DNA of 64,000 bases, taken from contig NZ_CP040463.1 of NCBI RefSeq assembly GCF_005843985.1, forward strand, positions 732,001 to 796,000. Direction: 5' to 3'. The notes under the pieces were generated by a model. It had not been told where the DNA came from. It made no database searches and worked only from the letters and a program-made list of their open reading frames with translations. The position numbers were made by a program, and so were the translations under genes. Numbering within the stretch: position 1 is the first letter of the stretch; the number at the start of each line of letters is the position of its first letter. This document shows, one piece after another, positions 1 to 64,000 of this stretch. The DNA is from Caminibacter mediatlanticus TB-2 (GTDB taxonomy: Bacteria; Campylobacterota; Campylobacteria; Campylobacterales; Nautiliaceae).

Positions 1-1
1 T

Positions 2-433
2 AACAAACTAAAAAAAGGCGAATATGATGCAATAATCTTAGCTTATGCAGGAGTTAAGAGACTTAATATGATTAAAGAAGTAAAATATTTTGAGATTTTA
101 GATACAGATATAATGATTCCGGCAATGGGACAGGGAGCATTAGGAATTGAGACAATAAAAGATGAGAAAGTAATAGAAGCGGTAAAACCTTTAAATGATT
201 TGTGGACAAAAATTGAAGTTACTATTGAGAGAGATTTTGTAGATGAGTTAAATCTTGGATGTCATGCACCAGTTGGGGTAAATGCAAAAATTATGGTTGA
301 TGATTCTATTAAAATAAAAGCTGCAATTTTAGATAAAAACAATAAAGTGATTAAAAAAGAGATGGTAGTGTCATTTGATGAATGGGAAAATGCAGGAAGA
401 GAATTTGCAGAGGAATTTAAGGAATACTTATGA
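2..433 (+). CDS. hemC: Porphobilinogen deaminase (hydroxymethylbilane synthase), 3' part only
   Basis: HemC polymerises four porphobilinogen units into hydroxymethylbilane in tetrapyrrole synthesis. The reading frame is open from base 2, before the first ATG at 68, so the gene begins left of the window. The visible part reads YDAIILAYAGVKRL, then IPAMGQGALGIE, the conserved stretch near the end of the catalytic domains, followed by LGCHAPVGV in domain 3. The Cys in LGCHAP is the usual attachment point for the dipyrromethane cofactor. The stop overlaps the hemN start (ATGA), so the two haem genes are translationally coupled. The family call is firm; only the N-terminal half is missing. Confidence 0.93.
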   Translation, partial: NKLKKGEYDAIILAYAGVKRLNMIKEVKYFEILDTDIMIPAMGQGALGIETIKDEKVIEAVKPLNDLWTKIEVTIERDFVDELNLGCHAPVGVNAKIMVDDSIKIKAAILDKNNKVIKKEMVVSFDEWENAGREFAEEFKEYL

Positions 434-1782
434 TCGATTTTAAAAAATATGCTAAATTTTCAAGACACGCACCAAGATATACATCATATCCTACTGCTAT
501 TGAATTTAAAGAGTTAGCACCAGAAGATATTTATGAAGATTTAAAAAGTAATAAGCCTATTAGTCTTTATTTTCATCTTCCTTTTTGTAAAAGTGCTTGT
601 TATTTTTGTGGATGTAATGTAATTTATACAAGTAAAGCTGATAAAAGAAGAAGGTATATTGATTATTTAAAAAAAGAACTCAAACTTTGGTCAGAATATC
701 TTGATACTAATAGATTAGTTAGGCAACTACATTTTGGAGGTGGGACTCCTACCTTTTTTACTCCGCAAGAATTAGAAGAGATTTTTGAATTAATTTATTC
801 ATATTTTAAAAATTTTGAAAGTGATGCAGAAATTAGTGTTGAAATTGATCCAAGATTTTTTGATGAAAATCATATGAAAGTTTTAAAAAAATATGGTGTT
901 AATAGAATAAGTTTTGGAGTTCAAGATTTTAATGAACAAACTCAAAAAGCGGTAAATAGGATTCAGCCTTTCGATTTAACCAAAAAAGCAGTAGATATTG
1001 CAAGAAATTATGGAATAAATTCTATAAATATTGATTTGATTTATGGGCTTCCATATCAAAATTTAGAAACTTTTAAAAATACTCTTAAATTAGTAAAAGA
1101 ACTTAATCCAGATAGACTTGCGGTGTTTAATTATGCACATGTCCCTTGGCTTAAAAAAGGAATGAGAAAAATTGATGAAACTACTCTTCCAGCTCCTGAG
1201 GAGAAACTTAAAATTTTTAAATATACAATAGACTTCTTTGAAAATAATGGCTACAAAATGATTGGTATGGACCATTTTGCAAAAGAAGATGATGAATTAT
1301 TTAAGGCTATTGAAAAAGGCGAACTTCATAGAAATTTCCAAGGATATACCACAAAAGGTGGAGCAGATTTAATAGGAATTGGGCTAACTTCTATAAGTGA
1401 AACAGATAAAGCATATTTTCAAAATTATAAAGATTTAAAAACTTATGAAAAAGCAATTGATGAAGAAAAACTACCAATATTTAGAGGTGTTAAATTAAAT
1501 GAAGAAGATTTAATTAGAAAATATGTAATTATGGAGATGATGGCAAATTTTAGTTTTGATATACAAAGATTTGAAGAAAAATTTGGTATTAATTTTTTTG
1601 AAAAGTTTGAAGAAGAGATAAAAGAACTTGAAGAGTTTATAAAAGAAGGTTTAGTAGAAATTACGCCTAAAAAAATTAATGTGAGCAAAACAGGAAGTTT
1701 ATTAATTAGAAATATTGTTTTGCCATTTGATGAATATTTTAAGAAAATGAAAAATCAAAAAGTTTTTTCTAAAACTATTTAA
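430..1782 (+). CDS. hemN: Oxygen-independent coproporphyrinogen III oxidase (radical SAM)
   Basis: This cytoplasmic radical-SAM enzyme decarboxylates coproporphyrinogen III to protoporphyrinogen IX without O2, which suits an anaerobe. At 450 aa it has normal HemN length. The cluster-binding motif is FHLPFCKSACYFCGC, with Cys53, Cys57 and Cys60 binding the [4Fe-4S] and Cys62 being the extra HemN Cys. HFGGGTPTF follows at about residues 100-108. YTSYPTA near the N-terminus is also typical of HemN rather than of the shorter HemW proteins. Start overlaps the hemC stop by 4 nt. Confidence 0.95.
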   Translation: MIDFKKYAKFSRHAPRYTSYPTAIEFKELAPEDIYEDLKSNKPISLYFHLPFCKSACYFCGCNVIYTSKADKRRRYIDYLKKELKLWSEYLDTNRLVRQLHFGGGTPTFFTPQELEEIFELIYSYFKNFESDAEISVEIDPRFFDENHMKVLKKYGVNRISFGVQDFNEQTQKAVNRIQPFDLTKKAVDIARNYGINSINIDLIYGLPYQNLETFKNTLKLVKELNPDRLAVFNYAHVPWLKKGMRKIDETTLPAPEEKLKIFKYTIDFFENNGYKMIGMDHFAKEDDELFKAIEKGELHRNFQGYTTKGGADLIGIGLTSISETDKAYFQNYKDLKTYEKAIDEEKLPIFRGVKLNEEDLIRKYVIMEMMANFSFDIQRFEEKFGINFFEKFEEEIKELEEFIKEGLVEITPKKINVSKTGSLLIRNIVLPFDEYFKKMKNQKVFSKTI

Positions 1783-1793
1783 AGGCAAAAAAA

Positions 1794-2504
1794 ATGAGAA
1801 TTTCAATAGGAAATCTTCCATTAAAAAATATTAAAGCTGATATTTTTATGCATCCAATTAAATATAAAGATAGCATAATTTACGAACCAATGAGTGAAGA
1901 AGCTGTAATTGCTTTAATAACTAAACATTTTACATATGATAAGGTCCCAGAATATATAAATGATTATTTTGATGAAATGGATGATGGATATTTATTTAGT
2001 GAGAGTAATTTTGATGAGTTTGATTTAGAAAAATTAGAAGTTGGAACTTTACTTATTGGAAGGGATATTGCTCAGCATCCAAGAGTTGAAAATATAAAAA
2101 AGTTTTTAGCAATTTTGAGAGATTTTGGAGGTTTTAAAATTGAAGGAATAGATATTCCAGAATTTTTTTCACCAAGTGACCCAGAACTTGCTGAGATAGT
2201 AGAGGCTGAAAAGAGGTTTTATTTAGAGGATATTGCTGAGCTTGAAAGTTTTGATGGAAGTGTAGTGTATGCTTGTATTGACCCAACAGTTGTAAAAGGA
2301 GATGAACTTTTATGTAGTTATCAATTTGTAATTGCAAATAAAATAAAAAGTGAGAAAGTTAAAATTTTTTATTGTAATGAAGATAGATGCTTAGAGGAGA
2401 CTAAGGAGATAAAAAAAGATATTAATATAAAAGGGACATTTGGTATAATATTAAAAAAAGTAGACTCTTATCCATTTTTAAAGGTGGAAATTAGAAACTT
2501 ATAA
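1794..2504 (+). CDS. Uncharacterised acidic protein, 236 aa
   Basis: I do not recognise a family. The protein has no signal peptide or membrane segment and looks soluble. It is acidic in the middle, for example FDEMDD near residue 60 and many Glu between 110 and 150. Two Cys occur late, in IFYCNEDRC. The C-terminal third (GSVVYACIDPTVVKGDELLC) faintly recalls the end of Campylobacterota NuoG-like subunits, but I would not name it on that. It starts 11 nt after hemN with a weak AAAGG-like site and precedes the DJ-1 gene, so it is probably co-transcribed with the haem genes. Confidence 0.75.
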   Translation: MRISIGNLPLKNIKADIFMHPIKYKDSIIYEPMSEEAVIALITKHFTYDKVPEYINDYFDEMDDGYLFSESNFDEFDLEKLEVGTLLIGRDIAQHPRVENIKKFLAILRDFGGFKIEGIDIPEFFSPSDPELAEIVEAEKRFYLEDIAELESFDGSVVYACIDPTVVKGDELLCSYQFVIANKIKSEKVKIFYCNEDRCLEETKEIKKDINIKGTFGIILKKVDSYPFLKVEIRNL

Positions 2505-2534
2505 TTAGTTAAATATTTAAAAAAGGAGGTAAAA

Positions 2535-3086
2535 ATGGCAAAAGTATGTGTCCCACTTGCGAATGGATTTGAAGAAATTGAAGCTATTAGTTTAATTGAT
2601 GTAATGAGAAGAGGAGGTCTTGAAGTTATAGTTGCAGGAGTTGGAGGAGATGTTATTTATGGAGCTCATAATGTAAGAGTTATTCCAGATACAAAAATTG
2701 AACTTGTAAATGTAGATGAGCTTGATTTAGTTGTACTTCCTGGTGGTCTTCCAGGGGCTATTAATTTAGCAAAAGATGAATATGTGCAAAATTTGCTTAA
2801 AGAAATGGATAAAAAAGGTAAATATGTAGGTGCAATTTGTGCAGCTCCATATGCCCTAAAAGAAGCAGGAGTACTTAAAGATAAATATACTGCATATCCA
2901 GGATGGGAAGAAAATATTAAAAAAGAAGGATATGTAGCAGATGCAAAAGTTGTTGAAGATAAAAATGTTTTAACAAGTAAAGGTCCTGGGACTGCAATTT
3001 GTTTTGGGCTTGAAATAGTTAAAAAATTTGCAGGAGAAGAAGTATATAAACAATTAAAAGAAGGCTTGCTTGCGGATTATTGCTAA
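2535..3086 (+). CDS. DJ-1/PfpI (ThiJ/YajL) family protein
   Basis: This 183-aa protein is a single-domain member of the DJ-1/PfpI superfamily, whose members act as glyoxalases, deglycases or chaperones in oxidative and carbonyl stress. The nucleophile elbow is GAICAAPYAL with Cys102. The conserved acidic position is in GFEEIEA (residues 11-17), and VLPGGLPGA lies at about 68-76. Length and motif order match YajL/DJ-1. A strong AAAAAGGAGG site precedes the ATG. The exact activity cannot be told from sequence. Confidence 0.9.
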   Translation: MAKVCVPLANGFEEIEAISLIDVMRRGGLEVIVAGVGGDVIYGAHNVRVIPDTKIELVNVDELDLVVLPGGLPGAINLAKDEYVQNLLKEMDKKGKYVGAICAAPYALKEAGVLKDKYTAYPGWEENIKKEGYVADAKVVEDKNVLTSKGPGTAICFGLEIVKKFAGEEVYKQLKEGLLADYC

Positions 3087-3102
3087 TTTTTAGGAGGGGA
3101 AA

Positions 3103-3405
3103 ATGATTGGAATTGAAGCATTAGAATGTTTTTTAGAAAACTGGCATAGTAAGATAAAAGAGTATGAAAACTACGATGAATTTGAAGCAATGGTTGAATA
3201 TGCATTTGGAAGTGATGTTAGAGTTGTTAATACAAGAGTTATAGTAGAGAAGTTTTTTGAGAAAAAAATTAGGTTTGAAGATTTGTTATTTGAAGATTTA
3301 AAAACTTGCTTTTTACCAGAAGAAGTTGAATTTGATGAAGAGAATGGAAATCTTTATATAAATAGAAATCTTTACAAAATAAAAATAGCTCCGAGGATTT
3401 GCTAA
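3103..3405 (+). CDS. Uncharacterised small acidic protein, 100 aa
   Basis: No family recognised. It is a soluble, Glu/Phe-rich protein with a GGAGGGG-type ribosome-binding site 5 nt before ATG, directly behind the DJ-1 gene, so very likely a real gene. The last residues are APRIC, and the last codons lie inside the hairpin shared with the convergent hypA gene. No motif suggests an enzyme. Confidence 0.7.
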   Translation: MIGIEALECFLENWHSKIKEYENYDEFEAMVEYAFGSDVRVVNTRVIVEKFFEKKIRFEDLLFEDLKTCFLPEEVEFDEENGNLYINRNLYKIKIAPRIC

Positions 3406-3415
3406 TCCTCTTTTT
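3393..3415. terminator. Hairpin terminator between convergent genes
   Basis: GAGGATT pairs perfectly with AATCCTC around a 4-nt loop (TGCT) and is followed by five T on the plus strand. It covers the last codons of the 100-aa gene and the 3' end of hypA. The plus-strand direction fits a classical intrinsic terminator; on the minus strand the U-tract is poorer, so hypA termination is less certain. Confidence 0.75.
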
Positions 3416-3752
3416 CTAATTCTAAACTCATTAAATACATATCTTCACCATCAATAATTTTTATATTAACTCCTTTACAATTTGGACATACATATTCATC
3501 TTTATTTGGTTCTCCTTCATAATTACAATCATTACATTTTATTACAATTGGTTGATTTATAATTATAAATTCTGCTTCTTCACAAACAGTTCCTTCTTTG
3601 AAAGTATCAAAAGCAGTTTTTAATAAATCTGGTTCTACTCCACTGAGTTCACCAATTTTTATTTCAAGTTTTGTAACTTTTTTTGCGTTATTTTTTTTGG
3701 CATGCTCATCGGCAAGTCGAAGTAGTGAATCAACTATTGAAAATTCATGCAT
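3402..3752 (-). CDS. hypA: Hydrogenase/urease nickel incorporation protein HypA
   Basis: HypA is a small nickel metallochaperone that works with HypB to insert Ni into [NiFe] hydrogenase. It begins MHEFSIVDSLL, with His2 and Glu3 in the N-terminal nickel site. Its zinc site is two CxxC pairs, Cys73/Cys76 (CNDC) and Cys89/Cys92 (CPNC). Length of 116 aa is normal. It stands apart from the other hyp genes (hypF near 23 kb, hypBCDE near 30-34 kb) and is divergent from the TetR/sensor-hydrogenase unit. Confidence 0.96.
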   Translation of the reverse strand: MHEFSIVDSLLRLADEHAKKNNAKKVTKLEIKIGELSGVEPDLLKTAFDTFKEGTVCEEAEFIIINQPIVIKCNDCNYEGEPNKDEYVCPNCKGVNIKIIDGEDMYLMSLELEKED

Positions 3753-3777
3753 TATTAACCTTTTTTATAAATTATAT

Positions 3778-3783
3778 TATAAT
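3778..3783 (+). promoter_or_regulatory. Putative -10 box for the TetR/sensor-hydrogenase unit
   Basis: A perfect TATAAT lies 24 nt before the TetR start in the 55-nt gap between divergent hypA and the regulator. No good -35 is visible, as is common in Campylobacterota. The gap is short enough that a repressor bound here could affect both directions. Confidence 0.45.
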
Positions 3784-3807
3784 AAATATAAAAAATAAAG
3801 GAATATA

Positions 3808-4392
3808 ATGGGAAGTAGGGAAGAAAAAAAAGAGTATATAATGAAAACTGCTCTTAATCTTTTTGCTAAACAGGGTTTTTTTAATACTACTATTTCTGAT
3901 ATTGCAAAAGAGATGGGAATGAGTGTTGGAAATTTATATAACTATTTTCCAAGTAAAGAATCTCTCGCAAAAGAGCTTTTAATATATACTTCCAAAAAAT
4001 TTGGAGAAGAGATGAGAAAAATAAATGAGATGGATATTCATAGTAAAGATAAAATCAAAAAAATTGTCGAACTTTATTTTAAGAAAGCTCAGGAAGAACC
4101 AGAACTTGTAGACTATTTTATGAGAGTTTATCTCTCAAATAAAGAGATATTCAACAATGGATGTGAAGGAATGCTTTGTGTTTCATCGTTTGTAACAGAA
4201 ATAATGATTCTTTTTGAAGAAGGTGTTAGAAAAAAAGAACTTAAAAATCAAGATTTTTTTGCAGCATTTGGACTTTTTATGGGATATATTGGAGGTATTG
4301 CGTTTTTAAATAGAGAAAATATATTAGGAAAATCACTTAATGAGTATATTGAACCTGTAAGTGAGAATATTTACAATGCACTTAAAGCCTAA
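3808..4392 (+). CDS. TetR/AcrR family transcriptional regulator
   Basis: This 194-aa protein has an N-terminal TetR helix-turn-helix (TTISDIAKEMGMSVGNLYNYF, in two parts at residues 27-47), the standard YxxF end of the recognition region, and a variable helical ligand domain. AAGGA precedes the ATG. Its stop lies inside the start region of the downstream hydrogenase small subunit, so the regulator and the putative H2 sensor are translationally coupled. The ligand domain contains an unusual Cys pair in NGCEGMLCVSS near residues 110-120, which might respond to redox or metal. That last point is inference. Confidence 0.9.
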   Translation: MGSREEKKEYIMKTALNLFAKQGFFNTTISDIAKEMGMSVGNLYNYFPSKESLAKELLIYTSKKFGEEMRKINEMDIHSKDKIKKIVELYFKKAQEEPELVDYFMRVYLSNKEIFNNGCEGMLCVSSFVTEIMILFEEGVRKKELKNQDFFAAFGLFMGYIGGIAFLNRENILGKSLNEYIEPVSENIYNALKA

Positions 4393-5224
4393 AATAGTTT
4401 GGATTGATGGTATTGGCTGTAATGGATGCAGTCATTCTTTTTTTAATTATGAAGAGTTTGATAATTTTTTAGATGATTTTGAACTTCTTTATCATCCTCT
4501 TTTGTATTTTGATAATTTTGAAAAAAAAAGTGATATTTTAATAATTGAAGGAGCTTTAAGAGAAGGTTTTAAAAGAAACAATAAAAATTTAATCAAATTA
4601 ATAGAAGAATTGATTATAAATTCAAAATTTGTAATATGTTTAGGGACTTGTAGTAGTTATGGTGGAATTTTTGGTGAAGGAGTTATGTTTAATAAAAAAG
4701 AAAATGGAATTTTTTATGATTATAAAAATAAAATAATTAACATCCCAGGTTGTCCTCCTCATCCTAACTGGCTTGGATATGTTTTATATATGATAAAGGA
4801 ACATCAAGAAATTTTACTTGACGAACTTAATAGACCAAAAGAAATTTTTGCATTTACTACTCATGCTGGATGTAGTAGAAATGAGTATTTTGAGTGGAAA
4901 ATAGATAGTGAAAATTTTGGTGAAAAAGAAGGGTGTTTATTTTATTATCAAGGATGCCAAGGTCCATTTACTCATAGTAGTTGTAATAGAGATTTATGGA
5001 ATGGGGTTAATTCAAAAACAAGAGCAGGTACTCCTTGTTTTGGGTGTACAGAGAGTTGTTTTCCTAAAAATGAGCTTTTTAAAACACAAACTCTAATGGG
5101 GATTCCTGCAAATATTCCACTTGGTGTAAGTAAAAGAGCATATCTTACACTTAGTGGAATTGCAAAAAGTTTAAAAAATGAAAGATTAAGTCAAAAATTA
5201 TTTGAGTATAAAGATAAAAAATGA
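4376..5224 (+). CDS. hupU: Cytoplasmic [NiFe] hydrogenase small subunit, HupU/HoxB-like (sensor type)
   Basis: Small subunits carry the Fe-S relay from the [NiFe] site. This one has no twin-arginine signal and no C-terminal anchor; the mature sequence begins at once with KIVWIDGIGCNGCSHSFF, with proximal-cluster Cys15 and Cys18. LGTCSSYGG and INIPGCPPHP supply the other proximal ligands. THAGCSRN, GCQGPFTHSSC and CFGCTESCFP supply the other two clusters. The ATG at 4376 is preferred to a GTG at 4361 because little precedes the core fold in cytosolic members. Lack of export and the partner's missing C-terminal tail point to the regulatory/cytoplasmic group 2 class. A low-activity uptake role remains possible. 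The symbol is by analogy. Confidence 0.88.
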   Translation: MHLKPKIVWIDGIGCNGCSHSFFNYEEFDNFLDDFELLYHPLLYFDNFEKKSDILIIEGALREGFKRNNKNLIKLIEELIINSKFVICLGTCSSYGGIFGEGVMFNKKENGIFYDYKNKIINIPGCPPHPNWLGYVLYMIKEHQEILLDELNRPKEIFAFTTHAGCSRNEYFEWKIDSENFGEKEGCLFYYQGCQGPFTHSSCNRDLWNGVNSKTRAGTPCFGCTESCFPKNELFKTQTLMGIPANIPLGVSKRAYLTLSGIAKSLKNERLSQKLFEYKDKK

Positions 5225-6381
5225 AAATAACAAAAAAAATAATAAATAAAATAGAAGGTGAAGCAGAATTAAAAATTTATCAAAAAGATGGTATTATTGA
5301 TTTTGTAGAAATATTTTTTTGGCAATATAGAGGAATAGAACAGTATTTAGTAAATAGGCATTTTTTAGATGCATTAGTAATAAATCCAAGAATTTGTGGG
5401 ATATGTGGGCATGCTCATTTGCTTGCAACTGCCAAAGCTATTGAGAATGCTTTGAATTTAAAAATAACTAAAAAAGCTGAAATTTTAAGGGATATAACAA
5501 GTGGTCTTGAAATTATTCAAAATCATATTAAATGGTTTTATTTAACACTTTATCCTACTCAAATAAAAGATAAAAGTTACATATTAAAAGCTTTAAATAT
5601 TGTGAAAAAAATTTCAAAAATTATTGCTATTATTGGAGGACAATTTCCTCATAATTCATATATTATACCAGGTGGTGTGACTTGCGATTTAACAAATTTA
5701 GATATTATAAAGATTAAAAACTTATTAAAAAAACTAAGAGAGGATATTTATACCATTATTGATGAAAATGGGAAAAGTCATGATTTAGAAAAGTTTTTTG
5801 AAAATTTACCTAAGAATATAGGAAAAAGTTTAAATAAATTTTTGGTATTAGGAGATAACTTATTTTTTAAACCAAATGGAACTTTTACAAATGTAAAGGA
5901 ATTTTCAAACAATTCATTTTTTAAAAATGTTTTATATAATGAAGAATATTATGAAGTTGGTCCACTTGCAAGAAATTTACAAAATAAGACAATAAATACA
6001 ATTTATGAAAAATATCAAGATAGTATATATACAAGAATTTTTGCACGTCTTTATGAGATACTGTTGATTATAAATTATTTAATTAAAGAAATAGAAGATT
6101 TAGATATTACTCAAAAAAGTTTTTTAAATTATAAAAAAAGAACTTGTGGAAGTGGAGTAAGTGTAATAGAAGCTCCAAGAGGTAGTTTAATACATAAAAT
6201 AAAAATTGAAAATGAAAAAATCAAATTTTACGATATTGTAATGCCTTCTCAGTTTTATTTGTCAAACGGAACAAAAGAAAAGCCATCAGCATCTCAAATG
6301 GCTTTAATGGGAGAAGAAATTAAATATATTGATACAATTTTTAAATGTTTTGATATTTGTGCTGTTTGTGTTATTCATTAA
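5221..6381 (+). CDS. hupV: Cytoplasmic [NiFe] hydrogenase large subunit, HupV/HoxC-like, no C-terminal tail
   Basis: This subunit carries the [NiFe] site. The N-terminal L1 motif is RICGICGHAH with Cys59 and Cys62. The C-terminal L2 motif is DICAVCVIH with Cys380 and Cys383. The protein ends exactly at His386 of L2, so there is no peptide for a maturation endopeptidase to remove. Uptake hydrogenases such as HydB here carry a cleaved tail, whereas H2-sensing HupV/HoxC proteins lack it. At 386 aa it is short for a large subunit. Start overlaps the small-subunit stop by 4 nt. Its 3' end overlaps the convergent transporter gene by 11 nt. Confidence 0.88.
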   Translation: MKITKKIINKIEGEAELKIYQKDGIIDFVEIFFWQYRGIEQYLVNRHFLDALVINPRICGICGHAHLLATAKAIENALNLKITKKAEILRDITSGLEIIQNHIKWFYLTLYPTQIKDKSYILKALNIVKKISKIIAIIGGQFPHNSYIIPGGVTCDLTNLDIIKIKNLLKKLREDIYTIIDENGKSHDLEKFFENLPKNIGKSLNKFLVLGDNLFFKPNGTFTNVKEFSNNSFFKNVLYNEEYYEVGPLARNLQNKTINTIYEKYQDSIYTRIFARLYEILLIINYLIKEIEDLDITQKSFLNYKKRTCGSGVSVIEAPRGSLIHKIKIENEKIKFYDIVMPSQFYLSNGTKEKPSASQMALMGEEIKYIDTIFKCFDICAVCVIH

Positions 6382-7228
6382 TTTTAAATTTATCTCCAAT
6401 TTCTGAAATTAAAATTGCAGCTATTACTAAAATTCCACCTATTATTTGCTTTAATGTCAGAATTTCTCCAAAAAAATATCCTATTATTGCTGCACTTACA
6501 GGTTCAAGTGTAAATATAACAGCTGTTTTTGTAGGAGATGTATATCTTTGTGCGTAAGTTTGCACTAAATAAGCGAAAATTGTTGCAAATATTACTGTTA
6601 CAAAAATTGCTAAAAAAACATCAAATGAAAAGATTATTTTATTATGTTCAAAAGGAGTAAAAATTAATGAAAATAGTGAAACAAACAAAAATTGAAAAGT
6701 AACTAATGAAAATATATTATATTTTTTTGAATAAATATCTGTAAATAATATATGTAGTGCTACAAATATATCACATAGTAGTGTTAAAGTTATTCCAAAA
6801 GATAATTTAAATCCAGAAGAATTACTTAAAAGATATAATCCTATGAGAGATAAAAATGCTCCAATAATTACATTTGTTTTAATTTGTTTTTTAAAAAATA
6901 GAAATGCAAAAAAAGGGACTATAACAACATAAAATCCAGTTACAAATGCCACAATACTTGATTTTTCATATAAAAGAGCATATGTTTGTAAGGAAAAAGC
7001 TAAAAAGTTAAAAAGTCCTAAGAACATTGCTGCTTTTATAGTTGAAATATTATAAGAAATTTTTTTATAAAAAATTATATACATTAAAGCAAAAGCTAAA
7101 AAAAACCTAATAAACAAAAAAGAAAATGGAGGAATATCTTGGAGAGCGTTTTGAACTAAAATAAAAGTACTACCCCACGCAATAGCAACTAAAACTAATA
7201 AAAGGTCAGAAATCTTTTTAAAATCCAC
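6371..7228 (-). CDS. EamA/DMT-family membrane transporter
   Basis: This 285-aa integral membrane protein has about ten hydrophobic helices in two similar halves, as in EamA (DUF6) drug/metabolite transporters. AIAWGSTFILVQNAL near the N-terminus and YAQRYTSPTKTAVIFTLEPVSAAIIGYF in the second half (residues about 228-255) are typical. Substrates of the family range from amino acids to purines, and none can be assigned. Translation appears to start at a GTG that overlaps the end of the ABC permease, so it is probably in the same minus-strand operon as the amino-acid importer. Confidence 0.9.
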   Translation of the reverse strand: MDFKKISDLLLVLVAIAWGSTFILVQNALQDIPPFSFLFIRFFLAFALMYIIFYKKISYNISTIKAAMFLGLFNFLAFSLQTYALLYEKSSIVAFVTGFYVVIVPFFAFLFFKKQIKTNVIIGAFLSLIGLYLLSNSSGFKLSFGITLTLLCDIFVALHILFTDIYSKKYNIFSLVTFQFLFVSLFSLIFTPFEHNKIIFSFDVFLAIFVTVIFATIFAYLVQTYAQRYTSPTKTAVIFTLEPVSAAIIGYFFGEILTLKQIIGGILVIAAILISEIGDKFKINE

Positions 7229-8174
7229 CTTTTAATTTCATCCTTTTTTCGAGTTTGTGTCCAATGAAACTTAATATGGATGTTAACATCAAATAAAGCG
7301 CTGCAACAGTAAGCCAAGTTTCAAATGGTGAGAATGTATTAGCAACAATTTCTCTACCTACTTTTGTTAAATCTGTAATTGATATAATTGATACAAGTGA
7401 ACTATCTTTTATTAGTGAAATTAATTCACCAACTAATGCTGGTAAAGCTTTTCTTAATGCTTGTGGTAAGATAATATACCACATCCTTTGAAATGCATTA
7501 AATCCAAGAGATTTGGCTGCTTCATGTTGACCTTTATCGATTGATTGGATTGCTCCTCTTAAAATCTCAGCAATATATGCACCATAAAAAATAGATAAAC
7601 TCATAACACCTGCCCAAAATCTTGGCATATTAAAAATTGTCGCAATAATGAAATAAAAAATAAAGAGTTGTACCAAAAGAGGAGTTCCTCTAATGACAGT
7701 TACATATACACTCCCTATATAGTTTAAAGCTGGTATACCACTTAATCTTAAAATAGCAATAATTAGACCAATTATGAATGCAAAAAACATTGATATAAAT
7801 GAAATTTTAATAGTTATCCATAAACCTAATAAAAAAGGACCAGGTTCAATTTTAGTTTTATATGCTATTTCATCATCTTGATAAATATAATCTCCATTTT
7901 TAAATTCTAATTTATATCCATTGATATTAAATTCTTTTTTACTTTTATCTTCACAAATTATAATAGCTTTATTATCTTTAATTGATAATTTTCCATCACA
8001 AGGAGAAGTAATAGGGATTTTTTTTTCATAAACAAAATATTTAGGAATCATATCCCATTTCCAATTGTAATTAATTTTACTTGCAGCTTGATATAAAAAA
8101 AAGGCTAAAAAAAGATAAAAAAGAATAGTAAGAGCTATCCCTATACTTTTTTTCTTTAAAATAGAAGATCTCAT
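7218..8174 (-). CDS. Amino-acid ABC transporter permease (HisM/GlnP type) with an extra N-terminal domain
   Basis: The C-terminal 200 residues form a polar amino-acid permease with YVTVIRGTPLLVQLF and the EAA loop GQHEAAKSLGFNAFQRMWYI. Before it stands one membrane helix and then about 80 hydrophilic residues (TSPCDGKLSIKDNKAIIICE and on to FKNGDYIYQDDEIAYKTK), which are not part of a standard permease and would lie outside the inner membrane. I choose the ATG that overlaps the binding-protein stop as ATGA, with AAGAG upstream, over an in-frame ATG 18 nt earlier. No ATPase gene is adjacent, so one must be supplied from elsewhere. Confidence 0.9.
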   Translation of the reverse strand: MRSSILKKKSIGIALTILFYLFLAFFLYQAASKINYNWKWDMIPKYFVYEKKIPITSPCDGKLSIKDNKAIIICEDKSKKEFNINGYKLEFKNGDYIYQDDEIAYKTKIEPGPFLLGLWITIKISFISMFFAFIIGLIIAILRLSGIPALNYIGSVYVTVIRGTPLLVQLFIFYFIIATIFNMPRFWAGVMSLSIFYGAYIAEILRGAIQSIDKGQHEAAKSLGFNAFQRMWYIILPQALRKALPALVGELISLIKDSSLVSIISITDLTKVGREIVANTFSPFETWLTVAALYLMLTSILSFIGHKLEKRMKLKGGF

Positions 8175-8971
8175 TGTACTCTTTTTAGCCATTCAGTGTT
8201 TCTAAACCATTTATTGTAGAATTTTTCATAAGTACCATCATGTTTTATTTGTCTTAAAAAGTTATTTAACCAATTAAGAAAATCAGGATCCCCATGATTA
8301 ACTGCAAATCCAAGAGGTTCATATGTTAAATCTTGTTTTAGGAAAATTAATTTTCCTTTTCCTTTTCCTGCCATAAATAATTCATTATAAGGCTTATCAT
8401 ATATAAAAGCATCAGCTCTATTGTTTAATACTTCTTGTACTGCTGCACTTTCACTATCAAAGGTTTTAATAGTTGCATTTTTAAATAATTTTCTTGCTGC
8501 TATTTCTCCTGTTGTTCCAAGTTTTGTAGTAATAACAATGCCTTTTTTGTCTAAATCTTTATAATTACTAATATTAGAATGTTTTTTATTTACTAATAAT
8601 GTTTGCCCAACAAGAAAGTATGGCTCACTAAAAGCTACTTTTAAATTTCTTTTTTGTGTAATTGTCATTCCAGAAATTATAATATCACATTTGTTTGTAA
8701 TTAAGGCTGGGATAATACCATCCCAAGCTGTTGGTACTAATTTTAGTTTTACTCCCATATCCTTTGCCATTTTTTTAGCAATATCTACATCAAATCCAAT
8801 AATTCTACCGTGTTTATCTCTCATTTCAAAAGGAACATAACCAGGCTCTAAACAAACTCTAAGTTTTCCTTTTTTTACAACTTGATTTAGCGTAGATTTA
8901 TTCCATAAGTTAAAATCAGCACTAAAAAGTAAAGTTGATAAAATTAAAATTGATAAAAAAAGTTTTTTCAT
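8171..8971 (-). CDS. Periplasmic amino-acid-binding protein of an ABC transporter
   Basis: A 266-aa family-3 solute-binding protein. A signal peptide ends near residue 18 (LSTLLFSA). The core shows GKLRVCLEPGYVPFEMRD, then IIGFDVDIAKKMAKDMGVKLKLV and the TAWDGIIPALITNKCDIIISGMT region, which define binding proteins for polar amino acids. AAAGGAG lies 6 nt before ATG. It is followed by its permease with a 4-nt overlap. The actual ligand cannot be read from sequence. Confidence 0.93.
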   Translation of the reverse strand: MKKLFLSILILSTLLFSADFNLWNKSTLNQVVKKGKLRVCLEPGYVPFEMRDKHGRIIGFDVDIAKKMAKDMGVKLKLVPTAWDGIIPALITNKCDIIISGMTITQKRNLKVAFSEPYFLVGQTLLVNKKHSNISNYKDLDKKGIVITTKLGTTGEIAARKLFKNATIKTFDSESAAVQEVLNNRADAFIYDKPYNELFMAGKGKGKLIFLKQDLTYEPLGFAVNHGDPDFLNWLNNFLRQIKHDGTYEKFYNKWFRNTEWLKRVQ

Positions 8972-9018
8972 TTTTACTCCTTTAATTTAAAGTTAAAAAC
9001 AAATTATTATAACATTAT

Positions 9019-9026
9019 TATTAATA
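9019..9026. repeat. Left target-site duplication of the IS element
   Basis: TATTAATA directly abuts the left inverted repeat and occurs again at 9711-9718 next to the right one. Eight base pairs is within the 8-10 bp usual for IS1-family insertions. The octamer is itself palindromic, so the exact border of the element could be shifted. Confidence 0.7.
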
Positions 9027-9043
9027 GGCACTGACCTAAAACA

Positions 9044-9511
9044 TTATTTATTACCTTTTAAATTAAGATTAAAGAAAAACATAGCAAGTCTATTATCTAA
9101 CCAATCAAAAGACTTAGCATGAGCTTTAGTTTTTCTAACAAGATATGAGATTTTATCTCTCATTTGAGAATTTAAGTTCTCAACTAAATTTGTATATTTT
9201 GATTTTTTTTGACTTGCTTTATCCCCATATACATTCGAATATGCAAAATGTCCATCTGTATAATATTTTTCTACTTTTGGTAAATCAAAATTAAATGATA
9301 ATAAACTATCAATATTTTTCTTTTTTGATAAAAAATAAAAATAAAATTTTCTTCCTGTTTTTGTAACTCCTACTGCACTCCATACATATACCCTGTTATC
9401 CTTTTTACGATAAAAAGTATATAATTCGTCTAAACAAAGATATGAAAATACTATTGGAGTTTTTTTTAATATTGCTAAAAATTCGTTATATAATTCTTTA
9501 TACATTTTCAT
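9044..9511 (-). CDS. IS1-family transposase, InsB-like catalytic ORF
   Basis: The 155-aa protein carries a DDE catalytic set as in IS1 InsB: Asp28 in LCLDELYTFY, Asp86 in YYTDGHFAY and Glu111 in LVENLNSQMRDKI. The basic C-terminus (LVRKTKAHAKSFDWLDNRLA) also follows the InsB pattern. It may start at its own ATG, but the ORF is open upstream and overlaps the HTH ORF in another frame at a run of nine A. A fused HTH-DDE protein would arise if the reading frame or transcript slips there. No premature stop is seen, so the element could be active. Confidence 0.88.
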   Translation of the reverse strand: MKMYKELYNEFLAILKKTPIVFSYLCLDELYTFYRKKDNRVYVWSAVGVTKTGRKFYFYFLSKKKNIDSLLSFNFDLPKVEKYYTDGHFAYSNVYGDKASQKKSKYTNLVENLNSQMRDKISYLVRKTKAHAKSFDWLDNRLAMFFFNLNLKGNK

Positions 9512-9656
9512 TTTTTTTTCTCAACTGATATTGTATTGAAGATAAACTTCTTCCTAATACTCTTGCTATCTTCCTTAATTCCATTTTCTCTTCATAAAGT
9601 TTAAAAATTAATTCTATTTCTTCTTTTGTCATCCTTTTATAAGTTCGTCTTTTCAT
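9498..9656 (-). CDS. IS1-family InsA-like HTH ORF, 52 aa
   Basis: Translation gives a basic peptide starting MKRRTYKRMTKEEIELIFK, then LRKIARVLGRSLSSIQYQLR, a recognisable helix-turn-helix. It corresponds to the DNA-binding half of IS1 InsA but lacks the Cys4 zinc finger that precedes the HTH in IS1 itself. The 3' end overlaps insB by 14 nt across A9. InsB lies in the +1 frame relative to this ORF, not the -1 frame used by classical IS1. Confidence 0.75.
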   Translation of the reverse strand: MKRRTYKRMTKEEIELIFKLYEEKMELRKIARVLGRSLSSIQYQLRKKNENV

Positions 9657-9710
9657 TTAAAAACCTTTTTTTACTATGAAGCAACTTTTGTTCCCTTTTA
9701 GGTCAGTGCC

Positions 9711-9718
9711 TATTAATA
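9711..9718. repeat. Right target-site duplication of the IS element
   Basis: Second copy of TATTAATA, directly outside the right inverted repeat. See the left copy at 9019-9026. Confidence 0.7.
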
Positions 9719-9888
9719 AAAATAATACATTTATTTAATGAATATTAAAAAAATATTCATAATAAATTAATGTTTAATTATATATTATAAGTTTTAGTTA
9801 TAGAATAGTTATTGAGTCTATTTTTTAATATCATAAGCATTATGAGTATTATTGATTAAAACTCGTCATAAAAAAATATTAAATTTAG

Positions 9889-9918
9889 TTGAAAATTAAT
9901 ATTCATTTATATTATAAT
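9889..9918 (+). promoter_or_regulatory. Putative sigma-70 promoter of hydABCDE
   Basis: TTGAAA at 9889-9894 and TATAAT at 9913-9918 are spaced by 18 bp, 33 nt before the hydA ATG. The roughly 230 bp between the IS element and hydA is otherwise non-coding and very AT-rich; no further gene is seen in it. A GGGAGG ribosome-binding site at 9939-9944 follows. Confidence 0.55.
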
Positions 9919-9950
9919 ACATTTGAAACATTTAAAATGGGAGGCAGGCA

Positions 9951-11084
9951 ATGAATGATGCATTAATGCAAAAAATGAAAGAGAGAATTAATGAGCTTAG
10001 AAAACTTCCAGGAGTAGGAAGTAAAACAATTAAAGATGTATTAGAAGAAAATGGTATTAGTAGAAGGGATTTTTTAAAATGGTCAGCTTCAATGGCAGCA
10101 ATGCTTGGATTATCGAGTAGTTTTGTGCCAGTAGTCGCAGAAGCTGCTGAGGTTAGTGATAGACTTCCAGTACTTTGGCTTCATTTAGCTGAATGTACAG
10201 GATGTAGTGAAAGTTTACTAAGGACTGATACACCAAGTGTGGATGATTTAATTTTTAATTATATTAATCTTCAATATCATGATACTATAATGGCAGCTGC
10301 TGGGTGGCAAGCAGAAGAGAACTATGAAGAAGCTTTAAATAAATTTAAAGGTAGACTTATTTTATGTGTAGAAGGTGGAGTGCCAACAAAAGATGGAGGA
10401 GAATATTTAACATTTGGTCCTCATGCTGAAACAGGGCTTGAAAAATTAAAAAGAACTGCTGAGGCAGCAGGAGCAATTATTGCAGTTGGTACTTGTAGTG
10501 CATTTGGTGGTATTCAAGCAGCAGCACCAAATCCAACAGGTGCAGTTGGAATTCATAAGGTATTAAATAAACCTGTTATTAATGTACCAGGATGTCCTCC
10601 TAGTGCAAAAAATATTGTTGGGACAATTCTTTATGTAATTTTATTTGGAGCACTTCCAGCTGTAGATAATTTTAATAGACCAAAATTTGCATATGGACTT
10701 AGAATTCACGACTTATGTGAAAGAAGAGGACATTTTGATGCAGGTGAGTTTGTTGAAGAGTTTGGTGATACAGGTGCTGAAAATGGTTTTTGTTTATATA
10801 AAGTAGGATGTAAAGGTCCTTATACTTTTAATAATTGTAGTAGAGAGAGATTTAATCAACACACTTCTTGGCCAGTTCAAGCAGGACATGGTTGTATTGG
10901 ATGTAGTGAACCTGACTTTTGGGATGCAATGAAACCTTATGAAAAACCTCTTGCAGATAATTATTTAGCAAGTATTGATGCAGATGCAACAGCTGATAAA
11001 ATAGGTATTACAATTTTAACAGTAGCTGGTGTAGCAATAGCAGCTCATGCAGCAATTAGTGCAATGAAAAATCCTAAGGAGTAA
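9951..11084 (+). CDS. hydA: Periplasmic [NiFe] uptake hydrogenase small subunit
   Basis: HydA relays electrons from the [NiFe] site through three Fe-S clusters to the cytochrome b subunit. The N-terminus carries a long twin-arginine signal with SRRDFLKWS (Arg38-Arg39), a hydrophobic stretch and a likely cleavage near residue 66 (VVAEA). Cluster ligands are seen in LAECTGCSESLLR, VGTCSAFGG, VPGCPPSAKN, HDLCERRGHF, KGPYTFNNCSRERF and GHGCIGCSEPDF. A single C-terminal helix (IGITILTVAGVAIAAHAAI) anchors it in the membrane. At 377 aa it matches Wolinella HydA. It is the first gene of hydABCDE. Confidence 0.97.
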   Translation: MNDALMQKMKERINELRKLPGVGSKTIKDVLEENGISRRDFLKWSASMAAMLGLSSSFVPVVAEAAEVSDRLPVLWLHLAECTGCSESLLRTDTPSVDDLIFNYINLQYHDTIMAAAGWQAEENYEEALNKFKGRLILCVEGGVPTKDGGEYLTFGPHAETGLEKLKRTAEAAGAIIAVGTCSAFGGIQAAAPNPTGAVGIHKVLNKPVINVPGCPPSAKNIVGTILYVILFGALPAVDNFNRPKFAYGLRIHDLCERRGHFDAGEFVEEFGDTGAENGFCLYKVGCKGPYTFNNCSRERFNQHTSWPVQAGHGCIGCSEPDFWDAMKPYEKPLADNYLASIDADATADKIGITILTVAGVAIAAHAAISAMKNPKE

Positions 11085-11087
11085 TCG

Positions 11088-12824
11088 ATGGCAAAAAGAG
11101 TAGTAATTGACCCAATTACAAGAATAGAGGGACATTTAAGAGTAGAAGTTGTTTTAGATGATAATAATAAAATAGTTGATGCATATTCTTCCTCAACTCT
11201 TTGGAGAGGTATTGAAGTTATCGTAAAAGGAAGAGACCCAAGAGATGCAGGATTTATGACAGGAAGAATTTGTGGGGTTTGTACTTATTCACACTATAAA
11301 GCTGGTATTGTAGCAGTTGAAGATGCACTTGGAATAGAACCACCACTAAATGCTAAACTTGTTAGAACATTGCTTGATTATTCACTTTTTTATCATGACC
11401 ATATTGTTCATTTCTATCAATTGCATGCACTTGATTGGGTAGATATTTTTAGTGCACTTGAAGCTGACCCAATTAAAGCAAGCGAAGAAGCATTTAAATA
11501 TGTACCAAAAGGATATAATCCAATTGCAACAGGTGCTGATGAATTAAAAGAAGTTCAAAAAAGAGTTGCATCATTTGCTAAAAAAGGAGATTTAGGACCA
11601 TTTAAAAATGCATATTTTGGTCATAAAACTATGAGATTTACACCAGAACAAAACTTAATAGCATTATCTCACTATTTAAAAAACCTTGAAATTCAAAGAA
11701 TAGCAGCACAAGCAATGGCAGTTTTTGGTGGTAAAAACCCACATCCACAAAGTTTAACAGTTGGTGGTGTTACTTGTATTATGGATTTACAAGACCCAAG
11801 TAGACTTGGTGAGTATTTAACTAAATTTAAACAACTTGCTGAATGGACAAATAGAGCATATTATGCAGATATTGTTATGGCAGCTGAGGCTTATAGAAAC
11901 GAACCATCTGTTACTCAAAAAAATAACCTTGGTAATTATATTACTTATAAAACAATGCAGACAGGTAAAAACTCATTCCTTTTTGATGCATGTGGATATA
12001 TTAAAGATTTTGATTTAGGTAAATTTTATGAAATAGATGAAAGTAAAATTGAAGAAGATGTAACTCATAGTTGGTATAAAGATACAGGATTTAGACATCC
12101 ATATAACGGAGAAACAATTCCTGAATATACTGGTTATGTTGATGGTGAGAGTATTGATGGAAAAGGAGATGTAGTTCATACAAAAGTAGTAAATCCAAAA
12201 GGAAAATATTCTTGGATTAAATCTCCAAGATATAATCAAGAACCAATGGAAGTTGGACCACTTGCATGTATGGTAGTAAATTATGCAAAAGGAAATGAAA
12301 GAGTAAGAAAAGTAGTTGATGAATTTTTAGCTAAAACTAATCTTCCAGTAGAAGCACTATTTACAACTCTTGGAAGAACAGCAGCAAGAATGCTTCAAAC
12401 AAAAGTTATTGCGGATTATGGGATTGAAGCATTTAATAATTTAGTAGAAAATTTAAAAGTTGACCAAAGTACGGTTTCTCCATATAAAATTGATAAAAAT
12501 AAAGAGTATAAAGGTAGATTTATTGGAGATGTTCCAAGAGGAATGCTTAGTCACTGGTGTAGAATTAAAAATGGTGTAATTGAAAATTGGCAAGCAGTAG
12601 TTCCATCTACTTGGAATGCAGGTCCTGTTGATGGAAATGGTAAAAAAGGTGCTTATGAACATAACTTAATTGGTATGAAAATAGAAGACCCAACAAAACC
12701 ACTTGAAGTAATCAGAAATATTCATAGTTACGACCCATGTATTGCATGTGCGGTGCATGTAATGGATGTAAAAGGTAAAAAACTTGGTGAATTTAGAGTA
12801 GACCCATTATATGGTTCATGCTAA
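11088..12824 (+). CDS. hydB: Periplasmic [NiFe] uptake hydrogenase large subunit
   Basis: This 578-aa subunit carries the H2-splitting [NiFe] centre and is co-exported with HydA. L1 is RICGVCTYSH (Cys62, Cys65). L2 is DPCIACAVH (Cys551, Cys554, His557). Twenty-one residues follow His557; they should be removed by the HydD protease after nickel insertion. The gene starts 3 nt after hydA with a GGAGTAATCG site. Together with HydC it passes electrons to the menaquinone pool, group 1 uptake type. Confidence 0.97.
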   Translation: MAKRVVIDPITRIEGHLRVEVVLDDNNKIVDAYSSSTLWRGIEVIVKGRDPRDAGFMTGRICGVCTYSHYKAGIVAVEDALGIEPPLNAKLVRTLLDYSLFYHDHIVHFYQLHALDWVDIFSALEADPIKASEEAFKYVPKGYNPIATGADELKEVQKRVASFAKKGDLGPFKNAYFGHKTMRFTPEQNLIALSHYLKNLEIQRIAAQAMAVFGGKNPHPQSLTVGGVTCIMDLQDPSRLGEYLTKFKQLAEWTNRAYYADIVMAAEAYRNEPSVTQKNNLGNYITYKTMQTGKNSFLFDACGYIKDFDLGKFYEIDESKIEEDVTHSWYKDTGFRHPYNGETIPEYTGYVDGESIDGKGDVVHTKVVNPKGKYSWIKSPRYNQEPMEVGPLACMVVNYAKGNERVRKVVDEFLAKTNLPVEALFTTLGRTAARMLQTKVIADYGIEAFNNLVENLKVDQSTVSPYKIDKNKEYKGRFIGDVPRGMLSHWCRIKNGVIENWQAVVPSTWNAGPVDGNGKKGAYEHNLIGMKIEDPTKPLEVIRNIHSYDPCIACAVHVMDVKGKKLGEFRVDPLYGSC

Positions 12825-12834
12825 GGAGTAAAAA

Positions 12835-13605
12835 ATGAAATTTTTAAAAATAAAAGGACTTTATCTTGGAGGAATTGAATTTTCAGCAGGATATAGATGG
12901 CAACACTGGATAAGAGCAATTTCAATTTTTGCTCTTATTGCTACAGGATTTTATTTAGCTAATCCATTTATTACTTATGCAAATCCATCAGCTGAACCAA
13001 CAAGATTTTTACATGCTGAGATTCGTGAATGGCATATTATTTTTGGTTTTGCAATGATTGGAGCTGTTTTATATAAAACAATTTATTTTCTATTTTTCCC
13101 AGAAGGAAAATATGAAAGAAGAAGTTTTTTAGATTTATTAAATGTTAAAAAAACAACTAAAAAATCGATTGAGCAAGTAAAATATTATTTATTAGTTGGA
13201 AAACATCCACATTTTGAAGGAGTATATAATCCACTTCAACTTGGTGCTTATACAATGCTTTATGTTTTCTTTTATGGGATTATTATTACAGGATTAGCAC
13301 TTTATGCAGAGGTTTATCACAATGGACTTGGTGGAGCTTTATATCCTTTTGCAAAAGCAGTTGAGAGTTTTTTTGGTGGACTTGCATATGTTAGACTTTG
13401 GCATCATATTTTTATGTGGGCTATTATAATTGTGGTTTTTGTTCATATTTATATGGCAGTTTATAATGCTGTATTTGGAAAAAATGGTGGTATGGATGCA
13501 ATATTCTCAGGGATGAAGTGGGAAATTTTAGATGAAGATTGTATAAAAAAAGAAAATCTTAAAGAAACTACTAAATGTCTTGAAGAGAAATTATCTCATC
13601 ACTAA
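12835..13605 (+). CDS. hydC: Hydrogenase cytochrome b subunit
   Basis: A 256-aa di-haem cytochrome b with four membrane helices that links HydAB to quinone. Helix 1 is RWQHWIRAISIFALIATGFY with the haem-ligand His early; a second ligand pair lies in the last helix, in RLWHHIFMWAIIIVVFVHIYMA. Its C-terminal 35 residues are charged and cytoplasmic. It follows hydB by 10 nt with AAGGAG. A hairpin with a U-tract immediately behind the stop may partly separate the structural genes from the maturation genes hydDE. Confidence 0.95.
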   Translation: MKFLKIKGLYLGGIEFSAGYRWQHWIRAISIFALIATGFYLANPFITYANPSAEPTRFLHAEIREWHIIFGFAMIGAVLYKTIYFLFFPEGKYERRSFLDLLNVKKTTKKSIEQVKYYLLVGKHPHFEGVYNPLQLGAYTMLYVFFYGIIITGLALYAEVYHNGLGGALYPFAKAVESFFGGLAYVRLWHHIFMWAIIIVVFVHIYMAVYNAVFGKNGGMDAIFSGMKWEILDEDCIKKENLKETTKCLEEKLSHH

Positions 13606-13618
13606 TTTCTCTTTTTTT
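13583..13618 (+). terminator. Hairpin with U-tract between hydC and hydD
   Basis: AAGAGAAATT pairs with AATTTCTCTT across an 11-nt loop, and a run of seven T follows. It overlaps the hydC stop. Since hydDE lie only 50 nt further on the same strand, it may act as a partial terminator or 3' end stabiliser that sets the ratio of structural to maturation products. Confidence 0.6.
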
Positions 13619-13662
13619 CCTTTTTTAAGTAAGTTGTTAAATTTATTTAAAAAAGGAAGTTA

Positions 13663-14253
13663 ATGAAAATTTTAGTTTTAGGTATAGGGAATATACTTTT
13701 TGGAGACGAAGGAATAGGAGTTCATTTAGTAAATTTTTTAGAAGAAAAGTATGAATTTAATGGCCCTCATAAAATTGATTTTGTAGATGGAGGAACTCTT
13801 GCACAAAGACTTATTCCAATAATTGTTGAGTATGATAAAGTATTTATTTTTGATACTGTTGATGTTGATGATGCAAAAATAGGTGATGTTTATTTTTTTG
13901 ATTTTTTAGATGTGCCTGAGTGTGTAAGTTGGCAAGGAAGTGCCCATGAAGTTGAAATGCTTCAAACGCTTGAAATGATTCATATGATGGGTGATTTGCC
14001 GGAGACTAAAATTATTGGGGTTGTGCCTTATGTTATAGGAGAAGATACTACATTTAGTATTACAAAGCCTGTTTTAGAAGCTTCTAAACTTATGGAAAAA
14101 ATACTTTTAACAGAACTTGAAAAACTTGGAATGAAAGCAAAAATTAAAAATCCTAATGTAACTATTGAAGAGATAGCAAAAATTAGTTATAAAAGAGGTG
14201 CAGAAGATATAATTTATTATAGTGAAAAGGTTAATAATGATTCTAAGATTTAA
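13663..14253 (+). CDS. hydD: Hydrogenase maturation endopeptidase
   Basis: HydD/HupD proteases check nickel loading and cut the C-terminal tail off the large subunit, here presumably HydB. The 196-aa sequence opens with VLGIGNILFGDEGIGVHLV, with the nickel-sensing acidic residue in GDEG (Glu16). DGGTLAQRL and GSAHEVEML carry the second and third candidate ligands (Asp, His). An AAAAAGGAAG site precedes ATG. The 3' end overlaps hydE. Confidence 0.95.
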   Translation: MKILVLGIGNILFGDEGIGVHLVNFLEEKYEFNGPHKIDFVDGGTLAQRLIPIIVEYDKVFIFDTVDVDDAKIGDVYFFDFLDVPECVSWQGSAHEVEMLQTLEMIHMMGDLPETKIIGVVPYVIGEDTTFSITKPVLEASKLMEKILLTELEKLGMKAKIKNPNVTIEEIAKISYKRGAEDIIYYSEKVNNDSKI

Positions 14254-15973
14254 AATAAAAACCACCTCTACCCAAGGAATATTTGAGAAAATAGCTATAA
14301 GAGTTTCAAATGAAGTAAATATAAAACTTGGATTAAGTAGAGATAATGATTTTTTATATATTTATGTTGAAGGTGATGTTGAAAAAATTGAAGAATTTTC
14401 TAAAAAATTATCTATTGATTTGCCTATGAGTATTTTTATTGATAATTTAGATGCAGAAGTTGTAGAGGAATTTAAAGATGATTTAAAAAGAGATTTTCCA
14501 AAAATATCACTTCCACCTTGCCCTAAATGTTTAAGAGAAGTAAAAGATAGGGAAAATAAAAATTATTATAATCCTTTTCATCATTGTGAAGTATGTGGAT
14601 ACAATACAATTAATCAATGGAAAATGGAAAATGGAAAATTATTATTTGAAAAATTAGCTAATAAGCTAAAAAATGAAGGAAAAATTTATATTCAAACAAT
14701 GAATGGGGCTTATGAGGTTACTACAAACTTAGAAGATGTTGAAATAGTTGTAGCAAGTGATTTAGGTAGTGTTGCTAAGTTTTTTATGAGTTTTGAGGGA
14801 GATGATAAAGCATTAGGAAGTATAGAAAAACCATTAATAAAATTAAAAACAAATTTAAATTTTAAAAAAGAATTTATTGGAAAAAATGCTTATTATGTAA
14901 AGCTTCCTGATTGTATGATATTAGAACTGCTTTTTGAAGAAGTTAAAAATGAAATTAAACTACTTGGATTAAAAAAAATAGAAAATCCAACTGATTTTAA
15001 ATTTGAAGTTAAAAATAAATATAAACCTTTAAAAGTAGTAGTTGCTAATGCAAAAGATATATTAGTATATGAAGGAGATAGGGGTCTTCTTCCTAAATAT
15101 GAAAATTTTATCACTAATAAGTTTGCTGGTATTTATAAAGAGTATATCTCTTATGGAAAAGAAGATAAAACAATAATTGATAAAGATGTTGATGTTTCTT
15201 TTGAAAAGAAAGAATCAAAAGAAGTATATGCAGGGTTTTTTGGAGTTTTAAGACAATGGGAATTAGAAAATAAAACTATAATAGGTTATACTTTTTATAA
15301 AAATGGAGAAAATAAAATTTTAATTTATTCTCCTAAATTTGGTCTTGTGGAATATATTGATTTTAATTTTAGGTTTTCATCGTTTGAAGAAATTTTTGCT
15401 TTAATTTCTTCTATGAATGAAACAGGCAAAAAACTTATAGAAAACTTTTCAAAAAAAAGAGAAGATTTATTTAATAGAGCGTTGAATTTGGATATTTCAA
15501 GTAATAAAAATGGAATTTATTACTTATGGGGTATAATTGGAATGCTACTTGGATTTGGAAATAATATTGATGAAGGATTTAATAAATTAGTTGAAAATGC
15601 AAATGATGCATTAACTAAAAAAGGACCAAGAATTGATTATAAAATGAGAGATAATTCTAATTTACTAAATCCTCTTTGGGCTATTAGGACTGCTATGAGT
15701 TTTCATTTAGCAGGAGTTGATGATAATTTACTTAGTTATGGAGTAATTGAGAGTTTTGCAGAATTTTTATCAAATCAATATGATATATTAAATAGAGAAT
15801 CTTCTCTTGATGGGGCTATTATAGTTGGGGATTTGTTCGAAGGAGTCTTACTTGAAAAAATATATTCATACATAAGTAAAAATTATAAAGTTTATATTCC
15901 AAAAGCTTTATCTATTAGTGGACCAATTGAGAGTTTTGGTAGTTTAGTTATAAATGCAAAAGTAGAAGATTAA
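14237..15973 (+). CDS. hydE: Hydrogenase accessory protein HydE (HypF-related, Campylobacterota type)
   Basis: HydE is the fifth gene of the Wolinella-type hyd operon and is needed for hydrogenase activity there; its biochemical role is unsettled. The 578-aa protein resembles a HypF that has lost its acylphosphatase domain. One zinc-finger-like pair remains (CPKC at about 93-96 and CEVC at about 117-120), followed by YrdC-like and Kae1-like regions. The HypF motif SGGVFQN is replaced by VGDLFEG near the C-terminus, so the usual carbamoyl transfer chemistry is doubtful. I choose the ATG with AAAAGG upstream, not the GTG 15 nt before. An in-frame micro-repeat encodes WKMENGK just after the zinc finger. 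Confidence 0.88.
   Translation: MILRFKIKTTSTQGIFEKIAIRVSNEVNIKLGLSRDNDFLYIYVEGDVEKIEEFSKKLSIDLPMSIFIDNLDAEVVEEFKDDLKRDFPKISLPPCPKCLREVKDRENKNYYNPFHHCEVCGYNTINQWKMENGKLLFEKLANKLKNEGKIYIQTMNGAYEVTTNLEDVEIVVASDLGSVAKFFMSFEGDDKALGSIEKPLIKLKTNLNFKKEFIGKNAYYVKLPDCMILELLFEEVKNEIKLLGLKKIENPTDFKFEVKNKYKPLKVVVANAKDILVYEGDRGLLPKYENFITNKFAGIYKEYISYGKEDKTIIDKDVDVSFEKKESKEVYAGFFGVLRQWELENKTIIGYTFYKNGENKILIYSPKFGLVEYIDFNFRFSSFEEIFALISSMNETGKKLIENFSKKREDLFNRALNLDISSNKNGIYYLWGIIGMLLGFGNNIDEGFNKLVENANDALTKKGPRIDYKMRDNSNLLNPLWAIRTAMSFHLAGVDDNLLSYGVIESFAEFLSNQYDILNRESSLDGAIIVGDLFEGVLLEKIYSYISKNYKVYIPKALSISGPIESFGSLVINAKVED
14615..14640 (+). repeat. GAAAATGGA micro-repeat inside hydE
   Basis: Three tandem units of ATGGAAA(A) are read in frame as part of QWKMENGK. 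The same unit recurs at 16165-16195, 23671-23690, 28660-28710 and 56077-56113. Confidence 0.75.
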
Positions 15974-15994
15974 TCTTCTACTTTTGCTTTTTTT
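15956..15994 (+). terminator. Strong hairpin terminator of the hyd operon
   Basis: A perfect 32-bp palindrome, GCAAAAGTAGAAGATT followed directly by its complement, is followed by seven T. It includes the last codons and stop of hydE. It should end the hyd transcript before the ech promoter. Because it is palindromic, the last residues of the minus-strand rhodanese remnant (AKVED) are the same as those of HydE (AKVED). Confidence 0.85.
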
Positions 15995-16116
15995 AATTCT
16001 CCAAGTTTATTTACTATGCTATATCCAGCATTAAGCCAATCTTTTATAACACTTTTTAAAACATAGATATGTTTAAATCCATATCTTTTTACTAATATTA
16101 ATTGCAAATAAGTTAG
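15970..16116 (-). pseudogene. Remnant of a rhodanese-like gene (C-terminal end)
   Basis: A 48-codon open stretch on the minus strand reads LVKRYGFKHIYVLKSVIKD and then WLNAGYSIVN, which looks like the last helix-strand-helix of a rhodanese domain (GF..VY.L..G...W..AGY). The part that should hold the catalytic Cys loop is missing, a stop precedes in frame, and no start site fits. The whole 463-bp gap between hydE and echA holds this remnant, a hairpin, a micro-repeat and the ech promoter, and no complete gene. The family call is by eye from a short stretch. Confidence 0.4.
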
Positions 16117-16164
16117 TTACTTTAAAAATATTTACAACTCTCATTTTTTCAATACTTTTAATAA

Positions 16165-16195
16165 TTTTCCATTATCCATTTTCCATTTTCAATTT
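16165..16195 (-). repeat. GAAAATGGA micro-repeat in the hydE-echA gap
   Basis: Read on the minus strand it is AAATTGAAAATGGAAAATGG followed by ATAATGGAAAA. It is the only copy of the family in this window that is wholly intergenic. It matches the copy inside hypF at 23671-23690 over 20 bases. Confidence 0.75.
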
Positions 16196-16401
16196 GGATT
16201 AGTAATTTTTTCATTTTTTATCCTTTTTATTGAATGTGTATTTGTAGTAGTTTTAATGTTTTTTTAATAAAAAAACAAGAATATAAGAAAATCTTATTAT
16301 AATTATTTCGTAAATTTATTAATAATGCTAAAAAATGTAACATAATGTAAACTATACAAATTTTGTCTTAAATGAATGTACATTTATTATAAATTTTTAT
16401 G

Positions 16402-16407
16402 TATAAT
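16402..16407 (+). promoter_or_regulatory. Putative -10 box of the ech operon
   Basis: TGTATAAT gives a TATAAT 30 nt before the echA start. A 10-bp palindrome, AATGTACATT, lies about 20 nt upstream and overlaps the expected -35 region, so it could be an operator. GGGAGG at 16426-16431 is the ribosome-binding site. Confidence 0.45.
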
Positions 16408-16436
16408 AAATTACAAATCAAAATTGGGAGGAAAAG

Positions 16437-18293
16437 ATGGAGTTTATGGTTACGATGAGTATAATCCTGCCATGGATTATAGCACTAATTATTTATCTTA
16501 CAAAGAATGATTTTGTTACTAATGTGTTATCATTTTTGATTTTACCTGTGTTAGCATATTTTGGATGGGTTGTTTATAATTCAAACCTACCAATGATGAT
16601 ACATACACCAGGTTGGCTAAATATTTTAATGGTTGTTTATGATATCGGCTTACTTGGATATTTTCTTTATCAAGGTATAAAGAAAAAAAGCTTTTTAGTA
16701 ACAAGTTTAGCAGTTGTTCAATTTATTTTATTATTTATAGTATTAGCAATGGTAAATCATAATAATACAGCTGATATTTATATAGATAAAATTACAGCAA
16801 TGTTTTATATTATTGTAGCAATTGTAGGGGTACCAATTGCAATTTTTGCTACAAAATATATGGAATATGATGAAAAAAGAAAACATGATTTTGTAGCAAT
16901 TGTTATTTGGTTTTTAGGGGTTATGAATTTTGCAGTTAGTGTAAATAATATTGAGTGGTTTTTTGCATTGTTTGAGACAACAACGCTTGCATCATTTTTA
17001 ATGATTGGATTTAGAGGTGATAAAGAAGCAACGAATAATGCAGTATTAGCACTTTGGATGAATCAAATTGGTGGAGTTGCGATATTACTTGCATTAATTT
17101 TAATGATAAAAACTGCAAATATTTATCACTTTACTGATATTTTATCTTTAAATAATCCAGCAATAATTATTTCAGCACTTGGGTTCTTATCTTTAAGTGC
17201 ATTAGTAAAAGGTGCTCAACTTCCATTTCATAAATGGTTACTTGGGGCAATGATTGCACCAACTCCTGTTAGTGCAATCTTGCATTCAGCAACAATGGTT
17301 AAAATTGCTCCATATCTAATTTTAAGAATTTCACCAGCAATTCATAATACACTGCTTGCAAAATTATTAATTATTACAACAGGATTTGTATTTGTAGTTG
17401 CTTCGATTTTAGCCCTTAGAGAGACAAGCTTTAAGAAAATATTAGCTTATTCTACTATTGCATTACTTGGACTGATGATGTTAGCAGCAGCAGTAGGCAC
17501 TCCAGTAGCAATTGTTGCAAGTTTAACATTAATCGTATTCCATGCTTTTGCAAAAGGGTTTTTATTTGTTGAAGCAGGTGTTCTTGAAAAAGTATTTAAT
17601 GTTAAATATATTTCTCAAATGAGAAGATTAATTGAAAGAGCACCTCTTACATTAATGTTTATATTCTTTGGATTTTTAAATATGACATTTGTTCCATTTG
17701 GTAGTTTAATTGGTAAATGGTTCTTAATTGAAGAAGCAGCAAACTTCTTATCTCATGGTAGTTATATTATATTAATTCTTTATGTTGGAGCAGGTAGTGC
17801 ATTTTTAAGTATTTTATATATGAAAGTTTTAGGAATTAGTGTTAGAAAAGCTCATAGTATAGAAAAAGTGAGATTTGCTCCATTACCATTTAGATTTAAT
17901 TTTGTTTCATTTTGGTATTATGGATGGCTTTTAGCATTAGCATTATTTATTGCTCCATTTGTTGGAAATATTTTAGTTGATATTGCAAAAGATGTTGTAC
18001 CTGGAAATTATCCAATTTATGCAGATGGTTTATCATTGACATTAAATAATTCAACACTATATTTTTGGCAAATATTTATTGCTCTTGCAATTTTAGTACT
18101 TATTCATACATTGCCATATTTTATTAAACTTAAAAATGTTGATATAGTACATCCTTATAACTGTGGTGAATTACATAAAAGACATATTGAGACATATGAT
18201 TTTGCATGTATAAATGTAGCTAAACCTTATATCATAGCATTTTCAATAGCTTTATTTATATTAGTAGTAGTACTTGGAGGAGGTTTATTATGA
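16437..18293 (+). CDS. echA: Ech hydrogenase membrane subunit A (NuoL/antiporter-like)
   Basis: EchA-type subunits are homologous to NuoL/Mrp antiporter proteins and couple electron flow between ferredoxin and protons to ion movement. The 618-aa protein has about 15 hydrophobic segments. The family core shows FALFETTTLASFLMIGF, then LVKGAQLPFHKWLLGAMIAPTPVSAILHSA, split here over residues about 258-290, with the conserved Lys and His of proton-translocating subunits. It is the first gene of a six-gene operon with 4-nt or shorter spacing. Confidence 0.92.
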   Translation: MEFMVTMSIILPWIIALIIYLTKNDFVTNVLSFLILPVLAYFGWVVYNSNLPMMIHTPGWLNILMVVYDIGLLGYFLYQGIKKKSFLVTSLAVVQFILLFIVLAMVNHNNTADIYIDKITAMFYIIVAIVGVPIAIFATKYMEYDEKRKHDFVAIVIWFLGVMNFAVSVNNIEWFFALFETTTLASFLMIGFRGDKEATNNAVLALWMNQIGGVAILLALILMIKTANIYHFTDILSLNNPAIIISALGFLSLSALVKGAQLPFHKWLLGAMIAPTPVSAILHSATMVKIAPYLILRISPAIHNTLLAKLLIITTGFVFVVASILALRETSFKKILAYSTIALLGLMMLAAAVGTPVAIVASLTLIVFHAFAKGFLFVEAGVLEKVFNVKYISQMRRLIERAPLTLMFIFFGFLNMTFVPFGSLIGKWFLIEEAANFLSHGSYIILILYVGAGSAFLSILYMKVLGISVRKAHSIEKVRFAPLPFRFNFVSFWYYGWLLALALFIAPFVGNILVDIAKDVVPGNYPIYADGLSLTLNNSTLYFWQIFIALAILVLIHTLPYFIKLKNVDIVHPYNCGELHKRHIETYDFACINVAKPYIIAFSIALFILVVVLGGGLL

Positions 18294-19120
18294 TTGAGTG
18301 GATTTTTGTATTATTAGCACCAATAATTGGTGGATTAATTTATGGAGTAGAGAGAATAGTTAGGGCAAGAATGCAAAGCAGGCTTGGTCCACCTTTAATG
18401 CAGCCATTTTATGACTTTTTTAAATTAATGGATAAAAGACCTATGATGGTTCATTCAATGCATGCATTAATGGGTATTATGTATTTTATTGCTGAGTGGT
18501 TTGCATTTGCTGTTTTGATTTTTGGAAATGATATTTTACTTGCAATATTTTTCCATGTAATTGCAGTTTTAGCACTTGTAATTGGTGCAAGTAGTGTTAG
18601 AAGTGCATATAGTGTTATGGGAGCAATTAGAGAGCTTATGCATATGATAAGTTACGAGCCAATTATGGTATTACTTGTTATTGGTCTATTTTTAGTTAGT
18701 GGAAGTTTTGATTATAGGGATATTTTAAATTATGAAGGGTATCCAATTTTAGAGTTACCAATTGTATTTATAGTATTTTTACTTACAATTCCTATGATGC
18801 TTCAAAAGTCACCATTTGATGTAGCTGAAGCCCATCAAGAAATAATAGGTGGTCCAGAGATTGAATATAGTGGACCATTTTACGAAGCTGTTTATACTGC
18901 TAAATGGATAGAGTATGTGTATGTGTTTTTCTTTGCTTTTCTTTTTGGTGGTAGTCATTATTGGCTTGGAGCTATTTTAGCTGTTTTTGCATTTATTTTC
19001 GTTAATTTACTTGATAATTCAACTGCAAGGGTTGATTTTAGAAGAATGGTTAAATTTGCTTGGTTTGTTTTAATACCGCTTGCAGCGGCAAATATAATGC
19101 TAATAGCGATGTGGAGGTAA
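18290..19120 (+). CDS. echB: Ech hydrogenase membrane subunit B (NuoH-like)
   Basis: A 276-aa NuoH-like subunit that anchors the hydrophilic hydrogenase module. RIVRARMQSRLGPPLMQPFYDFFKL near residues 22-46 and the acidic loop KSPFDVAEAHQEIIGGPEIEYSG (both longer than quoted motifs usually are, so only the ends GPPLMQP and PFDVAEAHQE matter) are diagnostic. About eight membrane helices. It starts 4 nt inside echA. Confidence 0.93.
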   Translation: MIEWIFVLLAPIIGGLIYGVERIVRARMQSRLGPPLMQPFYDFFKLMDKRPMMVHSMHALMGIMYFIAEWFAFAVLIFGNDILLAIFFHVIAVLALVIGASSVRSAYSVMGAIRELMHMISYEPIMVLLVIGLFLVSGSFDYRDILNYEGYPILELPIVFIVFLLTIPMMLQKSPFDVAEAHQEIIGGPEIEYSGPFYEAVYTAKWIEYVYVFFFAFLFGGSHYWLGAILAVFAFIFVNLLDNSTARVDFRRMVKFAWFVLIPLAAANIMLIAMWR

Positions 19121-19123
19121 GTT

Positions 19124-19618
19124 ATGGGATTTTTTAGTAAATTTAGAAAAAAGTCACCTTGGATATTACATTATAATACTGGTGGATGTAATGGGTGTGA
19201 TATAGAAATTTTAGCAACTCTTGCTCCAAAATATGACATTGAAAGATTTGGGGCATTAAATAGAGGTAATCCAAAACAATCTGATATTTTACTTGTAACA
19301 GGACCTGTTACAATGCATTGTAAAGATGTTTTAAGAAGATTATATCTTGAAATGCCAGAACCAAAAGTAGTAGTTGCAATGGGTGCTTGTGGTCATGGTG
19401 GCGGAGTTTTTAGGCACTTATATAATGTAAATGATGGTGTTGATAGTATTATTCCTGTTGATGTATGGATTCCTGGATGTTGTCCAAGACCTGAGGCATT
19501 AATAGATGGTATTGTAGAAGCTATTGCTATATGGGAGAAAAAAAGTAAAGAAAAAGAATATCCAAGAGATTTTGATGAGCATATGAAGAAAAAATTAGGA
19601 GTTGAAGATGACAATTAA
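19124..19618 (+). CDS. echC: Ech hydrogenase small subunit C (NuoB-like)
   Basis: The 164-aa cytoplasmic-side small subunit carries a single [4Fe-4S] cluster next to the [NiFe] site. Ligand Cys are in TGGCNGCDIE, MGACGHGGG and IPGCCPRPEA, as in NuoB and group 4 hydrogenases. It has no export signal and no extra clusters, unlike HydA. It starts 3 nt after echB. Confidence 0.93.
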   Translation: MGFFSKFRKKSPWILHYNTGGCNGCDIEILATLAPKYDIERFGALNRGNPKQSDILLVTGPVTMHCKDVLRRLYLEMPEPKVVVAMGACGHGGGVFRHLYNVNDGVDSIIPVDVWIPGCCPRPEALIDGIVEAIAIWEKKSKEKEYPRDFDEHMKKKLGVEDDN

Positions 19619-19973
19619 TCCGCAAATGAATTTTTTTGAGGTAACTCTTGAAAATGTAAAAGAAAAAATAAAAGAATTTTATGATAAAGAAAAACATCAT
19701 TATGTAACTATCAATGCTATTGATAATGGAGGTAATGTTACTCTTGATTGGATTTTTAGTGACTATGAAGAAAAAAACGTTTTATATGTATTTAGAATTA
19801 ATGAAGTTAGTTATGATGAATTAATCCCATCTATTACGGATATAATACCATCAAGTTGGCTTGCTGAGTGGGAGTTAGCAGATTTATTTGATTTAAATGT
19901 TGAAAATGCACCAAAGGGGCTGTTTTTAAAACATAATCCAGAAATACATGCTCCTTTAAGAAAGGATAGTTGA
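19608..19973 (+). CDS. echD: Ech hydrogenase subunit D (NuoC-like)
   Basis: A 121-aa NuoC-like protein that packs against the large subunit and has no cofactor. SYDELIPSITDIIPSSWLAEWELADLFDL shows the NuoC family core PS...W.E.E..DLF. The ATG at 19608 is preferred over a TTG two codons earlier, since AGGAG at 19597-19601 is correctly spaced for it. Both ends overlap neighbours (echC and echE). Confidence 0.9.
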   Translation: MTINPQMNFFEVTLENVKEKIKEFYDKEKHHYVTINAIDNGGNVTLDWIFSDYEEKNVLYVFRINEVSYDELIPSITDIIPSSWLAEWELADLFDLNVENAPKGLFLKHNPEIHAPLRKDS

Positions 19974-21064
19974 TGAGTGGTGGAAATAAAGTAATAGTAC
20001 CATTTGGTTCACAACATATTGCATTACCTGAACCTGTTAGTTTTTTATTTACAACAGAAAATGAAGTTATTACTGATGTTGATGTTGATGTAGGATATGT
20101 TCATAGAGGTATAGAAAAAGCTGCAATTACTAAATTTGAGTTTACAAATGTTGCATATTTACTAACAAGAATTTGTGGTTTTTGTTCAATAACTCATGCA
20201 AGTGGTTACCATCATGGAATAGAAAAATTACTTGGTGCAGAAGTACCAAAAAGAGCAGAATATATTAGAATGCTTGTTACAGAACTTGATAGAATTCATT
20301 CGCATATATTAGCAAATGGGCACGTTGCAGAAGTAGTTGGGTATGAGAATTTATTCATGCAATCAGTAAGATATAGAGAAAAAGCAATGGAGCTTTTAGA
20401 ATTAATAACCGGAAATAGAATTCAATATGATATTTATAAAATAGGAGGTGTTAGAAAAGATTTAACACCTGAGATTGTAGAAGAAGTTAAGAAAAAACTT
20501 ACAAAATTAAAAGATGAAATGTTAAAAATTTATGATTTTTATGATACTGATTATACTTTTGGGCTTAAAACAAAAGGAATTAGTTATATTAGTTATGATA
20601 TGGCAAAAGAGTATAATGCAGTAGGTCCTATTGCAAGAGCGAGTGGTGTTGATACAGATGCAAGAAAAGAATTTCCATATTTACCTTATGATGAAATAGG
20701 TTTTGAAGTACAAACAATGAGTGAGGGTGATGTTTGGGCAAGAAATATGGTAAGACAAAAAGAAGTGTTGCATTCAATTGATTTGTGTTTAAGAATAGTT
20801 GATAATTTACCTGAGGGTGAAATTTCTACAAAAGTTAAAGGTAGACCAAAAGGTGAAGTGTATGTAAGAATTGAAGCTCCAAGAGGTGAGTGTTTTTACT
20901 ATATTAAAGGTAATGGTACTAAAATACTTGAAAGAGTAAGAATTAGAGTCCCAACTTATGCAAATATTCCAGTCCTTAGAGAGTTATTTGTTGGAGAAAA
21001 ATATTCTGATGCTCAAGCAATTGTTTTAAGTTTTGACCCATGTATGAGTTGTACAGCAAGATAA
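19973..21064 (+). CDS. echE: Ech hydrogenase large subunit E (NuoD-like, [NiFe])
   Basis: This 363-aa subunit holds the [NiFe] site of the energy-converting hydrogenase. L1 is RICGFCSITH and L2 is DPCMSCTAR at the extreme C-terminus. The four Cys needed for nickel, which are absent in NuoD of complex I, are present. Arg replaces the usual L2 His, as in other Ech proteins, and no cleavable tail follows, so HydD-type processing is not needed. The ATG overlaps the echD stop as TGATG, with AAGGA upstream. Confidence 0.95.
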   Translation: MSGGNKVIVPFGSQHIALPEPVSFLFTTENEVITDVDVDVGYVHRGIEKAAITKFEFTNVAYLLTRICGFCSITHASGYHHGIEKLLGAEVPKRAEYIRMLVTELDRIHSHILANGHVAEVVGYENLFMQSVRYREKAMELLELITGNRIQYDIYKIGGVRKDLTPEIVEEVKKKLTKLKDEMLKIYDFYDTDYTFGLKTKGISYISYDMAKEYNAVGPIARASGVDTDARKEFPYLPYDEIGFEVQTMSEGDVWARNMVRQKEVLHSIDLCLRIVDNLPEGEISTKVKGRPKGEVYVRIEAPRGECFYYIKGNGTKILERVRIRVPTYANIPVLRELFVGEKYSDAQAIVLSFDPCMSCTAR

Positions 21065-21073
21065 GGAGTTAAT

Positions 21074-21646
21074 ATGATTAAGATGTTTATTGAAAGTTTT
21101 AAAAATATGTTTCAAAAGCCAGATACTATAAAGTATCCATTTGAGCCTTCTCCTCCTCCAAAAGGGAGATATAGAGGGACTATTTTATATGAAGAATCTT
21201 TATGTATTTTTTGTGATAAATGCGAAAATGTATGTCCTCCTGGGGCAATTTTATTTGAGATTGTAGATTATGAAACAAATAAAAGAGAATATAACTACAA
21301 TCCATATTTGTGTATTTATTGTGGTGCGTGTGTAGATGAGTGTCCAAAAGCGGATGAAGGTTGTTTAGTTCAAGATGATACAACAACACCTGTATTAGGT
21401 AGAGAATTGCCAAAAGATAAAAAACTTGGATATTTAGTAAATAGAGTTGAAAATCCAAAAGAACTTGAAAAAGCATGGGATGAATTAGAAAAAAGAGCTA
21501 AAAAAAGCAGAGAAGAGTATGCTGAATTTAAAAAACAACAAAGATTAAAAAAGCAACGAGAAAAAAAAGCAGCAGAAGCTAAGAAAAAAGCTGAAGAACA
21601 AAAAGAAAATACTTCATCTACTAATACAGAAAATAAACCTTCTTAA
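21074..21646 (+). CDS. echF: Ech hydrogenase ferredoxin-like subunit F with a long charged tail
   Basis: EchF carries two [4Fe-4S] clusters that pass electrons to or from ferredoxin. Motifs are CIFCDKCENVCPPGAI and CIYCGACVDECPKADEGC at residues about 42-95. Typical EchF ends soon after the second motif, whereas this 190-aa protein goes on for roughly 50 residues of Lys/Glu/Ala-rich sequence (REKKAAEAKKKAEEQKEN) that should form a charged helix or coil. AAGGAG precedes the ATG. It is the last gene of the operon. Confidence 0.93.
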   Translation: MIKMFIESFKNMFQKPDTIKYPFEPSPPPKGRYRGTILYEESLCIFCDKCENVCPPGAILFEIVDYETNKREYNYNPYLCIYCGACVDECPKADEGCLVQDDTTTPVLGRELPKDKKLGYLVNRVENPKELEKAWDELEKRAKKSREEYAEFKKQQRLKKQREKKAAEAKKKAEEQKENTSSTNTENKPS

Positions 21647-21683
21647 AGTTAATTTCTTTCCTCTCTTTTTATTATTTTTGATG

Positions 21684-21689
21684 TATAAT
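21684..21689 (+). promoter_or_regulatory. Putative extended -10 box for the dehydrogenase gene
   Basis: TGTATAAT (TATAAT at 21684-21689) lies 35 nt before the start of the 2-hydroxyacid dehydrogenase in the 77-nt gap behind echF. AAAAGGAGGGG at 21711-21721 is the ribosome-binding site. Confidence 0.45.
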
Positions 21690-21723
21690 TAATTTAATAA
21701 ATTATCGTTAAAAGGAGGGGAAA

Positions 21724-22656
21724 ATGAAAATTGCTTTTTTTGATATCAAACCCTATGAAAGGGAATTTTTTGAAAAATCTTTAAAAGATAAAAATGTAGA
21801 ACTTTTCTTTTTTGAAAAAACGGTAAAAGAAGTTTTAGAAAAACCTATGAATTTTGATGTTATTTCTGTTTTTTACACTTCAAAAATAGATAAAGATGTC
21901 TTAAATAAACTTCCAAATCTTAAATATATACAAACTCGCTCAACAGGAGTTGACCATTTAGATTTAGTTGAAATTTATAAGAGAGGAATAATTGCAAGTA
22001 ATGTAGTGGGTTATGCAGGACCTTGTGTCGGTGAATTTGCATATGGACTTTTACTTGAAGCAATTAGAAAATTGTATGTAGCAATTGTAAGATTAAAATG
22101 GGGATGTCGTGAGTATGAAGACCTAAAAGGAATAGAAATTGAAGGTAAAACTATTGGTATTTTAGGTCTTGGGACAATAGGTACTCAAATGGCAAAAATT
22201 GCAAAAGGTTTTAATGCTAAAACAATAGGCCTTAATAGAAGCTATAAAAAAGAGTTTGATGATTTAGTAGATGAATTTACTCAAAATTTAGATTATGTTT
22301 TAGAAAACAGTGACTTTTTATTTATTGCCTTGCCTTTAACTCCTTCAACTAAAAATTTAATAAATAAAGAAAATATAAAAAAATTTAAAGGAAAAGTTAT
22401 TGTAAACCCTGCAAGAGCTGAGATAATAGAAGAAGATGTATATAGAAAATTTGATGGAATAATTGCAGCTGATGTATTACCTAACTGGGATTTAGCAAAA
22501 AAAGAAAATATTATTGCTACTCCTCATATGGCTTATTATACTGAGGAAGCTTTAAAAAGAATAATGCAAATATCACTTGAAAATTTACTTGATTTTTTAG
22601 ATGGAAAAACTCCGAGAAATTGTTTGAGAGTATATTTAGAAAAGGAACATAAGTGA
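21724..22656 (+). CDS. D-isomer-specific 2-hydroxyacid dehydrogenase
   Basis: A 310-aa NAD(P)-dependent dehydrogenase. The Rossmann motif is TIGILGLGTIGTQMAKIA (GxGxxG near residues 145-150). IQTRSTGVDHLDL carries the catalytic Arg region, and the C-terminal ATPHMAYYTEEAL carries the catalytic His. KVIVNPARAEII is atypical at the position where R.ELVD is usual. Candidate substrates are lactate, glycerate or phosphoglycerate, and none can be chosen. Its end overlaps the cytochrome gene. Confidence 0.9.
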   Translation: MKIAFFDIKPYEREFFEKSLKDKNVELFFFEKTVKEVLEKPMNFDVISVFYTSKIDKDVLNKLPNLKYIQTRSTGVDHLDLVEIYKRGIIASNVVGYAGPCVGEFAYGLLLEAIRKLYVAIVRLKWGCREYEDLKGIEIEGKTIGILGLGTIGTQMAKIAKGFNAKTIGLNRSYKKEFDDLVDEFTQNLDYVLENSDFLFIALPLTPSTKNLINKENIKKFKGKVIVNPARAEIIEEDVYRKFDGIIAADVLPNWDLAKKENIIATPHMAYYTEEALKRIMQISLENLLDFLDGKTPRNCLRVYLEKEHK

Positions 22657-22997
22657 GAAAAATTATTTTTTTATTTCTTTTTGTTTTTTTATTTTCATGT
22701 GAGAGTAATTGTATAAATTGTCATCCTAAACTAAAAATTCTTGAAGAGAATAAATCTAATCCATTGTATAAAGAGCACTATTTTTTAAAAGATTGTACTA
22801 AATGTCATGCAAATCATAACACAAAAGTAGATAGTGGATGTGGGGCTGATTGTTTTGAATGTCATAGTAGAAAAAAATTAATTAATACTCCAATCCCAGA
22901 CCATCAAAAATTAAAAAATTGTACAAAATGTCATAAAAGTGCAGTAACTGATATTATTCCAATGCAAAATAATAATTTAAATTTTAATTTAAAATAG
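22653..22997 (+). CDS. Small tetraheme c-type cytochrome, probable lipoprotein
   Basis: This 114-aa secreted protein has four CxxCH haem-binding sites: CINCH, CTKCH, CFECH and CTKCH. The N-terminus is a short signal ending LFSCES, so Cys16 is a likely lipidation site and the protein would be tethered outside the cytoplasm. The start is a GTG overlapping the dehydrogenase stop, with AAAGGAA upstream. It may carry electrons between hydrogenase or quinone and a periplasmic reductase. That role is inference. Confidence 0.85.
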   Translation: MRKIIFLFLFVFLFSCESNCINCHPKLKILEENKSNPLYKEHYFLKDCTKCHANHNTKVDSGCGADCFECHSRKKLINTPIPDHQKLKNCTKCHKSAVTDIIPMQNNNLNFNLK

Positions 22998-23019
22998 GTT
23001 AACTTTTATTTAATTTATA

Positions 23020-23055
23020 TTAGTTATAATTTCCTTGCTTAAAAAGCTTTTTCAT
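23020..23055 (-). pseudogene. Stub of a lost gene: doubled ribosome-binding site and 11-codon ORF
   Basis: On the minus strand AAAAAAGGAGAAAAAT is repeated twice in tandem (complement of about 23056-23088), ending 6 nt before ATGAAAAAGCTTTTTAAG, and the ORF stops after MKKLFKQGNYN. A lysine-rich start behind a perfect Shine-Dalgarno looks like the first codons of a signal peptide whose gene has been deleted. A leader peptide is a less likely alternative, since nothing follows on that strand. Confidence 0.35.
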
Positions 23056-23088
23056 TTTTTCTCCTTTTTTATTTTTCTCCTTTTTTAT

Positions 23089-23094
23089 TATAAT
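23089..23094 (+). promoter_or_regulatory. Putative -10 box of hypF
   Basis: TATAAT 17 nt before the TTG start implies a very short leader. The AAAAAGG ribosome-binding site is at 23099-23105. Confidence 0.4.
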
Positions 23095-23111
23095 TTTCAA
23101 AAAGGTTTTGT

Positions 23112-25295
23112 TTGAGATATAAATATATTATAAATGGAATAGTCCAAGGTGTTGGATTTAGGCCTACTGTTTATAAAATAGCTACATCTCTTAATTTAAA
23201 AGGGTATGTGTTAAATTCAAGCGATGGAGTAATTATTGAAATAGAGGGTAAAAACAGAGATAAATTTTTAAATGAATTAAAAAATAACTTGCCACCTCTT
23301 GCTAAAATCGAGAAAATTGAATGTTTTAAACTTCCTCTTAAAAATTATAAAGATTTTGAAATTAAATATTCTATAAATACTACCAAAACTACTTCAATTT
23401 CTCCTGATATAAGTGTTTGTGAAGATTGTCTAAAAGAGATGAGAGATAAAAATAACAGAAGATATTTATATCCTTTTATTAATTGTACTAATTGTGGTCC
23501 AAGATATACAATAATAGAAAATATTCCTTATGATAGAGTAAATACATCTATGAAAAAATTTAAAATGTGTGAAAATTGTAAAAAAGAGTATGAAAATCCA
23601 ATTGAGAGGAGATTTCACGCAGAGCCTATTAGTTGTTATGAGTGTGGACCAAAATTAAGTGTAAAATTTAAAATTGAAAATGGAAAATGGGCTGTTAAGG
23701 ATTTTAATAGGGAAATTAAAAAAATTGAATTTATTGCAAATAAGATAAAAGAAGGAAAAATTGTAGCTATAAAAGGACTTGGAGGATTTCATTTAGTTTG
23801 TGATGCTACAAATGAAAAGAGTGTATATGAACTTAGAAAAAGAAAAAATAGACCTCTAAAACCTTTTGCTATGATGTTTAGAGATATTGAAATGATTAAA
23901 AAATATGCAGATATATCTAATAAAGAAAAAGAGTTAATTTTAAGTAAAGAAAGACCAATTGTAATTGTTAAAAAGAAAAAAGAGTTAAAAGGTATTGCAG
24001 ATAAAATAGATAGATATGGAGTATTTTTACCTTATACTCCAATTCATTATCTTTTATTTGATTTTTTGGATTTTCCAATTGTAGCTACAAGTGCAAATAT
24101 AAGTGATGAGCCAATTATAAGAGATAGTAAAGAATTAATTGAAAAATTAGGAAGTGTAGTTGATTTTATTTTAGATAATAATAGAGATATTATAAATGCT
24201 TGTGATGATAGTGTAGTTCAAGTTGTAAATGAAGAAAGATTATTTATGAGATTATCCCGAGGATTTGCACCTAAGAGTTTTTATATTGATAAAAAAACTT
24301 CTCCTAATATTTTAGCTCTTGGAGCTAATCAAAAAAATACTATTTCTTTATATTTTAATCAAAAAGTTATTCTCTCACCTCATATAGGAGATTTAAAAAC
24401 TCTTGGAAGTATTGAATTTTTTGAAAGGACAATTAATACATTTAGAAGGCTTTATGAATTTAAGGAAGATGTAATAATTTGCGATAAGCATCCCTATTAT
24501 GAATCTACAAAATGGGCTTTATCTCAAAATAAAGAAGTAATTCAAATTCAACATCATTTTTCTCATGCTTTAAGTGTTATGTTTGAAAATAGTTTAGATG
24601 GAGAGTTTTTAGCATTTTTGTTTGATGGGACAGGTTATGGAGATGATGGAAGTATATGGGGAGGGGAAGTTTTTAGAGTAACTAAACATAATTATGAAAG
24701 AATACATTATATAAAACCTTTTAAATTAATTGGAAGCGAAAAAGGAGTTAAAAATCCAAGCAATTATGCTATTAGTTTAATTGATGAGCAGTTAGCTAAA
24801 AATTTTAAAAACTATGAAATTATAAAAAAATTACAAAATGGGCCTTTCCCTTTAACTTCTTCAATGGGAAGGGTATTTGATGCTGTTGCATTTTTAAGTG
24901 GTATGATTGATAGGAATGAATATGAGGGTATAAGTGGATTAATTATTGAAAAATTTTATAATGAAAATATTAAAGGTTTTATTGATATAGGTATTAAAAA
25001 AGAATTAGATTTTAAAGAGATATTTAATTTTGCTTATTTAAATAGAGGCAAATTTGAACTTGTTAGTAGTATTTTTATTAATAGTTTAGTTAATTTGGTT
25101 GTTAAACTGTCAAAATACTATAATTTACCAGTTATTTTAAGTGGAGGGGTGTTTCAAAATAAAACTTTACTTGGTAAAATACTTAAAAATATATATGCTT
25201 ATTATAATAAAGAAATTCCTATAAATGATGGAGGAATAAGTATAGGTCAAGTTGCTTATGGCATTTGGAATTTAAGGAGGGAAAATGGAACTTGA
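23112..25295 (+). CDS. hypF: Carbamoyltransferase HypF (hydrogenase cyanide-ligand synthesis)
   Basis: HypF makes carbamoyl-adenylate from carbamoyl phosphate and ATP and passes the carbamoyl group to the HypE C-terminal Cys, the source of the CN ligands. The 727-aa protein has all domains in order: acylphosphatase (GIVQGVGFRP at 9-18), two zinc fingers (CEDC/CTNCG and CENC/CYECG, about 105-175), YrdC-like (KGLGGFHLVCDA) and Kae1-like (HHFSHALSVMFEN, FDGTGYGDDGSIWGGE, LSGGVFQN). The TTG start is required to keep the acylphosphatase intact. An in-frame micro-repeat encodes KIENGKW between the zinc fingers and the YrdC domain. Confidence 0.96.
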   Translation: MRYKYIINGIVQGVGFRPTVYKIATSLNLKGYVLNSSDGVIIEIEGKNRDKFLNELKNNLPPLAKIEKIECFKLPLKNYKDFEIKYSINTTKTTSISPDISVCEDCLKEMRDKNNRRYLYPFINCTNCGPRYTIIENIPYDRVNTSMKKFKMCENCKKEYENPIERRFHAEPISCYECGPKLSVKFKIENGKWAVKDFNREIKKIEFIANKIKEGKIVAIKGLGGFHLVCDATNEKSVYELRKRKNRPLKPFAMMFRDIEMIKKYADISNKEKELILSKERPIVIVKKKKELKGIADKIDRYGVFLPYTPIHYLLFDFLDFPIVATSANISDEPIIRDSKELIEKLGSVVDFILDNNRDIINACDDSVVQVVNEERLFMRLSRGFAPKSFYIDKKTSPNILALGANQKNTISLYFNQKVILSPHIGDLKTLGSIEFFERTINTFRRLYEFKEDVIICDKHPYYESTKWALSQNKEVIQIQHHFSHALSVMFENSLDGEFLAFLFDGTGYGDDGSIWGGEVFRVTKHNYERIHYIKPFKLIGSEKGVKNPSNYAISLIDEQLAKNFKNYEIIKKLQNGPFPLTSSMGRVFDAVAFLSGMIDRNEYEGISGLIIEKFYNENIKGFIDIGIKKELDFKEIFNFAYLNRGKFELVSSIFINSLVNLVVKLSKYYNLPVILSGGVFQNKTLLGKILKNIYAYYNKEIPINDGGISIGQVAYGIWNLRRENGT
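23671..23690 (+). repeat. GAAAATGGA micro-repeat inside hypF
   Basis: AAATTGAAAATGGAAAATGG is read in frame as KIENGKW in a linker of HypF. Twenty bases are shared with the minus-strand copy at 16165-16195. Confidence 0.75.
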
Positions 25296-26514
25296 TAAAA
25301 TTAGTTTTGAAGTAGCACTTAATTTGTGTTTAGAAAATGCTAAAAATATTGAAATTAAAGAGAGTGTATTTATTAATGAGGCACTTGGAAGATTTTTGGC
25401 AGAAGATATTTATGCAAAAAGAAATTCTCCTGCTTTTAGCAATTCTGCAATGGATGGATTTGGTTTTAAATACTCAAATAATAAAAAATTTAAAATCATA
25501 AAAACAATTTATGCAGGAGATAAGTTTGATGATTTTGAGATTAAAGATGATGAGTGTGTAAAGATTATGACAGGGGCTAAAATTCCAAAAGATGTCAATA
25601 CTGTTATTCCAATTGAAAATTGTATAGAGGTAAATGATGAGTATATTGTAATTCCTGAGATTAAAAAAGGAGCGAATATAAGAATTAAAGGAGAAGAGGT
25701 TAAAAAAGGAGAATTGCTTTTAGAAAAAGGAGAAGAAATAACTCCTGAGGTAATTGCACTTTTAGTTAGAGAGGGTATTACAAATATTAAAGTTTATAAA
25801 AAAATAAAAATTGCAATTTTAAGCACAGGTAATGAATTAAAAGAACCATTTGAAATTGCGAGTGAGGATGAGGTTTATAATATTAATTCTTATTCAGTAA
25901 GTGCATTATTTAAAAAACATAATTTTGAGGTTGATTTAGTTGGAATTGTAGGAGATGATTTAGAAGAAACTATAAAAGAGATATCAAAATTAAAAGATAG
26001 TTATGATGTAATAATTAGTAGTGGAGGTATTAGTTTTGGTGAGAAGGATTATTTATATGCAGCATTTATTGAAAATGGATTAAAACCTTTTTTTCATGGA
26101 ATTTTAGTAAAACCTGGTCGTCCTACAATGGCTGGTATTATGGATAAAACTTTTGTCTTTTCACTTCCAGGAAATCCACTCTCAGCTTTTATTAATGCAT
26201 TTGCCTTAGCTATTCCTACTCTTAGAAAAATAGCAGGAGCAAGAAAATATTATTTTAATTATGTATTAGCAAAAAATGAAGAATCATTTAAAGTAAATCC
26301 AAAAAAAGACCATACGATTTTAGGATTTTTGAATGCAGGTAAATTTAAAGTATATGAAAAATATAAGTATGGTTCAGGTATGTTAAAACCTCTTTTTTAT
26401 TCTAATTCGTTAGTTTTATTAAATAAAGGAAGAGATTTTATAGATGCAGCAGAAGTATTAAAAGTTATTCCATTTAATAGTGATTTTGTTGAATTCTCAA
26501 ATCCTTTTAATTAA
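25285..26514 (+). CDS. moeA: Molybdopterin molybdenumtransferase MoeA
   Basis: MoeA inserts molybdate into adenylylated molybdopterin. The 409-aa sequence has the family hallmarks: SPAFSNSAMDGFGF near residues 49-62, KIMTGAKIPKDVNTVIPIE, the MoCF domain with ILSTGNEL, SSGGISFGEKDYL and VKPGRPTMAG, and FSLPGNPLSAF. AAGGAGGG precedes the ATG, which overlaps hypF. It serves molybdo- or tungsto-enzymes such as formate dehydrogenase or nitrate reductase, none of which is in the window. Confidence 0.95.
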   Translation: MELDKISFEVALNLCLENAKNIEIKESVFINEALGRFLAEDIYAKRNSPAFSNSAMDGFGFKYSNNKKFKIIKTIYAGDKFDDFEIKDDECVKIMTGAKIPKDVNTVIPIENCIEVNDEYIVIPEIKKGANIRIKGEEVKKGELLLEKGEEITPEVIALLVREGITNIKVYKKIKIAILSTGNELKEPFEIASEDEVYNINSYSVSALFKKHNFEVDLVGIVGDDLEETIKEISKLKDSYDVIISSGGISFGEKDYLYAAFIENGLKPFFHGILVKPGRPTMAGIMDKTFVFSLPGNPLSAFINAFALAIPTLRKIAGARKYYFNYVLAKNEESFKVNPKKDHTILGFLNAGKFKVYEKYKYGSGMLKPLFYSNSLVLLNKGRDFIDAAEVLKVIPFNSDFVEFSNPFN

Positions 26515-27102
26515 ATCACTAATATCAATTTCATATTTATTAAATCTAAACTCAGCTTCTTTTAGGTAATAAAAAAAATTCTCTTCACTTACTCCTTTAA
26601 ATCTTTTTATAAAATTATTAAAATAAATCCAAAACTCCTTAATTAACTTTTTTTCATAAATTTTTATTATTTTGCTTTGTCTTAAATATTTTTTTATCTC
26701 TTCTTCACTGAAATGTTCAAAATTTTTCATACTTGACATTAGTATATTATAAATTTTACCTCCATAATCAATTGTTAGAAAGTTTTGAGCTTTATAGATA
26801 TTTTTATTTGGAATATATAAATACTCTTCAAATTCTTTAATATTTTCTTTTTTTAGAAACTCCTCTTCACAAATTTGAGCAATTAAAATTCTTATTTTTT
26901 TAATCTCATTAACAACTGTTGCATAAGAAATTTTATATTTTTTTGAAATATCACTTGGAGTTAACTCATCTAAGAAACCTTTTAATATTTTTGCTTTTCT
27001 TTCTATTTTTTTAGGTGAAAATTTTTTTTTGCATTTTGCACATTTATAATTCCCATCTTTTAATTTATACAAAATATAATGATTACAATAAACACAACTC
27101 AT
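26497..27102 (-). CDS. Zinc-ribbon/HTH protein derived from an IS1595-type transposase, putative regulator
   Basis: The 201-aa protein starts with a zinc ribbon (CVYC then CAKC) and an HTH-like segment (LTPSDISKKYKISYATVVNEI). Its C-terminus, FWIYFNNFIKRFKGVSEENF followed by YLKEAEFRFN, resembles the end of ISXO2/IS1595 transposases. The middle, about 80 residues, is far shorter than a DDE core, and only LTIDYGGK recalls the first catalytic Asp. No IS ends flank it. I infer a domesticated DNA-binding protein. The ATG chosen has AAAGGAGT upstream, the same leader as the divergent cbiM, so it may control nickel uptake. Confidence 0.7.
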   Translation of the reverse strand: MSCVYCNHYILYKLKDGNYKCAKCKKKFSPKKIERKAKILKGFLDELTPSDISKKYKISYATVVNEIKKIRILIAQICEEEFLKKENIKEFEEYLYIPNKNIYKAQNFLTIDYGGKIYNILMSSMKNFEHFSEEEIKKYLRQSKIIKIYEKKLIKEFWIYFNNFIKRFKGVSEENFFYYLKEAEFRFNKYEIDISDLIKRI

Positions 27103-27130
27103 AATTACTCCTTTATATTTAGTGCTAAAA

Positions 27131-27167
27131 TTATACAAGAAAATGATAAATTTAAGTTATTTTTAAG
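27131..27167. promoter_or_regulatory. 37-bp element shared with the hypB leader, copy A
   Basis: This stretch, TTATACAAGAAA at its left end and TTTTTAAG at its right, aligns without gaps with 29879-29915, differing at about seven positions by eye. It lies in the intergenic space between the transposase-derived regulator and the nickel transporter. On the minus strand its left end gives TTGTATAAT, a good -10 box for the regulator gene (27135-27130). It could be an operator for a metal-responsive regulator. Confidence 0.55.
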
Positions 27168-27210
27168 TTTTAGAGTTAAAATTACATAAAAAATAAAAAA
27201 AGGAGTAATT

Positions 27211-27855
27211 ATGCATATTGCTGATGGATATTTATCGCCATTAACAGTTGCAGTTAGTTATGCAATTGCAGTGCCTCTATGGGCAATTGGATTAAAAAAA
27301 TTAAAAGAAAAGTTAAATGAAGAAACTTTACCAGTTCTTGGAGCTTTAACTGCGCTTAGTTTTGTTATTATGATGTTTAATGTTCCAGCCCCTGGTGGGA
27401 CAAGTGGTCATGCAGTGGGTGCTGCATTGATAGCAATTCTTTTTGGTCCTTGGGTTAGTTATATTGCAGTTTCACTTGTGTTACTAATTCAGGCAATTGT
27501 ATTTGGAGATGGAGGAATTAGTGCTTGGGCTGTTAATTCTCTTGCAATGGGATTTGTTGGGGCATTTGTTGGCTATTATGTATTTAAATTATTAAAAGAT
27601 AAAACTAAATTTGCACCTTTTTTTGCAGGATATATAAGTATTGTAGCAGCAGCATTTGTAGTTGGTGTTGTGTTAGGAATTCAGCCAATCTTTTGGAGTG
27701 ATGCAAATGGGAAACCACTTTATTTTCCATTTCCTTTATCAATTTCAGTTCCAGCAATGGTTGGTGAGCATGCTTTAATTTTTGGATTTGTAGAAGGAAT
27801 CTTTACTCAAATTGTTTATAGTTTCTTAACAAAAAAAGAAAAGGTTGCAGCATGA
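27211..27855 (+). CDS. cbiM: ECF nickel/cobalt transporter substrate-binding membrane subunit, CbiM/NikM type
   Basis: The S-component of a transition-metal ECF importer. It begins MHIADGYLSP: Met1-His2 form the N-terminal metal-ligand loop of CbiM/NikM. The 214-aa protein has about six helices and further metal-site motifs GGTSGHAVGAAL (about 65-76) and VGEHALIFGFVEG at the end. Its place among hydrogenase and hyp genes makes nickel the probable cargo. No cobalamin riboswitch is visible upstream. AAAAAAGGAGT precedes the ATG. Confidence 0.92.
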   Translation: MHIADGYLSPLTVAVSYAIAVPLWAIGLKKLKEKLNEETLPVLGALTALSFVIMMFNVPAPGGTSGHAVGAALIAILFGPWVSYIAVSLVLLIQAIVFGDGGISAWAVNSLAMGFVGAFVGYYVFKLLKDKTKFAPFFAGYISIVAAAFVVGVVLGIQPIFWSDANGKPLYFPFPLSISVPAMVGEHALIFGFVEGIFTQIVYSFLTKKEKVAA

Positions 27856-28151
27856 AAAAGAAAGCATTAATAATACTTGGAGTTTTAATTATTTTAACTC
27901 CTCTTGGACTTCTTACAAGTTATGATGCTTGGGGAGAATGGGATAATGAATATTATAAACAAATGCTTGGATTTTTACCAAAAGGATTTGTAGAAGCAAA
28001 TGGAATTAAACCATTAATTCCAGATTATTCTATTCCAGGAGTTAATGAAGTAGTTGGATATTATATTAGTGCTATTGTTGGGGCAGTTATTCTTTTTGGA
28101 ATATATTTTATATTAGCTAAAATTATAAAGAAAAATAGTGAAACAAATTAG
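27852..28151 (+). CDS. CbiN/NikN-like small subunit (PDGLE-domain type)
   Basis: A 99-aa protein with a membrane helix at each end and a periplasmic loop of about 45 residues. LTPLGLLTSYDAWGEWD near residue 20 and LIPDYSIPGVNEVVGYYISAIVG further on match the PDGLE-domain proteins that stand in for CbiN in nickel ECF systems. It overlaps cbiM by 4 nt and the cbiQ start lies inside its last codons. Confidence 0.82.
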   Translation: MKKKALIILGVLIILTPLGLLTSYDAWGEWDNEYYKQMLGFLPKGFVEANGIKPLIPDYSIPGVNEVVGYYISAIVGAVILFGIYFILAKIIKKNSETN

Positions 28152-28668
28152 TTTTATTCTTTTTTTCTTTCTTATTCTTTCTTTAAAAAAAATTGAATAT
28201 ATTAGTATTGTATTAACTTTATTAATTGTTTTTACTTATAAAGATTTTTTTACTCTCTCAAAAAAAGTTCTAAAATCGATTATTCTTTTTAGTGGAGTTG
28301 TAAGTATTGGATATTTAATAATGGGTCTTTTTACAAAAATTTATCCTGATTATTTGCTTTATATAAATTTAAAAGTTTTTACAATAACTTATTTTGTATT
28401 TTGGTTTTTTAGTAAAGTTAATATTGTTGAATTTTTTTCATTTAATAAAGAGTTTAGTTATTTACTAACAATTTCACTCTCTCAAATATACTCTTATAAA
28501 AAAACATTTGAAGATTTTAGAATGGCTTTTAAATCAAGAGTAATAAATTTAAGAGAAAAAGAGTATGATTTTATAAGAAATACTTTTGCATTTTTTTTTA
28601 AAAAAGCTCTAAATGATGCAAAAGAGAAGAGTTTAGCAATGAAATCAAGAGGATTTTTTGAGAATTGA
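28138..28668 (+). CDS. cbiQ: ECF transporter transmembrane subunit CbiQ/NikQ
   Basis: The 176-aa T-component couples the ATPase to CbiM. Several N-terminal helices are followed by the cytoplasmic helices carrying the coupling motifs FKSRVINL and AMKSRGFF (family pattern A..SRG). At 176 aa it is shorter than usual CbiQ (about 220-250 aa). The start is a GTG within the upstream gene. The last residues and stop lie in a micro-repeat, so the C-terminus may have been altered by it. Confidence 0.85.
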   Translation: MKQISFILFFFLILSLKKIEYISIVLTLLIVFTYKDFFTLSKKVLKSIILFSGVVSIGYLIMGLFTKIYPDYLLYINLKVFTITYFVFWFFSKVNIVEFFSFNKEFSYLLTISLSQIYSYKKTFEDFRMAFKSRVINLREKEYDFIRNTFAFFFKKALNDAKEKSLAMKSRGFFEN

Positions 28669-28710
28669 GAATGGAGAATGAAAAATGGAGAATGAAGAAT
28701 TAATTAAATT
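28660..28710 (+). repeat. GAGAATGGA micro-repeat across the cbiQ-cbiO junction
   Basis: Tandem units GAATTGAGAATGGAGAATGA and AAAATGGAGAATGAAGAATT span the cbiQ stop, the 16-nt gap, and the cbiO ribosome-binding site (GGAG at 28673-28676) and ATG (28685). The repeat thus seems to provide the cbiO start signals. Confidence 0.7.
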
Positions 28711-29446
28711 AAAAAATATAAGTTTTAAATATGAAAATAATTTAGCATTAGATAATATAAATTTGGAAGTAAAAGAAAAAGAAAAAATATCACTTCTTGG
28801 TTGTAATGGAAGTGGAAAATCTACTCTTCTTAGAGTTTTAGCCCTTCTATATAAATTCAAAGGAGAATATTTTTTTAAAGGTAAAAAAGTTAAAAAATCG
28901 AATAAAGAATTTAGAAAAAAAGTGGGTATTCTTTTTCAAAATCCAGATGCTATGATTTTTAATCCAACTGTTTTTGATGAAATTGCTTTTTCACTTAAAG
29001 AGTTTGGATTTTTAGATATAGAAGATAGAGTTTTAGAAATTGCAAAAAAATTTAAAATAGAGCATTTACTTAAAAAATCTCCACTTGAACTTAGTGGAGG
29101 AGAAAAACAAAAAGTAATGCTTGCTGCAATTTTAGTGTATGGACCAAAAGTATTGTTACTTGACGAACCAACCTCAGCGATGGACCCGAGGACTACTGGA
29201 TGGTTTTTAGATTTTATGATTGATTTAGATATAACTACAATTCTTGCTACTCACGATTTAAGTATTGCATATGAATTTAGTAATAGAGCTGTTGTTATGA
29301 GTGAAGAGCATAAAATAATTTATGATGGTGATATGGAAGAGTTGATGAAAGATTTAGATACTTTAATAAAAGCAAATCTTATCCATAAACATAGACATAA
29401 ACATAAAAGTTTTATTCATTCTCATTATCATCTTCATTTCCAATAA
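28685..29446 (+). CDS. cbiO: ECF transporter ATPase CbiO/NikO with a His-rich tail
   Basis: The 253-aa ATPase powers metal uptake. Walker A is GCNGSGKST (about residues 39-47), the signature is LSGGEKQKV and Walker B is VLLLDEPTSA, followed by the switch ATHDLS. The last 20 residues carry eight His (HKHRHKHK and HSHYHLH), a likely cytoplasmic Ni/Co-binding tail. The first residues MENEELIKL come from the micro-repeat that straddles the cbiQ-cbiO junction. Confidence 0.93.
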   Translation: MENEELIKLKNISFKYENNLALDNINLEVKEKEKISLLGCNGSGKSTLLRVLALLYKFKGEYFFKGKKVKKSNKEFRKKVGILFQNPDAMIFNPTVFDEIAFSLKEFGFLDIEDRVLEIAKKFKIEHLLKKSPLELSGGEKQKVMLAAILVYGPKVLLLDEPTSAMDPRTTGWFLDFMIDLDITTILATHDLSIAYEFSNRAVVMSEEHKIIYDGDMEELMKDLDTLIKANLIHKHRHKHKSFIHSHYHLHFQ

Positions 29447-29507
29447 AATATCATTTAATTGTCATTTAAAAGTATTAAAATAGTATTAAACCAAACAAGG
29501 GGGATTA

Positions 29508-29849
29508 ATGAGTAAATTAGATGAAAAAATTGCACAATATCAAGAAGAAAATAAAAAATTAAATCTTGGTTTAGATGATGAGTTTATTGCAAAAGTTACA
29601 AAAGCTCTTGGACCTTCTATATACAAAGCAGACACAGAAATTGTTTCGTGTAGTAGTAAAGATGAATTAGAAAGAGTAAAGAAAAACTTTCTAATAAAAA
29701 AATTAGGATTAGATAAAGATGATGAATATTTAGATTCTCTTCTTAAAAAAGTATGTGAAAAAATGGGGAAATCTAATAGGAAAAAATACAGAGCTCTCTT
29801 TTATGCACTTCTTGCAAAAGAAACTAACAAAGAATCAGTTTATAACTAA
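29508..29849 (+). CDS. DUF2853 family protein
   Basis: A 113-aa soluble protein matching my recollection of DUF2853: TKALGPSIYKAD, VSCSSKDELERVKKNFLIKK and the C-terminal MGKSNRKKYRALFYALLAK are the conserved segments. Function is unknown for the family. It has its own AAGGGGG ribosome-binding site and sits alone between the nickel transporter and hypB. Confidence 0.8.
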   Translation: MSKLDEKIAQYQEENKKLNLGLDDEFIAKVTKALGPSIYKADTEIVSCSSKDELERVKKNFLIKKLGLDKDDEYLDSLLKKVCEKMGKSNRKKYRALFYALLAKETNKESVYN

Positions 29850-29878
29850 ATTCTTCTTTTTTTCTTTTAGTCCTTATT

Positions 29879-29915
29879 TTATACAAGAAATATAAAAATT
29901 TATGTTGTTTTTAAG
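29879..29915. promoter_or_regulatory. 37-bp element shared with the cbiM leader, copy B
   Basis: Same element as 27131-27167, here ending 35 nt before the hypB ATG. A -10 TATAAT at 29926-29931 follows, with TTGTTT at 29904-29909 as a possible -35 inside the element (16-bp spacing). No minus-strand gene starts here, so its presence is better explained as an operator or activator site than as a minus-strand promoter. Confidence 0.55.
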
Positions 29916-29950
29916 AAAAAAAGCATATAATAAATAAAAAAGGAGCTATT

Positions 29951-30748
29951 ATGTGTGTAGATTGTGGATGTAGCACAGGACATAAACACGACCATTCTCA
30001 TGAACATAATCATGAACATTCTCATATTCATGACCATAAACATAATGTCATTAATGAAGATATTAAAAATAATCCTCAATTATCTCATAAAGTAACTGTA
30101 ATTGAAAAAATTTTAAGCAAAAATAATGAGATGGCTGATGAAATTAGGTCTGAATTTGATAAACATAAAATCACATGTTTTAATATGATGAGTAGCCCAG
30201 GTAGTGGAAAAACTACAACTCTTGAAAATTTAGCTGAAAAATTACCTTTAAAATTTGCAGTAATTGAAGGAGATTTAGAGACTTCTCGTGATGCAGAGAG
30301 AATTAGAAATAAAGGAATTTGGTCTTTTCAACTTCAAACAGGTAGAGCTTGTCATCTTGATGCTGGGATGGTAAAACATGCATTGCCATCTTTTCCATTT
30401 GATGATGTAGAAGTAGCTTTTATTGAAAATGTTGGTAATTTAGTTTGTCCTGCAAGTTATGATGTTGGGGCTCATTATAATATGGTATTTGTAAGTGTTC
30501 CAGAAGGTGATGATAAAATTGAAAAATATCCTGTAATGTTTAGAAAAGCAGATATTGTAGTAATTACAAAAGCTGATATGCTTGAATTTTTTGATTTTGA
30601 TGTTAATAGAGCAAAGGAAGCAGCTAATAAATTAAAACCAGGGGTAAAAGTAGTGTTGCTTAATAATAAAACTGGTGAAGGTTTAGATGAAATAATTGAG
30701 TGGATAAAAGAAAAAAGAGCTGAACATTTAAAAAAATTAAATTCTTAA
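29951..30748 (+). CDS. hypB: Hydrogenase nickel insertion GTPase HypB
   Basis: HypB hydrolyses GTP to drive nickel delivery with HypA. The P-loop is SSPGSGKTT (residues 81-89). Ahead of it stands a high-affinity metal region: Cys2, Cys5 and Cys7 (CVDCGC), then eleven alternating His at every odd position from 11 to 31, a nickel store. ENVGNLVCPASYDVG carries the second metal site, and ITKADML is the guanine-specificity motif. Length 265 aa. It opens the hypBCD-mnt-hepn-hypE operon. Confidence 0.97.
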   Translation: MCVDCGCSTGHKHDHSHEHNHEHSHIHDHKHNVINEDIKNNPQLSHKVTVIEKILSKNNEMADEIRSEFDKHKITCFNMMSSPGSGKTTTLENLAEKLPLKFAVIEGDLETSRDAERIRNKGIWSFQLQTGRACHLDAGMVKHALPSFPFDDVEVAFIENVGNLVCPASYDVGAHYNMVFVSVPEGDDKIEKYPVMFRKADIVVITKADMLEFFDFDVNRAKEAANKLKPGVKVVLLNNKTGEGLDEIIEWIKEKRAEHLKKLNS

Positions 30749-30816
30749 TATAAAAAAAACTTAAATACTACTTTTTTTCTCCTCTTTTTGATAAAATAGT
30801 AATAAAAAGGCTTAAT

Positions 30817-31137
30817 ATGTGCTTAGCTATTCCAAGTAAAGTATTAGAAATTGATGAAAATAATATTGCAAAAGTTGATACATTAGGAGTTATTAGAGAA
30901 GTTAGTCTTGATTTAATTCAAGAAGAAGTAAAAGTAGGTGATTATGTATTGATTCATGTAGGATATGCAATGAATAAAATTGATGAAAAAGCTGCGTTAG
31001 AGAGTTTAGAAGTGTATAAAATGCTTGCAGATGCAGCAAAAGATGTAGATTTTGGAGAAATAGAACCTGAACGGCTTGTTAGTGAAGATGGACCGCTTCT
31101 TTATAAACCAAAGGAAAATGATGAATCTAACTCTTAA
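30817..31137 (+). CDS. hypC: Hydrogenase maturation chaperone HypC
   Basis: HypC/HybG-type chaperones hold Fe(CN)2CO together with HypD and deliver it to the large subunit. The protein begins MCLAIPSKVLEI with the essential Cys2, and GDYVLIHVGYAM is the second family motif. At 106 aa it is somewhat longer than the usual 75-95 aa because of an acidic C-terminal tail. The 3' end overlaps hypD by 17 nt. Confidence 0.96.
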   Translation: MCLAIPSKVLEIDENNIAKVDTLGVIREVSLDLIQEEVKVGDYVLIHVGYAMNKIDEKAALESLEVYKMLADAAKDVDFGEIEPERLVSEDGPLLYKPKENDESNS

Positions 31138-32236
31138 AGACCTATATACAAAATTTCGCGACCCAAAAACTATTAATACATTAAAAGAATTAATTTATAA
31201 AGAAGCTAAAAAATTAAAAGAGCCACTAAGGGTTATGGAAATTTGTGGTGGTCATACTCATACTATAATGAAATATGGAATTAAAGATTTATTGCCTGAA
31301 AATATTACTTTTATTCACGGACCTGGTTGTCCTGTTTGTATTATGCCAAAAGAAAGAATAGACCATGCAATTACTCTTGCAAAGCAAGAAGGAATTATTC
31401 TTGCAACTCTTGGAGACATGATAAGAGTTCCTGGTAGTAATTCAAGTTTAGCAAAAGTAAGAGCAGAGGGGGCTGATGTAAGACCTCTTCATTCAACTCT
31501 TGATGTTTTAAAAATAGCAAAAGAAAATCCTAATAAAAAGGTAGTTTTTTTTGCAATAGGGTTTGAGACAACTACTCCAATGACAGCTGCACTTATGGAT
31601 AGAGCTTTTAAAGAAGGCATTAAAAATATCTATTATCATATAAATCATGTGTTAGTTCCACCTCCAATGAGAGCCATTTTAGATAGCGGTGAAGCTAAAA
31701 TAAATGCTTTTATAGGACCAAGTCATGTTAGTGTAATTACAGGTGCTAAGGTTTATAAATTTTTAGCAGAGGAATATAATACACCTGTGGTAGTTGCTGG
31801 GTTTGAGCCTGTTGATGTGTTGGAGAGTATTTTAATGTTAGTTAGACAAAAAGTTAATAATGAATCAAAAGTAGAAATTCAATATAAGCGTTCAGTTACA
31901 TGGGATGGTAATATTGTTGCTCAAAAATTAATTGATAAATATTTAGAAGTAAGAAATTCGTTTAGATGGAGAGGGCTTGGAGATATTCCAAAATCAGCTT
32001 TAAAATTAAAGAAAAAATTTAGTGAATATGATGCTGAAATACTTTATAAAGACATACTACCAAATGAACCTATTGATGACCATAAAATGTGTATTTGTGG
32101 GGATATTTTAAAAGGTATTGCATCACCTCTGGATTGTAAAGTATTTGGGACGGCTTGTACTCCTACTAATCCTCTTGGTAGTTGCATGGTTAGTGATGAA
32201 GGTGCTTGTAATGCTTATTATAGGTATAAAAGGTAA
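31121..32236 (+). CDS. hypD: Hydrogenase Fe(CN)2CO assembly protein HypD
   Basis: HypD is a [4Fe-4S] protein on which the Fe(CN)2CO moiety is built with HypC and HypE. MEICGGHTHTIMKYGI and HGPGCPVCIMP carry the Cys for Fe and catalysis, GFETTTP follows, and the C-terminal CICGDILKG and CTPTNPLGSCMVSDEGAC regions hold the cluster ligands. The second of two adjacent ATGs is chosen because AAGGA at 31111-31115 is then 5 nt away. The resulting 371 aa agrees with the family. Confidence 0.96.
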   Translation: MNLTLKDLYTKFRDPKTINTLKELIYKEAKKLKEPLRVMEICGGHTHTIMKYGIKDLLPENITFIHGPGCPVCIMPKERIDHAITLAKQEGIILATLGDMIRVPGSNSSLAKVRAEGADVRPLHSTLDVLKIAKENPNKKVVFFAIGFETTTPMTAALMDRAFKEGIKNIYYHINHVLVPPPMRAILDSGEAKINAFIGPSHVSVITGAKVYKFLAEEYNTPVVVAGFEPVDVLESILMLVRQKVNNESKVEIQYKRSVTWDGNIVAQKLIDKYLEVRNSFRWRGLGDIPKSALKLKKKFSEYDAEILYKDILPNEPIDDHKMCICGDILKGIASPLDCKVFGTACTPTNPLGSCMVSDEGACNAYYRYKR

Positions 32237-32240
32237 TAAA

Positions 32241-32525
32241 ATGAATAAAGAAATTATTTTAGAGTTTTTATCTTTTCATAAGGAAGAACTAAAACAAAAA
32301 TTTAAAATAGAAAAAATTGGAGTTTTTGGTTCAATTTTAAAAAAAGACACTCCGAATGATATAGATTTTTATGTAGAATTTAAAGAGAAAAACTTTGATA
32401 ATGTAGTAGGGCTATTGGAATATTTAGAAAATAATTTACATTATAAAATTGATATTTTTTATCCTCATAAACTAACTAATAAAAAAGTTTTAGAGCATAT
32501 AAAAAAAGAAGTAATATATGGATAA
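32241..32525 (+). CDS. MNT-type minimal nucleotidyltransferase (antitoxin-like, HEPN partner)
   Basis: A 94-aa minimal nucleotidyltransferase with the DNA-polymerase-beta fold motif GSxxKKxTPNDIDFYVEF (Gly-Ser and the two metal-binding Asp) and a third acidic position in YKIDIFYP. Such MntA proteins AMPylate and neutralise a HEPN ribonuclease encoded next door. The ATG with AAAAGG upstream is chosen. It starts 4 nt after hypD, inside the hyp operon, and overlaps the HEPN gene by 8 nt. Confidence 0.87.
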   Translation: MNKEIILEFLSFHKEELKQKFKIEKIGVFGSILKKDTPNDIDFYVEFKEKNFDNVVGLLEYLENNLHYKIDIFYPHKLTNKKVLEHIKKEVIYG

Positions 32526-32886
32526 AGTAGAAATAGAAATTTTGCTTGATTTTATTATAGAAAATATTGAATTGGTAGAAAAAAGATTTAAAAAAATCAA
32601 AGATGTAGATGACTTTTTAAATGAAGAAGATTTAACTATTTTAGATGCTATTTCTATGAGACTTCAAGCAACAAAAGAAGCTTTAAAAAATATTAATAAA
32701 AAAGATAGTGATTTTTTGCTTCAAGTAGCTGATAAAGAGTATTGGAGTAAGATTATTAAAACAAGAGAAATTATTTCTCATCATTATATAAATTTAGATG
32801 CAGAGATTGTTTATATTATTTGTAATGAGAAGTTAAACGAGTTAAAAGAAAATATAATTAAGTTAAAAAATTCTTTTAGAAGGTAG
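32518..32886 (+). CDS. HEPN/DUF86 (HepT-like) putative toxin
   Basis: A 122-aa all-helical HEPN protein of the DUF86 (HepT) type. The predicted RNase active-site motif RX4HXY is present as REIISHHY near residue 83. In characterised HepT/MntA pairs the Tyr of this motif is the AMPylation target. It is preceded by its MNT partner with an 8-nt overlap and followed by hypE after 3 nt, so toxin, antitoxin and hydrogenase maturation are co-transcribed. Activity is inferred from family and motif only. Confidence 0.85.
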   Translation: MDKVEIEILLDFIIENIELVEKRFKKIKDVDDFLNEEDLTILDAISMRLQATKEALKNINKKDSDFLLQVADKEYWSKIIKTREIISHHYINLDAEIVYIICNEKLNELKENIIKLKNSFRR

Positions 32887-32889
32887 AAA

Positions 32890-33867
32890 ATGAAAATAAC
32901 ACTAAGTTATGGCGGTGGAGGAGAAGAGACTCAAAAACTTATTAATGAGTTATTTTATAAATATTTCGATAATGAAATATTAAAAAAAAGTGAAGATGCA
33001 GCAGTAATTGAAACTAATAAAAAAATAGCTTTTACAACTGATTCTTTTACTGTAAGTCCTATTTTTTTTAATGGTGGAGATATTGGAAAATTATCTGTTG
33101 TTGGGACATGTAATGATTTAGCAATGATGGGTGCAAAACCTAAATATCTAAGCTCTGGATTTATTATAGAAGAAGGATTAGAATATTCTACATTAGAAAA
33201 AATTGTAAAGAGTATGAGTGATGAGCTTAAAAAAATTGATGTAAAAATAGTTTGTGGAGATACTAAGGTAGTCCCAGCTGGAAGTGTAGATAAGATTTTT
33301 ATAAATACAAGTGGAATTGGAGACGTTATAAAAGAAAATATTTCTGCTTCAAATTTAGAAGTTGGAGATAAAATATTAATTAGTAGAGATATTGGAAGAC
33401 ATGGGGCTGTGATATTAGCAAAAAGATATGGAGTTGAGACAAATTTAGAGAGTGATTGTAAATTATTATGGGATGAAGTAAAAGCGTTAATAGATGCTAA
33501 AATTAATATTAAAGCAATGCGTGATGCTACAAGAGGAGGCGTTAGTGCAGTGTTAAATGAGTGGGCAAATTCTTCAAATATAGGAATTGAAATTAAAGAA
33601 GAGAATTTAAAAATATCAGATGAGGTTTTAGGGCTTTGTGAGATGTTTGGATTTGAGCCTATTGATTTAGCAAATGAGGGGACTTTTGTAGTAGCTGTAA
33701 ATAGTGAAGATGCAAAAAAAGCGGAGGAGATTTTAAAAAAGTTTAATGAAAATGCGAGTATAGTAGGAGAGGTGGTAGAGGGTAATAGAGTAGTTTTAAT
33801 CTCACCTTGGAATACAAAAAGAGTAATCGAACTTCCAAAAGGTGAATTACTTCCAAGAATTTGTTAA
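32890..33867 (+). CDS. hypE: Hydrogenase maturation protein HypE
   Basis: HypE dehydrates the carbamoyl group received from HypF to thiocyanate on its C-terminal Cys. The 325-aa protein begins with ITLSYGGGGEET, contains FTTDSFTVSPIFFNGGDIG and RDATRGGVSAVLNEW of the PurM-like ATP-binding fold, and ends PRIC with the functional terminal Cys. AAGGTAG precedes the ATG. It closes the hyp operon after the intervening MNT/HEPN pair. Confidence 0.96.
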   Translation: MKITLSYGGGGEETQKLINELFYKYFDNEILKKSEDAAVIETNKKIAFTTDSFTVSPIFFNGGDIGKLSVVGTCNDLAMMGAKPKYLSSGFIIEEGLEYSTLEKIVKSMSDELKKIDVKIVCGDTKVVPAGSVDKIFINTSGIGDVIKENISASNLEVGDKILISRDIGRHGAVILAKRYGVETNLESDCKLLWDEVKALIDAKINIKAMRDATRGGVSAVLNEWANSSNIGIEIKEENLKISDEVLGLCEMFGFEPIDLANEGTFVVAVNSEDAKKAEEILKKFNENASIVGEVVEGNRVVLISPWNTKRVIELPKGELLPRIC

Positions 33868-33890
33868 AATTCTTTAAAAATAGGAGAGTT

Positions 33891-34568
33891 ATGCAAGAAA
33901 AAATAGTAAAAATGTTTGATGAAATTGCTCCAACTTATGATTTAGTTAATAGAATATTAACATTTGGGATTGATAAAAATTGGAGAAAAAAGGCTATTAG
34001 GGAAGTTTTAAAATACTCAACTCCAAAAAAAGTATTAGATGTAGCCTGTGGGACAGGTGATATGATTGAAGAGTGGAGAAAAAATATTGATTGTGAAGTA
34101 ATAGGGCTTGACCCAAGTAATGGAATGCTTGATATTGCAAAAAAAAGATTTCCTGATGTTAATTTTATAAATTCCTATGCAAATGATATTCCTTTTGAAA
34201 GTGAATTTGATGCTATTAGTATCTCTTTTGGAATTAGAAATGTAGTTGAGATAAAAAAAGCAATTAAAGAATTTAATAAAGCATTAAAAAAAAATGGAGT
34301 TTTAGTTATTTTAGAATTTACAAAACCTAAAAAAAACTCTTCTTTAACTAAATGTGTAAATTTTTATACAAATAAATTTCTTCCTAAAATTGGAGGACTT
34401 CTTTCTAAGAATAAAGAAGCTTATGAATACCTTCCAAATTCAATAGAAAAATTTTATACTGCTGATGAGTTAAAAGAGTTATTAGAAAAAGAAAATTTTA
34501 AAGTTTTAAAAATTATTAGCTTAAATTTTGGACAAGTTAGTATAATTATTGCAAAAAAAGGAGAGTAA
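33891..34568 (+). CDS. menG: Demethylmenaquinone/ubiquinone C-methyltransferase
   Basis: This SAM-dependent enzyme makes the last methylation of menaquinone, the electron acceptor of HydC-type hydrogenases. MFDEIAPTYDLVNRILTFGID and LDVACGTGDM (motif I) are family signatures, with ISFGIRNV and LEFTKP further on. The ATG with TAGGAGAG upstream is chosen rather than a TTG 30 nt earlier, giving 225 aa. In menaquinone-only bacteria the gene is called menG or ubiE; the homologue in some Campylobacterota may act in the futalosine route. Confidence 0.92.
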   Translation: MQEKIVKMFDEIAPTYDLVNRILTFGIDKNWRKKAIREVLKYSTPKKVLDVACGTGDMIEEWRKNIDCEVIGLDPSNGMLDIAKKRFPDVNFINSYANDIPFESEFDAISISFGIRNVVEIKKAIKEFNKALKKNGVLVILEFTKPKKNSSLTKCVNFYTNKFLPKIGGLLSKNKEAYEYLPNSIEKFYTADELKELLEKENFKVLKIISLNFGQVSIIIAKKGE

Positions 34569-35479
34569 TGAAAATAGGACTTTTATTTCCAGGACAAGGT
34601 AGTCAATTTATAGGAATGGGTAAAGATTTTTATGAAAATTCAAATAAAGCAAAAGAGATGTTTGAAGAGGCAAGTGATGCAATAAAAGTTGATTTTAAAA
34701 AGTTAATGTTTGAAGAAAATGAAGATATTAACAAAACTGAATTTACTCAACCTGCAATTTTACTATTTAGTGCAATTGCATATGAGTTATTTAAAGAAAA
34801 TATAGATTTTGAGTATAGTTATTCTCTTGGTCATTCACTTGGAGAATTTTCTGCTCTATATTCAGCTGGGGCTTTAAATTTAAGTGAAGCTATAAAACTT
34901 GTTCATAATAGAGGAAAATTGATGAATGAAGCATTTAAAGATAAAGTTGGTTCAATGATGGTTGTATTAGGACTTGATGATGAAGTTGTTGAAGAAGTTT
35001 GTAAAAATTCTAATCTTCAAGTATGGCCAGCTAATTATAATTCTGATGGACAAATAGTAATTGCAGGAATTAAAGAGGATTTAGAAAAATTAGAGCCACT
35101 TTTAAAAGAAAAAGGTGCAAAAAGAGTAATGCTTCTTAATATGAGTGTTGCAAGTCATTGTCCATTACTTGAAAGTGCTACTAAACCACTTAGAGAGCTT
35201 TTAGAGGAGTATTTAAAAGATGAGTTTTTAGATGTTGTAAGTAATGTTACAGCTAAAAAATATAATACAAAAAAAGAGGCACTTGAATTACTTCCTATTC
35301 AACTAACAAAACCAGTTCTTTATAAGCAATCAATTAAAAATTATGAAGATGAGGTTGAGAAATTTGTAGAGTTTGGTGGTAAAGTTTTAATGGGAATTAA
35401 TAGAAAAATTACAAAGAAAAAAACAATTCCAATTGTTGATATGAAAAGTTTAGAAAAAGCAATAAGTGAAGTTAAATGA
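34568..35479 (+). CDS. fabD: Malonyl-CoA:ACP transacylase
   Basis: FabD loads malonyl groups on ACP for fatty-acid synthesis. It shows LLFPGQGSQFIGMG at the N-terminus, the active-site GHSLGEFSAL (Ser near residue 90), and VASHCPLLE with the catalytic His. Length 303 aa is normal. It overlaps the preceding stop by 1 nt (TAATG). Confidence 0.95.
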   Translation: MKIGLLFPGQGSQFIGMGKDFYENSNKAKEMFEEASDAIKVDFKKLMFEENEDINKTEFTQPAILLFSAIAYELFKENIDFEYSYSLGHSLGEFSALYSAGALNLSEAIKLVHNRGKLMNEAFKDKVGSMMVVLGLDDEVVEEVCKNSNLQVWPANYNSDGQIVIAGIKEDLEKLEPLLKEKGAKRVMLLNMSVASHCPLLESATKPLRELLEEYLKDEFLDVVSNVTAKKYNTKKEALELLPIQLTKPVLYKQSIKNYEDEVEKFVEFGGKVLMGINRKITKKKTIPIVDMKSLEKAISEVK

Positions 35480-36219
35480 AAATAGCCCTTGCTCAAATAA
35501 GACCAAAATTAAGTCCAGATAATTTAGATAAACATAAAAAATTTATTAAAAAAAGTAGTGCTGATTTAGTGATTTTTCCAGAACTTAGTATGAATGGTTA
35601 TAAAGTAAAAGATGCTTTAATAGAAGATGCATTTAATGAAGAGTTTTTTAGAAGTTTAAAATTTGATAAAGATGTAGTGTTAGGTGCTGCAATAAAAGAT
35701 GATGGTAGAATTTATAATTCAGCTCTTTATTTAGGAGATAGTTTTCATAGACATAATAAAGTTCATCTTCCTACTTATGGAGTGTTTGAGGAGGGTAGAT
35801 TTTTTTTTAGAGGTAAGGATTTTAGTTGTTTTAATACAAAATTTGGAAAAACTACTATTTTTATTTGTGAAGATGTATTTAGTGGAGATGCAATTAATTT
35901 TGTATCAAAACAAAAGCCAGATTTAATTATTGTAATTTCTGCTTCTCCTGCAAGAGAATTTAAAGAGGGGAAATTACTAATTGAAGAAGAGTGGGAAGCG
36001 TTATTAAAAAGTATGGCAATATTAAGTGGAGGTTATGTAGCTTTTTGTAATAGAGTTGGATTTGAAGATGGTCTTGGATTTTGGGGTGGAAGCAAAATAA
36101 TTAATCCAAAAGGTGAAATAGAAGTTGAGGCTAAGTATTTTGGTGAAGAATTGATTGAGTGTGAGTTAAATCATCATTTAACTTTTACTCAAAAATACTT
36201 TTTAAGGAAAGAAGTGTGA
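35476..36219 (+). CDS. Carbon-nitrogen hydrolase (nitrilase superfamily)
   Basis: A 247-aa amidase-fold protein with the Glu-Lys-Cys triad: IFPELSMNGY (Glu36), HNKVHLPTYG (Lys) and IFICEDVF (Cys). Members cleave amides such as omega-amides, N-carbamoyl amines or NAD-linked glutamine; the substrate cannot be assigned. Start and stop overlap the neighbours by 4 nt, so it is part of the fabD-mtnN operon. Confidence 0.92.
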   Translation: MKIALAQIRPKLSPDNLDKHKKFIKKSSADLVIFPELSMNGYKVKDALIEDAFNEEFFRSLKFDKDVVLGAAIKDDGRIYNSALYLGDSFHRHNKVHLPTYGVFEEGRFFFRGKDFSCFNTKFGKTTIFICEDVFSGDAINFVSKQKPDLIIVISASPAREFKEGKLLIEEEWEALLKSMAILSGGYVAFCNRVGFEDGLGFWGGSKIINPKGEIEVEAKYFGEELIECELNHHLTFTQKYFLRKEV

Positions 36220-36908
36220 TTGGAATACTATGTGCAATGAGAGAAGAGTTAGAGCCTATTTTAGAAGAAGTTGAGGTTAAAGAAGTAGTTGAATATGGGA
36301 AAAATAAGTTTTATTTAGCAAAGTTTGATAATAAAGATTTAGTATTAGCATATAGCAAAATTGGAAAAGTAAATTCAGCTACAACAGCTACTATTATGAT
36401 AGAAAAATTTAAAGCAAAAAAGATACTTTTTAGTGGAGTAGCAGGGGCTATTGATGAAGATTTAAAAATTGGAGATTTAATTATTGCTACAAAAACTTGC
36501 CAACACGATATTGATTTAACTGTTTTTGGTTATCCATATGGGTATATTCCTGAGAGTGAAGTTTATTTTGAGTGTGATAAAAGTTTAAATAGTATTGCTA
36601 AGAGTGTAGCTAAAAAACTTAATTTAAAATTAAAAGAAGGAATTATTGCAAGTGGAGACCAGTTTATTCATAGTAAAGAAAAAAAAGAATGGATTAAAAA
36701 AACATTTAATGCAAGTGCTATTGAGATGGAAGGTGGGGCAGTTGGGTGTGTGTGCTTTACATTAAATATCCCATTTTTTATGCTAAGGGCTATTAGTGAT
36801 AGTGCAGAAGAGGGTGCAGGGATTGATTTTGATGAGTTTTTAGAAGAATCAAGCAAAGTTAGTGCTAAATTTTTAATTGAAATGTTAAAGGAAATAGATG
36901 AAAAATAG
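36216..36908 (+). CDS. mtnN: 5'-methylthioadenosine/S-adenosylhomocysteine nucleosidase family
   Basis: The 230-aa protein cleaves adenine from MTA, SAH or, in Campylobacterota using the futalosine pathway, 6-amino-6-deoxyfutalosine. GILCAMREELEPIL at the start, FSGVAGAID, SGDQFIH and SAIEMEGGAVG are the family motifs, with the catalytic Asp in AISDSAEEG. The start is a GTG. The nearby menG makes the menaquinone role attractive, but this is inference. Confidence 0.93.
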   Translation: MIGILCAMREELEPILEEVEVKEVVEYGKNKFYLAKFDNKDLVLAYSKIGKVNSATTATIMIEKFKAKKILFSGVAGAIDEDLKIGDLIIATKTCQHDIDLTVFGYPYGYIPESEVYFECDKSLNSIAKSVAKKLNLKLKEGIIASGDQFIHSKEKKEWIKKTFNASAIEMEGGAVGCVCFTLNIPFFMLRAISDSAEEGAGIDFDEFLEESSKVSAKFLIEMLKEIDEK

Positions 36909-38091
36909 ATTAATTGTTTTTATTGCTACATTTTTAATAATGGTCTTAATTACACCATTTGTGTTTAGTAAATTGATGAATTCAAAGTTTGATAAGATGC
37001 TTGATAATTTAAAGAAAAGTGGAATAGAAATAAAAGAAGTTAAAAATAAAAGTAGTTATATTTTAACAGATAGAGTTTTTTTAGTAAAAGTCCCTGGAAA
37101 AACCATTGATGAAGATAGTATTGAATATATCGAGGCTCAGGTTGAGAGTAAATTTAAAAATTTACCAGTAACTGATGTTAAATTTTTTGGTGATGTTAAA
37201 AAAATTGTTTTTAAAGATGAAGATTTAAATCAGATAAATCCATTAATAAAAGATAAAATAAAATTTTTAGTTATTACTCCAAATTTCAAAACTTATAAAT
37301 ATAAAATTTTTGATAATAATATAAGTGATAAAAGTTTTGTTTTTAAATTTAAAGGAATTAATGGTATTTATAACTATCCTAATAATGAAAATAATCTAAA
37401 TATTCAAAGTTTAATTTTAAGTATAGAAAATAGAGTAAAATTTGAAGCTAATAATTTTAAAAGCTATTATAAAAATAATAATTACCAAATACTTAGTGGA
37501 AGTGAATTTAATTTTAGTGCAACGTATTTGAATAATAAATTTTTATTTGATAGTATTAAAAGTGATAATAAAGTTTTTATTTCAGATAAAGCGAAAGCAA
37601 TATCAAAATTATTAGTAAAAAATATAAATTTCAATAATCAGCTGATTTTAAAAAATAATTATTTAGATTTAAACCTATCTAATATTGATTATAAAACAAT
37701 TCAAAAGTTAAGAAATACTAATGATAAAAAAAAGCAAGAAGAGTTATTAAAAGAGTTAGTTACAAAAGGTTTAAAAGCTAATTTAAAATTTGATATAAAA
37801 GATATTGAGATTAAAAATCAAAAATTAGGATTTATAAATCTATATGCAAAATTAAATATTAAACCAGATGATAAATTATTTGAAAAATTAGAAAATAAAG
37901 ATTTAGAAGATATTAACCTATCTCTTAAACTAAAAACGACACCAAAAATTGCTACAATCCTTGCTATTACAAATCCAGTAATTGGAGCAGTTTTTATGAA
38001 TGCTAAACAAGATAAAAATGGTGTTTTAATTAGTTTAGATATAAAAGAAGGGAAAATATTTTTAAATGGAAAAGAAATTAAATCCAATTAA
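36898..38091 (+). CDS. Membrane-anchored DUF945-like (YdgA-type) protein
   Basis: The 397-aa protein has one N-terminal membrane helix (LIVFIATFLIMVLITPFVF) and a long Lys/Asn-rich extracytoplasmic part with many beta-like repeats. The C-terminal ISLDIKEGKIFLNGKEI recalls the end of DUF945/YdgA proteins. Function is unknown. It overlaps mtnN by 11 nt and ttcA by 26 nt. Confidence 0.7.
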   Translation: MKNRLIVFIATFLIMVLITPFVFSKLMNSKFDKMLDNLKKSGIEIKEVKNKSSYILTDRVFLVKVPGKTIDEDSIEYIEAQVESKFKNLPVTDVKFFGDVKKIVFKDEDLNQINPLIKDKIKFLVITPNFKTYKYKIFDNNISDKSFVFKFKGINGIYNYPNNENNLNIQSLILSIENRVKFEANNFKSYYKNNNYQILSGSEFNFSATYLNNKFLFDSIKSDNKVFISDKAKAISKLLVKNINFNNQLILKNNYLDLNLSNIDYKTIQKLRNTNDKKKQEELLKELVTKGLKANLKFDIKDIEIKNQKLGFINLYAKLNIKPDDKLFEKLENKDLEDINLSLKLKTTPKIATILAITNPVIGAVFMNAKQDKNGVLISLDIKEGKIFLNGKEIKSN

Positions 38092-38854
38092 AGATATCTT
38101 TTTTTCTAAAAAAGTGACTAAATTTGTAGGAAGAGTCCAAGGGGAGTTTGAGTTAATAAAAGAAAATGACAAAGTTTTAATAGCTTTAAGTGGAGGAAAA
38201 GATAGTTTTGTATTGCTTCATGTTTTAAAGAGGATGCAACTTATCGCTCCTTTTAAGTTTGATTTAGCAGCTATTACAATTGATGCAGGGACAGGTATTG
38301 ATTATTCTCCTTTAAAAAAGTGGTGTGATAGTTTTGGAATTGAATATATCTTATACAAAACTCCAATCCTTGAAATTATGAATGAAAAAAAACGACCTGG
38401 TAGTAGCCCTTGTGGATTTTGTGCAAGAATGAGAAGAGGAGCTTTGTATTCAAAAGCAAAAGAACTTGGATTTAACAAATTAGCTCTTGGTCATCATTTT
38501 GATGATGCAGTTGAGACTTTTTTTATGAGTATGTTTTATAATGGAATGATGAAATCTATGCCTCCAAAATATAAAGCAAATAGTGGTATTGAAGTAATTA
38601 GACCTATGATTAAAGTTAGAGAAAAATGGATTGAGTATATGGTAAGTAAAAATAATTTTCCTATTATTAATGGTGAGGAGAGTTGTCTTGCTTTAAAAGA
38701 TAGTGAAGGTGTAAAAATTCCTTATGCACGAGAAAAAGTTAAAAATTGGCTTAAAAAAATGGAAGAAGAAGAACCAAAATTTTTCCAACGAATGGAGAGT
38801 GCATTTGAAAACATTGAATGTCATACTTTTTTTATGAAGGAATTTATTAAATGA
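38066..38854 (+). CDS. ttcA: tRNA 2-thiocytidine synthetase TtcA-like PP-loop ATPase
   Basis: The PP-loop motif SGGKDSFVLLHVL (residues about 43-55) activates the tRNA base. SSPCGFCARMRRGALY carries the CxxC pair for the [4Fe-4S] cluster, and ALGHHFDDAVETFFMS is the TtcA-type helix. Length 262 aa is typical. Family members thiolate C32 of tRNA. It directly precedes the FRG/MNT/HEPN cassette with a 4-nt overlap. Confidence 0.92.
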   Translation: MEKKLNPIKDIFFSKKVTKFVGRVQGEFELIKENDKVLIALSGGKDSFVLLHVLKRMQLIAPFKFDLAAITIDAGTGIDYSPLKKWCDSFGIEYILYKTPILEIMNEKKRPGSSPCGFCARMRRGALYSKAKELGFNKLALGHHFDDAVETFFMSMFYNGMMKSMPPKYKANSGIEVIRPMIKVREKWIEYMVSKNNFPIINGEESCLALKDSEGVKIPYAREKVKNWLKKMEEEEPKFFQRMESAFENIECHTFFMKEFIK

Positions 38855-39987
38855 AAACTTTTAATGACTTTTGGAATAAATTAGAAAATTTTATTAGTGA
38901 AAATAAAAATAAAAATTATATTTTTAGAGGGCAAGCAAATATTGAATGGAAATTACACACTACTTTTTATAGGAATTATGGTGTAGAAAATAATGCTAAA
39001 TTAAATGAAAAAATTTTTAATCTTATTACTAACTTTGAAAAAGCATTAATTTTTTTAAATAAAGATTTAAAGGCAACTAAATTAATTGATATAATGCAGT
39101 TAGCAAGACATTATGGTTTGCCAGTACCTTTGATTGATTTTACATATTCTCCATATATTGCACTTTTTTTTGCTTGTATTGAAGAAGAAAATCATGATGG
39201 AGTATTGTATTTAATTGATTATAAAAGACTATTTTCTGAATTAAAAAATTTTTTTATTAAGAAGTTAAAAAATAATGAGCTTCATAATTTTATAGATATA
39301 TTAGTATTTATTGATGATTTTTATAATAAAGATGTGTCTGGAATAAAAGAAATATTAAAAATAGAATTGAGTAAATTGGATAAAGAATATTTATTAAAAG
39401 GGAAATCTATATTAGATTTAGGTATAAAATTAATTACTTTACAAATAATTGAATCAAAATTATTACATAAAATTCATTTTAATAGCATTAATGAGTCAGA
39501 GATGTTTGATATATGGAAAGATCTATTAATTAAAAGTCCCGTATTATATACTGAAAAAATTTTTCTTAATCCTATAAAATATTTTTTGATTGAAAATAAT
39601 ATATTTTTTATACCAAATGCAAATGAAACTAATAAAAGAATGATTTATCAACAAGGATGTTTTATTTATGATACATTGAATTATGCCAAGTTAGGCATAG
39701 CAGACTTAGAAGAATTTATATTAAAATATTTAAATACTAATATAATAAAAAAAATAGAAATTCTAGCTAAATATAAAAAGGATATTTTAAAAAAACTTTC
39801 TTTAATGAATATTAATGGAGTTAATTTATTTGGAGACGAAATAGGAGCAGTAATAGATGCTAAATTGGGTTTAATTAATTTCGAATTTGATTCAAAAATT
39901 GAAGAATATCAATTGTTGAAATCTTATAATCCAATTGATTTATCAATAGATGACAAAATTAATATATATAAGGAATTTATTAAATGA
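38851..39987 (+). CDS. FRG-domain protein
   Basis: The 378-aa protein has an N-terminal FRG domain: YIFRGQANIEWKLHTTFYR (residues 23-41), then LARHYGLPVPLIDFTYSPYI (about 84-103) and a late RMIYQQGCFIYDT near residue 270. FRG domains are of unknown mechanism and occur in phage, plasmid and accessory loci. The C-terminal 100 residues match nothing I know. It begins 4 nt inside ttcA and ends 4 nt inside the MNT gene, so the three accessory genes form a tightly coupled unit. Confidence 0.85.
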   Translation: MKTFNDFWNKLENFISENKNKNYIFRGQANIEWKLHTTFYRNYGVENNAKLNEKIFNLITNFEKALIFLNKDLKATKLIDIMQLARHYGLPVPLIDFTYSPYIALFFACIEEENHDGVLYLIDYKRLFSELKNFFIKKLKNNELHNFIDILVFIDDFYNKDVSGIKEILKIELSKLDKEYLLKGKSILDLGIKLITLQIIESKLLHKIHFNSINESEMFDIWKDLLIKSPVLYTEKIFLNPIKYFLIENNIFFIPNANETNKRMIYQQGCFIYDTLNYAKLGIADLEEFILKYLNTNIIKKIEILAKYKKDILKKLSLMNINGVNLFGDEIGAVIDAKLGLINFEFDSKIEEYQLLKSYNPIDLSIDDKINIYKEFIK

Positions 39988-40268
39988 GACTGGCTTTATG
40001 GGAAGTTAGAGAAATTAAAGATGCGGCAAAAAAAGTTTTTGGAAATGATGTAAAAGTTTATTTATTTGGTAGTAGAGTAGATGATAATAAAAAAGGTGGT
40101 GATATTGATTTATATGTTGTTACAAAAAATAATTCTTATGAAAATGAGATGAAATTTTGGTGTGAACTTCAACAAAGGCTTGGAGAACAAAAAATTGATA
40201 TTATTGTAAGTAAAGATTTATCAAGAGAAATTGAACAAGTAGCTTTAAAAGAGGGAATAGAATTATGA
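39984..40268 (+). CDS. MNT-type minimal nucleotidyltransferase, second copy
   Basis: A 94-aa nucleotidyltransferase with LFGSRVDDNKKGGDIDLYVV (Gly-Ser and Asp-x-Asp pair) and the third Asp in QKIDIIVS. It is the expected antitoxin partner of the HEPN protein directly downstream. It is not closely similar to the first copy at 32241 beyond the family motifs, so the two modules were probably acquired separately. Confidence 0.87.
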   Translation: MRLALWEVREIKDAAKKVFGNDVKVYLFGSRVDDNKKGGDIDLYVVTKNNSYENEMKFWCELQQRLGEQKIDIIVSKDLSREIEQVALKEGIEL

Positions 40269-40711
40269 GTAAATTTTTGATGTATATGAACGAACTTAAT
40301 AAACATAAAAAAATTATTGAAAATATTTTCGAAACTATTGAGAGAACTTATGGAATGCCAATAAAAGAAACAGATGTAGAAGATTTAGTAAATATCAATA
40401 TTATTCTTTTAGATTCATTAGCGTATCGTTTTTCTAAATTTCAAGATACTCTTGGTAAAGCAATAAAGGTTTGGTTTTATTTAAAAGGAGAAAATGTTGA
40501 TAATTTAACAATTATAGATATTATTAATTTGGCTGAGAAAATAGGATTTAGTATTAATAAAGAGATATGGTGGAGATGTAGAAGTATAAGAAATAGAATT
40601 TCTCATGAATATGAAGAAGATTATTCTAAAATTACATTAGTAGTAAATGATATCTACGAACTTTTTCCATTATTAAAAAAAGTTTTAAAAGAATTAGAGG
40701 ATAGAAAATGA
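40265..40711 (+). CDS. HEPN-domain protein, putative RNase toxin
   Basis: The 148-aa helical protein has the predicted RX4HXY catalytic motif as RNRISHEY near residue 110. The pair with the upstream MNT nucleotidyltransferase is typical of HEPN/MNT toxin-antitoxin modules. It differs from the DUF86-type HEPN at 32518 in length and surroundings. The ATG overlaps the MNT stop and the mnmA ATG overlaps its own stop, so the cassette keeps the flanking tRNA-modification operon in phase. Confidence 0.85.
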   Translation: MSKFLMYMNELNKHKKIIENIFETIERTYGMPIKETDVEDLVNINIILLDSLAYRFSKFQDTLGKAIKVWFYLKGENVDNLTIIDIINLAEKIGFSINKEIWWRCRSIRNRISHEYEEDYSKITLVVNDIYELFPLLKKVLKELEDRK

Positions 40712-41727
40712 GAGTATTAGTAGGAGTTAGTGGAGGGGTTGATAGTGCAGTTACAACTTATCTACTTAAAAAAGCTGGTTATGAAGTTATTGGTATTTAT
40801 TTAAAAATGCATAGTGGAGTAAATCATAGTGAGAATTTAAAAAAAATAGAAAAACTTAGTAAAAAAATTGGTTTTTCTTATGTAGTTGAAGATGTAGAAG
40901 AAGAATTTAGAAAAGAGGTTTATGAATATTTTATAAAAAGTTATGAAGAGGGGTCTACTCCAAATCCTTGTGCTATGTGTAATAAACAAATTAAATTTGG
41001 TATTTTTATGAATTTTCTTGAAAAATATAATTGCGAGAAGGCTGCAACAGGTCATTATGTAAGAAATGATGGAAAGTTTTTATATGAAGCAAAAGATAAA
41101 AATAAAGACCAAAGTTATTTTTTATTTGGAATAAAAAAAGAAGTATTACCAAAGCTTATTTTTCCTCTTGGAGAATATACAAAAAATGAAATAAAACTTA
41201 TTGCAAAAGAGATAGGACTTGAAGAGTTTGCAACTCAAAAAGAATCACAAGATATCTGTTTTATTGAAAATAGTTATATTGATGTTTTAAAATTTCACTT
41301 TAATCCTGAAAAGAAAGGTAAAGTTGTAAATAAAAAAGGCCAAAAAATTGGAATCCATAAAGGATATGCATTTTATACAATAGGTCAAAGAAAAGGATTT
41401 TCTTTATTTAAATCAAATAAACCTCATTATGTAATAGGAATTGATGCAAAAACTAATACTATAATTGTAGGTGATAAAAAAGATTTAGAAAAAAAACTTG
41501 TATTTTTAAAAGGGGTTAATTTATTTATTGATGATAAAATATTTGAATGTGAAGCAAAAGTTAGATATAGAGCGCCTAAATTAAAAGCTGTTGTAAAAAT
41601 GGAGAGTAAAACAAAAGCTGTTGTTAAGTTTAAAGAAGCAGCCACAGGAGTTGCAAAGGGTCAAGCTTGTGTTTTTTATGAAGGAGAGAAACTTCTTGGT
41701 GGAGGATGGATTAGAGGAGCGAAGTAG
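40708..41727 (+). CDS. mnmA: tRNA-specific 2-thiouridylase MnmA
   Basis: MnmA puts sulfur on U34 of Lys, Glu and Gln tRNAs. The PP-loop is VSGGVDSAVTT (residues 7-17). Catalytic Cys are in NPCAMCNK and DICFI, and the C-terminal region shows YTIGQRKGF and KVRYR. Length 339 aa is normal. It overlaps the HEPN gene by 4 nt. Confidence 0.95.
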   Translation: MRVLVGVSGGVDSAVTTYLLKKAGYEVIGIYLKMHSGVNHSENLKKIEKLSKKIGFSYVVEDVEEEFRKEVYEYFIKSYEEGSTPNPCAMCNKQIKFGIFMNFLEKYNCEKAATGHYVRNDGKFLYEAKDKNKDQSYFLFGIKKEVLPKLIFPLGEYTKNEIKLIAKEIGLEEFATQKESQDICFIENSYIDVLKFHFNPEKKGKVVNKKGQKIGIHKGYAFYTIGQRKGFSLFKSNKPHYVIGIDAKTNTIIVGDKKDLEKKLVFLKGVNLFIDDKIFECEAKVRYRAPKLKAVVKMESKTKAVVKFKEAATGVAKGQACVFYEGEKLLGGGWIRGAK

Positions 41728-41780
41728 TTTTAAAATGTTAAATTTTTGTTACAATTTCATAACAATTTTAAGGAGAGAAA

Positions 41781-42707
41781 ATGAAATTTAAACTATTTAG
41801 TGGGACAGCCAATCCAAAGCTTTCAGAAGATATTGCTTATTATATTGATAGACCTCTTAGTAAAATTACGGTTAATAGATTTAGTGATGGTGAGATTAAT
41901 GTTCAAATTGGAGAGAGTGTAAGGGGAATTGATTGTTTTATAATTCAGCCAACTTGTGCTCCTGCTAATGATAATTTAATGGAGCTTTTGATTATTACTG
42001 ATGCTATGAGAAGAGCAAGTGCAAAAAGTATTACAGCAATTATTCCATATTTTGGATATGCAAGACAAGATAGAAAAGCAGCACCAAGAGTACCAATTAC
42101 TGCAAAACTTGTTGCTAATATGATGGAAAAAGCTGGAATTGATAGAGTTGTAACTCTTGATTTACACGCTGGACAAATTCAAGGATTTTTTGATATTCCT
42201 GTTGATAATTTATATGGAAGTATTTTATTTTTTGATTATTTTAAAGAAATAAGACTTAAAAATCCAGTTATTGCAAGTCCAGATATTGGAGGAGTGGCAA
42301 GAGCAAGATATTTTGCAAGCAAACTTGGGCTTGATATGGTAATTGTTGATAAAAGAAGAGAAAAAGCAAACGTTAGTGAAGTGATGAATATTATTGGGGA
42401 TGTTAAAGGAAAAGATGTTATTTTAATTGATGATATGGTTGATACTGCTGGGACAATGGTAAAAGCAGCAGCTGCTTTAAAAGAAAATGGGGCTACTTCT
42501 GTTAGGGCATTTGCTACTCATGGAGTTTTAAGTGGGCCTGCAATTGATAGAATTAAAAATTCTGTTTTAGAAGAGTTAATTATTACGGATACAATTCCAT
42601 TTAATAAAGATTGTAAAAAAATAAGAGTATTAAAAACAGGAAAGCTTTTTGCTGAGGTTATTAGAAGAATTGTTTATAATGAAAGTATTAATAAACTTTT
42701 TGATTAA
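41781..42707 (+). CDS. prs: Ribose-phosphate pyrophosphokinase
   Basis: Prs makes PRPP for nucleotide, His and Trp synthesis. The 308-aa sequence shows RFSDGEINVQIGESVRG, IPYFGYARQDRK, DLHAGQIQGFFDIPVDN and the PRPP-binding loop VILIDDMVDTAGT. A strong AAGGAGAG site precedes ATG; TACAAT in the 53-nt gap may be a -10 box. Confidence 0.96.
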   Translation: MKFKLFSGTANPKLSEDIAYYIDRPLSKITVNRFSDGEINVQIGESVRGIDCFIIQPTCAPANDNLMELLIITDAMRRASAKSITAIIPYFGYARQDRKAAPRVPITAKLVANMMEKAGIDRVVTLDLHAGQIQGFFDIPVDNLYGSILFFDYFKEIRLKNPVIASPDIGGVARARYFASKLGLDMVIVDKRREKANVSEVMNIIGDVKGKDVILIDDMVDTAGTMVKAAAALKENGATSVRAFATHGVLSGPAIDRIKNSVLEELIITDTIPFNKDCKKIRVLKTGKLFAEVIRRIVYNESINKLFD

Positions 42708-43261
42708 TGAAAACTATTGATAAAATTTATGCAGCCTCTCTTGAAGTTAAAAAATCTAAATTTCATTCTTTTTTAATTCCTTTTTCTTCTTTTGAAGAAA
42801 CTCTAAATGACTTAAAAAAAAGACATCCAAAAGCTAATCATTTTGTAACAGCTTTTAGATATTTAAATAAAGAAAATCAAATAGTTGAAGGTTCATCTGA
42901 TGATGGAGAACCAAGAGGAAGTAGTGGAAGGCCAACTCTTAAAGTATTACAAGGTCATAATTTAATAAATGTAGGAATTATTACTATTAGATATTTTGGA
43001 GGAATTTTACTTGGAGTTGGAGGATTAGTTAGGGCATATAGTGATGTAGCAAATTTAGTAATAAGCAAGGCAGATTTAATTGATTATTCTCCTGTTTTTG
43101 AGTATTCTTTTGAAGTTGATTATAATAAAACAAGAGAAGTTGAGTATTTTATTAAAAAAAATGAAATTTTTGTAGTTGATAGAAAGTTTAGTGGAGAAGG
43201 GATTGAGTATATTTTAAGAGATTCCATTGAAAAAATTAATTTAATTAAGGAGATTTTATGA
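42707..43261 (+). CDS. YigZ/IMPACT family protein
   Basis: The 184-aa protein has the IMPACT N-terminal domain with KKSKFHSFLIP near residue 15, SSDDGEPRGSSGRPTLKVL (about 63-81) and ITIRYFGGILLGVGGLVRAY. In bacteria the family is linked to ribosome- or translation-associated roles, without a firm reaction. Start overlaps the prs stop (TAATG). Confidence 0.9.
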   Translation: MKTIDKIYAASLEVKKSKFHSFLIPFSSFEETLNDLKKRHPKANHFVTAFRYLNKENQIVEGSSDDGEPRGSSGRPTLKVLQGHNLINVGIITIRYFGGILLGVGGLVRAYSDVANLVISKADLIDYSPVFEYSFEVDYNKTREVEYFIKKNEIFVVDRKFSGEGIEYILRDSIEKINLIKEIL

Positions 43262-43905
43262 AAAAATTATTATCAATACTTCTTTTTTTAAGCAGTTTAG
43301 TTTATGCAGTCTCTACTGAAAATATTTTAGCTTTAAGTTGGGAGAATAGTTTTTGTAAAGTCAATCCAAAAGATAAAGCGTGTAGAATGAGAACTTATAA
43401 TGATTATTCATTAACTCATTTTGTATTACATGGACTTTGGCCAAAAAAGAAAAATTATTGTAGTACAAGATATAAATTCCATTTATCACCTTTACTTTGG
43501 AAAGTTTTAAAAAAATATATGCCAGCTGCTGATTATTTAGCAAAGCATGAATGGAGAAAACATGGGACTTGTTTTGGGACTGATGCAGAAACTTATTTTT
43601 TAACAGCTATAAAATTAACACAAGAATTTAATGAGAGTGCTTTTTTAACATTTGTTAGGACTCATATGGGACAATATGTTTCCTTAACAAGAATAAGATT
43701 TGTTTTTGGAGGAGTATTTGGAGATAGAAATAAAAGGAAATTTCAATTAATTTGTAAAAGAAAAAATGGAGTTATTTATATAACTGAAATAAGACTTAAT
43801 TTAAAAGGTGACCCAACAAAGCTTGATTTGAAAAAATTATTAGATAATGCTAAACCGATGGTTGGAGTTAGACAATGTCAAGGAGGGATTTTTGCTACTC
43901 CTTGA
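43258..43905 (+). CDS. Secreted ribonuclease T2 family protein
   Basis: A 215-aa periplasmic RNase with a signal peptide ending SSLVYA. Both catalytic segments are intact: THFVLHGLWP (His58) and KHEWRKHGTCFG (His97, Glu98, Lys101, His102). T2 enzymes cut RNA unspecifically through a 2',3'-cyclic phosphate and could scavenge phosphate and nucleosides. It overlaps the IMPACT gene by 4 nt and ends against a convergent permease gene. Confidence 0.93.
   Translation: MKKLLSILLFLSSLVYAVSTENILALSWENSFCKVNPKDKACRMRTYNDYSLTHFVLHGLWPKKKNYCSTRYKFHLSPLLWKVLKKYMPAADYLAKHEWRKHGTCFGTDAETYFLTAIKLTQEFNESAFLTFVRTHMGQYVSLTRIRFVFGGVFGDRNKRKFQLICKRKNGVIYITEIRLNLKGDPTKLDLKKLLDNAKPMVGVRQCQGGIFATP
43878..43905. terminator. 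Possible hairpin between convergent genes
   Basis: TCAAGGAG pairs with CTCCTTGA around a 12-nt loop, covering the overlapping ends of the RNase T2 and APC permease genes. No U-tract follows on either strand, so termination by this hairpin alone is uncertain. Confidence 0.35.
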
Positions 43906-45199
43906 TTAATTCTTCATTAATATTTTTTATACTCTTTTTCACTTTTTTATGAGTAAATTTTCTTAAAAGATATTCAATCATAAAAGAAAGTATAAATCCT
44001 CCGAAAAGATAATAAATTATTAAAATATTTTTATGGTAATTATAAAGTAATGTGATTAATACAATGAATGTCATTAATATAAAAGTTATAACAATTAAAG
44101 TTTTATTTGCACCAGTTTTAGGAGTTAATTTTATATGCCCAAAATGAACAAGTGCTTGTATTATTAAGACACTTAATGCTGCAACTGTTGTTATTTCACT
44201 TAAATTTAAAAATAAAATCATTGGAATAATTAAAATTGTTGAAATAATTAATCCTTCATATGAATGAAACACATTATATTTATAAATTTTTGGTAATTCT
44301 CCTTTTTTTGCAAGTGTGTAGCTAATTTCAGTTGCTGCATAAAGTGTTGCATTTATTGCAGTAGTTGCTGAAATTAATGCAATTATTGACATAATCTTAA
44401 ATCCATATTCTCCAAAAATTGGTTTTGCAGCTTCTGCTAAGGCGTAATCTTTGGCTTTTATAACTTCATCTAATGGTAAGTTTCCTAAAACAGCAATACT
44501 TACACTTACATATAAAATTGTGACAACCCCTATTGCTAAAAACATTGCTTTAAGAATAGTTTTTTTAGGGTTTTGCATATCTTCAATTGTATTTGTTATA
44601 ACACTATATCCTTGATATGCAAAAAAAGTAAGAGCAACTGCAAAAAAAGTATTAAAAATTGGTGGAGAATCTTTAAGTGATAAATATTGAGGATTAATAT
44701 TAAAAAGAGCAACTATTGTAAAAATAGTTAAAGCAGTTAATTTAATTATAACTATAGTATTTTCACTTTTTGCAACAAAAATTGCCCCAAGCAAATTTAT
44801 TATTGTAAAAATGAGAAGTATTCCAATTGCAAAAAGGTCAATTATAAACTTAGAGTGATATCCAAAAAGTCTTGCAGCATATTCACCAAAGCTTTTAGCA
44901 ACTGCTGCAAGAGTTATAAGTTGTGCAAAATAAAACATTACACTTAGAGCACCTGAGAAATAATTTTCTCCATATTCTTGAATAAGATATTCAATTATTC
45001 CACCTCTACTTGGATATCTAAGTGCAAGTTTTGCAAGAGAATATCCACTAAGTAAAGCTATTATACCTCCAATAATAAAAGAAATCCAAACTAAATTTCC
45101 AGCAATGCTTCCAGCAAGACCTATAACAATAAAAATACCAACTCCAACCATACTACCAATACCCAGCATTGCTGCTGAGAATGTGTTAAATGCTTTCAT
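43895..45199 (-). CDS. APC-family amino-acid permease
   Basis: The 434-aa protein has about twelve hydrophobic helices. MLGIGSMVGVGIFIVIGLAG in helix 1 (GSMVGVGIF) is the substrate-binding unwound segment of the APC superfamily, and FFAYQGYSVITNTIEDMQNP in helix 6 is also typical. Substrate unknown. It overlaps pgpA by one base. Confidence 0.92.
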   Translation of the reverse strand: MKAFNTFSAAMLGIGSMVGVGIFIVIGLAGSIAGNLVWISFIIGGIIALLSGYSLAKLALRYPSRGGIIEYLIQEYGENYFSGALSVMFYFAQLITLAAVAKSFGEYAARLFGYHSKFIIDLFAIGILLIFTIINLLGAIFVAKSENTIVIIKLTALTIFTIVALFNINPQYLSLKDSPPIFNTFFAVALTFFAYQGYSVITNTIEDMQNPKKTILKAMFLAIGVVTILYVSVSIAVLGNLPLDEVIKAKDYALAEAAKPIFGEYGFKIMSIIALISATTAINATLYAATEISYTLAKKGELPKIYKYNVFHSYEGLIISTILIIPMILFLNLSEITTVAALSVLIIQALVHFGHIKLTPKTGANKTLIVITFILMTFIVLITLLYNYHKNILIIYYLFGGFILSFMIEYLLRKFTHKKVKKSIKNINEELIKE

Positions 45200-45696
45200 T
45201 ATATCCCTTTTAATGTTTTTATCTTTAAATATCCTATATATAAAATTCCTGCAAAAATTCCACCAAATATTCCAGCTAATATATCATCACCCATAACTCC
45301 AAGTCCACCTTTTGCATTTTTGTCAATTTTTCCTATAATAGAAGGTTTCCAAATATCAAATAATCTAAATGAAATAAATGCAAGGAATATCTTTATAAAA
45401 GTGTCATCTTTTAAATTTCCAAGTAATCCAATAGTAATTAATACTCCTGCGATTTCATCTATTACTATTCGTTTATCATCGTGGATTCCACCATTTTTTT
45501 CGTATTCATTTATTAATTTAATACCTATTATTGAAAAAAGTATTGCAAGCAACATTATTGTTAAATTTGGATTTGGAAAAAAGAGTATTACAATATAAGC
45601 AATTACACATCCTACAATAGTTCCAAATGTTCCTGGGGCTTTTGGTAAAAGTCCACTAAAAAAACCTGTAATTATAAACCAATTTAATTTTTTCAT
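45199..45696 (-). CDS. pgpA: Phosphatidylglycerophosphatase A
   Basis: PgpA dephosphorylates phosphatidylglycerol phosphate at the inner membrane. The 165-aa protein shows GLLPKAPGTFGT, HDDKRIVIDEIAGVLIT and FRLFDIWKPS followed by GVMGDDILAG, the acidic family motifs. It lies downstream of the sat-like, regulator and ispDF genes, the same neighbourhood I recall from Campylobacter jejuni. Confidence 0.94.
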   Translation of the reverse strand: MKKLNWFIITGFFSGLLPKAPGTFGTIVGCVIAYIVILFFPNPNLTIMLLAILFSIIGIKLINEYEKNGGIHDDKRIVIDEIAGVLITIGLLGNLKDDTFIKIFLAFISFRLFDIWKPSIIGKIDKNAKGGLGVMGDDILAGIFGGIFAGILYIGYLKIKTLKGI

Positions 45697-45697
45697 A

Positions 45698-46345
45698 TTA
45701 CTCCCATAAAAGTTTTTTTTCTTTTAAATCATTAATTATTTCTAATACTTCATCATCACTTAAATCATGAAAATTTTCATAAAAACTTGCTACTGCAAAA
45801 GGTTTTTTATCTGATTCAATTAAACAATAAACTTCATCAAAATATTTTTCAAGAAGTTTTTTTGCATCAGTAGAACATACCGGAGTTATTGCAATGATTT
45901 TTTTTGGTTTAAATTGTTTTAAAAACTCACTTGCTGCTATTGCAGTATATCCACTTGCAAATCCATCATCTACTACAATAGCAACTTTTCCTTCTAAATC
46001 TTTATAATTTCTGTTTTGTCTATATAAAAAATCTCTTCTTTTAACTTCACTTAATACTTCTCTTGCAATAGAATCAATAGGAATTTGAGGAAAAAGATAT
46101 TCAAATTTTGGATTTAAGATTACTTTACCATCAATAGTAATACTTCCAAATCCAGCCTCAGGATTGAAAGGGATAGGTAATTTTCTAACTACCACAATAT
46201 CCATTGGAATTTTTTTATTTATTGAAATTGCATAACCAATAGGAACTCCTCCTCTTGGAATTGCAAATATAACACTATTTTCAGGGAGTTTTATTACCTC
46301 GGACAATTTGATTCCCGCATCAAATCTATCTTTAAAAGATGCCAT
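45698..46345 (-). CDS. Phosphoribosyltransferase-domain protein
   Basis: The 215-aa protein belongs to the predicted phosphoribosyltransferases with RFDAGIKLSE near the N-terminus, AIPRGGVPIGYAI, VVVRKLPIPFNPEAGFGSI and the PRPP loop VAIVVDDGFASGYTAIAA. Substrate unknown. It stands 8 nt behind the sat-like gene on the same strand. Confidence 0.9.
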   Translation of the reverse strand: MASFKDRFDAGIKLSEVIKLPENSVIFAIPRGGVPIGYAISINKKIPMDIVVVRKLPIPFNPEAGFGSITIDGKVILNPKFEYLFPQIPIDSIAREVLSEVKRRDFLYRQNRNYKDLEGKVAIVVDDGFASGYTAIAASEFLKQFKPKKIIAITPVCSTDAKKLLEKYFDEVYCLIESDKKPFAVASFYENFHDLSDDEVLEIINDLKEKKLLWE

Positions 46346-46353
46346 TTCAATCC

Positions 46354-47529
46354 TTATGTAAGTGAACTTGTTTGATATAATTTCATTAATGCTATATAAA
46401 AATCTTCTTCACTACTATTTTCTATAAGACCTTTATTTGGTGTTATATCATAATATAATTTTTGTAAATTTTTAAATCTATTAGGAAAAAGAGAAGCTAA
46501 ATATTTTGCACTTATCTCTTTTCTCATAAGAATTGTTGGAGGAATAAGGCCAGTTTTTAATAATTCATAAATTGAATCACTATGATAGCTAATATGATGG
46601 TGACTTCCGTGAGGACAAGAGTTAATACTAACAATAGTTTTACATAAATTACAATATACATATTCGTTAATTGTCTCAACTTCTATTCCTAAATCCATAG
46701 AATCAAATATACTTTTTATATGGTCTGCTTCATAATGAATTCCAAGGCCTTTATGAGTTTGACCTATTATAAATTTATTACATCCAAAGTTTTTTGCAAT
46801 CATAGCATCAAGTATAGCTTCATTAACACCTGAGAAAATGTATGTATTTAAAAGAGGGACAATTAATACTTTATCTTTTGGGAAGTAATTATTAATAATT
46901 TCTTGTAATGCATCATATCTTAGTTTATAAGGCATATCTTCTTCTTGAATATTTTTTACTAAAAAAACAATTAATAAATCATTTTTTTCAATAGCCATTC
47001 TCATAATTTTTTCATGGACTCTATGAATAGGTTTTGCGTGCATTGTCATACCAACTATTGAATTTAAATTTTTAGTTTTTTCTTTTACAAAATCAAGAGT
47101 TTTTTTAATTCCACTCTCTTCAACCCAAAATTTCCCAGCAATTGCATATTCTCCAAGTCTTTTTTTAGTTTTTGCAATGTGAGGATAATTTTTAGTATCA
47201 GTTGAGCCATAAATTGTTTTTAATCTTTCATTTGGGTCGATTTTAAAAATTTCTTCAACATCAACTTCCCCTACTTTTTTACCTTTATAAATAAGTTCTA
47301 TTTTTTTAGGATTAGTTTGCAAAACCTCTTTATTTCTTTTGCCAGCAGGGGCTAATATAAATGAAAAAGGCACAGCTTTATTTTTATACTTTTTATATTT
47401 ATCTGCTATTTCAGCTTCTTTTTTGTTCATAAGTTTATCAATTGGTTTTAAAAGTCCTGCTTGGACCATTTCAAGGGTAATTAAAGCTTCCTTATCAATG
47501 TAAATTTTATTTTTGTTTAAAGATTCCAT
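46354..47529 (-). CDS. Sulfate adenylyltransferase-like protein (Campylobacterota type)
   Basis: The 391-aa protein resembles ATP sulfurylase (Sat): a PUA-like N-terminal half, then the nucleotide-binding HxxH in MHAKPIHRVHEKIM, and IVPLLNTYIFSGVNEAILDA. The usual GRNHAG loop reads GQTHKG, and CNLC with CPHGSHHH suggests an added metal site. Whether it activates sulfate is unclear, and no APS reductase is nearby. The ATG with AAAAGGAAAAAGT is chosen, giving a 23-nt overlap with the regulator gene. Confidence 0.82.
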   Translation of the reverse strand: MESLNKNKIYIDKEALITLEMVQAGLLKPIDKLMNKKEAEIADKYKKYKNKAVPFSFILAPAGKRNKEVLQTNPKKIELIYKGKKVGEVDVEEIFKIDPNERLKTIYGSTDTKNYPHIAKTKKRLGEYAIAGKFWVEESGIKKTLDFVKEKTKNLNSIVGMTMHAKPIHRVHEKIMRMAIEKNDLLIVFLVKNIQEEDMPYKLRYDALQEIINNYFPKDKVLIVPLLNTYIFSGVNEAILDAMIAKNFGCNKFIIGQTHKGLGIHYEADHIKSIFDSMDLGIEVETINEYVYCNLCKTIVSINSCPHGSHHHISYHSDSIYELLKTGLIPPTILMRKEISAKYLASLFPNRFKNLQKLYYDITPNKGLIENSSEEDFYIALMKLYQTSSLT

Positions 47530-48364
47530 ACTTTTTCCTTTTTTCCCAAAGACTTTTTCTACTAATACCAAGTTTTTTACTCAGTTCTGTATCAGGGAAT
47601 TTGTGTTGGTGAGTTTTTATAATAAATTTTATATACTCTTCAATACTTAAAATTTCTTCATCAAAAAAGTTTTTAGCATTTGCTTCTATTTCTAAGATAT
47701 TATTTATTTTATCATAGTTTTTTGGCAGTAAAATTACCGATTTAAATTTAGAAATAAAATTTAATATTTCCTCATCTTCAACTTTGTCATAATTTAAACA
47801 AAAGTAAAGTTTATCTTTGTTATTAAAATGTTTTTCTTTAAATTTTGTTAAATCAATAATTTCAATTAAGGCATTTTCTTTTTTTGCAACTTCATAAATA
47901 AATTTTTCTATTGTTTTTGTTGGAGTTGATTTTAAAAAAATTGGAAATGAATAACTTGGAAGAGATAATTCTATATCTTTTAACACAAATTCAATAAAGT
48001 TTTCAAGTTTTTTAACTTTTTCTTTTAGTGTATAATATTCTCTTAAATGTTTAATTTTTCTAATTAACTCTTCAATAGTAAAAGGTTTTTGTAAATAATC
48101 ATCAGCACCAATATTTAAAGGATTTGTAACATTTGAATAAGTTACATATGGTACAAGCAAAATTATAATTTTATCTTTTTTTTCTTCAATAAAGTTATTT
48201 AAATTTCCTTCTAAATTTGTATTTACAATATAAATATCACCATTACTGTCTAATGCTTCATTAAAAGAACCATAAATTTCACAATTAGCTTTTAATTTTT
48301 CTGTTAAATTATTTTGAATACTTTGAGCTAAGTAGATTTCATTTTCTACTATTATAATCTTCAT
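47507..48364 (-). CDS. Atypical orphan response regulator, HP1021-like
   Basis: The 285-aa protein has an N-terminal receiver-like domain and a C-terminal HTH (ELSKKLGISRKSLWEKRKKYG). The receiver is non-canonical: the acidic pair is ENE at 7-9 and the phosphoacceptor position is Asn48 in DIYIVNTN, so it should not be phosphorylated, although the Lys in YLQKPF is kept. Helicobacter HP1021, which I recall next to ispDF, is an orphan regulator of this type involved in redox response and replication control. The orthology is inferred from synteny and domain layout. Confidence 0.82.
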   Translation of the reverse strand: MKIIIVENEIYLAQSIQNNLTEKLKANCEIYGSFNEALDSNGDIYIVNTNLEGNLNNFIEEKKDKIIILLVPYVTYSNVTNPLNIGADDYLQKPFTIEELIRKIKHLREYYTLKEKVKKLENFIEFVLKDIELSLPSYSFPIFLKSTPTKTIEKFIYEVAKKENALIEIIDLTKFKEKHFNNKDKLYFCLNYDKVEDEEILNFISKFKSVILLPKNYDKINNILEIEANAKNFFDEEILSIEEYIKFIIKTHQHKFPDTELSKKLGISRKSLWEKRKKYGIFKQK

Positions 48365-49460
48365 ACCAATCCTTATATTTTAAATTTACAATTGAAATTA
48401 CACTAACGCCTTCTTCTCTTCCTATATATCCCATTTTCTCATTTGTTGTAGCTTTTATATTTACAGGAGCATTTAATAGTTTTGATAGCTTTCTTTGAAT
48501 TTTTGTTTTATAATTTTTTAATTTAGGTTTTTCAGCAATAATAGTTACATCTGCATTTACAATTTCAAATCCTGTTTTTTTTATTATATCTAATACTTTT
48601 TTTAATAATTCAACGCTTGAAATATTTTTATATTTTTCATCTGTATCTGGAAAAAAATCTCCAATATCTCCATATCCAGCCGCTCCAAGTAGGGCATCTA
48701 TTAATGAATGAATTAAAACATCTCCATCACTATGAGCTTTAAATCCATAATTTACATCTATTTTAACTCCTCCAAGATACATCTCTTTATTTTCTTCAAA
48801 CTTATGAGTATCATATCCAATTCCACTAAAAATATTTTTACTTGGAGGTTTTAAGCAAGGAAGATTTAAGTCTTTAAAATAAGTTATTTTTTTAGCTTCT
48901 TCATCTCCTGCAATATATTTAATTTTCCCTCCTATATTTTCAATAGCAGCCCTTTCATCTGTAAAAAGAGTATCAGTATTTAATGCTTTTTTTAAAATTT
49001 CTGTTTTACTAAGTTGAGGAGTTTGGATAAGCTTTACTTTTTCTCTATTTATAGTCTTATCTTCAAATACAACTGTATCAACCGGTTTTAAAAAAGGTAC
49101 ACAACAATCATAATCTTTGATATTTTCAATTAAATTTTTTATTATCTTCTCTGATACACAAGCCCTCGCAACATCTGTTACCATTACAAACTCGCTATCA
49201 ATTTCATTTAGAGCATTTTTTAGACTAAGTTGTCTTTCTTTATCTCCACTAACTATTTCATACTCACTTAGTTTTTCGTATAATCTAACTTCTTCATTAT
49301 TTGCAGTAATTATTGTTTTTTTAAAGTTATAGAAATTATTTAGCCTATCAGCTACAAAAAGCCATAAAGGTTTATTTTCAATTCTAATCCATTGTTTTTT
49401 AACATTATAGTTAAATCTTGTAGAATTTCCAGCACTAAGTACAATTAAAGAGATATCCAA
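48339..49460 (-). CDS. ispDF: Bifunctional IspD/IspF of isoprenoid (MEP) synthesis
   Basis: The fusion catalyses CDP-ME formation and, skipping IspE, MEcPP cyclisation. The N-terminal IspD part has LIVLSAGNSTRFN and VMVTDVARACV. The C-terminal IspF part begins GIGYDTHKFEENKEMYLGG near residue 217 and has AHSDGDVLIHSLIDALLGA and ATTNEKMGYIGR. Total 373 aa is usual for the fused form. A minus-strand TTGTATAAT at 49498-49490 is a likely promoter. Confidence 0.96.
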   Translation of the reverse strand: MDISLIVLSAGNSTRFNYNVKKQWIRIENKPLWLFVADRLNNFYNFKKTIITANNEEVRLYEKLSEYEIVSGDKERQLSLKNALNEIDSEFVMVTDVARACVSEKIIKNLIENIKDYDCCVPFLKPVDTVVFEDKTINREKVKLIQTPQLSKTEILKKALNTDTLFTDERAAIENIGGKIKYIAGDEEAKKITYFKDLNLPCLKPPSKNIFSGIGYDTHKFEENKEMYLGGVKIDVNYGFKAHSDGDVLIHSLIDALLGAAGYGDIGDFFPDTDEKYKNISSVELLKKVLDIIKKTGFEIVNADVTIIAEKPKLKNYKTKIQRKLSKLLNAPVNIKATTNEKMGYIGREEGVSVISIVNLKYKDWYEDYNSRK

Positions 49461-49489
49461 TGTGTTCCTTTTTGTAATAATTTTGACAT

Positions 49490-49495
49490 ATTATA
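49490..49495 (-). promoter_or_regulatory. Putative -10 box of ispDF
   Basis: TATAAT on the minus strand, preceded by TTG to give TTGTATAAT, 30 nt before the ispDF ATG. The 173-nt gap to thiC also holds a plus-strand TATAAT at 49550-49555. No TPP riboswitch is visible. Confidence 0.45.
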
Positions 49496-49633
49496 CAAAA
49501 AAATGTTACTTTTTGTAATGTTATGGTATTCTATTTTTGTAAACAGAGTTATAATTTAGTAGTTATTTTTTATTTAATATTCGGTTAATATTTTTTAGAT
49601 AAATTGATTAAAAATTGAAATAAAGGATACTTT

Positions 49634-51016
49634 ATGAGAAAAGAATGGATTAAAAAAAGAATGAATGATAGTCGTAGGACTCAAATGTATTATGCTAAAA
49701 AAGGTATTATTACAGAAGAGATGGAGTATATTGCAAAAATTGAAAATTTAGATGCTGAATTTGTAAGAAGTGAAGTTGCAAGAGGAAGACTTATAATTCC
49801 AGCAAATATTAATCACACTCATCTTGTGCCTATGGCTATTGGTAGAGTTACTAAAACAAAAGTTAATGCGAATATTGGTGCAAGTGCCTTAGCAAGTGAT
49901 ATAGAAGAAGAGGTAAAAAAACTTCAAACTGCTGTAAAGTATGGGGCAGATACTGTTATGGATTTAAGTGCAGGGGCAAAAAATATGGATGAAATTAGAG
50001 AAGCTATAATAAAAGCATCTCCTGTGCCAATTGGGACAGTACCGATGTATCAGATTATTGATGAGATTGGAGATGTTGAGAAATTAACATATGATGATAT
50101 TTTAAGGGTGCTTGAAAAACAAGCAAAACAAGGTGTTAGTTACTTTACAATTCACGCAGGACTGCTTTTAAGACATATGCCAGAAATTGCTAAAAGAAAA
50201 ATGGGAATAGTAAGTAGGGGAGGTAGTCTAACTGCTTCTTGGATGCTAAAACACCACAAAGAAAATCCATTTTATACAATTTTTGATGATATTTTAGATA
50301 TTTGTGCTGAGTATGATGTCTCTTTATCACTTGGGGATTCTCTAAGACCTGGATGCTTATATGATGCAAGTGATAAACCTCAGCTTGAAGAGTTAAAAGT
50401 ATTAGGAGAGCTTACTCTTAAAGCATGGGATAAAGATGTTCAAGTTATGATAGAAGGGCCAGGACATGTGCCTATTAATGAGATTGAAAGAAATGTAAAG
50501 TTAGAACAAATTTATTGCCATGAAGCTCCTTTTTATGTATTAGGGCCACTTGTGCTTGATATTGGAGCAGGGTATGACCATATAGGAAGTGCAATTGGAG
50601 CTGCAATGGCTGCTTGGTATGGTGTTAGTATGCTTTGTTATGTTACACCAAAAGAGCATTTAGGACTTCCTAATGAAGAGGATGTAAGAGAAGGAATGAT
50701 GGCATATAAAATTGCAGCTCACTCAGCTGATATTGCAAGAAAAATTCCTGGTGTTAGAAAAATTGATGACGAGATGAGTGATGCAAGGTATAAATTTGAT
50801 TGGAATAGACAATTTGAATTAGCACTTGACCCAGAGCGTGCAAAAGAGTATCACGATGAAAGCTTACCACAAGAAGTATTTAAAGAAGCAGAGTTTTGTA
50901 GTATGTGTGGGCCTAAGTTTTGTAGTTATAAAGTAACACAAGATGCAATGGCTAATTTCAATTGGGATGAGTTTAAAAAAGAGGCTGAGAAGAAGTTAGA
51001 AAATGAAAATATATAA
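49634..51016 (+). CDS. thiC: Phosphomethylpyrimidine synthase ThiC
   Basis: ThiC rearranges aminoimidazole ribotide to HMP-P for thiamine with a C-terminal [4Fe-4S] cluster. At 460 aa it is the short anaerobe form. [34 protein letters not shown] and the cluster motif CSMCGPKFC are present. AAAGGA precedes ATG. The 5' region has no recognisable TPP riboswitch. Confidence 0.96.
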
Positions 51017-51074
51017 GTTTTTCTATTGACAAAAATAAAAAAAAGTTATATAAGTTATAAAAAAAGGAGTTAAA

Positions 51075-52193
51075 TTGAAAGAAAAAATTTTAGAAAAGTT
51101 AAAAGAGGTAATTTACCCGGGTTTTAAAAAAAGTGTGATAGATTTTGGATTTGTAAAAGAGGTAGAAGTTAGTGAAGATAATAAAAAAGCAATAATTACT
51201 TATCAAATTCCATCAACTGATGATGTGGTTGCACAAAAATTAAATGATGCAACAATTGATAAATTAAAAGAGATAGGAATTGAAGCTACTACTCAAATAA
51301 TTAGACCAAAAAAACCAAGAGAGACATCAAGTAGAGGTGTTAACAAAATGCCAAATGTAAAAAGCTTTGTAATGGTGTCTTCTGGAAAAGGTGGGGTTGG
51401 AAAATCAACTACTGCTGTAAACTTAGCGCTATCTCTTGCAAAAGAAGGTAAAAAAGTAGGAATACTTGATGGTGATATTTATGGACCAAATGTTGCAAGA
51501 ATGCTTGGAATGGCTGATAAAAAACCAGAAGTAATTGGAAATAAAGTAAAACCATTTGAGAATTATGGAGTTAAATTTATTTCAATGGCTAACTTACTGC
51601 CAGAGGGTAAAGCACTAATGTGGAGAGGTGCTATGCTTGTAAAAGCTCTCCAACAATTTATGGAAGATGTTGATTGGGGTGAGCTTGATATATTAGTTAT
51701 TGATATGCCACCAGGCACAGGAGATGCTCAAATGACAATGGCTCAACAAGTACCAGTAACAGCAGGTGTTGCAGTTACTACTCCTCAAACAGTAGCAGTT
51801 GATGATGCAAAAAGAAGTATGGATATGTTTAAACAGCTTCATATACCAATTGCAGGTGTTATTGAAAATATGAGTGGATTTATATGTCCAAATTGTAATT
51901 CTAAATATGATATTTTTGGAAGTGGAGCAGCTGAGAAATTAGCAAGTGAATATGATACAAAAATCTTAGCAAAAATTCCTATCGAACCTGCAATTAGAGA
52001 AGGTGGAGATAAAGGTGAGCCAATTGTTGTTAGCAGACCAAATAGTGAAAGTGCAAAAGAATTTCAAAAAGCTGCAAAAGAATTATTAAAATTTATTGAT
52101 TATGTGCATAGTCAAGACTTAGCAGGTAATGAAATGATTCAGCCAATTTACGGAGTAAATGGAACTCCAAGTGCATGTAGTGTTAATAGATAA
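51075..52193 (+). CDS. mrp: Mrp/NBP35-family Fe-S cluster carrier ATPase
   Basis: The 372-aa protein has an N-terminal MIP18-like (DUF59) domain and a P-loop NTPase with SSGKGGVGKSTTAVNLA near residue 100, IDMPPGTGDAQM, and the CPNC cluster-binding pair near residue 273. ApbC/Mrp proteins carry [4Fe-4S] clusters to targets, which are plentiful here. The start is TTG with AAAAAAGGAG upstream. Confidence 0.94.
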   Translation: MKEKILEKLKEVIYPGFKKSVIDFGFVKEVEVSEDNKKAIITYQIPSTDDVVAQKLNDATIDKLKEIGIEATTQIIRPKKPRETSSRGVNKMPNVKSFVMVSSGKGGVGKSTTAVNLALSLAKEGKKVGILDGDIYGPNVARMLGMADKKPEVIGNKVKPFENYGVKFISMANLLPEGKALMWRGAMLVKALQQFMEDVDWGELDILVIDMPPGTGDAQMTMAQQVPVTAGVAVTTPQTVAVDDAKRSMDMFKQLHIPIAGVIENMSGFICPNCNSKYDIFGSGAAEKLASEYDTKILAKIPIEPAIREGGDKGEPIVVSRPNSESAKEFQKAAKELLKFIDYVHSQDLAGNEMIQPIYGVNGTPSACSVNR

Positions 52194-52929
52194 CTACTTT
52201 TCTTTCTTTATAGATGCAAATTTTTGCATCTATTTCATAAATTTCTTTTAAAGTTGAAGGAGTTATAATACTTTCGTCTCCTTCATAAATAATCTTTTTA
52301 TCTTTAATCATCATAAATTTGTCACAATATTTTAAAGATAGATTTATGTCGTGAATTATTATTAATGTAATTAAATTATTTTTTTTAGTAGTTTCTTTTA
52401 TGTAATCTAAAATTTCAATTTGATTTTTAATATCCAGATTATTAGTTGGTTCATCGAAAAGTAAAATTTCACTTTGTTTTACTAACTCTTTTGCTATCAT
52501 GACTTTTTGAAGTTCTCCACCACTTAATTCATTTGTTTTTTTGTTTTGAATATCTTTTAGATTTAGTTTTTCAATAATTTGCTCAACTTTTTTTATATCC
52601 TCTTTGGATGGAGAAAAAGAAAAATATGGTTTTCTACCAAGTAGGAGAGTTTCATATACACTTAAAAATCCTCCATTTTGAGTTTGTGAAACATAACTAA
52701 GTTTTTTTGCTAATTTTTTATTTGAAATTTTATGTAAATCTTTATTTGATAGATACACTTTGCCTTTATTTGGAAGAAGTTTTGCAATATATTTAAGAAG
52801 AGTAGATTTGCCAACTCCGTTTTTCCCTAAAATACCAACAACTTCTCCTCTTTTTACTTTAAATGTTACATTGTTTAATATTTCTTTACTTTTTAAATTT
52901 ACTTTTATATTATCGATTACTAAATACAT
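52183..52929 (-). CDS. Iron-siderophore/heme/cobalamin-type ABC transporter ATPase
   Basis: The 248-aa ATPase has Walker A GKNGVGKST, signature LSGGELQKV and Walker B ILLFDEPTNNLD of the FepC/BtuD group. It is the third gene of a binding protein - permease - ATPase operon. Cargo cannot be fixed; iron chelates are the commonest. Confidence 0.93.
   Translation of the reverse strand: MYLVIDNIKVNLKSKEILNNVTFKVKRGEVVGILGKNGVGKSTLLKYIAKLLPNKGKVYLSNKDLHKISNKKLAKKLSYVSQTQNGGFLSVYETLLLGRKPYFSFSPSKEDIKKVEQIIEKLNLKDIQNKKTNELSGGELQKVMIAKELVKQSEILLFDEPTNNLDIKNQIEILDYIKETTKKNNLITLIIIHDINLSLKYCDKFMMIKDKKIIYEGDESIITPSTLKEIYEIDAKICIYKERKVVIY
52210..52233 (+). terminator. Hairpin behind mrp
   Basis: ATAGATGCAA pairs with TTGCATCTAT (10 bp) around a 4-nt loop (A,TTT), 17 nt after the mrp stop and inside the 3' end of the convergent ABC ATPase gene. 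Only a short T-tract follows. It likely ends mrp transcripts. Confidence 0.45.
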
Positions 52930-53883
52930 CTATTTCCTTAAATTGATTAAAAGATATAAAAAGAGTGGTGCTCCAATAAAAGAGGTTAGTATTCCAACAG
53001 GAATAGTTATTGGAAGGAGAATAGTCCTTGCTAAGGTATCAGAAATTACAAGTAAAATTGCTCCAATTATAGCGCTAAGAGGGAGTAAAAATCTATAATC
53101 TCCTATAAAAATTCTTACGATATGTGGAGCGATAAGACCAATAAATCCTATTATTCCAAAATAAGCTACATTAATTGCAGTTAAAAGTGTGGCTATTAAT
53201 AAAGAAATTATTGTAAGTTTTTTAACATTAACTCCAAGATTTTGAGCATATTTTATTTCTAATGCATTATATTCCCATCTTTTATAATAGATAAAAATAA
53301 AACTTAAAACAAAAATTATAAATATAATTAAAATATTTTGATATGTGGCTTTTGATAAGTCTCCAAAAGACCAATTAATAATTTCACTTAACTCATTTTC
53401 ATCTGAAATGTATTGTAAAAACATACTTAAAGCATTAAAAAAAGCACTAATTGCAATACCGGCTAAAATTAGCCCCTCAGCTGAAAATACTTTTTTTGCA
53501 AGTATTAAAATTGCTATTATTACAATAATAGCTCCAAAAAAAGCTAAAATAGATATAGATAATTCATTTTTAAAAAAAATAACTCCTAAACTTGCCCCAA
53601 ATAAAGCGCCATGACTTATTCCAAGTGTAAAAGGAGAAGCAAGAGGGTTTTTTAAAACTGCTTGCATTATAGCACCAGCAATACCTAAACTTGCACCACA
53701 AACAATAGCGCCTAAAACTCTTGGAATTCTAATTTCAAAAATTATAAAATAGTTTTCTTTAAAATGATTAATATCAATAAAACTATCTCCAATTTGTATT
53801 GCTAAAAAAGAGATTAATAATAAAGAAATAAAAAAAGAAAGAGTAATAATAGTTAGTTTGTTAGTTTTTTTGTAATAATTCAA
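52930..53883 (-). CDS. FecCD-family ABC transporter permease
   Basis: The 317-aa permease has about nine helices. FEIRIPRVLGAIVCGASLGIAGA (family pattern R.PR...A...G..L..SG, about residues 47-69), NPLASPFTLGISHGA and FIGLIAPHIVRIFIGDYR are diagnostic of FecCD. It follows the binding-protein gene with a 23-nt overlap and touches the ATPase gene. Confidence 0.95.
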   Translation of the reverse strand: MNYYKKTNKLTIITLSFFISLLLISFLAIQIGDSFIDINHFKENYFIIFEIRIPRVLGAIVCGASLGIAGAIMQAVLKNPLASPFTLGISHGALFGASLGVIFFKNELSISILAFFGAIIVIIAILILAKKVFSAEGLILAGIAISAFFNALSMFLQYISDENELSEIINWSFGDLSKATYQNILIIFIIFVLSFIFIYYKRWEYNALEIKYAQNLGVNVKKLTIISLLIATLLTAINVAYFGIIGFIGLIAPHIVRIFIGDYRFLLPLSAIIGAILLVISDTLARTILLPITIPVGILTSFIGAPLFLYLLINLRK

Positions 53884-54892
53884 GTTTTTTTAATCCTCCA
53901 AGTTTTTTTGTCATAAGCGGATATACATTTTTACCTACTAAAAAAGTATAAATCTCATCTGCTTTTTTTTCTATATCAATATCTTTGAATTTTTGGGGGT
54001 CTAAAACTTTTCCAATAAAATATGTATCTAAATAAGCAGTTCCAATATTTGTCATATAGAGATTATAAGGTAATATTCCATATGTTTGATGTTGTTTAAA
54101 TGCTTGTAAATTTTTGTATTTAAAAAGTTCTTTTTTTACTAATTTTAATCCACTTTCATCAATAAAGATTATATCAGGATTTACTTTATATAAAGTTTCA
54201 AGTGAGATATTAAATGGTGATTTGATATTTTTTGAGATTACATTTTTTATCCCTAATATTTCAAACGGAGGAAATTTTGAGATTGTAGTAGTTAAACTAT
54301 GAAGACCTTTAAATGCTACTGCTCCAATATAAACTTTTTTGTTAATATTAATTTTTCTATTTTCTAAATCTTTTTGCATATCATTAATGAAATTTATTAC
54401 ATCATTTGCTCTTTTTTCTTTATTTAATACTTTTCCAAGAGCTTTTATAGAGTTAAAAAATTTTTTGTTTGCAAAATTTCCTATATTTCCGTATGTAATT
54501 ACAAATACAGGGATTCCTGTTTTTTTTGAAATTAAATTAGCATAACTTTTATTAATATATCCTGCAATAATTACATCTGGTTTTATAGAAATAATTTTTT
54601 CTAAGTTAGGATTAGGATTTGGTCCTCCAACACCAATAACAGGTAATTTTAATAGGAATTTATTAGCAGCAATATAAGGTCTTGCATATGGCATAAATTT
54701 TTTTTCTTTGAATTCTATTCCAACAACTTTATTTTGAGATTTTAAATAAACAACCATTCTTAATGCACCAGGACCAATTGCAACTATTTTGTTTACTTTT
54801 TCAGGCATATTTACTTCTCTACCTAATGAATCTTTTATAATTTTTGCGTTTATAAAAATAATTGTTATTAAAAATATAATTAATTTTTTCAT
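53861..54892 (-). CDS. Periplasmic metal-chelate-binding protein of the ABC importer
   Basis: The 343-aa protein has a signal peptide (LIIFLITIIFINA) and a BtuF/FhuD-type fold: SLGREVNMPEKVNKIVAIGP, IISIKPDVIIAGY and the long connecting helix. LETLYKVNPDIIFIDE near residue 220 belongs to the second lobe. No TonB receptor is adjacent. Confidence 0.92.
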   Translation of the reverse strand: MKKLIIFLITIIFINAKIIKDSLGREVNMPEKVNKIVAIGPGALRMVVYLKSQNKVVGIEFKEKKFMPYARPYIAANKFLLKLPVIGVGGPNPNPNLEKIISIKPDVIIAGYINKSYANLISKKTGIPVFVITYGNIGNFANKKFFNSIKALGKVLNKEKRANDVINFINDMQKDLENRKININKKVYIGAVAFKGLHSLTTTISKFPPFEILGIKNVISKNIKSPFNISLETLYKVNPDIIFIDESGLKLVKKELFKYKNLQAFKQHQTYGILPYNLYMTNIGTAYLDTYFIGKVLDPQKFKDIDIEKKADEIYTFLVGKNVYPLMTKKLGGLKKLELLQKN

Positions 54893-54976
54893 GACAGCTC
54901 CAAGGGAAGAGATTTTTTAAAATGGTAAGTTTATTATACTTCTAAAAATTAAAAATTTCTTAAAAACTTTAAAAAC

Positions 54977-55840
54977 TTATATAAATTTAGGACTAAATAT
55001 GAAACTTTTAAGAGAGGAATTGATATATTCTTTTGGTGGAGAGATTTTTTCTTTAAATTTATAGTTTGAGTTATTTTCAATTAAGTTTATAAATTCTTTT
55101 TTTTTTATTTTAGGGTCATTGATACAGGCTAAAAGAGTAGTGTTAGTGTGAGATATATTATTTAGTTTTTTAATGATTTTTATGTAATCTTTACTTGCAA
55201 TAAAACTTCCTTTTTGATGAGTAGGAGGGTCAATAATAATAATATCAAACTTACCTAAATTTTCTATTTTTTTTAGAGATTTTAAAATATTATAAGGCAA
55301 AAATTTTATAGTTTTATCATATAAATTATTTATTTGATGATTATGCATTCCTATACTTAAAGCAGACTTTGACATATCAATATTTATAACTTCTTTTGCA
55401 TTACCTTTTTTAGCAAATAATGAAAATCCACAAGTATAAGCAAAAAGATTTAATACTCTTTTATTGGTAGATGTAGTTTCAATATACTTTCTTGCATTCT
55501 TACTATCACCAAAATAGCCAATGTTTTGATTATAAAAATTTAGTTTGAATTTTATGTTATTTTCTATTGCGTAATAGATTTTTGGGATTTCTCCTTTAAT
55601 TGCAAAAGTTTCATTTGTAAATCTTTTTTTGATTATTATGTGAGGATATTTCTTAGTATTTTTTAAAAATTCTATAATTTCTTCTTCTAAATTATTTTTT
55701 TCAAAAAATTGAACAAATAAAATTTCATTAATACTATCAATTGTTAAAAAAGGATATGTTTTTTCTCCTCTTCCATGATATAGTCTTTTAAATTCTTCAT
55801 TAGTAGGAGTATTTAATATTTTTTCTAAAAATTCTTTCAT
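54977..55840 (-). CDS. SAM-dependent methyltransferase (RlmI/RlmK-like)
   Basis: The 287-aa protein shows RVLNLFAYTCGFSLFAKKG (motif I) and FDIIIIDPPTHQKGSF (motif IV, DPP), as in the large-subunit rRNA m5C/m2G methyltransferase group. The N-terminus lacks a PUA domain, so it is a shorter relative. The target is not known. The gene stands alone between the ABC operon and the lpxB group. Confidence 0.85.
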   Translation of the reverse strand: MKEFLEKILNTPTNEEFKRLYHGRGEKTYPFLTIDSINEILFVQFFEKNNLEEEIIEFLKNTKKYPHIIIKKRFTNETFAIKGEIPKIYYAIENNIKFKLNFYNQNIGYFGDSKNARKYIETTSTNKRVLNLFAYTCGFSLFAKKGNAKEVINIDMSKSALSIGMHNHQINNLYDKTIKFLPYNILKSLKKIENLGKFDIIIIDPPTHQKGSFIASKDYIKIIKKLNNISHTNTTLLACINDPKIKKKEFINLIENNSNYKFKEKISPPKEYINSSLKSFIFSPKFI

Positions 55841-55880
55841 TTTGTTTCTTTTTGATAGAATTATATAAAAAAGGCTTAGA

Positions 55881-56018
55881 ATGTGTATGCAAACTAAATT
55901 TGGATGTTGTTTAATTGATGGAGAGGTAGTTGAGAAAAAGCAAAGAAAAGTTAAAAAAAAGTTTAAACAAAAGAAAAGTAAAAAAGTAATTTATCAAACA
56001 AAAGTAGAGTTTGAATGA
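55881..56018 (+). CDS. Small basic Cys-containing protein, 45 aa, upstream of lpxB
   Basis: An ORF with AAAAAAGG 8 nt before ATG encodes MCMQTKFGCC, then a very Lys-rich segment (KVKKKFKQKKSKK), and stops with an ATGA overlap with lpxB. Three Cys fall in the first ten residues. The good ribosome-binding site and exact overlap argue for a real gene. I know no family; an RNA- or metal-binding peptide is possible. Confidence 0.55.
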   Translation: MCMQTKFGCCLIDGEVVEKKQRKVKKKFKQKKSKKVIYQTKVEFE

Positions 56019-57043
56019 GAGTTTTAGTAAGTGCGATTGAGCCAAGTGCAAATTTGCATTTAAGATATATCTTAAATGAATGGAAAATAGAAAATGGAAA
56101 ATGGAAAATAGAGGGAGTATTTGATAGAAATTTAGGAGAGCCGATTGTAGATAGCAATGAATTTAATGTAATGGGTTTTTTTGATGTAATTCCAAAAATC
56201 AATTTAGCTAAAAAAACAATTAATAAATTAGCTGAAATGTCAAAAAACGTAGATAAAGTTTTGCTTATAGATGCACCTTCATTTAATTTACGTCTTGCTA
56301 AAAAAATAAAAGAAATAAATCCAAAAATTGAAATAATTTATTATATTTTGCCAAAAGTTTGGGCTTGGAAGAGAGGAAGAATTAGAGAAGTTAATAAATA
56401 TATTGATAAAAAAGCTTATATATTTCCATTTGAGAGAGAGTTTTGGAGTGATGGAATATATGTAGGAAATCCACTTCTTGATGAGATTAAAGAGTTTAGG
56501 GACAGGGAGATTAAAAATAAAGTTGCTTTTTTACCTGGAAGTAGAAAAAGTGAAATTAAAAATTTAATGCCTATTTTTAAAGAGTTAGCTAAAAAAATTG
56601 ATAAAGAAAAAGTTTTAGTAATTCCTTCTATTTATAAAGGAAAGATAGAAAAAATTTATGGAAATGTAAGTGAATTTGAAATTTGTTTTGATACAAAAAG
56701 AGCATTATTAAATAGTGATTTTGCTTATATTTGTAGTGGGACTGCAACTCTTGAAGCAGCAATAATTGGAGTGCCTTTTGTTTTGATGTATAAGACAAGA
56801 TGGATTGAATATTTAATTGCAAAAAGCTTAGTAAAACTTAATTATGTAGGGCTTGCAAATATAATTTTTGAGAGGGAAAATTTAGGAGAGTTTCACAAAG
56901 AGTATTTGCAAAGTTTTGATATAAATGAACTTCTTAAAGATTATAAAAATAATAATTTAGAAGAGTTTAGAGAAAAATCAAAAAAATTAAGAGAGATTTT
57001 AAAATTTGGTAGTAGTAAAAATGTAGCTAAATTACTTTTTTGA
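56015..57043 (+). CDS. lpxB: Lipid-A-disaccharide synthase
   Basis: LpxB joins lipid X and UDP-diacylglucosamine in lipid A synthesis. VSAIEPSANLHLRY at the start, YYILPKVWAWKRGR, FLPGSRKSEIKNLMP and YICSGTATLEAAIIGVPFVLMYK are family motifs. At 342 aa it matches Campylobacterota forms. Between the first helix and the second strand it holds an in-frame micro-repeat reading EWKIENGKWKIEG, absent from other LpxB proteins I know. Confidence 0.94.
   Translation: MRVLVSAIEPSANLHLRYILNEWKIENGKWKIEGVFDRNLGEPIVDSNEFNVMGFFDVIPKINLAKKTINKLAEMSKNVDKVLLIDAPSFNLRLAKKIKEINPKIEIIYYILPKVWAWKRGRIREVNKYIDKKAYIFPFEREFWSDGIYVGNPLLDEIKEFRDREIKNKVAFLPGSRKSEIKNLMPIFKELAKKIDKEKVLVIPSIYKGKIEKIYGNVSEFEICFDTKRALLNSDFAYICSGTATLEAAIIGVPFVLMYKTRWIEYLIAKSLVKLNYVGLANIIFERENLGEFHKEYLQSFDINELLKDYKNNNLEEFREKSKKLREILKFGSSKNVAKLLF
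56077..56113 (+). repeat. GAAAATGGA micro-repeat inside lpxB
   Basis: Tandem units TGGAAAATAGAAAATGGAAA and ATGGAAAATAGAG are read in frame as WKIENGKWKIE in LpxB. Same unit as at 14615, 16165, 23671 and 28660. Confidence 0.75.
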
Positions 57044-57107
57044 TATAATTATAAATCTCTCTATGGATTTTTCCATTTAAAAAATTATGTTAAATAAAGG
57101 GGTAGTT

Positions 57108-57596
57108 ATGAAAGAGCCAATGACTAAGTATGGTTATGAAAAATTAAGCAAAGAACTTGAATATTTAAAAACTGTTGCAAGACCTGAGGTTGCAAAAGAG
57201 ATTGATGCAGCAAGAGAGCTTGGAGATTTAAAAGAAAATGCGGAATATCACGCAGCAAAAGAGAAACAAGCTCATATTGAAAGAAGAATAGCAGAACTTA
57301 GTGATATTTTAAGTAGAGCTGTGGTAGTAGACCCAAAAGAACACGCTCATGATAGAGTTTCATTTGGAAGTACTGTTTATTTAGTAGATTTAGATAGTGA
57401 TGAAGAGTTTAAATATACAATTGTTGGAGCACCAGAAGCTGACCCTGATAAAGGTCTTATATCTTATAACTCTCCACTTGCAAAAGCTTTAATAGGAAAA
57501 CATGTAGGAGATGAGGTAGAAGTTAATTTACCAAGTGGAACAAAGTATTATGAGATTGAAAAAATTTGTTTTGAAGATATCTGTTTTACAGAGTAA
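57108..57596 (+). CDS. greA: Transcription elongation factor GreA
   Basis: GreA rescues backtracked RNA polymerase. EPMTKYGYEKLSKELEYLK begins the coiled coil, LGDLKENAEYHAAKEKQ carries the acidic tip, and SYNSPLAKALIGKHVGDEVEV ends the C-terminal domain. The ATG with AAAGGGG at 57096-57102 gives the usual length of 162 aa. TATAAT at 57044-57049 may be the -10 box. Confidence 0.95.
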   Translation: MKEPMTKYGYEKLSKELEYLKTVARPEVAKEIDAARELGDLKENAEYHAAKEKQAHIERRIAELSDILSRAVVVDPKEHAHDRVSFGSTVYLVDLDSDEEFKYTIVGAPEADPDKGLISYNSPLAKALIGKHVGDEVEVNLPSGTKYYEIEKICFEDICFTE

Positions 57597-57605
57597 AGGT
57601 AAATA

Positions 57606-58034
57606 ATGAAGTTAAAAGTAAAAAAACTAAAAAATGATGCAATTTTGCCAAAATATCAAACTGATGAAGCTGCTGGATTTGATTTGCATTCAATTGAAAA
57701 TGTAGTAATTAAAGTAGGTGAGAGAAAATTAATTTCAACTGGTCTTGCTTTTGAGATTGAAAAAGGATTTGAAGCTCAAATTAGACCAAGAAGTGGTCTT
57801 GCTTTTAAATATGGAATTACAGTATTAAATTCTCCTGGGACAATAGATAGTGATTACAGAGGTGAGATTAAAGTACTTCTTATTAATTTAGGAGAAGAAG
57901 ATTTTGAGATAAAAAAAGGAGATAGAATATCACAAGTTGTTATTGCACCTGTTATTCAAGCTGAAATTATTGAGGTTGAAATTTTAAGTAATACTCAAAG
58001 AGGCTCAGGTGGATTTGGAAGCACTGGAAAATAG
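57606..58034 (+). CDS. dut: dUTP diphosphatase
   Basis: The trimeric enzyme removes dUTP. Five motifs are in order: [46 protein letters not shown] and [11 protein letters not shown]. Length 142 aa is normal. It begins 9 nt after greA. Confidence 0.96.
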
Positions 58035-58043
58035 GAGGAGATT

Positions 58044-59021
58044 TTGATTAATATAGCAATTGTAGGGGCAAGTGGATATACAGGGCTTGAACTTATAAAA
58101 ATTTTACTAAATCATCCAGAATTTAGTATAAAAGGGCTTTTTGGAAGTAGTGGTGGTGAGAGGATTGAAGAGATATATCCAGCATTAAAAGGGGCATTTG
58201 AAGCTGAAATTGAAAAATTAGATATAGAAAAATTAAAAAGTTTTGATTTAGTATTTTTAGCAGTTCCACATAAAACTGCAATGAGTATTGTTAAAGAAAT
58301 ATATGGACATACAAAAATAGTTGATTTTTCAGCTGATTATAGATTAAATCAAAAAAATTATGAAAATTTCTATTGCTCTCATATTGACCCTGTAAATTTA
58401 GAAAATTCAGCTTATGGGCTTCCTGAAATTTTTAGAGAGTTTATAAAAAATAAAACTCTTATAGCAAATCCAGGATGTTATCCAACAGCTACAATACTTG
58501 CTCTTTATCCATTTTTAGATTATATTGAAGATGGTGTTTTTATTGATGCAAAAAGTGGAGTTAGTGGAGCTGGTAAAAAACTTAGTGAAACTACACATTT
58601 TGTAAAAGATAACGAAAATTTTTTTGCTTATAATCCAATAAAACATCGCCATTCAATTGAAATTTCAGAAAAAACAGGGCTTAATGTAACTTTTGTGCCA
58701 CAACTCTTACCTATAACAAGAGGAATGCAAATTAGTATCTATGCTAAATTAAAATGTGATATAGACCCACTTGAAGTTTTAAATGACACTTACAAAAATG
58801 AAAAATTTATAAGAATTTGTAATAAGCCAGTTGAAATTAAGCAAGTAATTGGAACACATTATTGCGATATATTTGCTATGAAAAATGGTAATATGCTTTT
58901 TATAAATAGTGTAATTGATAATTTACTAAGAGGGGCTTCTTCTCAAGCTGTTGCAAATGCAAATTTAATATGCGGATTAGATGAAAGTTTAGGACTTCCT
59001 AAAATTGCTTATATACCATAG
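58044..59021 (+). CDS. argC: N-acetyl-gamma-glutamyl-phosphate reductase
   Basis: ArgC makes N-acetylglutamate semialdehyde for arginine synthesis. VGASGYTGLELIKILLNHP binds NADP; IANPGCYPTA holds the catalytic Cys and PIKHRHSIEI the general-base region. Length 325 aa. The start is TTG with AGGAGG 6 nt upstream. Confidence 0.95.
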   Translation: MINIAIVGASGYTGLELIKILLNHPEFSIKGLFGSSGGERIEEIYPALKGAFEAEIEKLDIEKLKSFDLVFLAVPHKTAMSIVKEIYGHTKIVDFSADYRLNQKNYENFYCSHIDPVNLENSAYGLPEIFREFIKNKTLIANPGCYPTATILALYPFLDYIEDGVFIDAKSGVSGAGKKLSETTHFVKDNENFFAYNPIKHRHSIEISEKTGLNVTFVPQLLPITRGMQISIYAKLKCDIDPLEVLNDTYKNEKFIRICNKPVEIKQVIGTHYCDIFAMKNGNMLFINSVIDNLLRGASSQAVANANLICGLDESLGLPKIAYIP

Positions 59022-59031
59022 GAATAATTAA

Positions 59032-59754
59032 TTGAAAATTAAAAATGTAGAATTAAAAAATGGTGCAGTTTTTATAGCTGATGTGCATTATAAAAAAGGG
59101 AATAAAGAATTTTTAGATGTACTTCAATCTTTTATTAATAATCCTCCTCCTCAAATTTTCTTTCTTGGTGATATCTTTCATCTTCTATTGCCATTTAATT
59201 TTTTAATCAAAGAAAATATTGATGCAATTAATCTTATAAATCAACTTGCATCAAAAACAGAAGTATATTATACACCAGGCAACCATGATTTTAATATAGA
59301 AAAAATTTTTATAAATGTCGTCATTTCAGATGCATTTGTAGATGAAAAAAAATCTATTTTTTTAACTCATGGAGACTTAACAGATAAAGATATATTTTAT
59401 AAACTTTATGTGTTAATTATTAGAAACTATTTAGGTAATCAGTTATTAAATATATTAAGTTTAAATTTTATAAATAACTGGTTATTTAAAAAAATTCTAC
59501 AAAAAAAAATAAAATGTACTAAAATTTCTAATTTTTCTCTAAAAGTAAAATCAAAAATTGCCGATATAAGTTACAAGAACCTTATTGAAGGACATTATCA
59601 CCAAAATATATTTTTAGATTTTGGTGATAAGGCTTATTTTAATTTAGGTGCATATGTATGTGATAAAAGCTATTTTATTTATGAAGATTTAGCAATAAAG
59701 GAAAAAAATGGCAATAGAAGACAAAACATTAAAGGTTGGCTCAAACGAACTTGA
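59032..59754 (+). CDS. LpxH-like UDP-2,3-diacylglucosamine pyrophosphatase (metallophosphoesterase)
   Basis: The 240-aa calcineurin-like protein has the metal motifs in order: FIADVHY, FLGDIFH, TPGNHDF, LTHGD and EGHYHQ. It likely cleaves UDP-diacylglucosamine to lipid X, the substrate of LpxB two kilobases upstream. TTG start. Its 3' end overlaps cheV by 47 nt. Confidence 0.85.
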   Translation: MKIKNVELKNGAVFIADVHYKKGNKEFLDVLQSFINNPPPQIFFLGDIFHLLLPFNFLIKENIDAINLINQLASKTEVYYTPGNHDFNIEKIFINVVISDAFVDEKKSIFLTHGDLTDKDIFYKLYVLIIRNYLGNQLLNILSLNFINNWLFKKILQKKIKCTKISNFSLKVKSKIADISYKNLIEGHYHQNIFLDFGDKAYFNLGAYVCDKSYFIYEDLAIKEKNGNRRQNIKGWLKRT

Positions 59755-60676
59755 ACTTGTAGATTTTAGACTTTTTAAAAAAGAACCAGATGGTAGGATA
59801 TATGAAGGTATATATGGTATAAATGTTGCAAAAGTTAGAGAAATTATTAAGATGCCTGAGCTAACGGAATTACCAGGTAGTGATGAATTTATAGAAGGAA
59901 TTTTTGATTTAAGAGGAGTGGTAGTTCCTGTTGTAAATCTTGCGAAATGGATGGGAATAAAAGTACCAAGTAAAGATGAAGCGCCTATTAAAGAGAGAGT
60001 AATTATAACTGAATTTAATAATATATTAATAGGCTTTATAGTTCATGATGCTAAAAGAATAAGAAGAATTTCTTGGGCAGATATAGAACCAGCTTCTTTT
60101 TCTACTGCAACTCATGGAAAACTTGATAAAAGTAAAATAACTGGTATTACAAGAATAGAAAATGGCGAAATTCTTTTGATTTTAGATTTAGAAAGTATAG
60201 TAGAAGAGATGGGCTTTTTTGAATCAAACCTTGAAATTGATGAAGAAAAACTTGAAAAATTTAGTGGAATAGTCCTTTTAATAGATGACTCACCAACAGC
60301 AAGAAGAATTGAAAAAGAAGCGTTAGAAAAAATGGGGTTTGATGTTATTGAAGCTGCAAATGGAGAAGAAGGTCTTCAAAAACTTGAAGAATTATATGCA
60401 GTATATGGAGAGAATTTATCTAATAAATTAAAACTAATTTTAAGTGATATAGAAATGCCGAAAATGGATGGGTATCATATGGCAGCAAGAATTCATCAAG
60501 ATAAAAGATTTAGAGATGTACCTTTAATTTTTAGTTCTTCTATTTCTGATGCATTTAGTGATATAAGAGGAAAAGAAGTTGGAGCTGAGGGTTATTTAGT
60601 TAAGTTTAATCCTGATAAATTTTATGAGAAAATAAAAGAAGTTGTAAGTACTCATTCAAAAAAAGTGGAAGGATAA
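59708..60676 (+). CDS. cheV: Chemotaxis coupling/adaptation protein CheV
   Basis: CheV joins a CheW domain (residues about 15-165, with FDLRGVVVPVVNLAKWMG) to a receiver domain (VLLIDDSPTARR, then LILSDIEMPKMDGY with the phosphoacceptor Asp). It couples receptors to CheA and tunes adaptation. AAAGGAAAAAA precedes ATG. First of cheV-cheA-cheW. Confidence 0.95.
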   Translation: MAIEDKTLKVGSNELELVDFRLFKKEPDGRIYEGIYGINVAKVREIIKMPELTELPGSDEFIEGIFDLRGVVVPVVNLAKWMGIKVPSKDEAPIKERVIITEFNNILIGFIVHDAKRIRRISWADIEPASFSTATHGKLDKSKITGITRIENGEILLILDLESIVEEMGFFESNLEIDEEKLEKFSGIVLLIDDSPTARRIEKEALEKMGFDVIEAANGEEGLQKLEELYAVYGENLSNKLKLILSDIEMPKMDGYHMAARIHQDKRFRDVPLIFSSSISDAFSDIRGKEVGAEGYLVKFNPDKFYEKIKEVVSTHSKKVEG

Positions 60677-60679
60677 AAG

Positions 60680-63028
60680 ATGGATGAATTAATGGAATTA
60701 TTGGATGACTTTTTAGTTGAATCATTTGAAATGATAGAAGAGATGGATAATGATTTAATTGAACTTGAAAATAATCCTGATGATTTAGAATTACTTAATA
60801 AAATATTTAGAGTGGCACATACAATAAAAGGTAGTGGAAGTTTTTTAAATTTTAATAAACTTACAAAACTTACTCATCATATGGAAGCAGTACTTGACAA
60901 AGCAAGAAAAGGTGAGCTTAAAATAACTCCTGAGATTATGGATGTTATTTTAGAGTCAATTGATGCAATGAAAGCAATTTTAGAATATATTAGAGACAAT
61001 AAAAATGATGAATCACCCGATGTTGATATTGAACCAATTGTTAAAAAACTTGATTCTATTGTTAATGGTACTTTTGGAAAAGACGAGAATACAGAAGAAG
61101 AGAAAAAAGGTATTAACGTTGAAGAGATAACTTTGGAAAATGTGGATGAACTTGATTTAGAATCTCTTCCACCAGAAGAACTTGATGCTATTTTGGAAAA
61201 GTTAGTTGATGAAGTTAATCAACCAAAAGAAGAAAAAGAAACAAAAGAAGAAATACAAGAAGATACAAAAAGTAAAAAAGATGAACAAGAAAATCAAGAA
61301 AAAAAAGAAGAATCAAAAAATGAAATTGAAATAAAAGAAGAAAAGCCTATTAAGCAAGAATCTAAAAAAGAGATTACAAAAAAAGACATTAAAAAACAGA
61401 TTGCAAATGTTAAAGAACAAACAATAAGAGTTGATGTAAAAAGACTTGACCAACTTATGAACTTAATTGGAGAATTAGTTTTAGCTAAAAATAGGCTTAT
61501 TAAAATTTATAATGATGTTGAAGAGAGATATGAAGGTGAAAAATTCCTTGAAGAATTAAATCAAGTAGTGTCAAGTATTTCTATTGTTACAACCGATTTG
61601 CAAATTGCTGTTATGAAAACAAGAATGCTTCCTATTGGAAAAGTATTCAATAAATTTCCAAGACTTGTTAGGGATTTAGCAAGAGAGCTTGGCAAAAAAG
61701 TTAAATTAATCATTGAAGGTGAGGATACAGAACTTGATAAATCAATTATTGAAGAAATTGGAGACCCACTTGTACATATGATTAGAAATGCCGTTGACCA
61801 TGGTATTGAACCACCAGAAGAGAGAAAGAAAAAAGGAAAACCAGAAGAGGGTACTATTTGGCTTAGGGCGTATAATGAAGGGAATATGATTGTAATTGAG
61901 ATAAAAGATGATGGAAAAGGGATGGACCCTGAAAAGTTAAAGAAAAAAGCTATTGAAAAAGGAATTATAACACCACAAGAAGCTGAAAATATGAGTGATA
62001 AAGAAGCATTTATGCTTATTTTTAAACCAGGATTTTCAACTGCTGAAAAAGTTACAAATGTATCAGGGCGTGGTGTTGGAATGGATGTAGTTAAGACAAA
62101 TATTGAAAAATTAAATGGTATTATTGAAGTTGATTCAGTGCCAGGTAAAGGATCAACTTTTAAATTAAAAATTCCATTAACTCTTGCAATTATTCAAGCT
62201 TTGCTTGTTGCAAGTCAAGAAGATTTGTTTGCAGTTCCTTTATCAAATGTTATTGAAACAGTAAGGATTGTAGAAGAAGATATTTATACAATTGAAGGAA
62301 AGAGTGTATTAAAATTAAGAGATGAAGTTTTACCTCTTGTAAATATGGCTGATATTTTTGAGATTGAGAAGATACTTGAACCTGAAAAATATTTATATGT
62401 AGTTATTTTAGGGCTTGGTGCTACAAAAATTGGTCTTATTGTAGATAGATTTATAGGACAAGAAGAGATAGTTATTAAATCTCTTGGAGAGTTTTTAAAA
62501 GGACTTCCTGGAATTGCAGGTGCTACAATTAGAGGTGATGGTAGGGTTACATTAATTGTAGATGTTGCAAGTTTAATGAAATTAGCAAAAGAAACACACA
62601 ATAAAAAACTTGTAACTGATTCATTAAATGAAGCTAAAAAGAAAAAAGAAAAACCGCAAGATTATAAAGTTTTAATTGTTGATGATTCAGCAATGGATAG
62701 AAAGATAATGAGACAAGCAATCGAGCCTCTTGAAGTTACTATCTTAGAAGCAAAAGATGGAGTAGAAGCTTTAAATATTTTAAAACAAAATAATGATATT
62801 GATGCAATGCTTATTGATATTGAAATGCCAAGAATGGATGGGTATACTCTTGCACAAGAGATTAGAAAATATAATAAATTTAGAAAACTACCTCTTATAG
62901 CTGTTACAAGTAGGGCTACTAAGTCTGATAGAGTAAGAGGTGTTGAAGTTGGTATGAATGAATATATTACTAAACCATATACACAAGAATATTTACAAAA
63001 TGTTGTAAGAAGAAATTTAAAATTATAA
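60680..63028 (+). CDS. cheA: Chemotaxis histidine kinase CheA with C-terminal receiver
   Basis: The 782-aa hybrid kinase has P1 with phospho-His47 (RVAHTIKGSGSF), a Glu/Lys-rich linker at about 130-235, P3 (LNQV..I), the ATPase domain (RNAVDHGIEPPEER, DDGKGMD, SGRGVGMDVV), a CheW-like P5 and a fused receiver (VLIVDDSAMDRK, AMLIDIEMPRMDG). The CheA-receiver fusion is standard in Campylobacterota. Confidence 0.96.
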   Translation: MDELMELLDDFLVESFEMIEEMDNDLIELENNPDDLELLNKIFRVAHTIKGSGSFLNFNKLTKLTHHMEAVLDKARKGELKITPEIMDVILESIDAMKAILEYIRDNKNDESPDVDIEPIVKKLDSIVNGTFGKDENTEEEKKGINVEEITLENVDELDLESLPPEELDAILEKLVDEVNQPKEEKETKEEIQEDTKSKKDEQENQEKKEESKNEIEIKEEKPIKQESKKEITKKDIKKQIANVKEQTIRVDVKRLDQLMNLIGELVLAKNRLIKIYNDVEERYEGEKFLEELNQVVSSISIVTTDLQIAVMKTRMLPIGKVFNKFPRLVRDLARELGKKVKLIIEGEDTELDKSIIEEIGDPLVHMIRNAVDHGIEPPEERKKKGKPEEGTIWLRAYNEGNMIVIEIKDDGKGMDPEKLKKKAIEKGIITPQEAENMSDKEAFMLIFKPGFSTAEKVTNVSGRGVGMDVVKTNIEKLNGIIEVDSVPGKGSTFKLKIPLTLAIIQALLVASQEDLFAVPLSNVIETVRIVEEDIYTIEGKSVLKLRDEVLPLVNMADIFEIEKILEPEKYLYVVILGLGATKIGLIVDRFIGQEEIVIKSLGEFLKGLPGIAGATIRGDGRVTLIVDVASLMKLAKETHNKKLVTDSLNEAKKKKEKPQDYKVLIVDDSAMDRKIMRQAIEPLEVTILEAKDGVEALNILKQNNDIDAMLIDIEMPRMDGYTLAQEIRKYNKFRKLPLIAVTSRATKSDRVRGVEVGMNEYITKPYTQEYLQNVVRRNLKL

Positions 63029-63039
63029 AGGAATAAAAA

Positions 63040-63552
63040 ATGGGACTTGGAGATATTGTAAAGCAACAACAAAAATCATTGACTGAACCTGAGAAAAAAT
63101 TAGAAGAAATAGTTCAACTTGTTGGGTTTGTAGTAGGAGAGGAAGAATTTGCAGTTCCAATTTTATCTATTCAAGAAATAATTAAACCAATTGAGTGGAC
63201 AAGAGTGCCATTTGTACCAGATTATGTATTAGGAGTATTTAATTTAAGAGGAAATGTTTTACCTTTAATTGATTTAAGAAAAAAATTTAAATCTTCAAGT
63301 AATGATGAAATAGATGAAAATACAAGATTTATTGTTATGAAAATAAAAGGGGAAGATGTTGCCTTTGTAATTGATAGATTAACATCTGCTATAAGAATAG
63401 AAAAAAGTAATATTTTGCCTCCTCCTGATACATATAGTAATGAAGAAGATATTATTGAAGGAGTAGGAAGACTTCCAGATGGAAGGATTATTACAATTTT
63501 AAAAGTAGATAATTTAATAAAAAGAGAAGAAATAGTTCCTAATAAAGACTAA
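63040..63552 (+). CDS. cheW: Chemotaxis coupling protein CheW
   Basis: The 170-aa protein has VGFVVGEEEFAVPILSIQEI, VLGVFNLRGNVLPLIDLRKKF and the final RIITILKVDNLI of CheW. AAAGGA precedes ATG. It ends 4 nt into the convergent speA gene. Confidence 0.96.
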   Translation: MGLGDIVKQQQKSLTEPEKKLEEIVQLVGFVVGEEEFAVPILSIQEIIKPIEWTRVPFVPDYVLGVFNLRGNVLPLIDLRKKFKSSSNDEIDENTRFIVMKIKGEDVAFVIDRLTSAIRIEKSNILPPPDTYSNEEDIIEGVGRLPDGRIITILKVDNLIKREEIVPNKD

Positions 63553-64000
63553 TCATTTTTTAGATAAATCATATCATTAAGTAATAAAAATAGTTCACCT
63601 AAAATCTCTTTTCTTTCTTCTTCATCATTAATAATTTCAAGTTTGTTTTTAAGAAGTCTTTCAATTTCATCAATATCATAGTCTAAATCAATTAGAATTT
63701 CTCTAATTTTTTGAGTTGGTTCTAAAAATTCTATTTCATAATTGCCTTCTATATCAAAGTTGATAATAGCTTCATTTGTGTAGCTAAAAAGATTGTGTTT
63801 CATTCCAAGAATTTCTTGATAAGCCCCAACTAAAAAGAATCCTAAATAATAATCCTCTTTTTCTAAATCTACATCGTGAAGATATAGAGGATACTCTTTA
63901 CTAAATGGTATTTCTCCATCGCTATCACAAGTTATATCCCAAATAGTGGCACTTCTTGTAGGAGTTATGTTTAATTTTGTAAGAGGCATTATCGGAAATC
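63549..64000 (-). CDS. speA: Biosynthetic arginine decarboxylase, C-terminal part
   Basis: SpeA is PLP-dependent and makes agmatine for polyamines. The visible end reads TIWDITCDSDGEI (the Cys that faces the active site), FLVGAYQEILGMKHNLFS and a short helical tail. The frame is open to base 64000 through FPIMPLTKLN, so the internal ATG at 63989 is not the start and the gene continues right of the window. Confidence 0.92.
   Translation of the reverse strand, partial: FPIMPLTKLNITPTRSATIWDITCDSDGEIPFSKEYPLYLHDVDLEKEDYYLGFFLVGAYQEILGMKHNLFSYTNEAIINFDIEGNYEIEFLEPTQKIREILIDLDYDIDEIERLLKNKLEIINDEEERKEILGELFLLLNDMIYLKND

Follow-up and report, generated by a model that had tools for sequence, protein, structure and literature searches.

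Three overlapping genes in the 64,000-nt stretch of DNA analyzed here (the window), which sits in a closed 1,685,887-bp Nautiliaceae genome, encode a TetR-family regulator and both subunits of a cytosolic group 2d [NiFe] hydrogenase. The near-obligate partnership of this regulator with 2d hydrogenases in two phyla, the invariant cysteine pair of the regulator and the candidate operator at hydA are new as far as the literature consulted shows. The explanation towards which we lean, though not strongly, is that TetR represses hydABC, that the H2 or redox input comes from the 2d hydrogenase, and that the cysteine pair is the likely switch.

Gene organization of the TetR-2d module

The regulator gene (3808−4392, plus strand) codes for 194 amino acids with a TetR_N domain (PF00440, 57.9 bits), in agreement with the first-pass annotation of this DNA, which had read the overlapping upstream gene as a TetR repressor. 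The small-subunit gene (4376−5224, plus strand; PF01058, Oxidored_q6, and PF14720, NiFe_hyd_SSU_C) most likely starts at the ATG at 4376−4378 inside tetR, an overlap of 17 nt, and itself overlaps by 4 nt with the large-subunit gene (5221−6381, plus strand; PF00374, NiFeSe_Hases, 149 bits). The RICGIC, FDICAVC, EAPRGSL and GPLARN motifs of the large subunit are intact and the active-site and cluster ligands of group 2d are present. The two hallmarks described in that annotation are both there: the large subunit terminates at the L2 His (...FDICAVCVIH*), and the small subunit, with the N-terminus MHLKPKIVWIDGIGCNGC, has no Tat motif or export signal, unlike HydA (9951), which carries RRDFLK. The proximal-cluster motif of this small subunit is C-x2-C, and that of the 2d enzymes of Sulfurimonas, Arcobacter and Aquifex (L070, L091, L166) is C-x2-N, as in group 2a.

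The module is preceded by the divergent hypA gene (3402−3752) and followed by convergent genes for EamA, an amino-acid ABC transporter and transposase-like proteins (6371−9511). This block splits the 2d genes from hydA here and is absent from most Nautiliaceae relatives. Further downstream lie the hydABCD uptake hydrogenase operon (9951−14253, plus strand), the predicted target of TetR, and an ech-type group 4 hydrogenase operon (16437−21646, plus strand), its second predicted target in this genome. As previously noted, the cluster holds no histidine kinase; the CheA encoded at 60680−63028 belongs to chemotaxis. The whole genome codes for two TetR_N proteins.

The hydrogenase belongs to group 2d and not to group 2b

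A maximum likelihood tree of large subunits, with references from group 2b (C. necator HoxC and two HupV), 2c (one), 2a (three) and group 1 (three), placed all Campylobacterota and Aquificota homologues, Aquifex included, in one clade with 100/100 support. Branches with 100/100 support separate this clade and the window's enzyme from group 2b, ruling out 2b membership and overturning the initial identification of the enzyme as a HupUV/HoxBC-type hydrogenase. The same clade holds the HupSL of Sulfurospirillum multivorans and Aquifex hydrogenase III, both cytosolic and with large subunits lacking a C-terminal extension. The class name 2d rests on the tree, the HydDB description and the assignment of the cytosolic epsilon enzymes to 2D (PMC5401914). 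In HydDB the role of group 2d is given as unresolved, with supply of reductant for carbon fixation or a regulatory function suggested (PMC5037454). The placement in 2d, which the first-pass annotation had named as a refuting result, therefore corrects the family name and leaves the function undecided.

Termination at L2, taken in the first-pass annotation as a mark of regulatory 2b enzymes, does not identify this group, because it is common to 2b and 2d: no residues follow L2 in any complete member of the 2d clade (about 160) or in the 2b proteins HoxC and HupV, and the 2a, 2c and group 1 references extend 13−19 residues beyond it. The terminal His itself is replaced by Gln, and in a few cases by Lys, in about 48 of the 160 2d large subunits, all of which still end at this position; the lineages concerned include Sulfurospirillum and Sulfurovum among others (L056, L061, L068, L106, L110, L118 and L134 are examples).

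The window's enzyme resembles the 2b sensors in being cytosolic, in having an unprocessed large subunit and no export signal, and in its tie to the control of an uptake hydrogenase. It differs from them in its clade, in the absence of the C-terminal extension found in the small subunits HoxB and HupU, and at one bottleneck residue. Of the two residues of the narrow gas channel of HoxC, Ile62 and Phe110, the equivalent of the former is kept in 160/160 clade members; the latter is Thr here and varies across the clade, which speaks against a sensor role. Group 2c, a putative sensor linked to diguanylate cyclases, is similar in that a hydrogenase is encoded together with a signaling protein, but the 2c example has 13 residues after L2 and adjoins a protease gene and a cyclase gene.

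The 2b enzymes work with the kinase HupT/HoxJ and the NtrC-type regulator HoxA, whereas the window's module has a one-component TetR. Comparison of the HATPase_c proteins of this genome with HoxJ and HupT detected no orthologue: the 13 such proteins match only the generic catalytic core, at 24−28% identity, compared with the 46.5% identity between HupT and HoxJ. The classical two-component route, with a HupT/HoxJ-type kinase from another locus receiving the signal of the hydrogenase, could draw on the HoxC- and HupV-like end of the large subunit. With no orthologous kinase in the genome, a phylogenetic position outside 2b and no HoxB/HupU-type small-subunit extension, we rejected this route as exceedingly improbable.

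TetR and the 2d hydrogenase co-occur in Campylobacterota and Aquificota

The large subunit and TetR were each used as a query against the same 397 Campylobacterota genomes. Both proteins were present in 112 genomes and both absent from 282; one genome had the 2d enzyme only (G294, where the small-subunit gene runs off the contig) and two had TetR only (G142 and G347, where TetR adjoins hydABC and a perfect operator without 2d genes). A single genus (code g10) gave 15 genomes with both, one with each alone and 14 with neither, indicating that the agreement does not reflect just one old split. In a further Campylobacterota genome lacking 2d (G203), tetR is broken. Among the 81 Aquificota genomes, with the 2d call set at a large-subunit match below 1e-35, 36 had both proteins, none had 2d only, two had TetR only (in one, G419, tetR contains stop codons) and 43 had neither; the hydrogenase-bearing Aquificota tested first had a TetR orthologue in 7/7 cases. 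The Fisher values of the two tables (4e-96 and 5e-21) ignore phylogeny and describe the tables only. Thus the TetR-2d system is not special to the Nautiliales. Its carriers are hydrogen-consuming bacteria of vents and hot springs, in which this TetR almost never occurs without the soluble 2d hydrogenase.

The immediate gene order, which the first-pass annotation had proposed to compare in other genomes, is conserved far beyond chance, with near-perfect coupling in the two phyla. In nearly every Campylobacterota locus retrieved, tetR directly precedes the small-subunit gene, as a rule with a gap of −55 to +8 nt, and hydAB usually comes next after the large-subunit gene. Loci at contig ends depart from this pattern, as do five loci from Campylobacteraceae MAGs (L060, L062, L067, L069 and L081); TetR lies on another contig in four of these five genomes and the fifth (G404) gave no match. 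In the other Nautiliaceae, whose TetR proteins are 79−91% and both hydrogenase subunits 57−69% identical to those of the window, the module is mostly contiguous with hydA, in contrast to the window with its intervening transporter block. In many Aquificota tetR lies far from the 2d genes or on another contig, and there adjoins hydAB, cbiMQO or hyp genes; since co-occurrence holds with the genes apart, the TetR-2d link outlasts synteny. A 49.8-kb plasmid of Sulfurimonas paralvinellae (NZ_CP041407.1, L091) carries tetR, both 2d genes and hydAB consecutively, beside an integrase gene, showing that the module can be mobile.

A candidate operator upstream of hydA tracks TetR

The inverted repeat TGAAT-N4-ATTCA was first noticed upstream of the Arcobacter tetR and then upstream of hydA in most loci. 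Among 128 hydA upstream regions, all from loci that have TetR or a 2d gene, 74 contained an exact copy and 49 a copy with one mismatch, compared with 0.15 and 4, respectively, in shuffled sequences, and the consensus was TGAATGAnTATTCA. Thirty Campylobacterota genomes with hydA and without TetR served as the negative control and gave 0/30 exact and 1/30 single-mismatch copies. At a threshold of ≥12 bits, a weight matrix found the site upstream of hydA in 122/128 regions, upstream of hydA in 0/30 TetR-less genomes and upstream of tetR itself in 19/142 cases; the first of these counts is partly so by construction because the matrix was trained on hydA sites, a dependence of which the exact counts and the control are free. 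The operator also precedes hydA in Aquificota (L198, L200 and L201) and in two loci with TetR and no 2d genes (L203 and L204). The conserved palindrome therefore tracks the presence of TetR, and its co-occurrence with the regulator and its palindromic form suggest that this TetR binds it. The frequency of the site at hydA (122/128) versus tetR (19/142) points to hydA as the conserved predicted target of TetR and to the 2d genes as traveling with the regulator.

In the Nautiliaceae a sigma-70-like promoter, TTGAAA-ATGAATATTTATTTAGTA-TATAAT, carries the operator in its spacer. The corresponding hydA promoter in the window (TTGAAA-N18-TATAAT, 9889−9918, plus strand) contains a degenerate version, TTAATATTCATTTA (9896−9909), where the Nautiliaceae orthologues have TGAATNNNNATTTA; its score is not significant (rank 3−5 in the window), and this degenerate site counts against the one-component reading that we favor below. 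The best match in the window is AAATGAATGTACATTTATTA (16370−16389, core 16373−16386, plus strand), upstream of ech. It ranks first in the 64 kb with a score of 17.5−18.3, the lower value having been obtained with Nautiliaceae excluded from the training set, and shuffled sequence is expected to give 0.05 such matches per 64 kb. The ech operon is not at the corresponding place in other Nautiliaceae. The operator upstream of hydA and the best window match upstream of ech lend sequence support to the earlier guess that the regulator controls hyd or ech; for the other half of that proposal, signaling from the hydrogenase to TetR, we infer a route as set out below.

Matches to TGAATNNNNATTYA are not enriched genome-wide in this genome (29, versus 49 in the control), and single matches elsewhere were consequently not interpreted. 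The second group 1 hydrogenase (L286) has no operator upstream, and a search within single loci for exact six-base inverted repeats present upstream of both tetR and hydA yielded nothing notable. The long inverted repeat AACCTTTTTT...AAAAAAGGTT in the hypA-tetR gap of Nautiliaceae was considered as an operator and dropped because its arms are the Shine-Dalgarno sequences of the divergent gene pair and enclose −10 boxes that the pair shares. In two loci from another Nautiliaceae genus (L282 and L285), TGAATNNNNATTTA immediately precedes hypB, which may be another target there.

The distribution of the operator bears on an alternative role for the module, in which the 2d hydrogenase would be a catalytic cytosolic uptake enzyme that reduces ferredoxin with low-potential electrons, for use in the reductive TCA cycle or other anabolism, and TetR would sense some other ligand and coordinate hydrogen metabolism, the genes being co-inherited. 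Such a role has been proposed in the literature, where the Aquifex homologues, members of the same clade, are described as ferredoxin-reducing. ATP-citrate lyase was present in 9/9 sampled Nautiliaceae, and the persistence of TetR without 2d in G142 and G347 fits a regulator with a ligand of its own. However, ATP-citrate lyase is missing from 37 of the 113 genomes with 2d and present in 43 genomes without it. A role in CO2 fixation through the reductive TCA cycle of the ATP-citrate lyase type therefore cannot be general, which weakens the catalytic alternative. Nor was a redox-partner gene recognized in the module. Finally, the operator present at hydA is usually missing from the tetR-2d promoter; the 2d hydrogenase is thus not an obvious target of its own regulator, and the layout is typical of a sensor paired with its regulator and not of an enzyme controlled by the repressor encoded with it. 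Taking both sides together, we regard the catalytic role as rather unlikely.

An invariant cysteine pair in the TetR ligand domain

The regulator has the traits of its family, a TetR_N helix-turn-helix and an all-helical ligand domain, and no TetR family model reached its cut-off for this protein. The nearest solved folds are TetR proteins such as 3ppb, 4me9, FadR, RutR and HapR, none of them informative on the ligand. The fold and TetR_N are shared with the FadR, RutR and HapR type, whereas the C-x4-C pair and the linkage to a hydrogenase are particular to this clade. FadR operators have TGAATGA half-sites, which served as a lead only; a literature search for this operator returned nothing usable.

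The cysteine pair of the ligand domain reported in the first-pass annotation is C119/C124, and it proved invariant in 129/129 distinct orthologues, including those of Aquificota and the two that occur without the hydrogenase. In the AlphaFold2 model (pLDDT 90.6), Cys119 falls in the least confident loop, ahead of helix 120−141, whose first turn holds Cys124. Six diverged paralogues (40−48% identity) have no Cys pair at this place; four of them have a C-x4-C a few residues away, and of these four, two adjoin Ech-type hydrogenase genes (L209 and L210, 40−45% identity). In L209 a strong TGAATGA-type site lies upstream of the paralogue itself.

The invariant pair might instead serve in the sensing of a metal or of redox state, with the C-x4-C binding, for example, nickel or forming a disulfide. 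TetR would then make hydrogenase synthesis depend on the supply of cofactor or on the redox state, with the 2d enzyme outside the signaling. The Aquificota tetR often has CbiMQO-type transport genes or hyp genes as neighbors (L199, L201 and L202), and H. pylori hydABC is controlled by nickel and iron (PMC6682613); both facts are in line with this reading. It leaves unexplained, however, the near-obligate link to 2d, which holds even where the genes are unlinked, and we consider it improbable.

A proposed one-component route of H2 control

In the reading that we prefer, the three genes would form a one-component H2-control module. TetR would act as a dedicated repressor of the membrane-bound hydABC, binding TGAAT-N4-ATTCA in or beside the promoter and thereby repressing transcription; in this genome ech is probably under its control as well. 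In the presence of H2 the cytosolic 2d hydrogenase would become reduced and, through its iron-sulfur chain and by direct contact, would alter TetR, most likely at the invariant Cys119/Cys124. The altered TetR would then leave the operator and hydABC would be derepressed. The proposed repression of hydABC is based on the correlation between operator and regulator, and TetR may also act without the 2d hydrogenase, since G142 and G347 keep it together with a perfect hydA site.

The broader proposal is that 2d enzymes are a third kind of H2 sensor, which uses neither a kinase nor a second messenger, signals to TetR through the cysteine pair by direct contact or by transfer of electrons, controls hydABC, and is ancestral to or widely exchanged among Campylobacterota and Aquificota. 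We find this proposal plausible, stopping just short of calling it probable. If correct, it describes a gas-sensing route in which the redox state of a metalloenzyme drives a one-component repressor, and it gives a testable role to a class listed in HydDB without a settled one. The TetR partnership and a concrete 14-bp candidate operator make the role of 2d enzymes experimentally addressable.

A sensing function has been named before: papers on Nautilia and Sulfurimonas call their 2d enzymes H2-sensing or ferredoxin-reducing, and H2-sensing is the term that earlier papers on N. profundicola and PV-1 apply to the enzyme. In S. multivorans a TetR gene upstream of hupSL was suggested to encode a repressor of hupSL (PMC5357620); the TetR described here differs from that view in being a phylum-wide partner of the hydrogenase with its site at hydA. 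The same study reported constitutive hydB and almost no hupL transcript, from which its authors inferred that an H2 sensor is missing (PMC5357620); these data count against the sensor reading. In our own view, constitutive hydB could follow from an absent repressor if tetR is silent together with hupSL. If the sensor proposal is correct, the module would add a layer of control on hydrogen oxidation in vent Campylobacterota, a group with at least one member previously believed to have no H2 sensor. In one Aquificota locus (L200) the gene of an NtrC-type sigma-54 activator (7262−8644) lies directly upstream of tetR, which suggests another regulatory layer.
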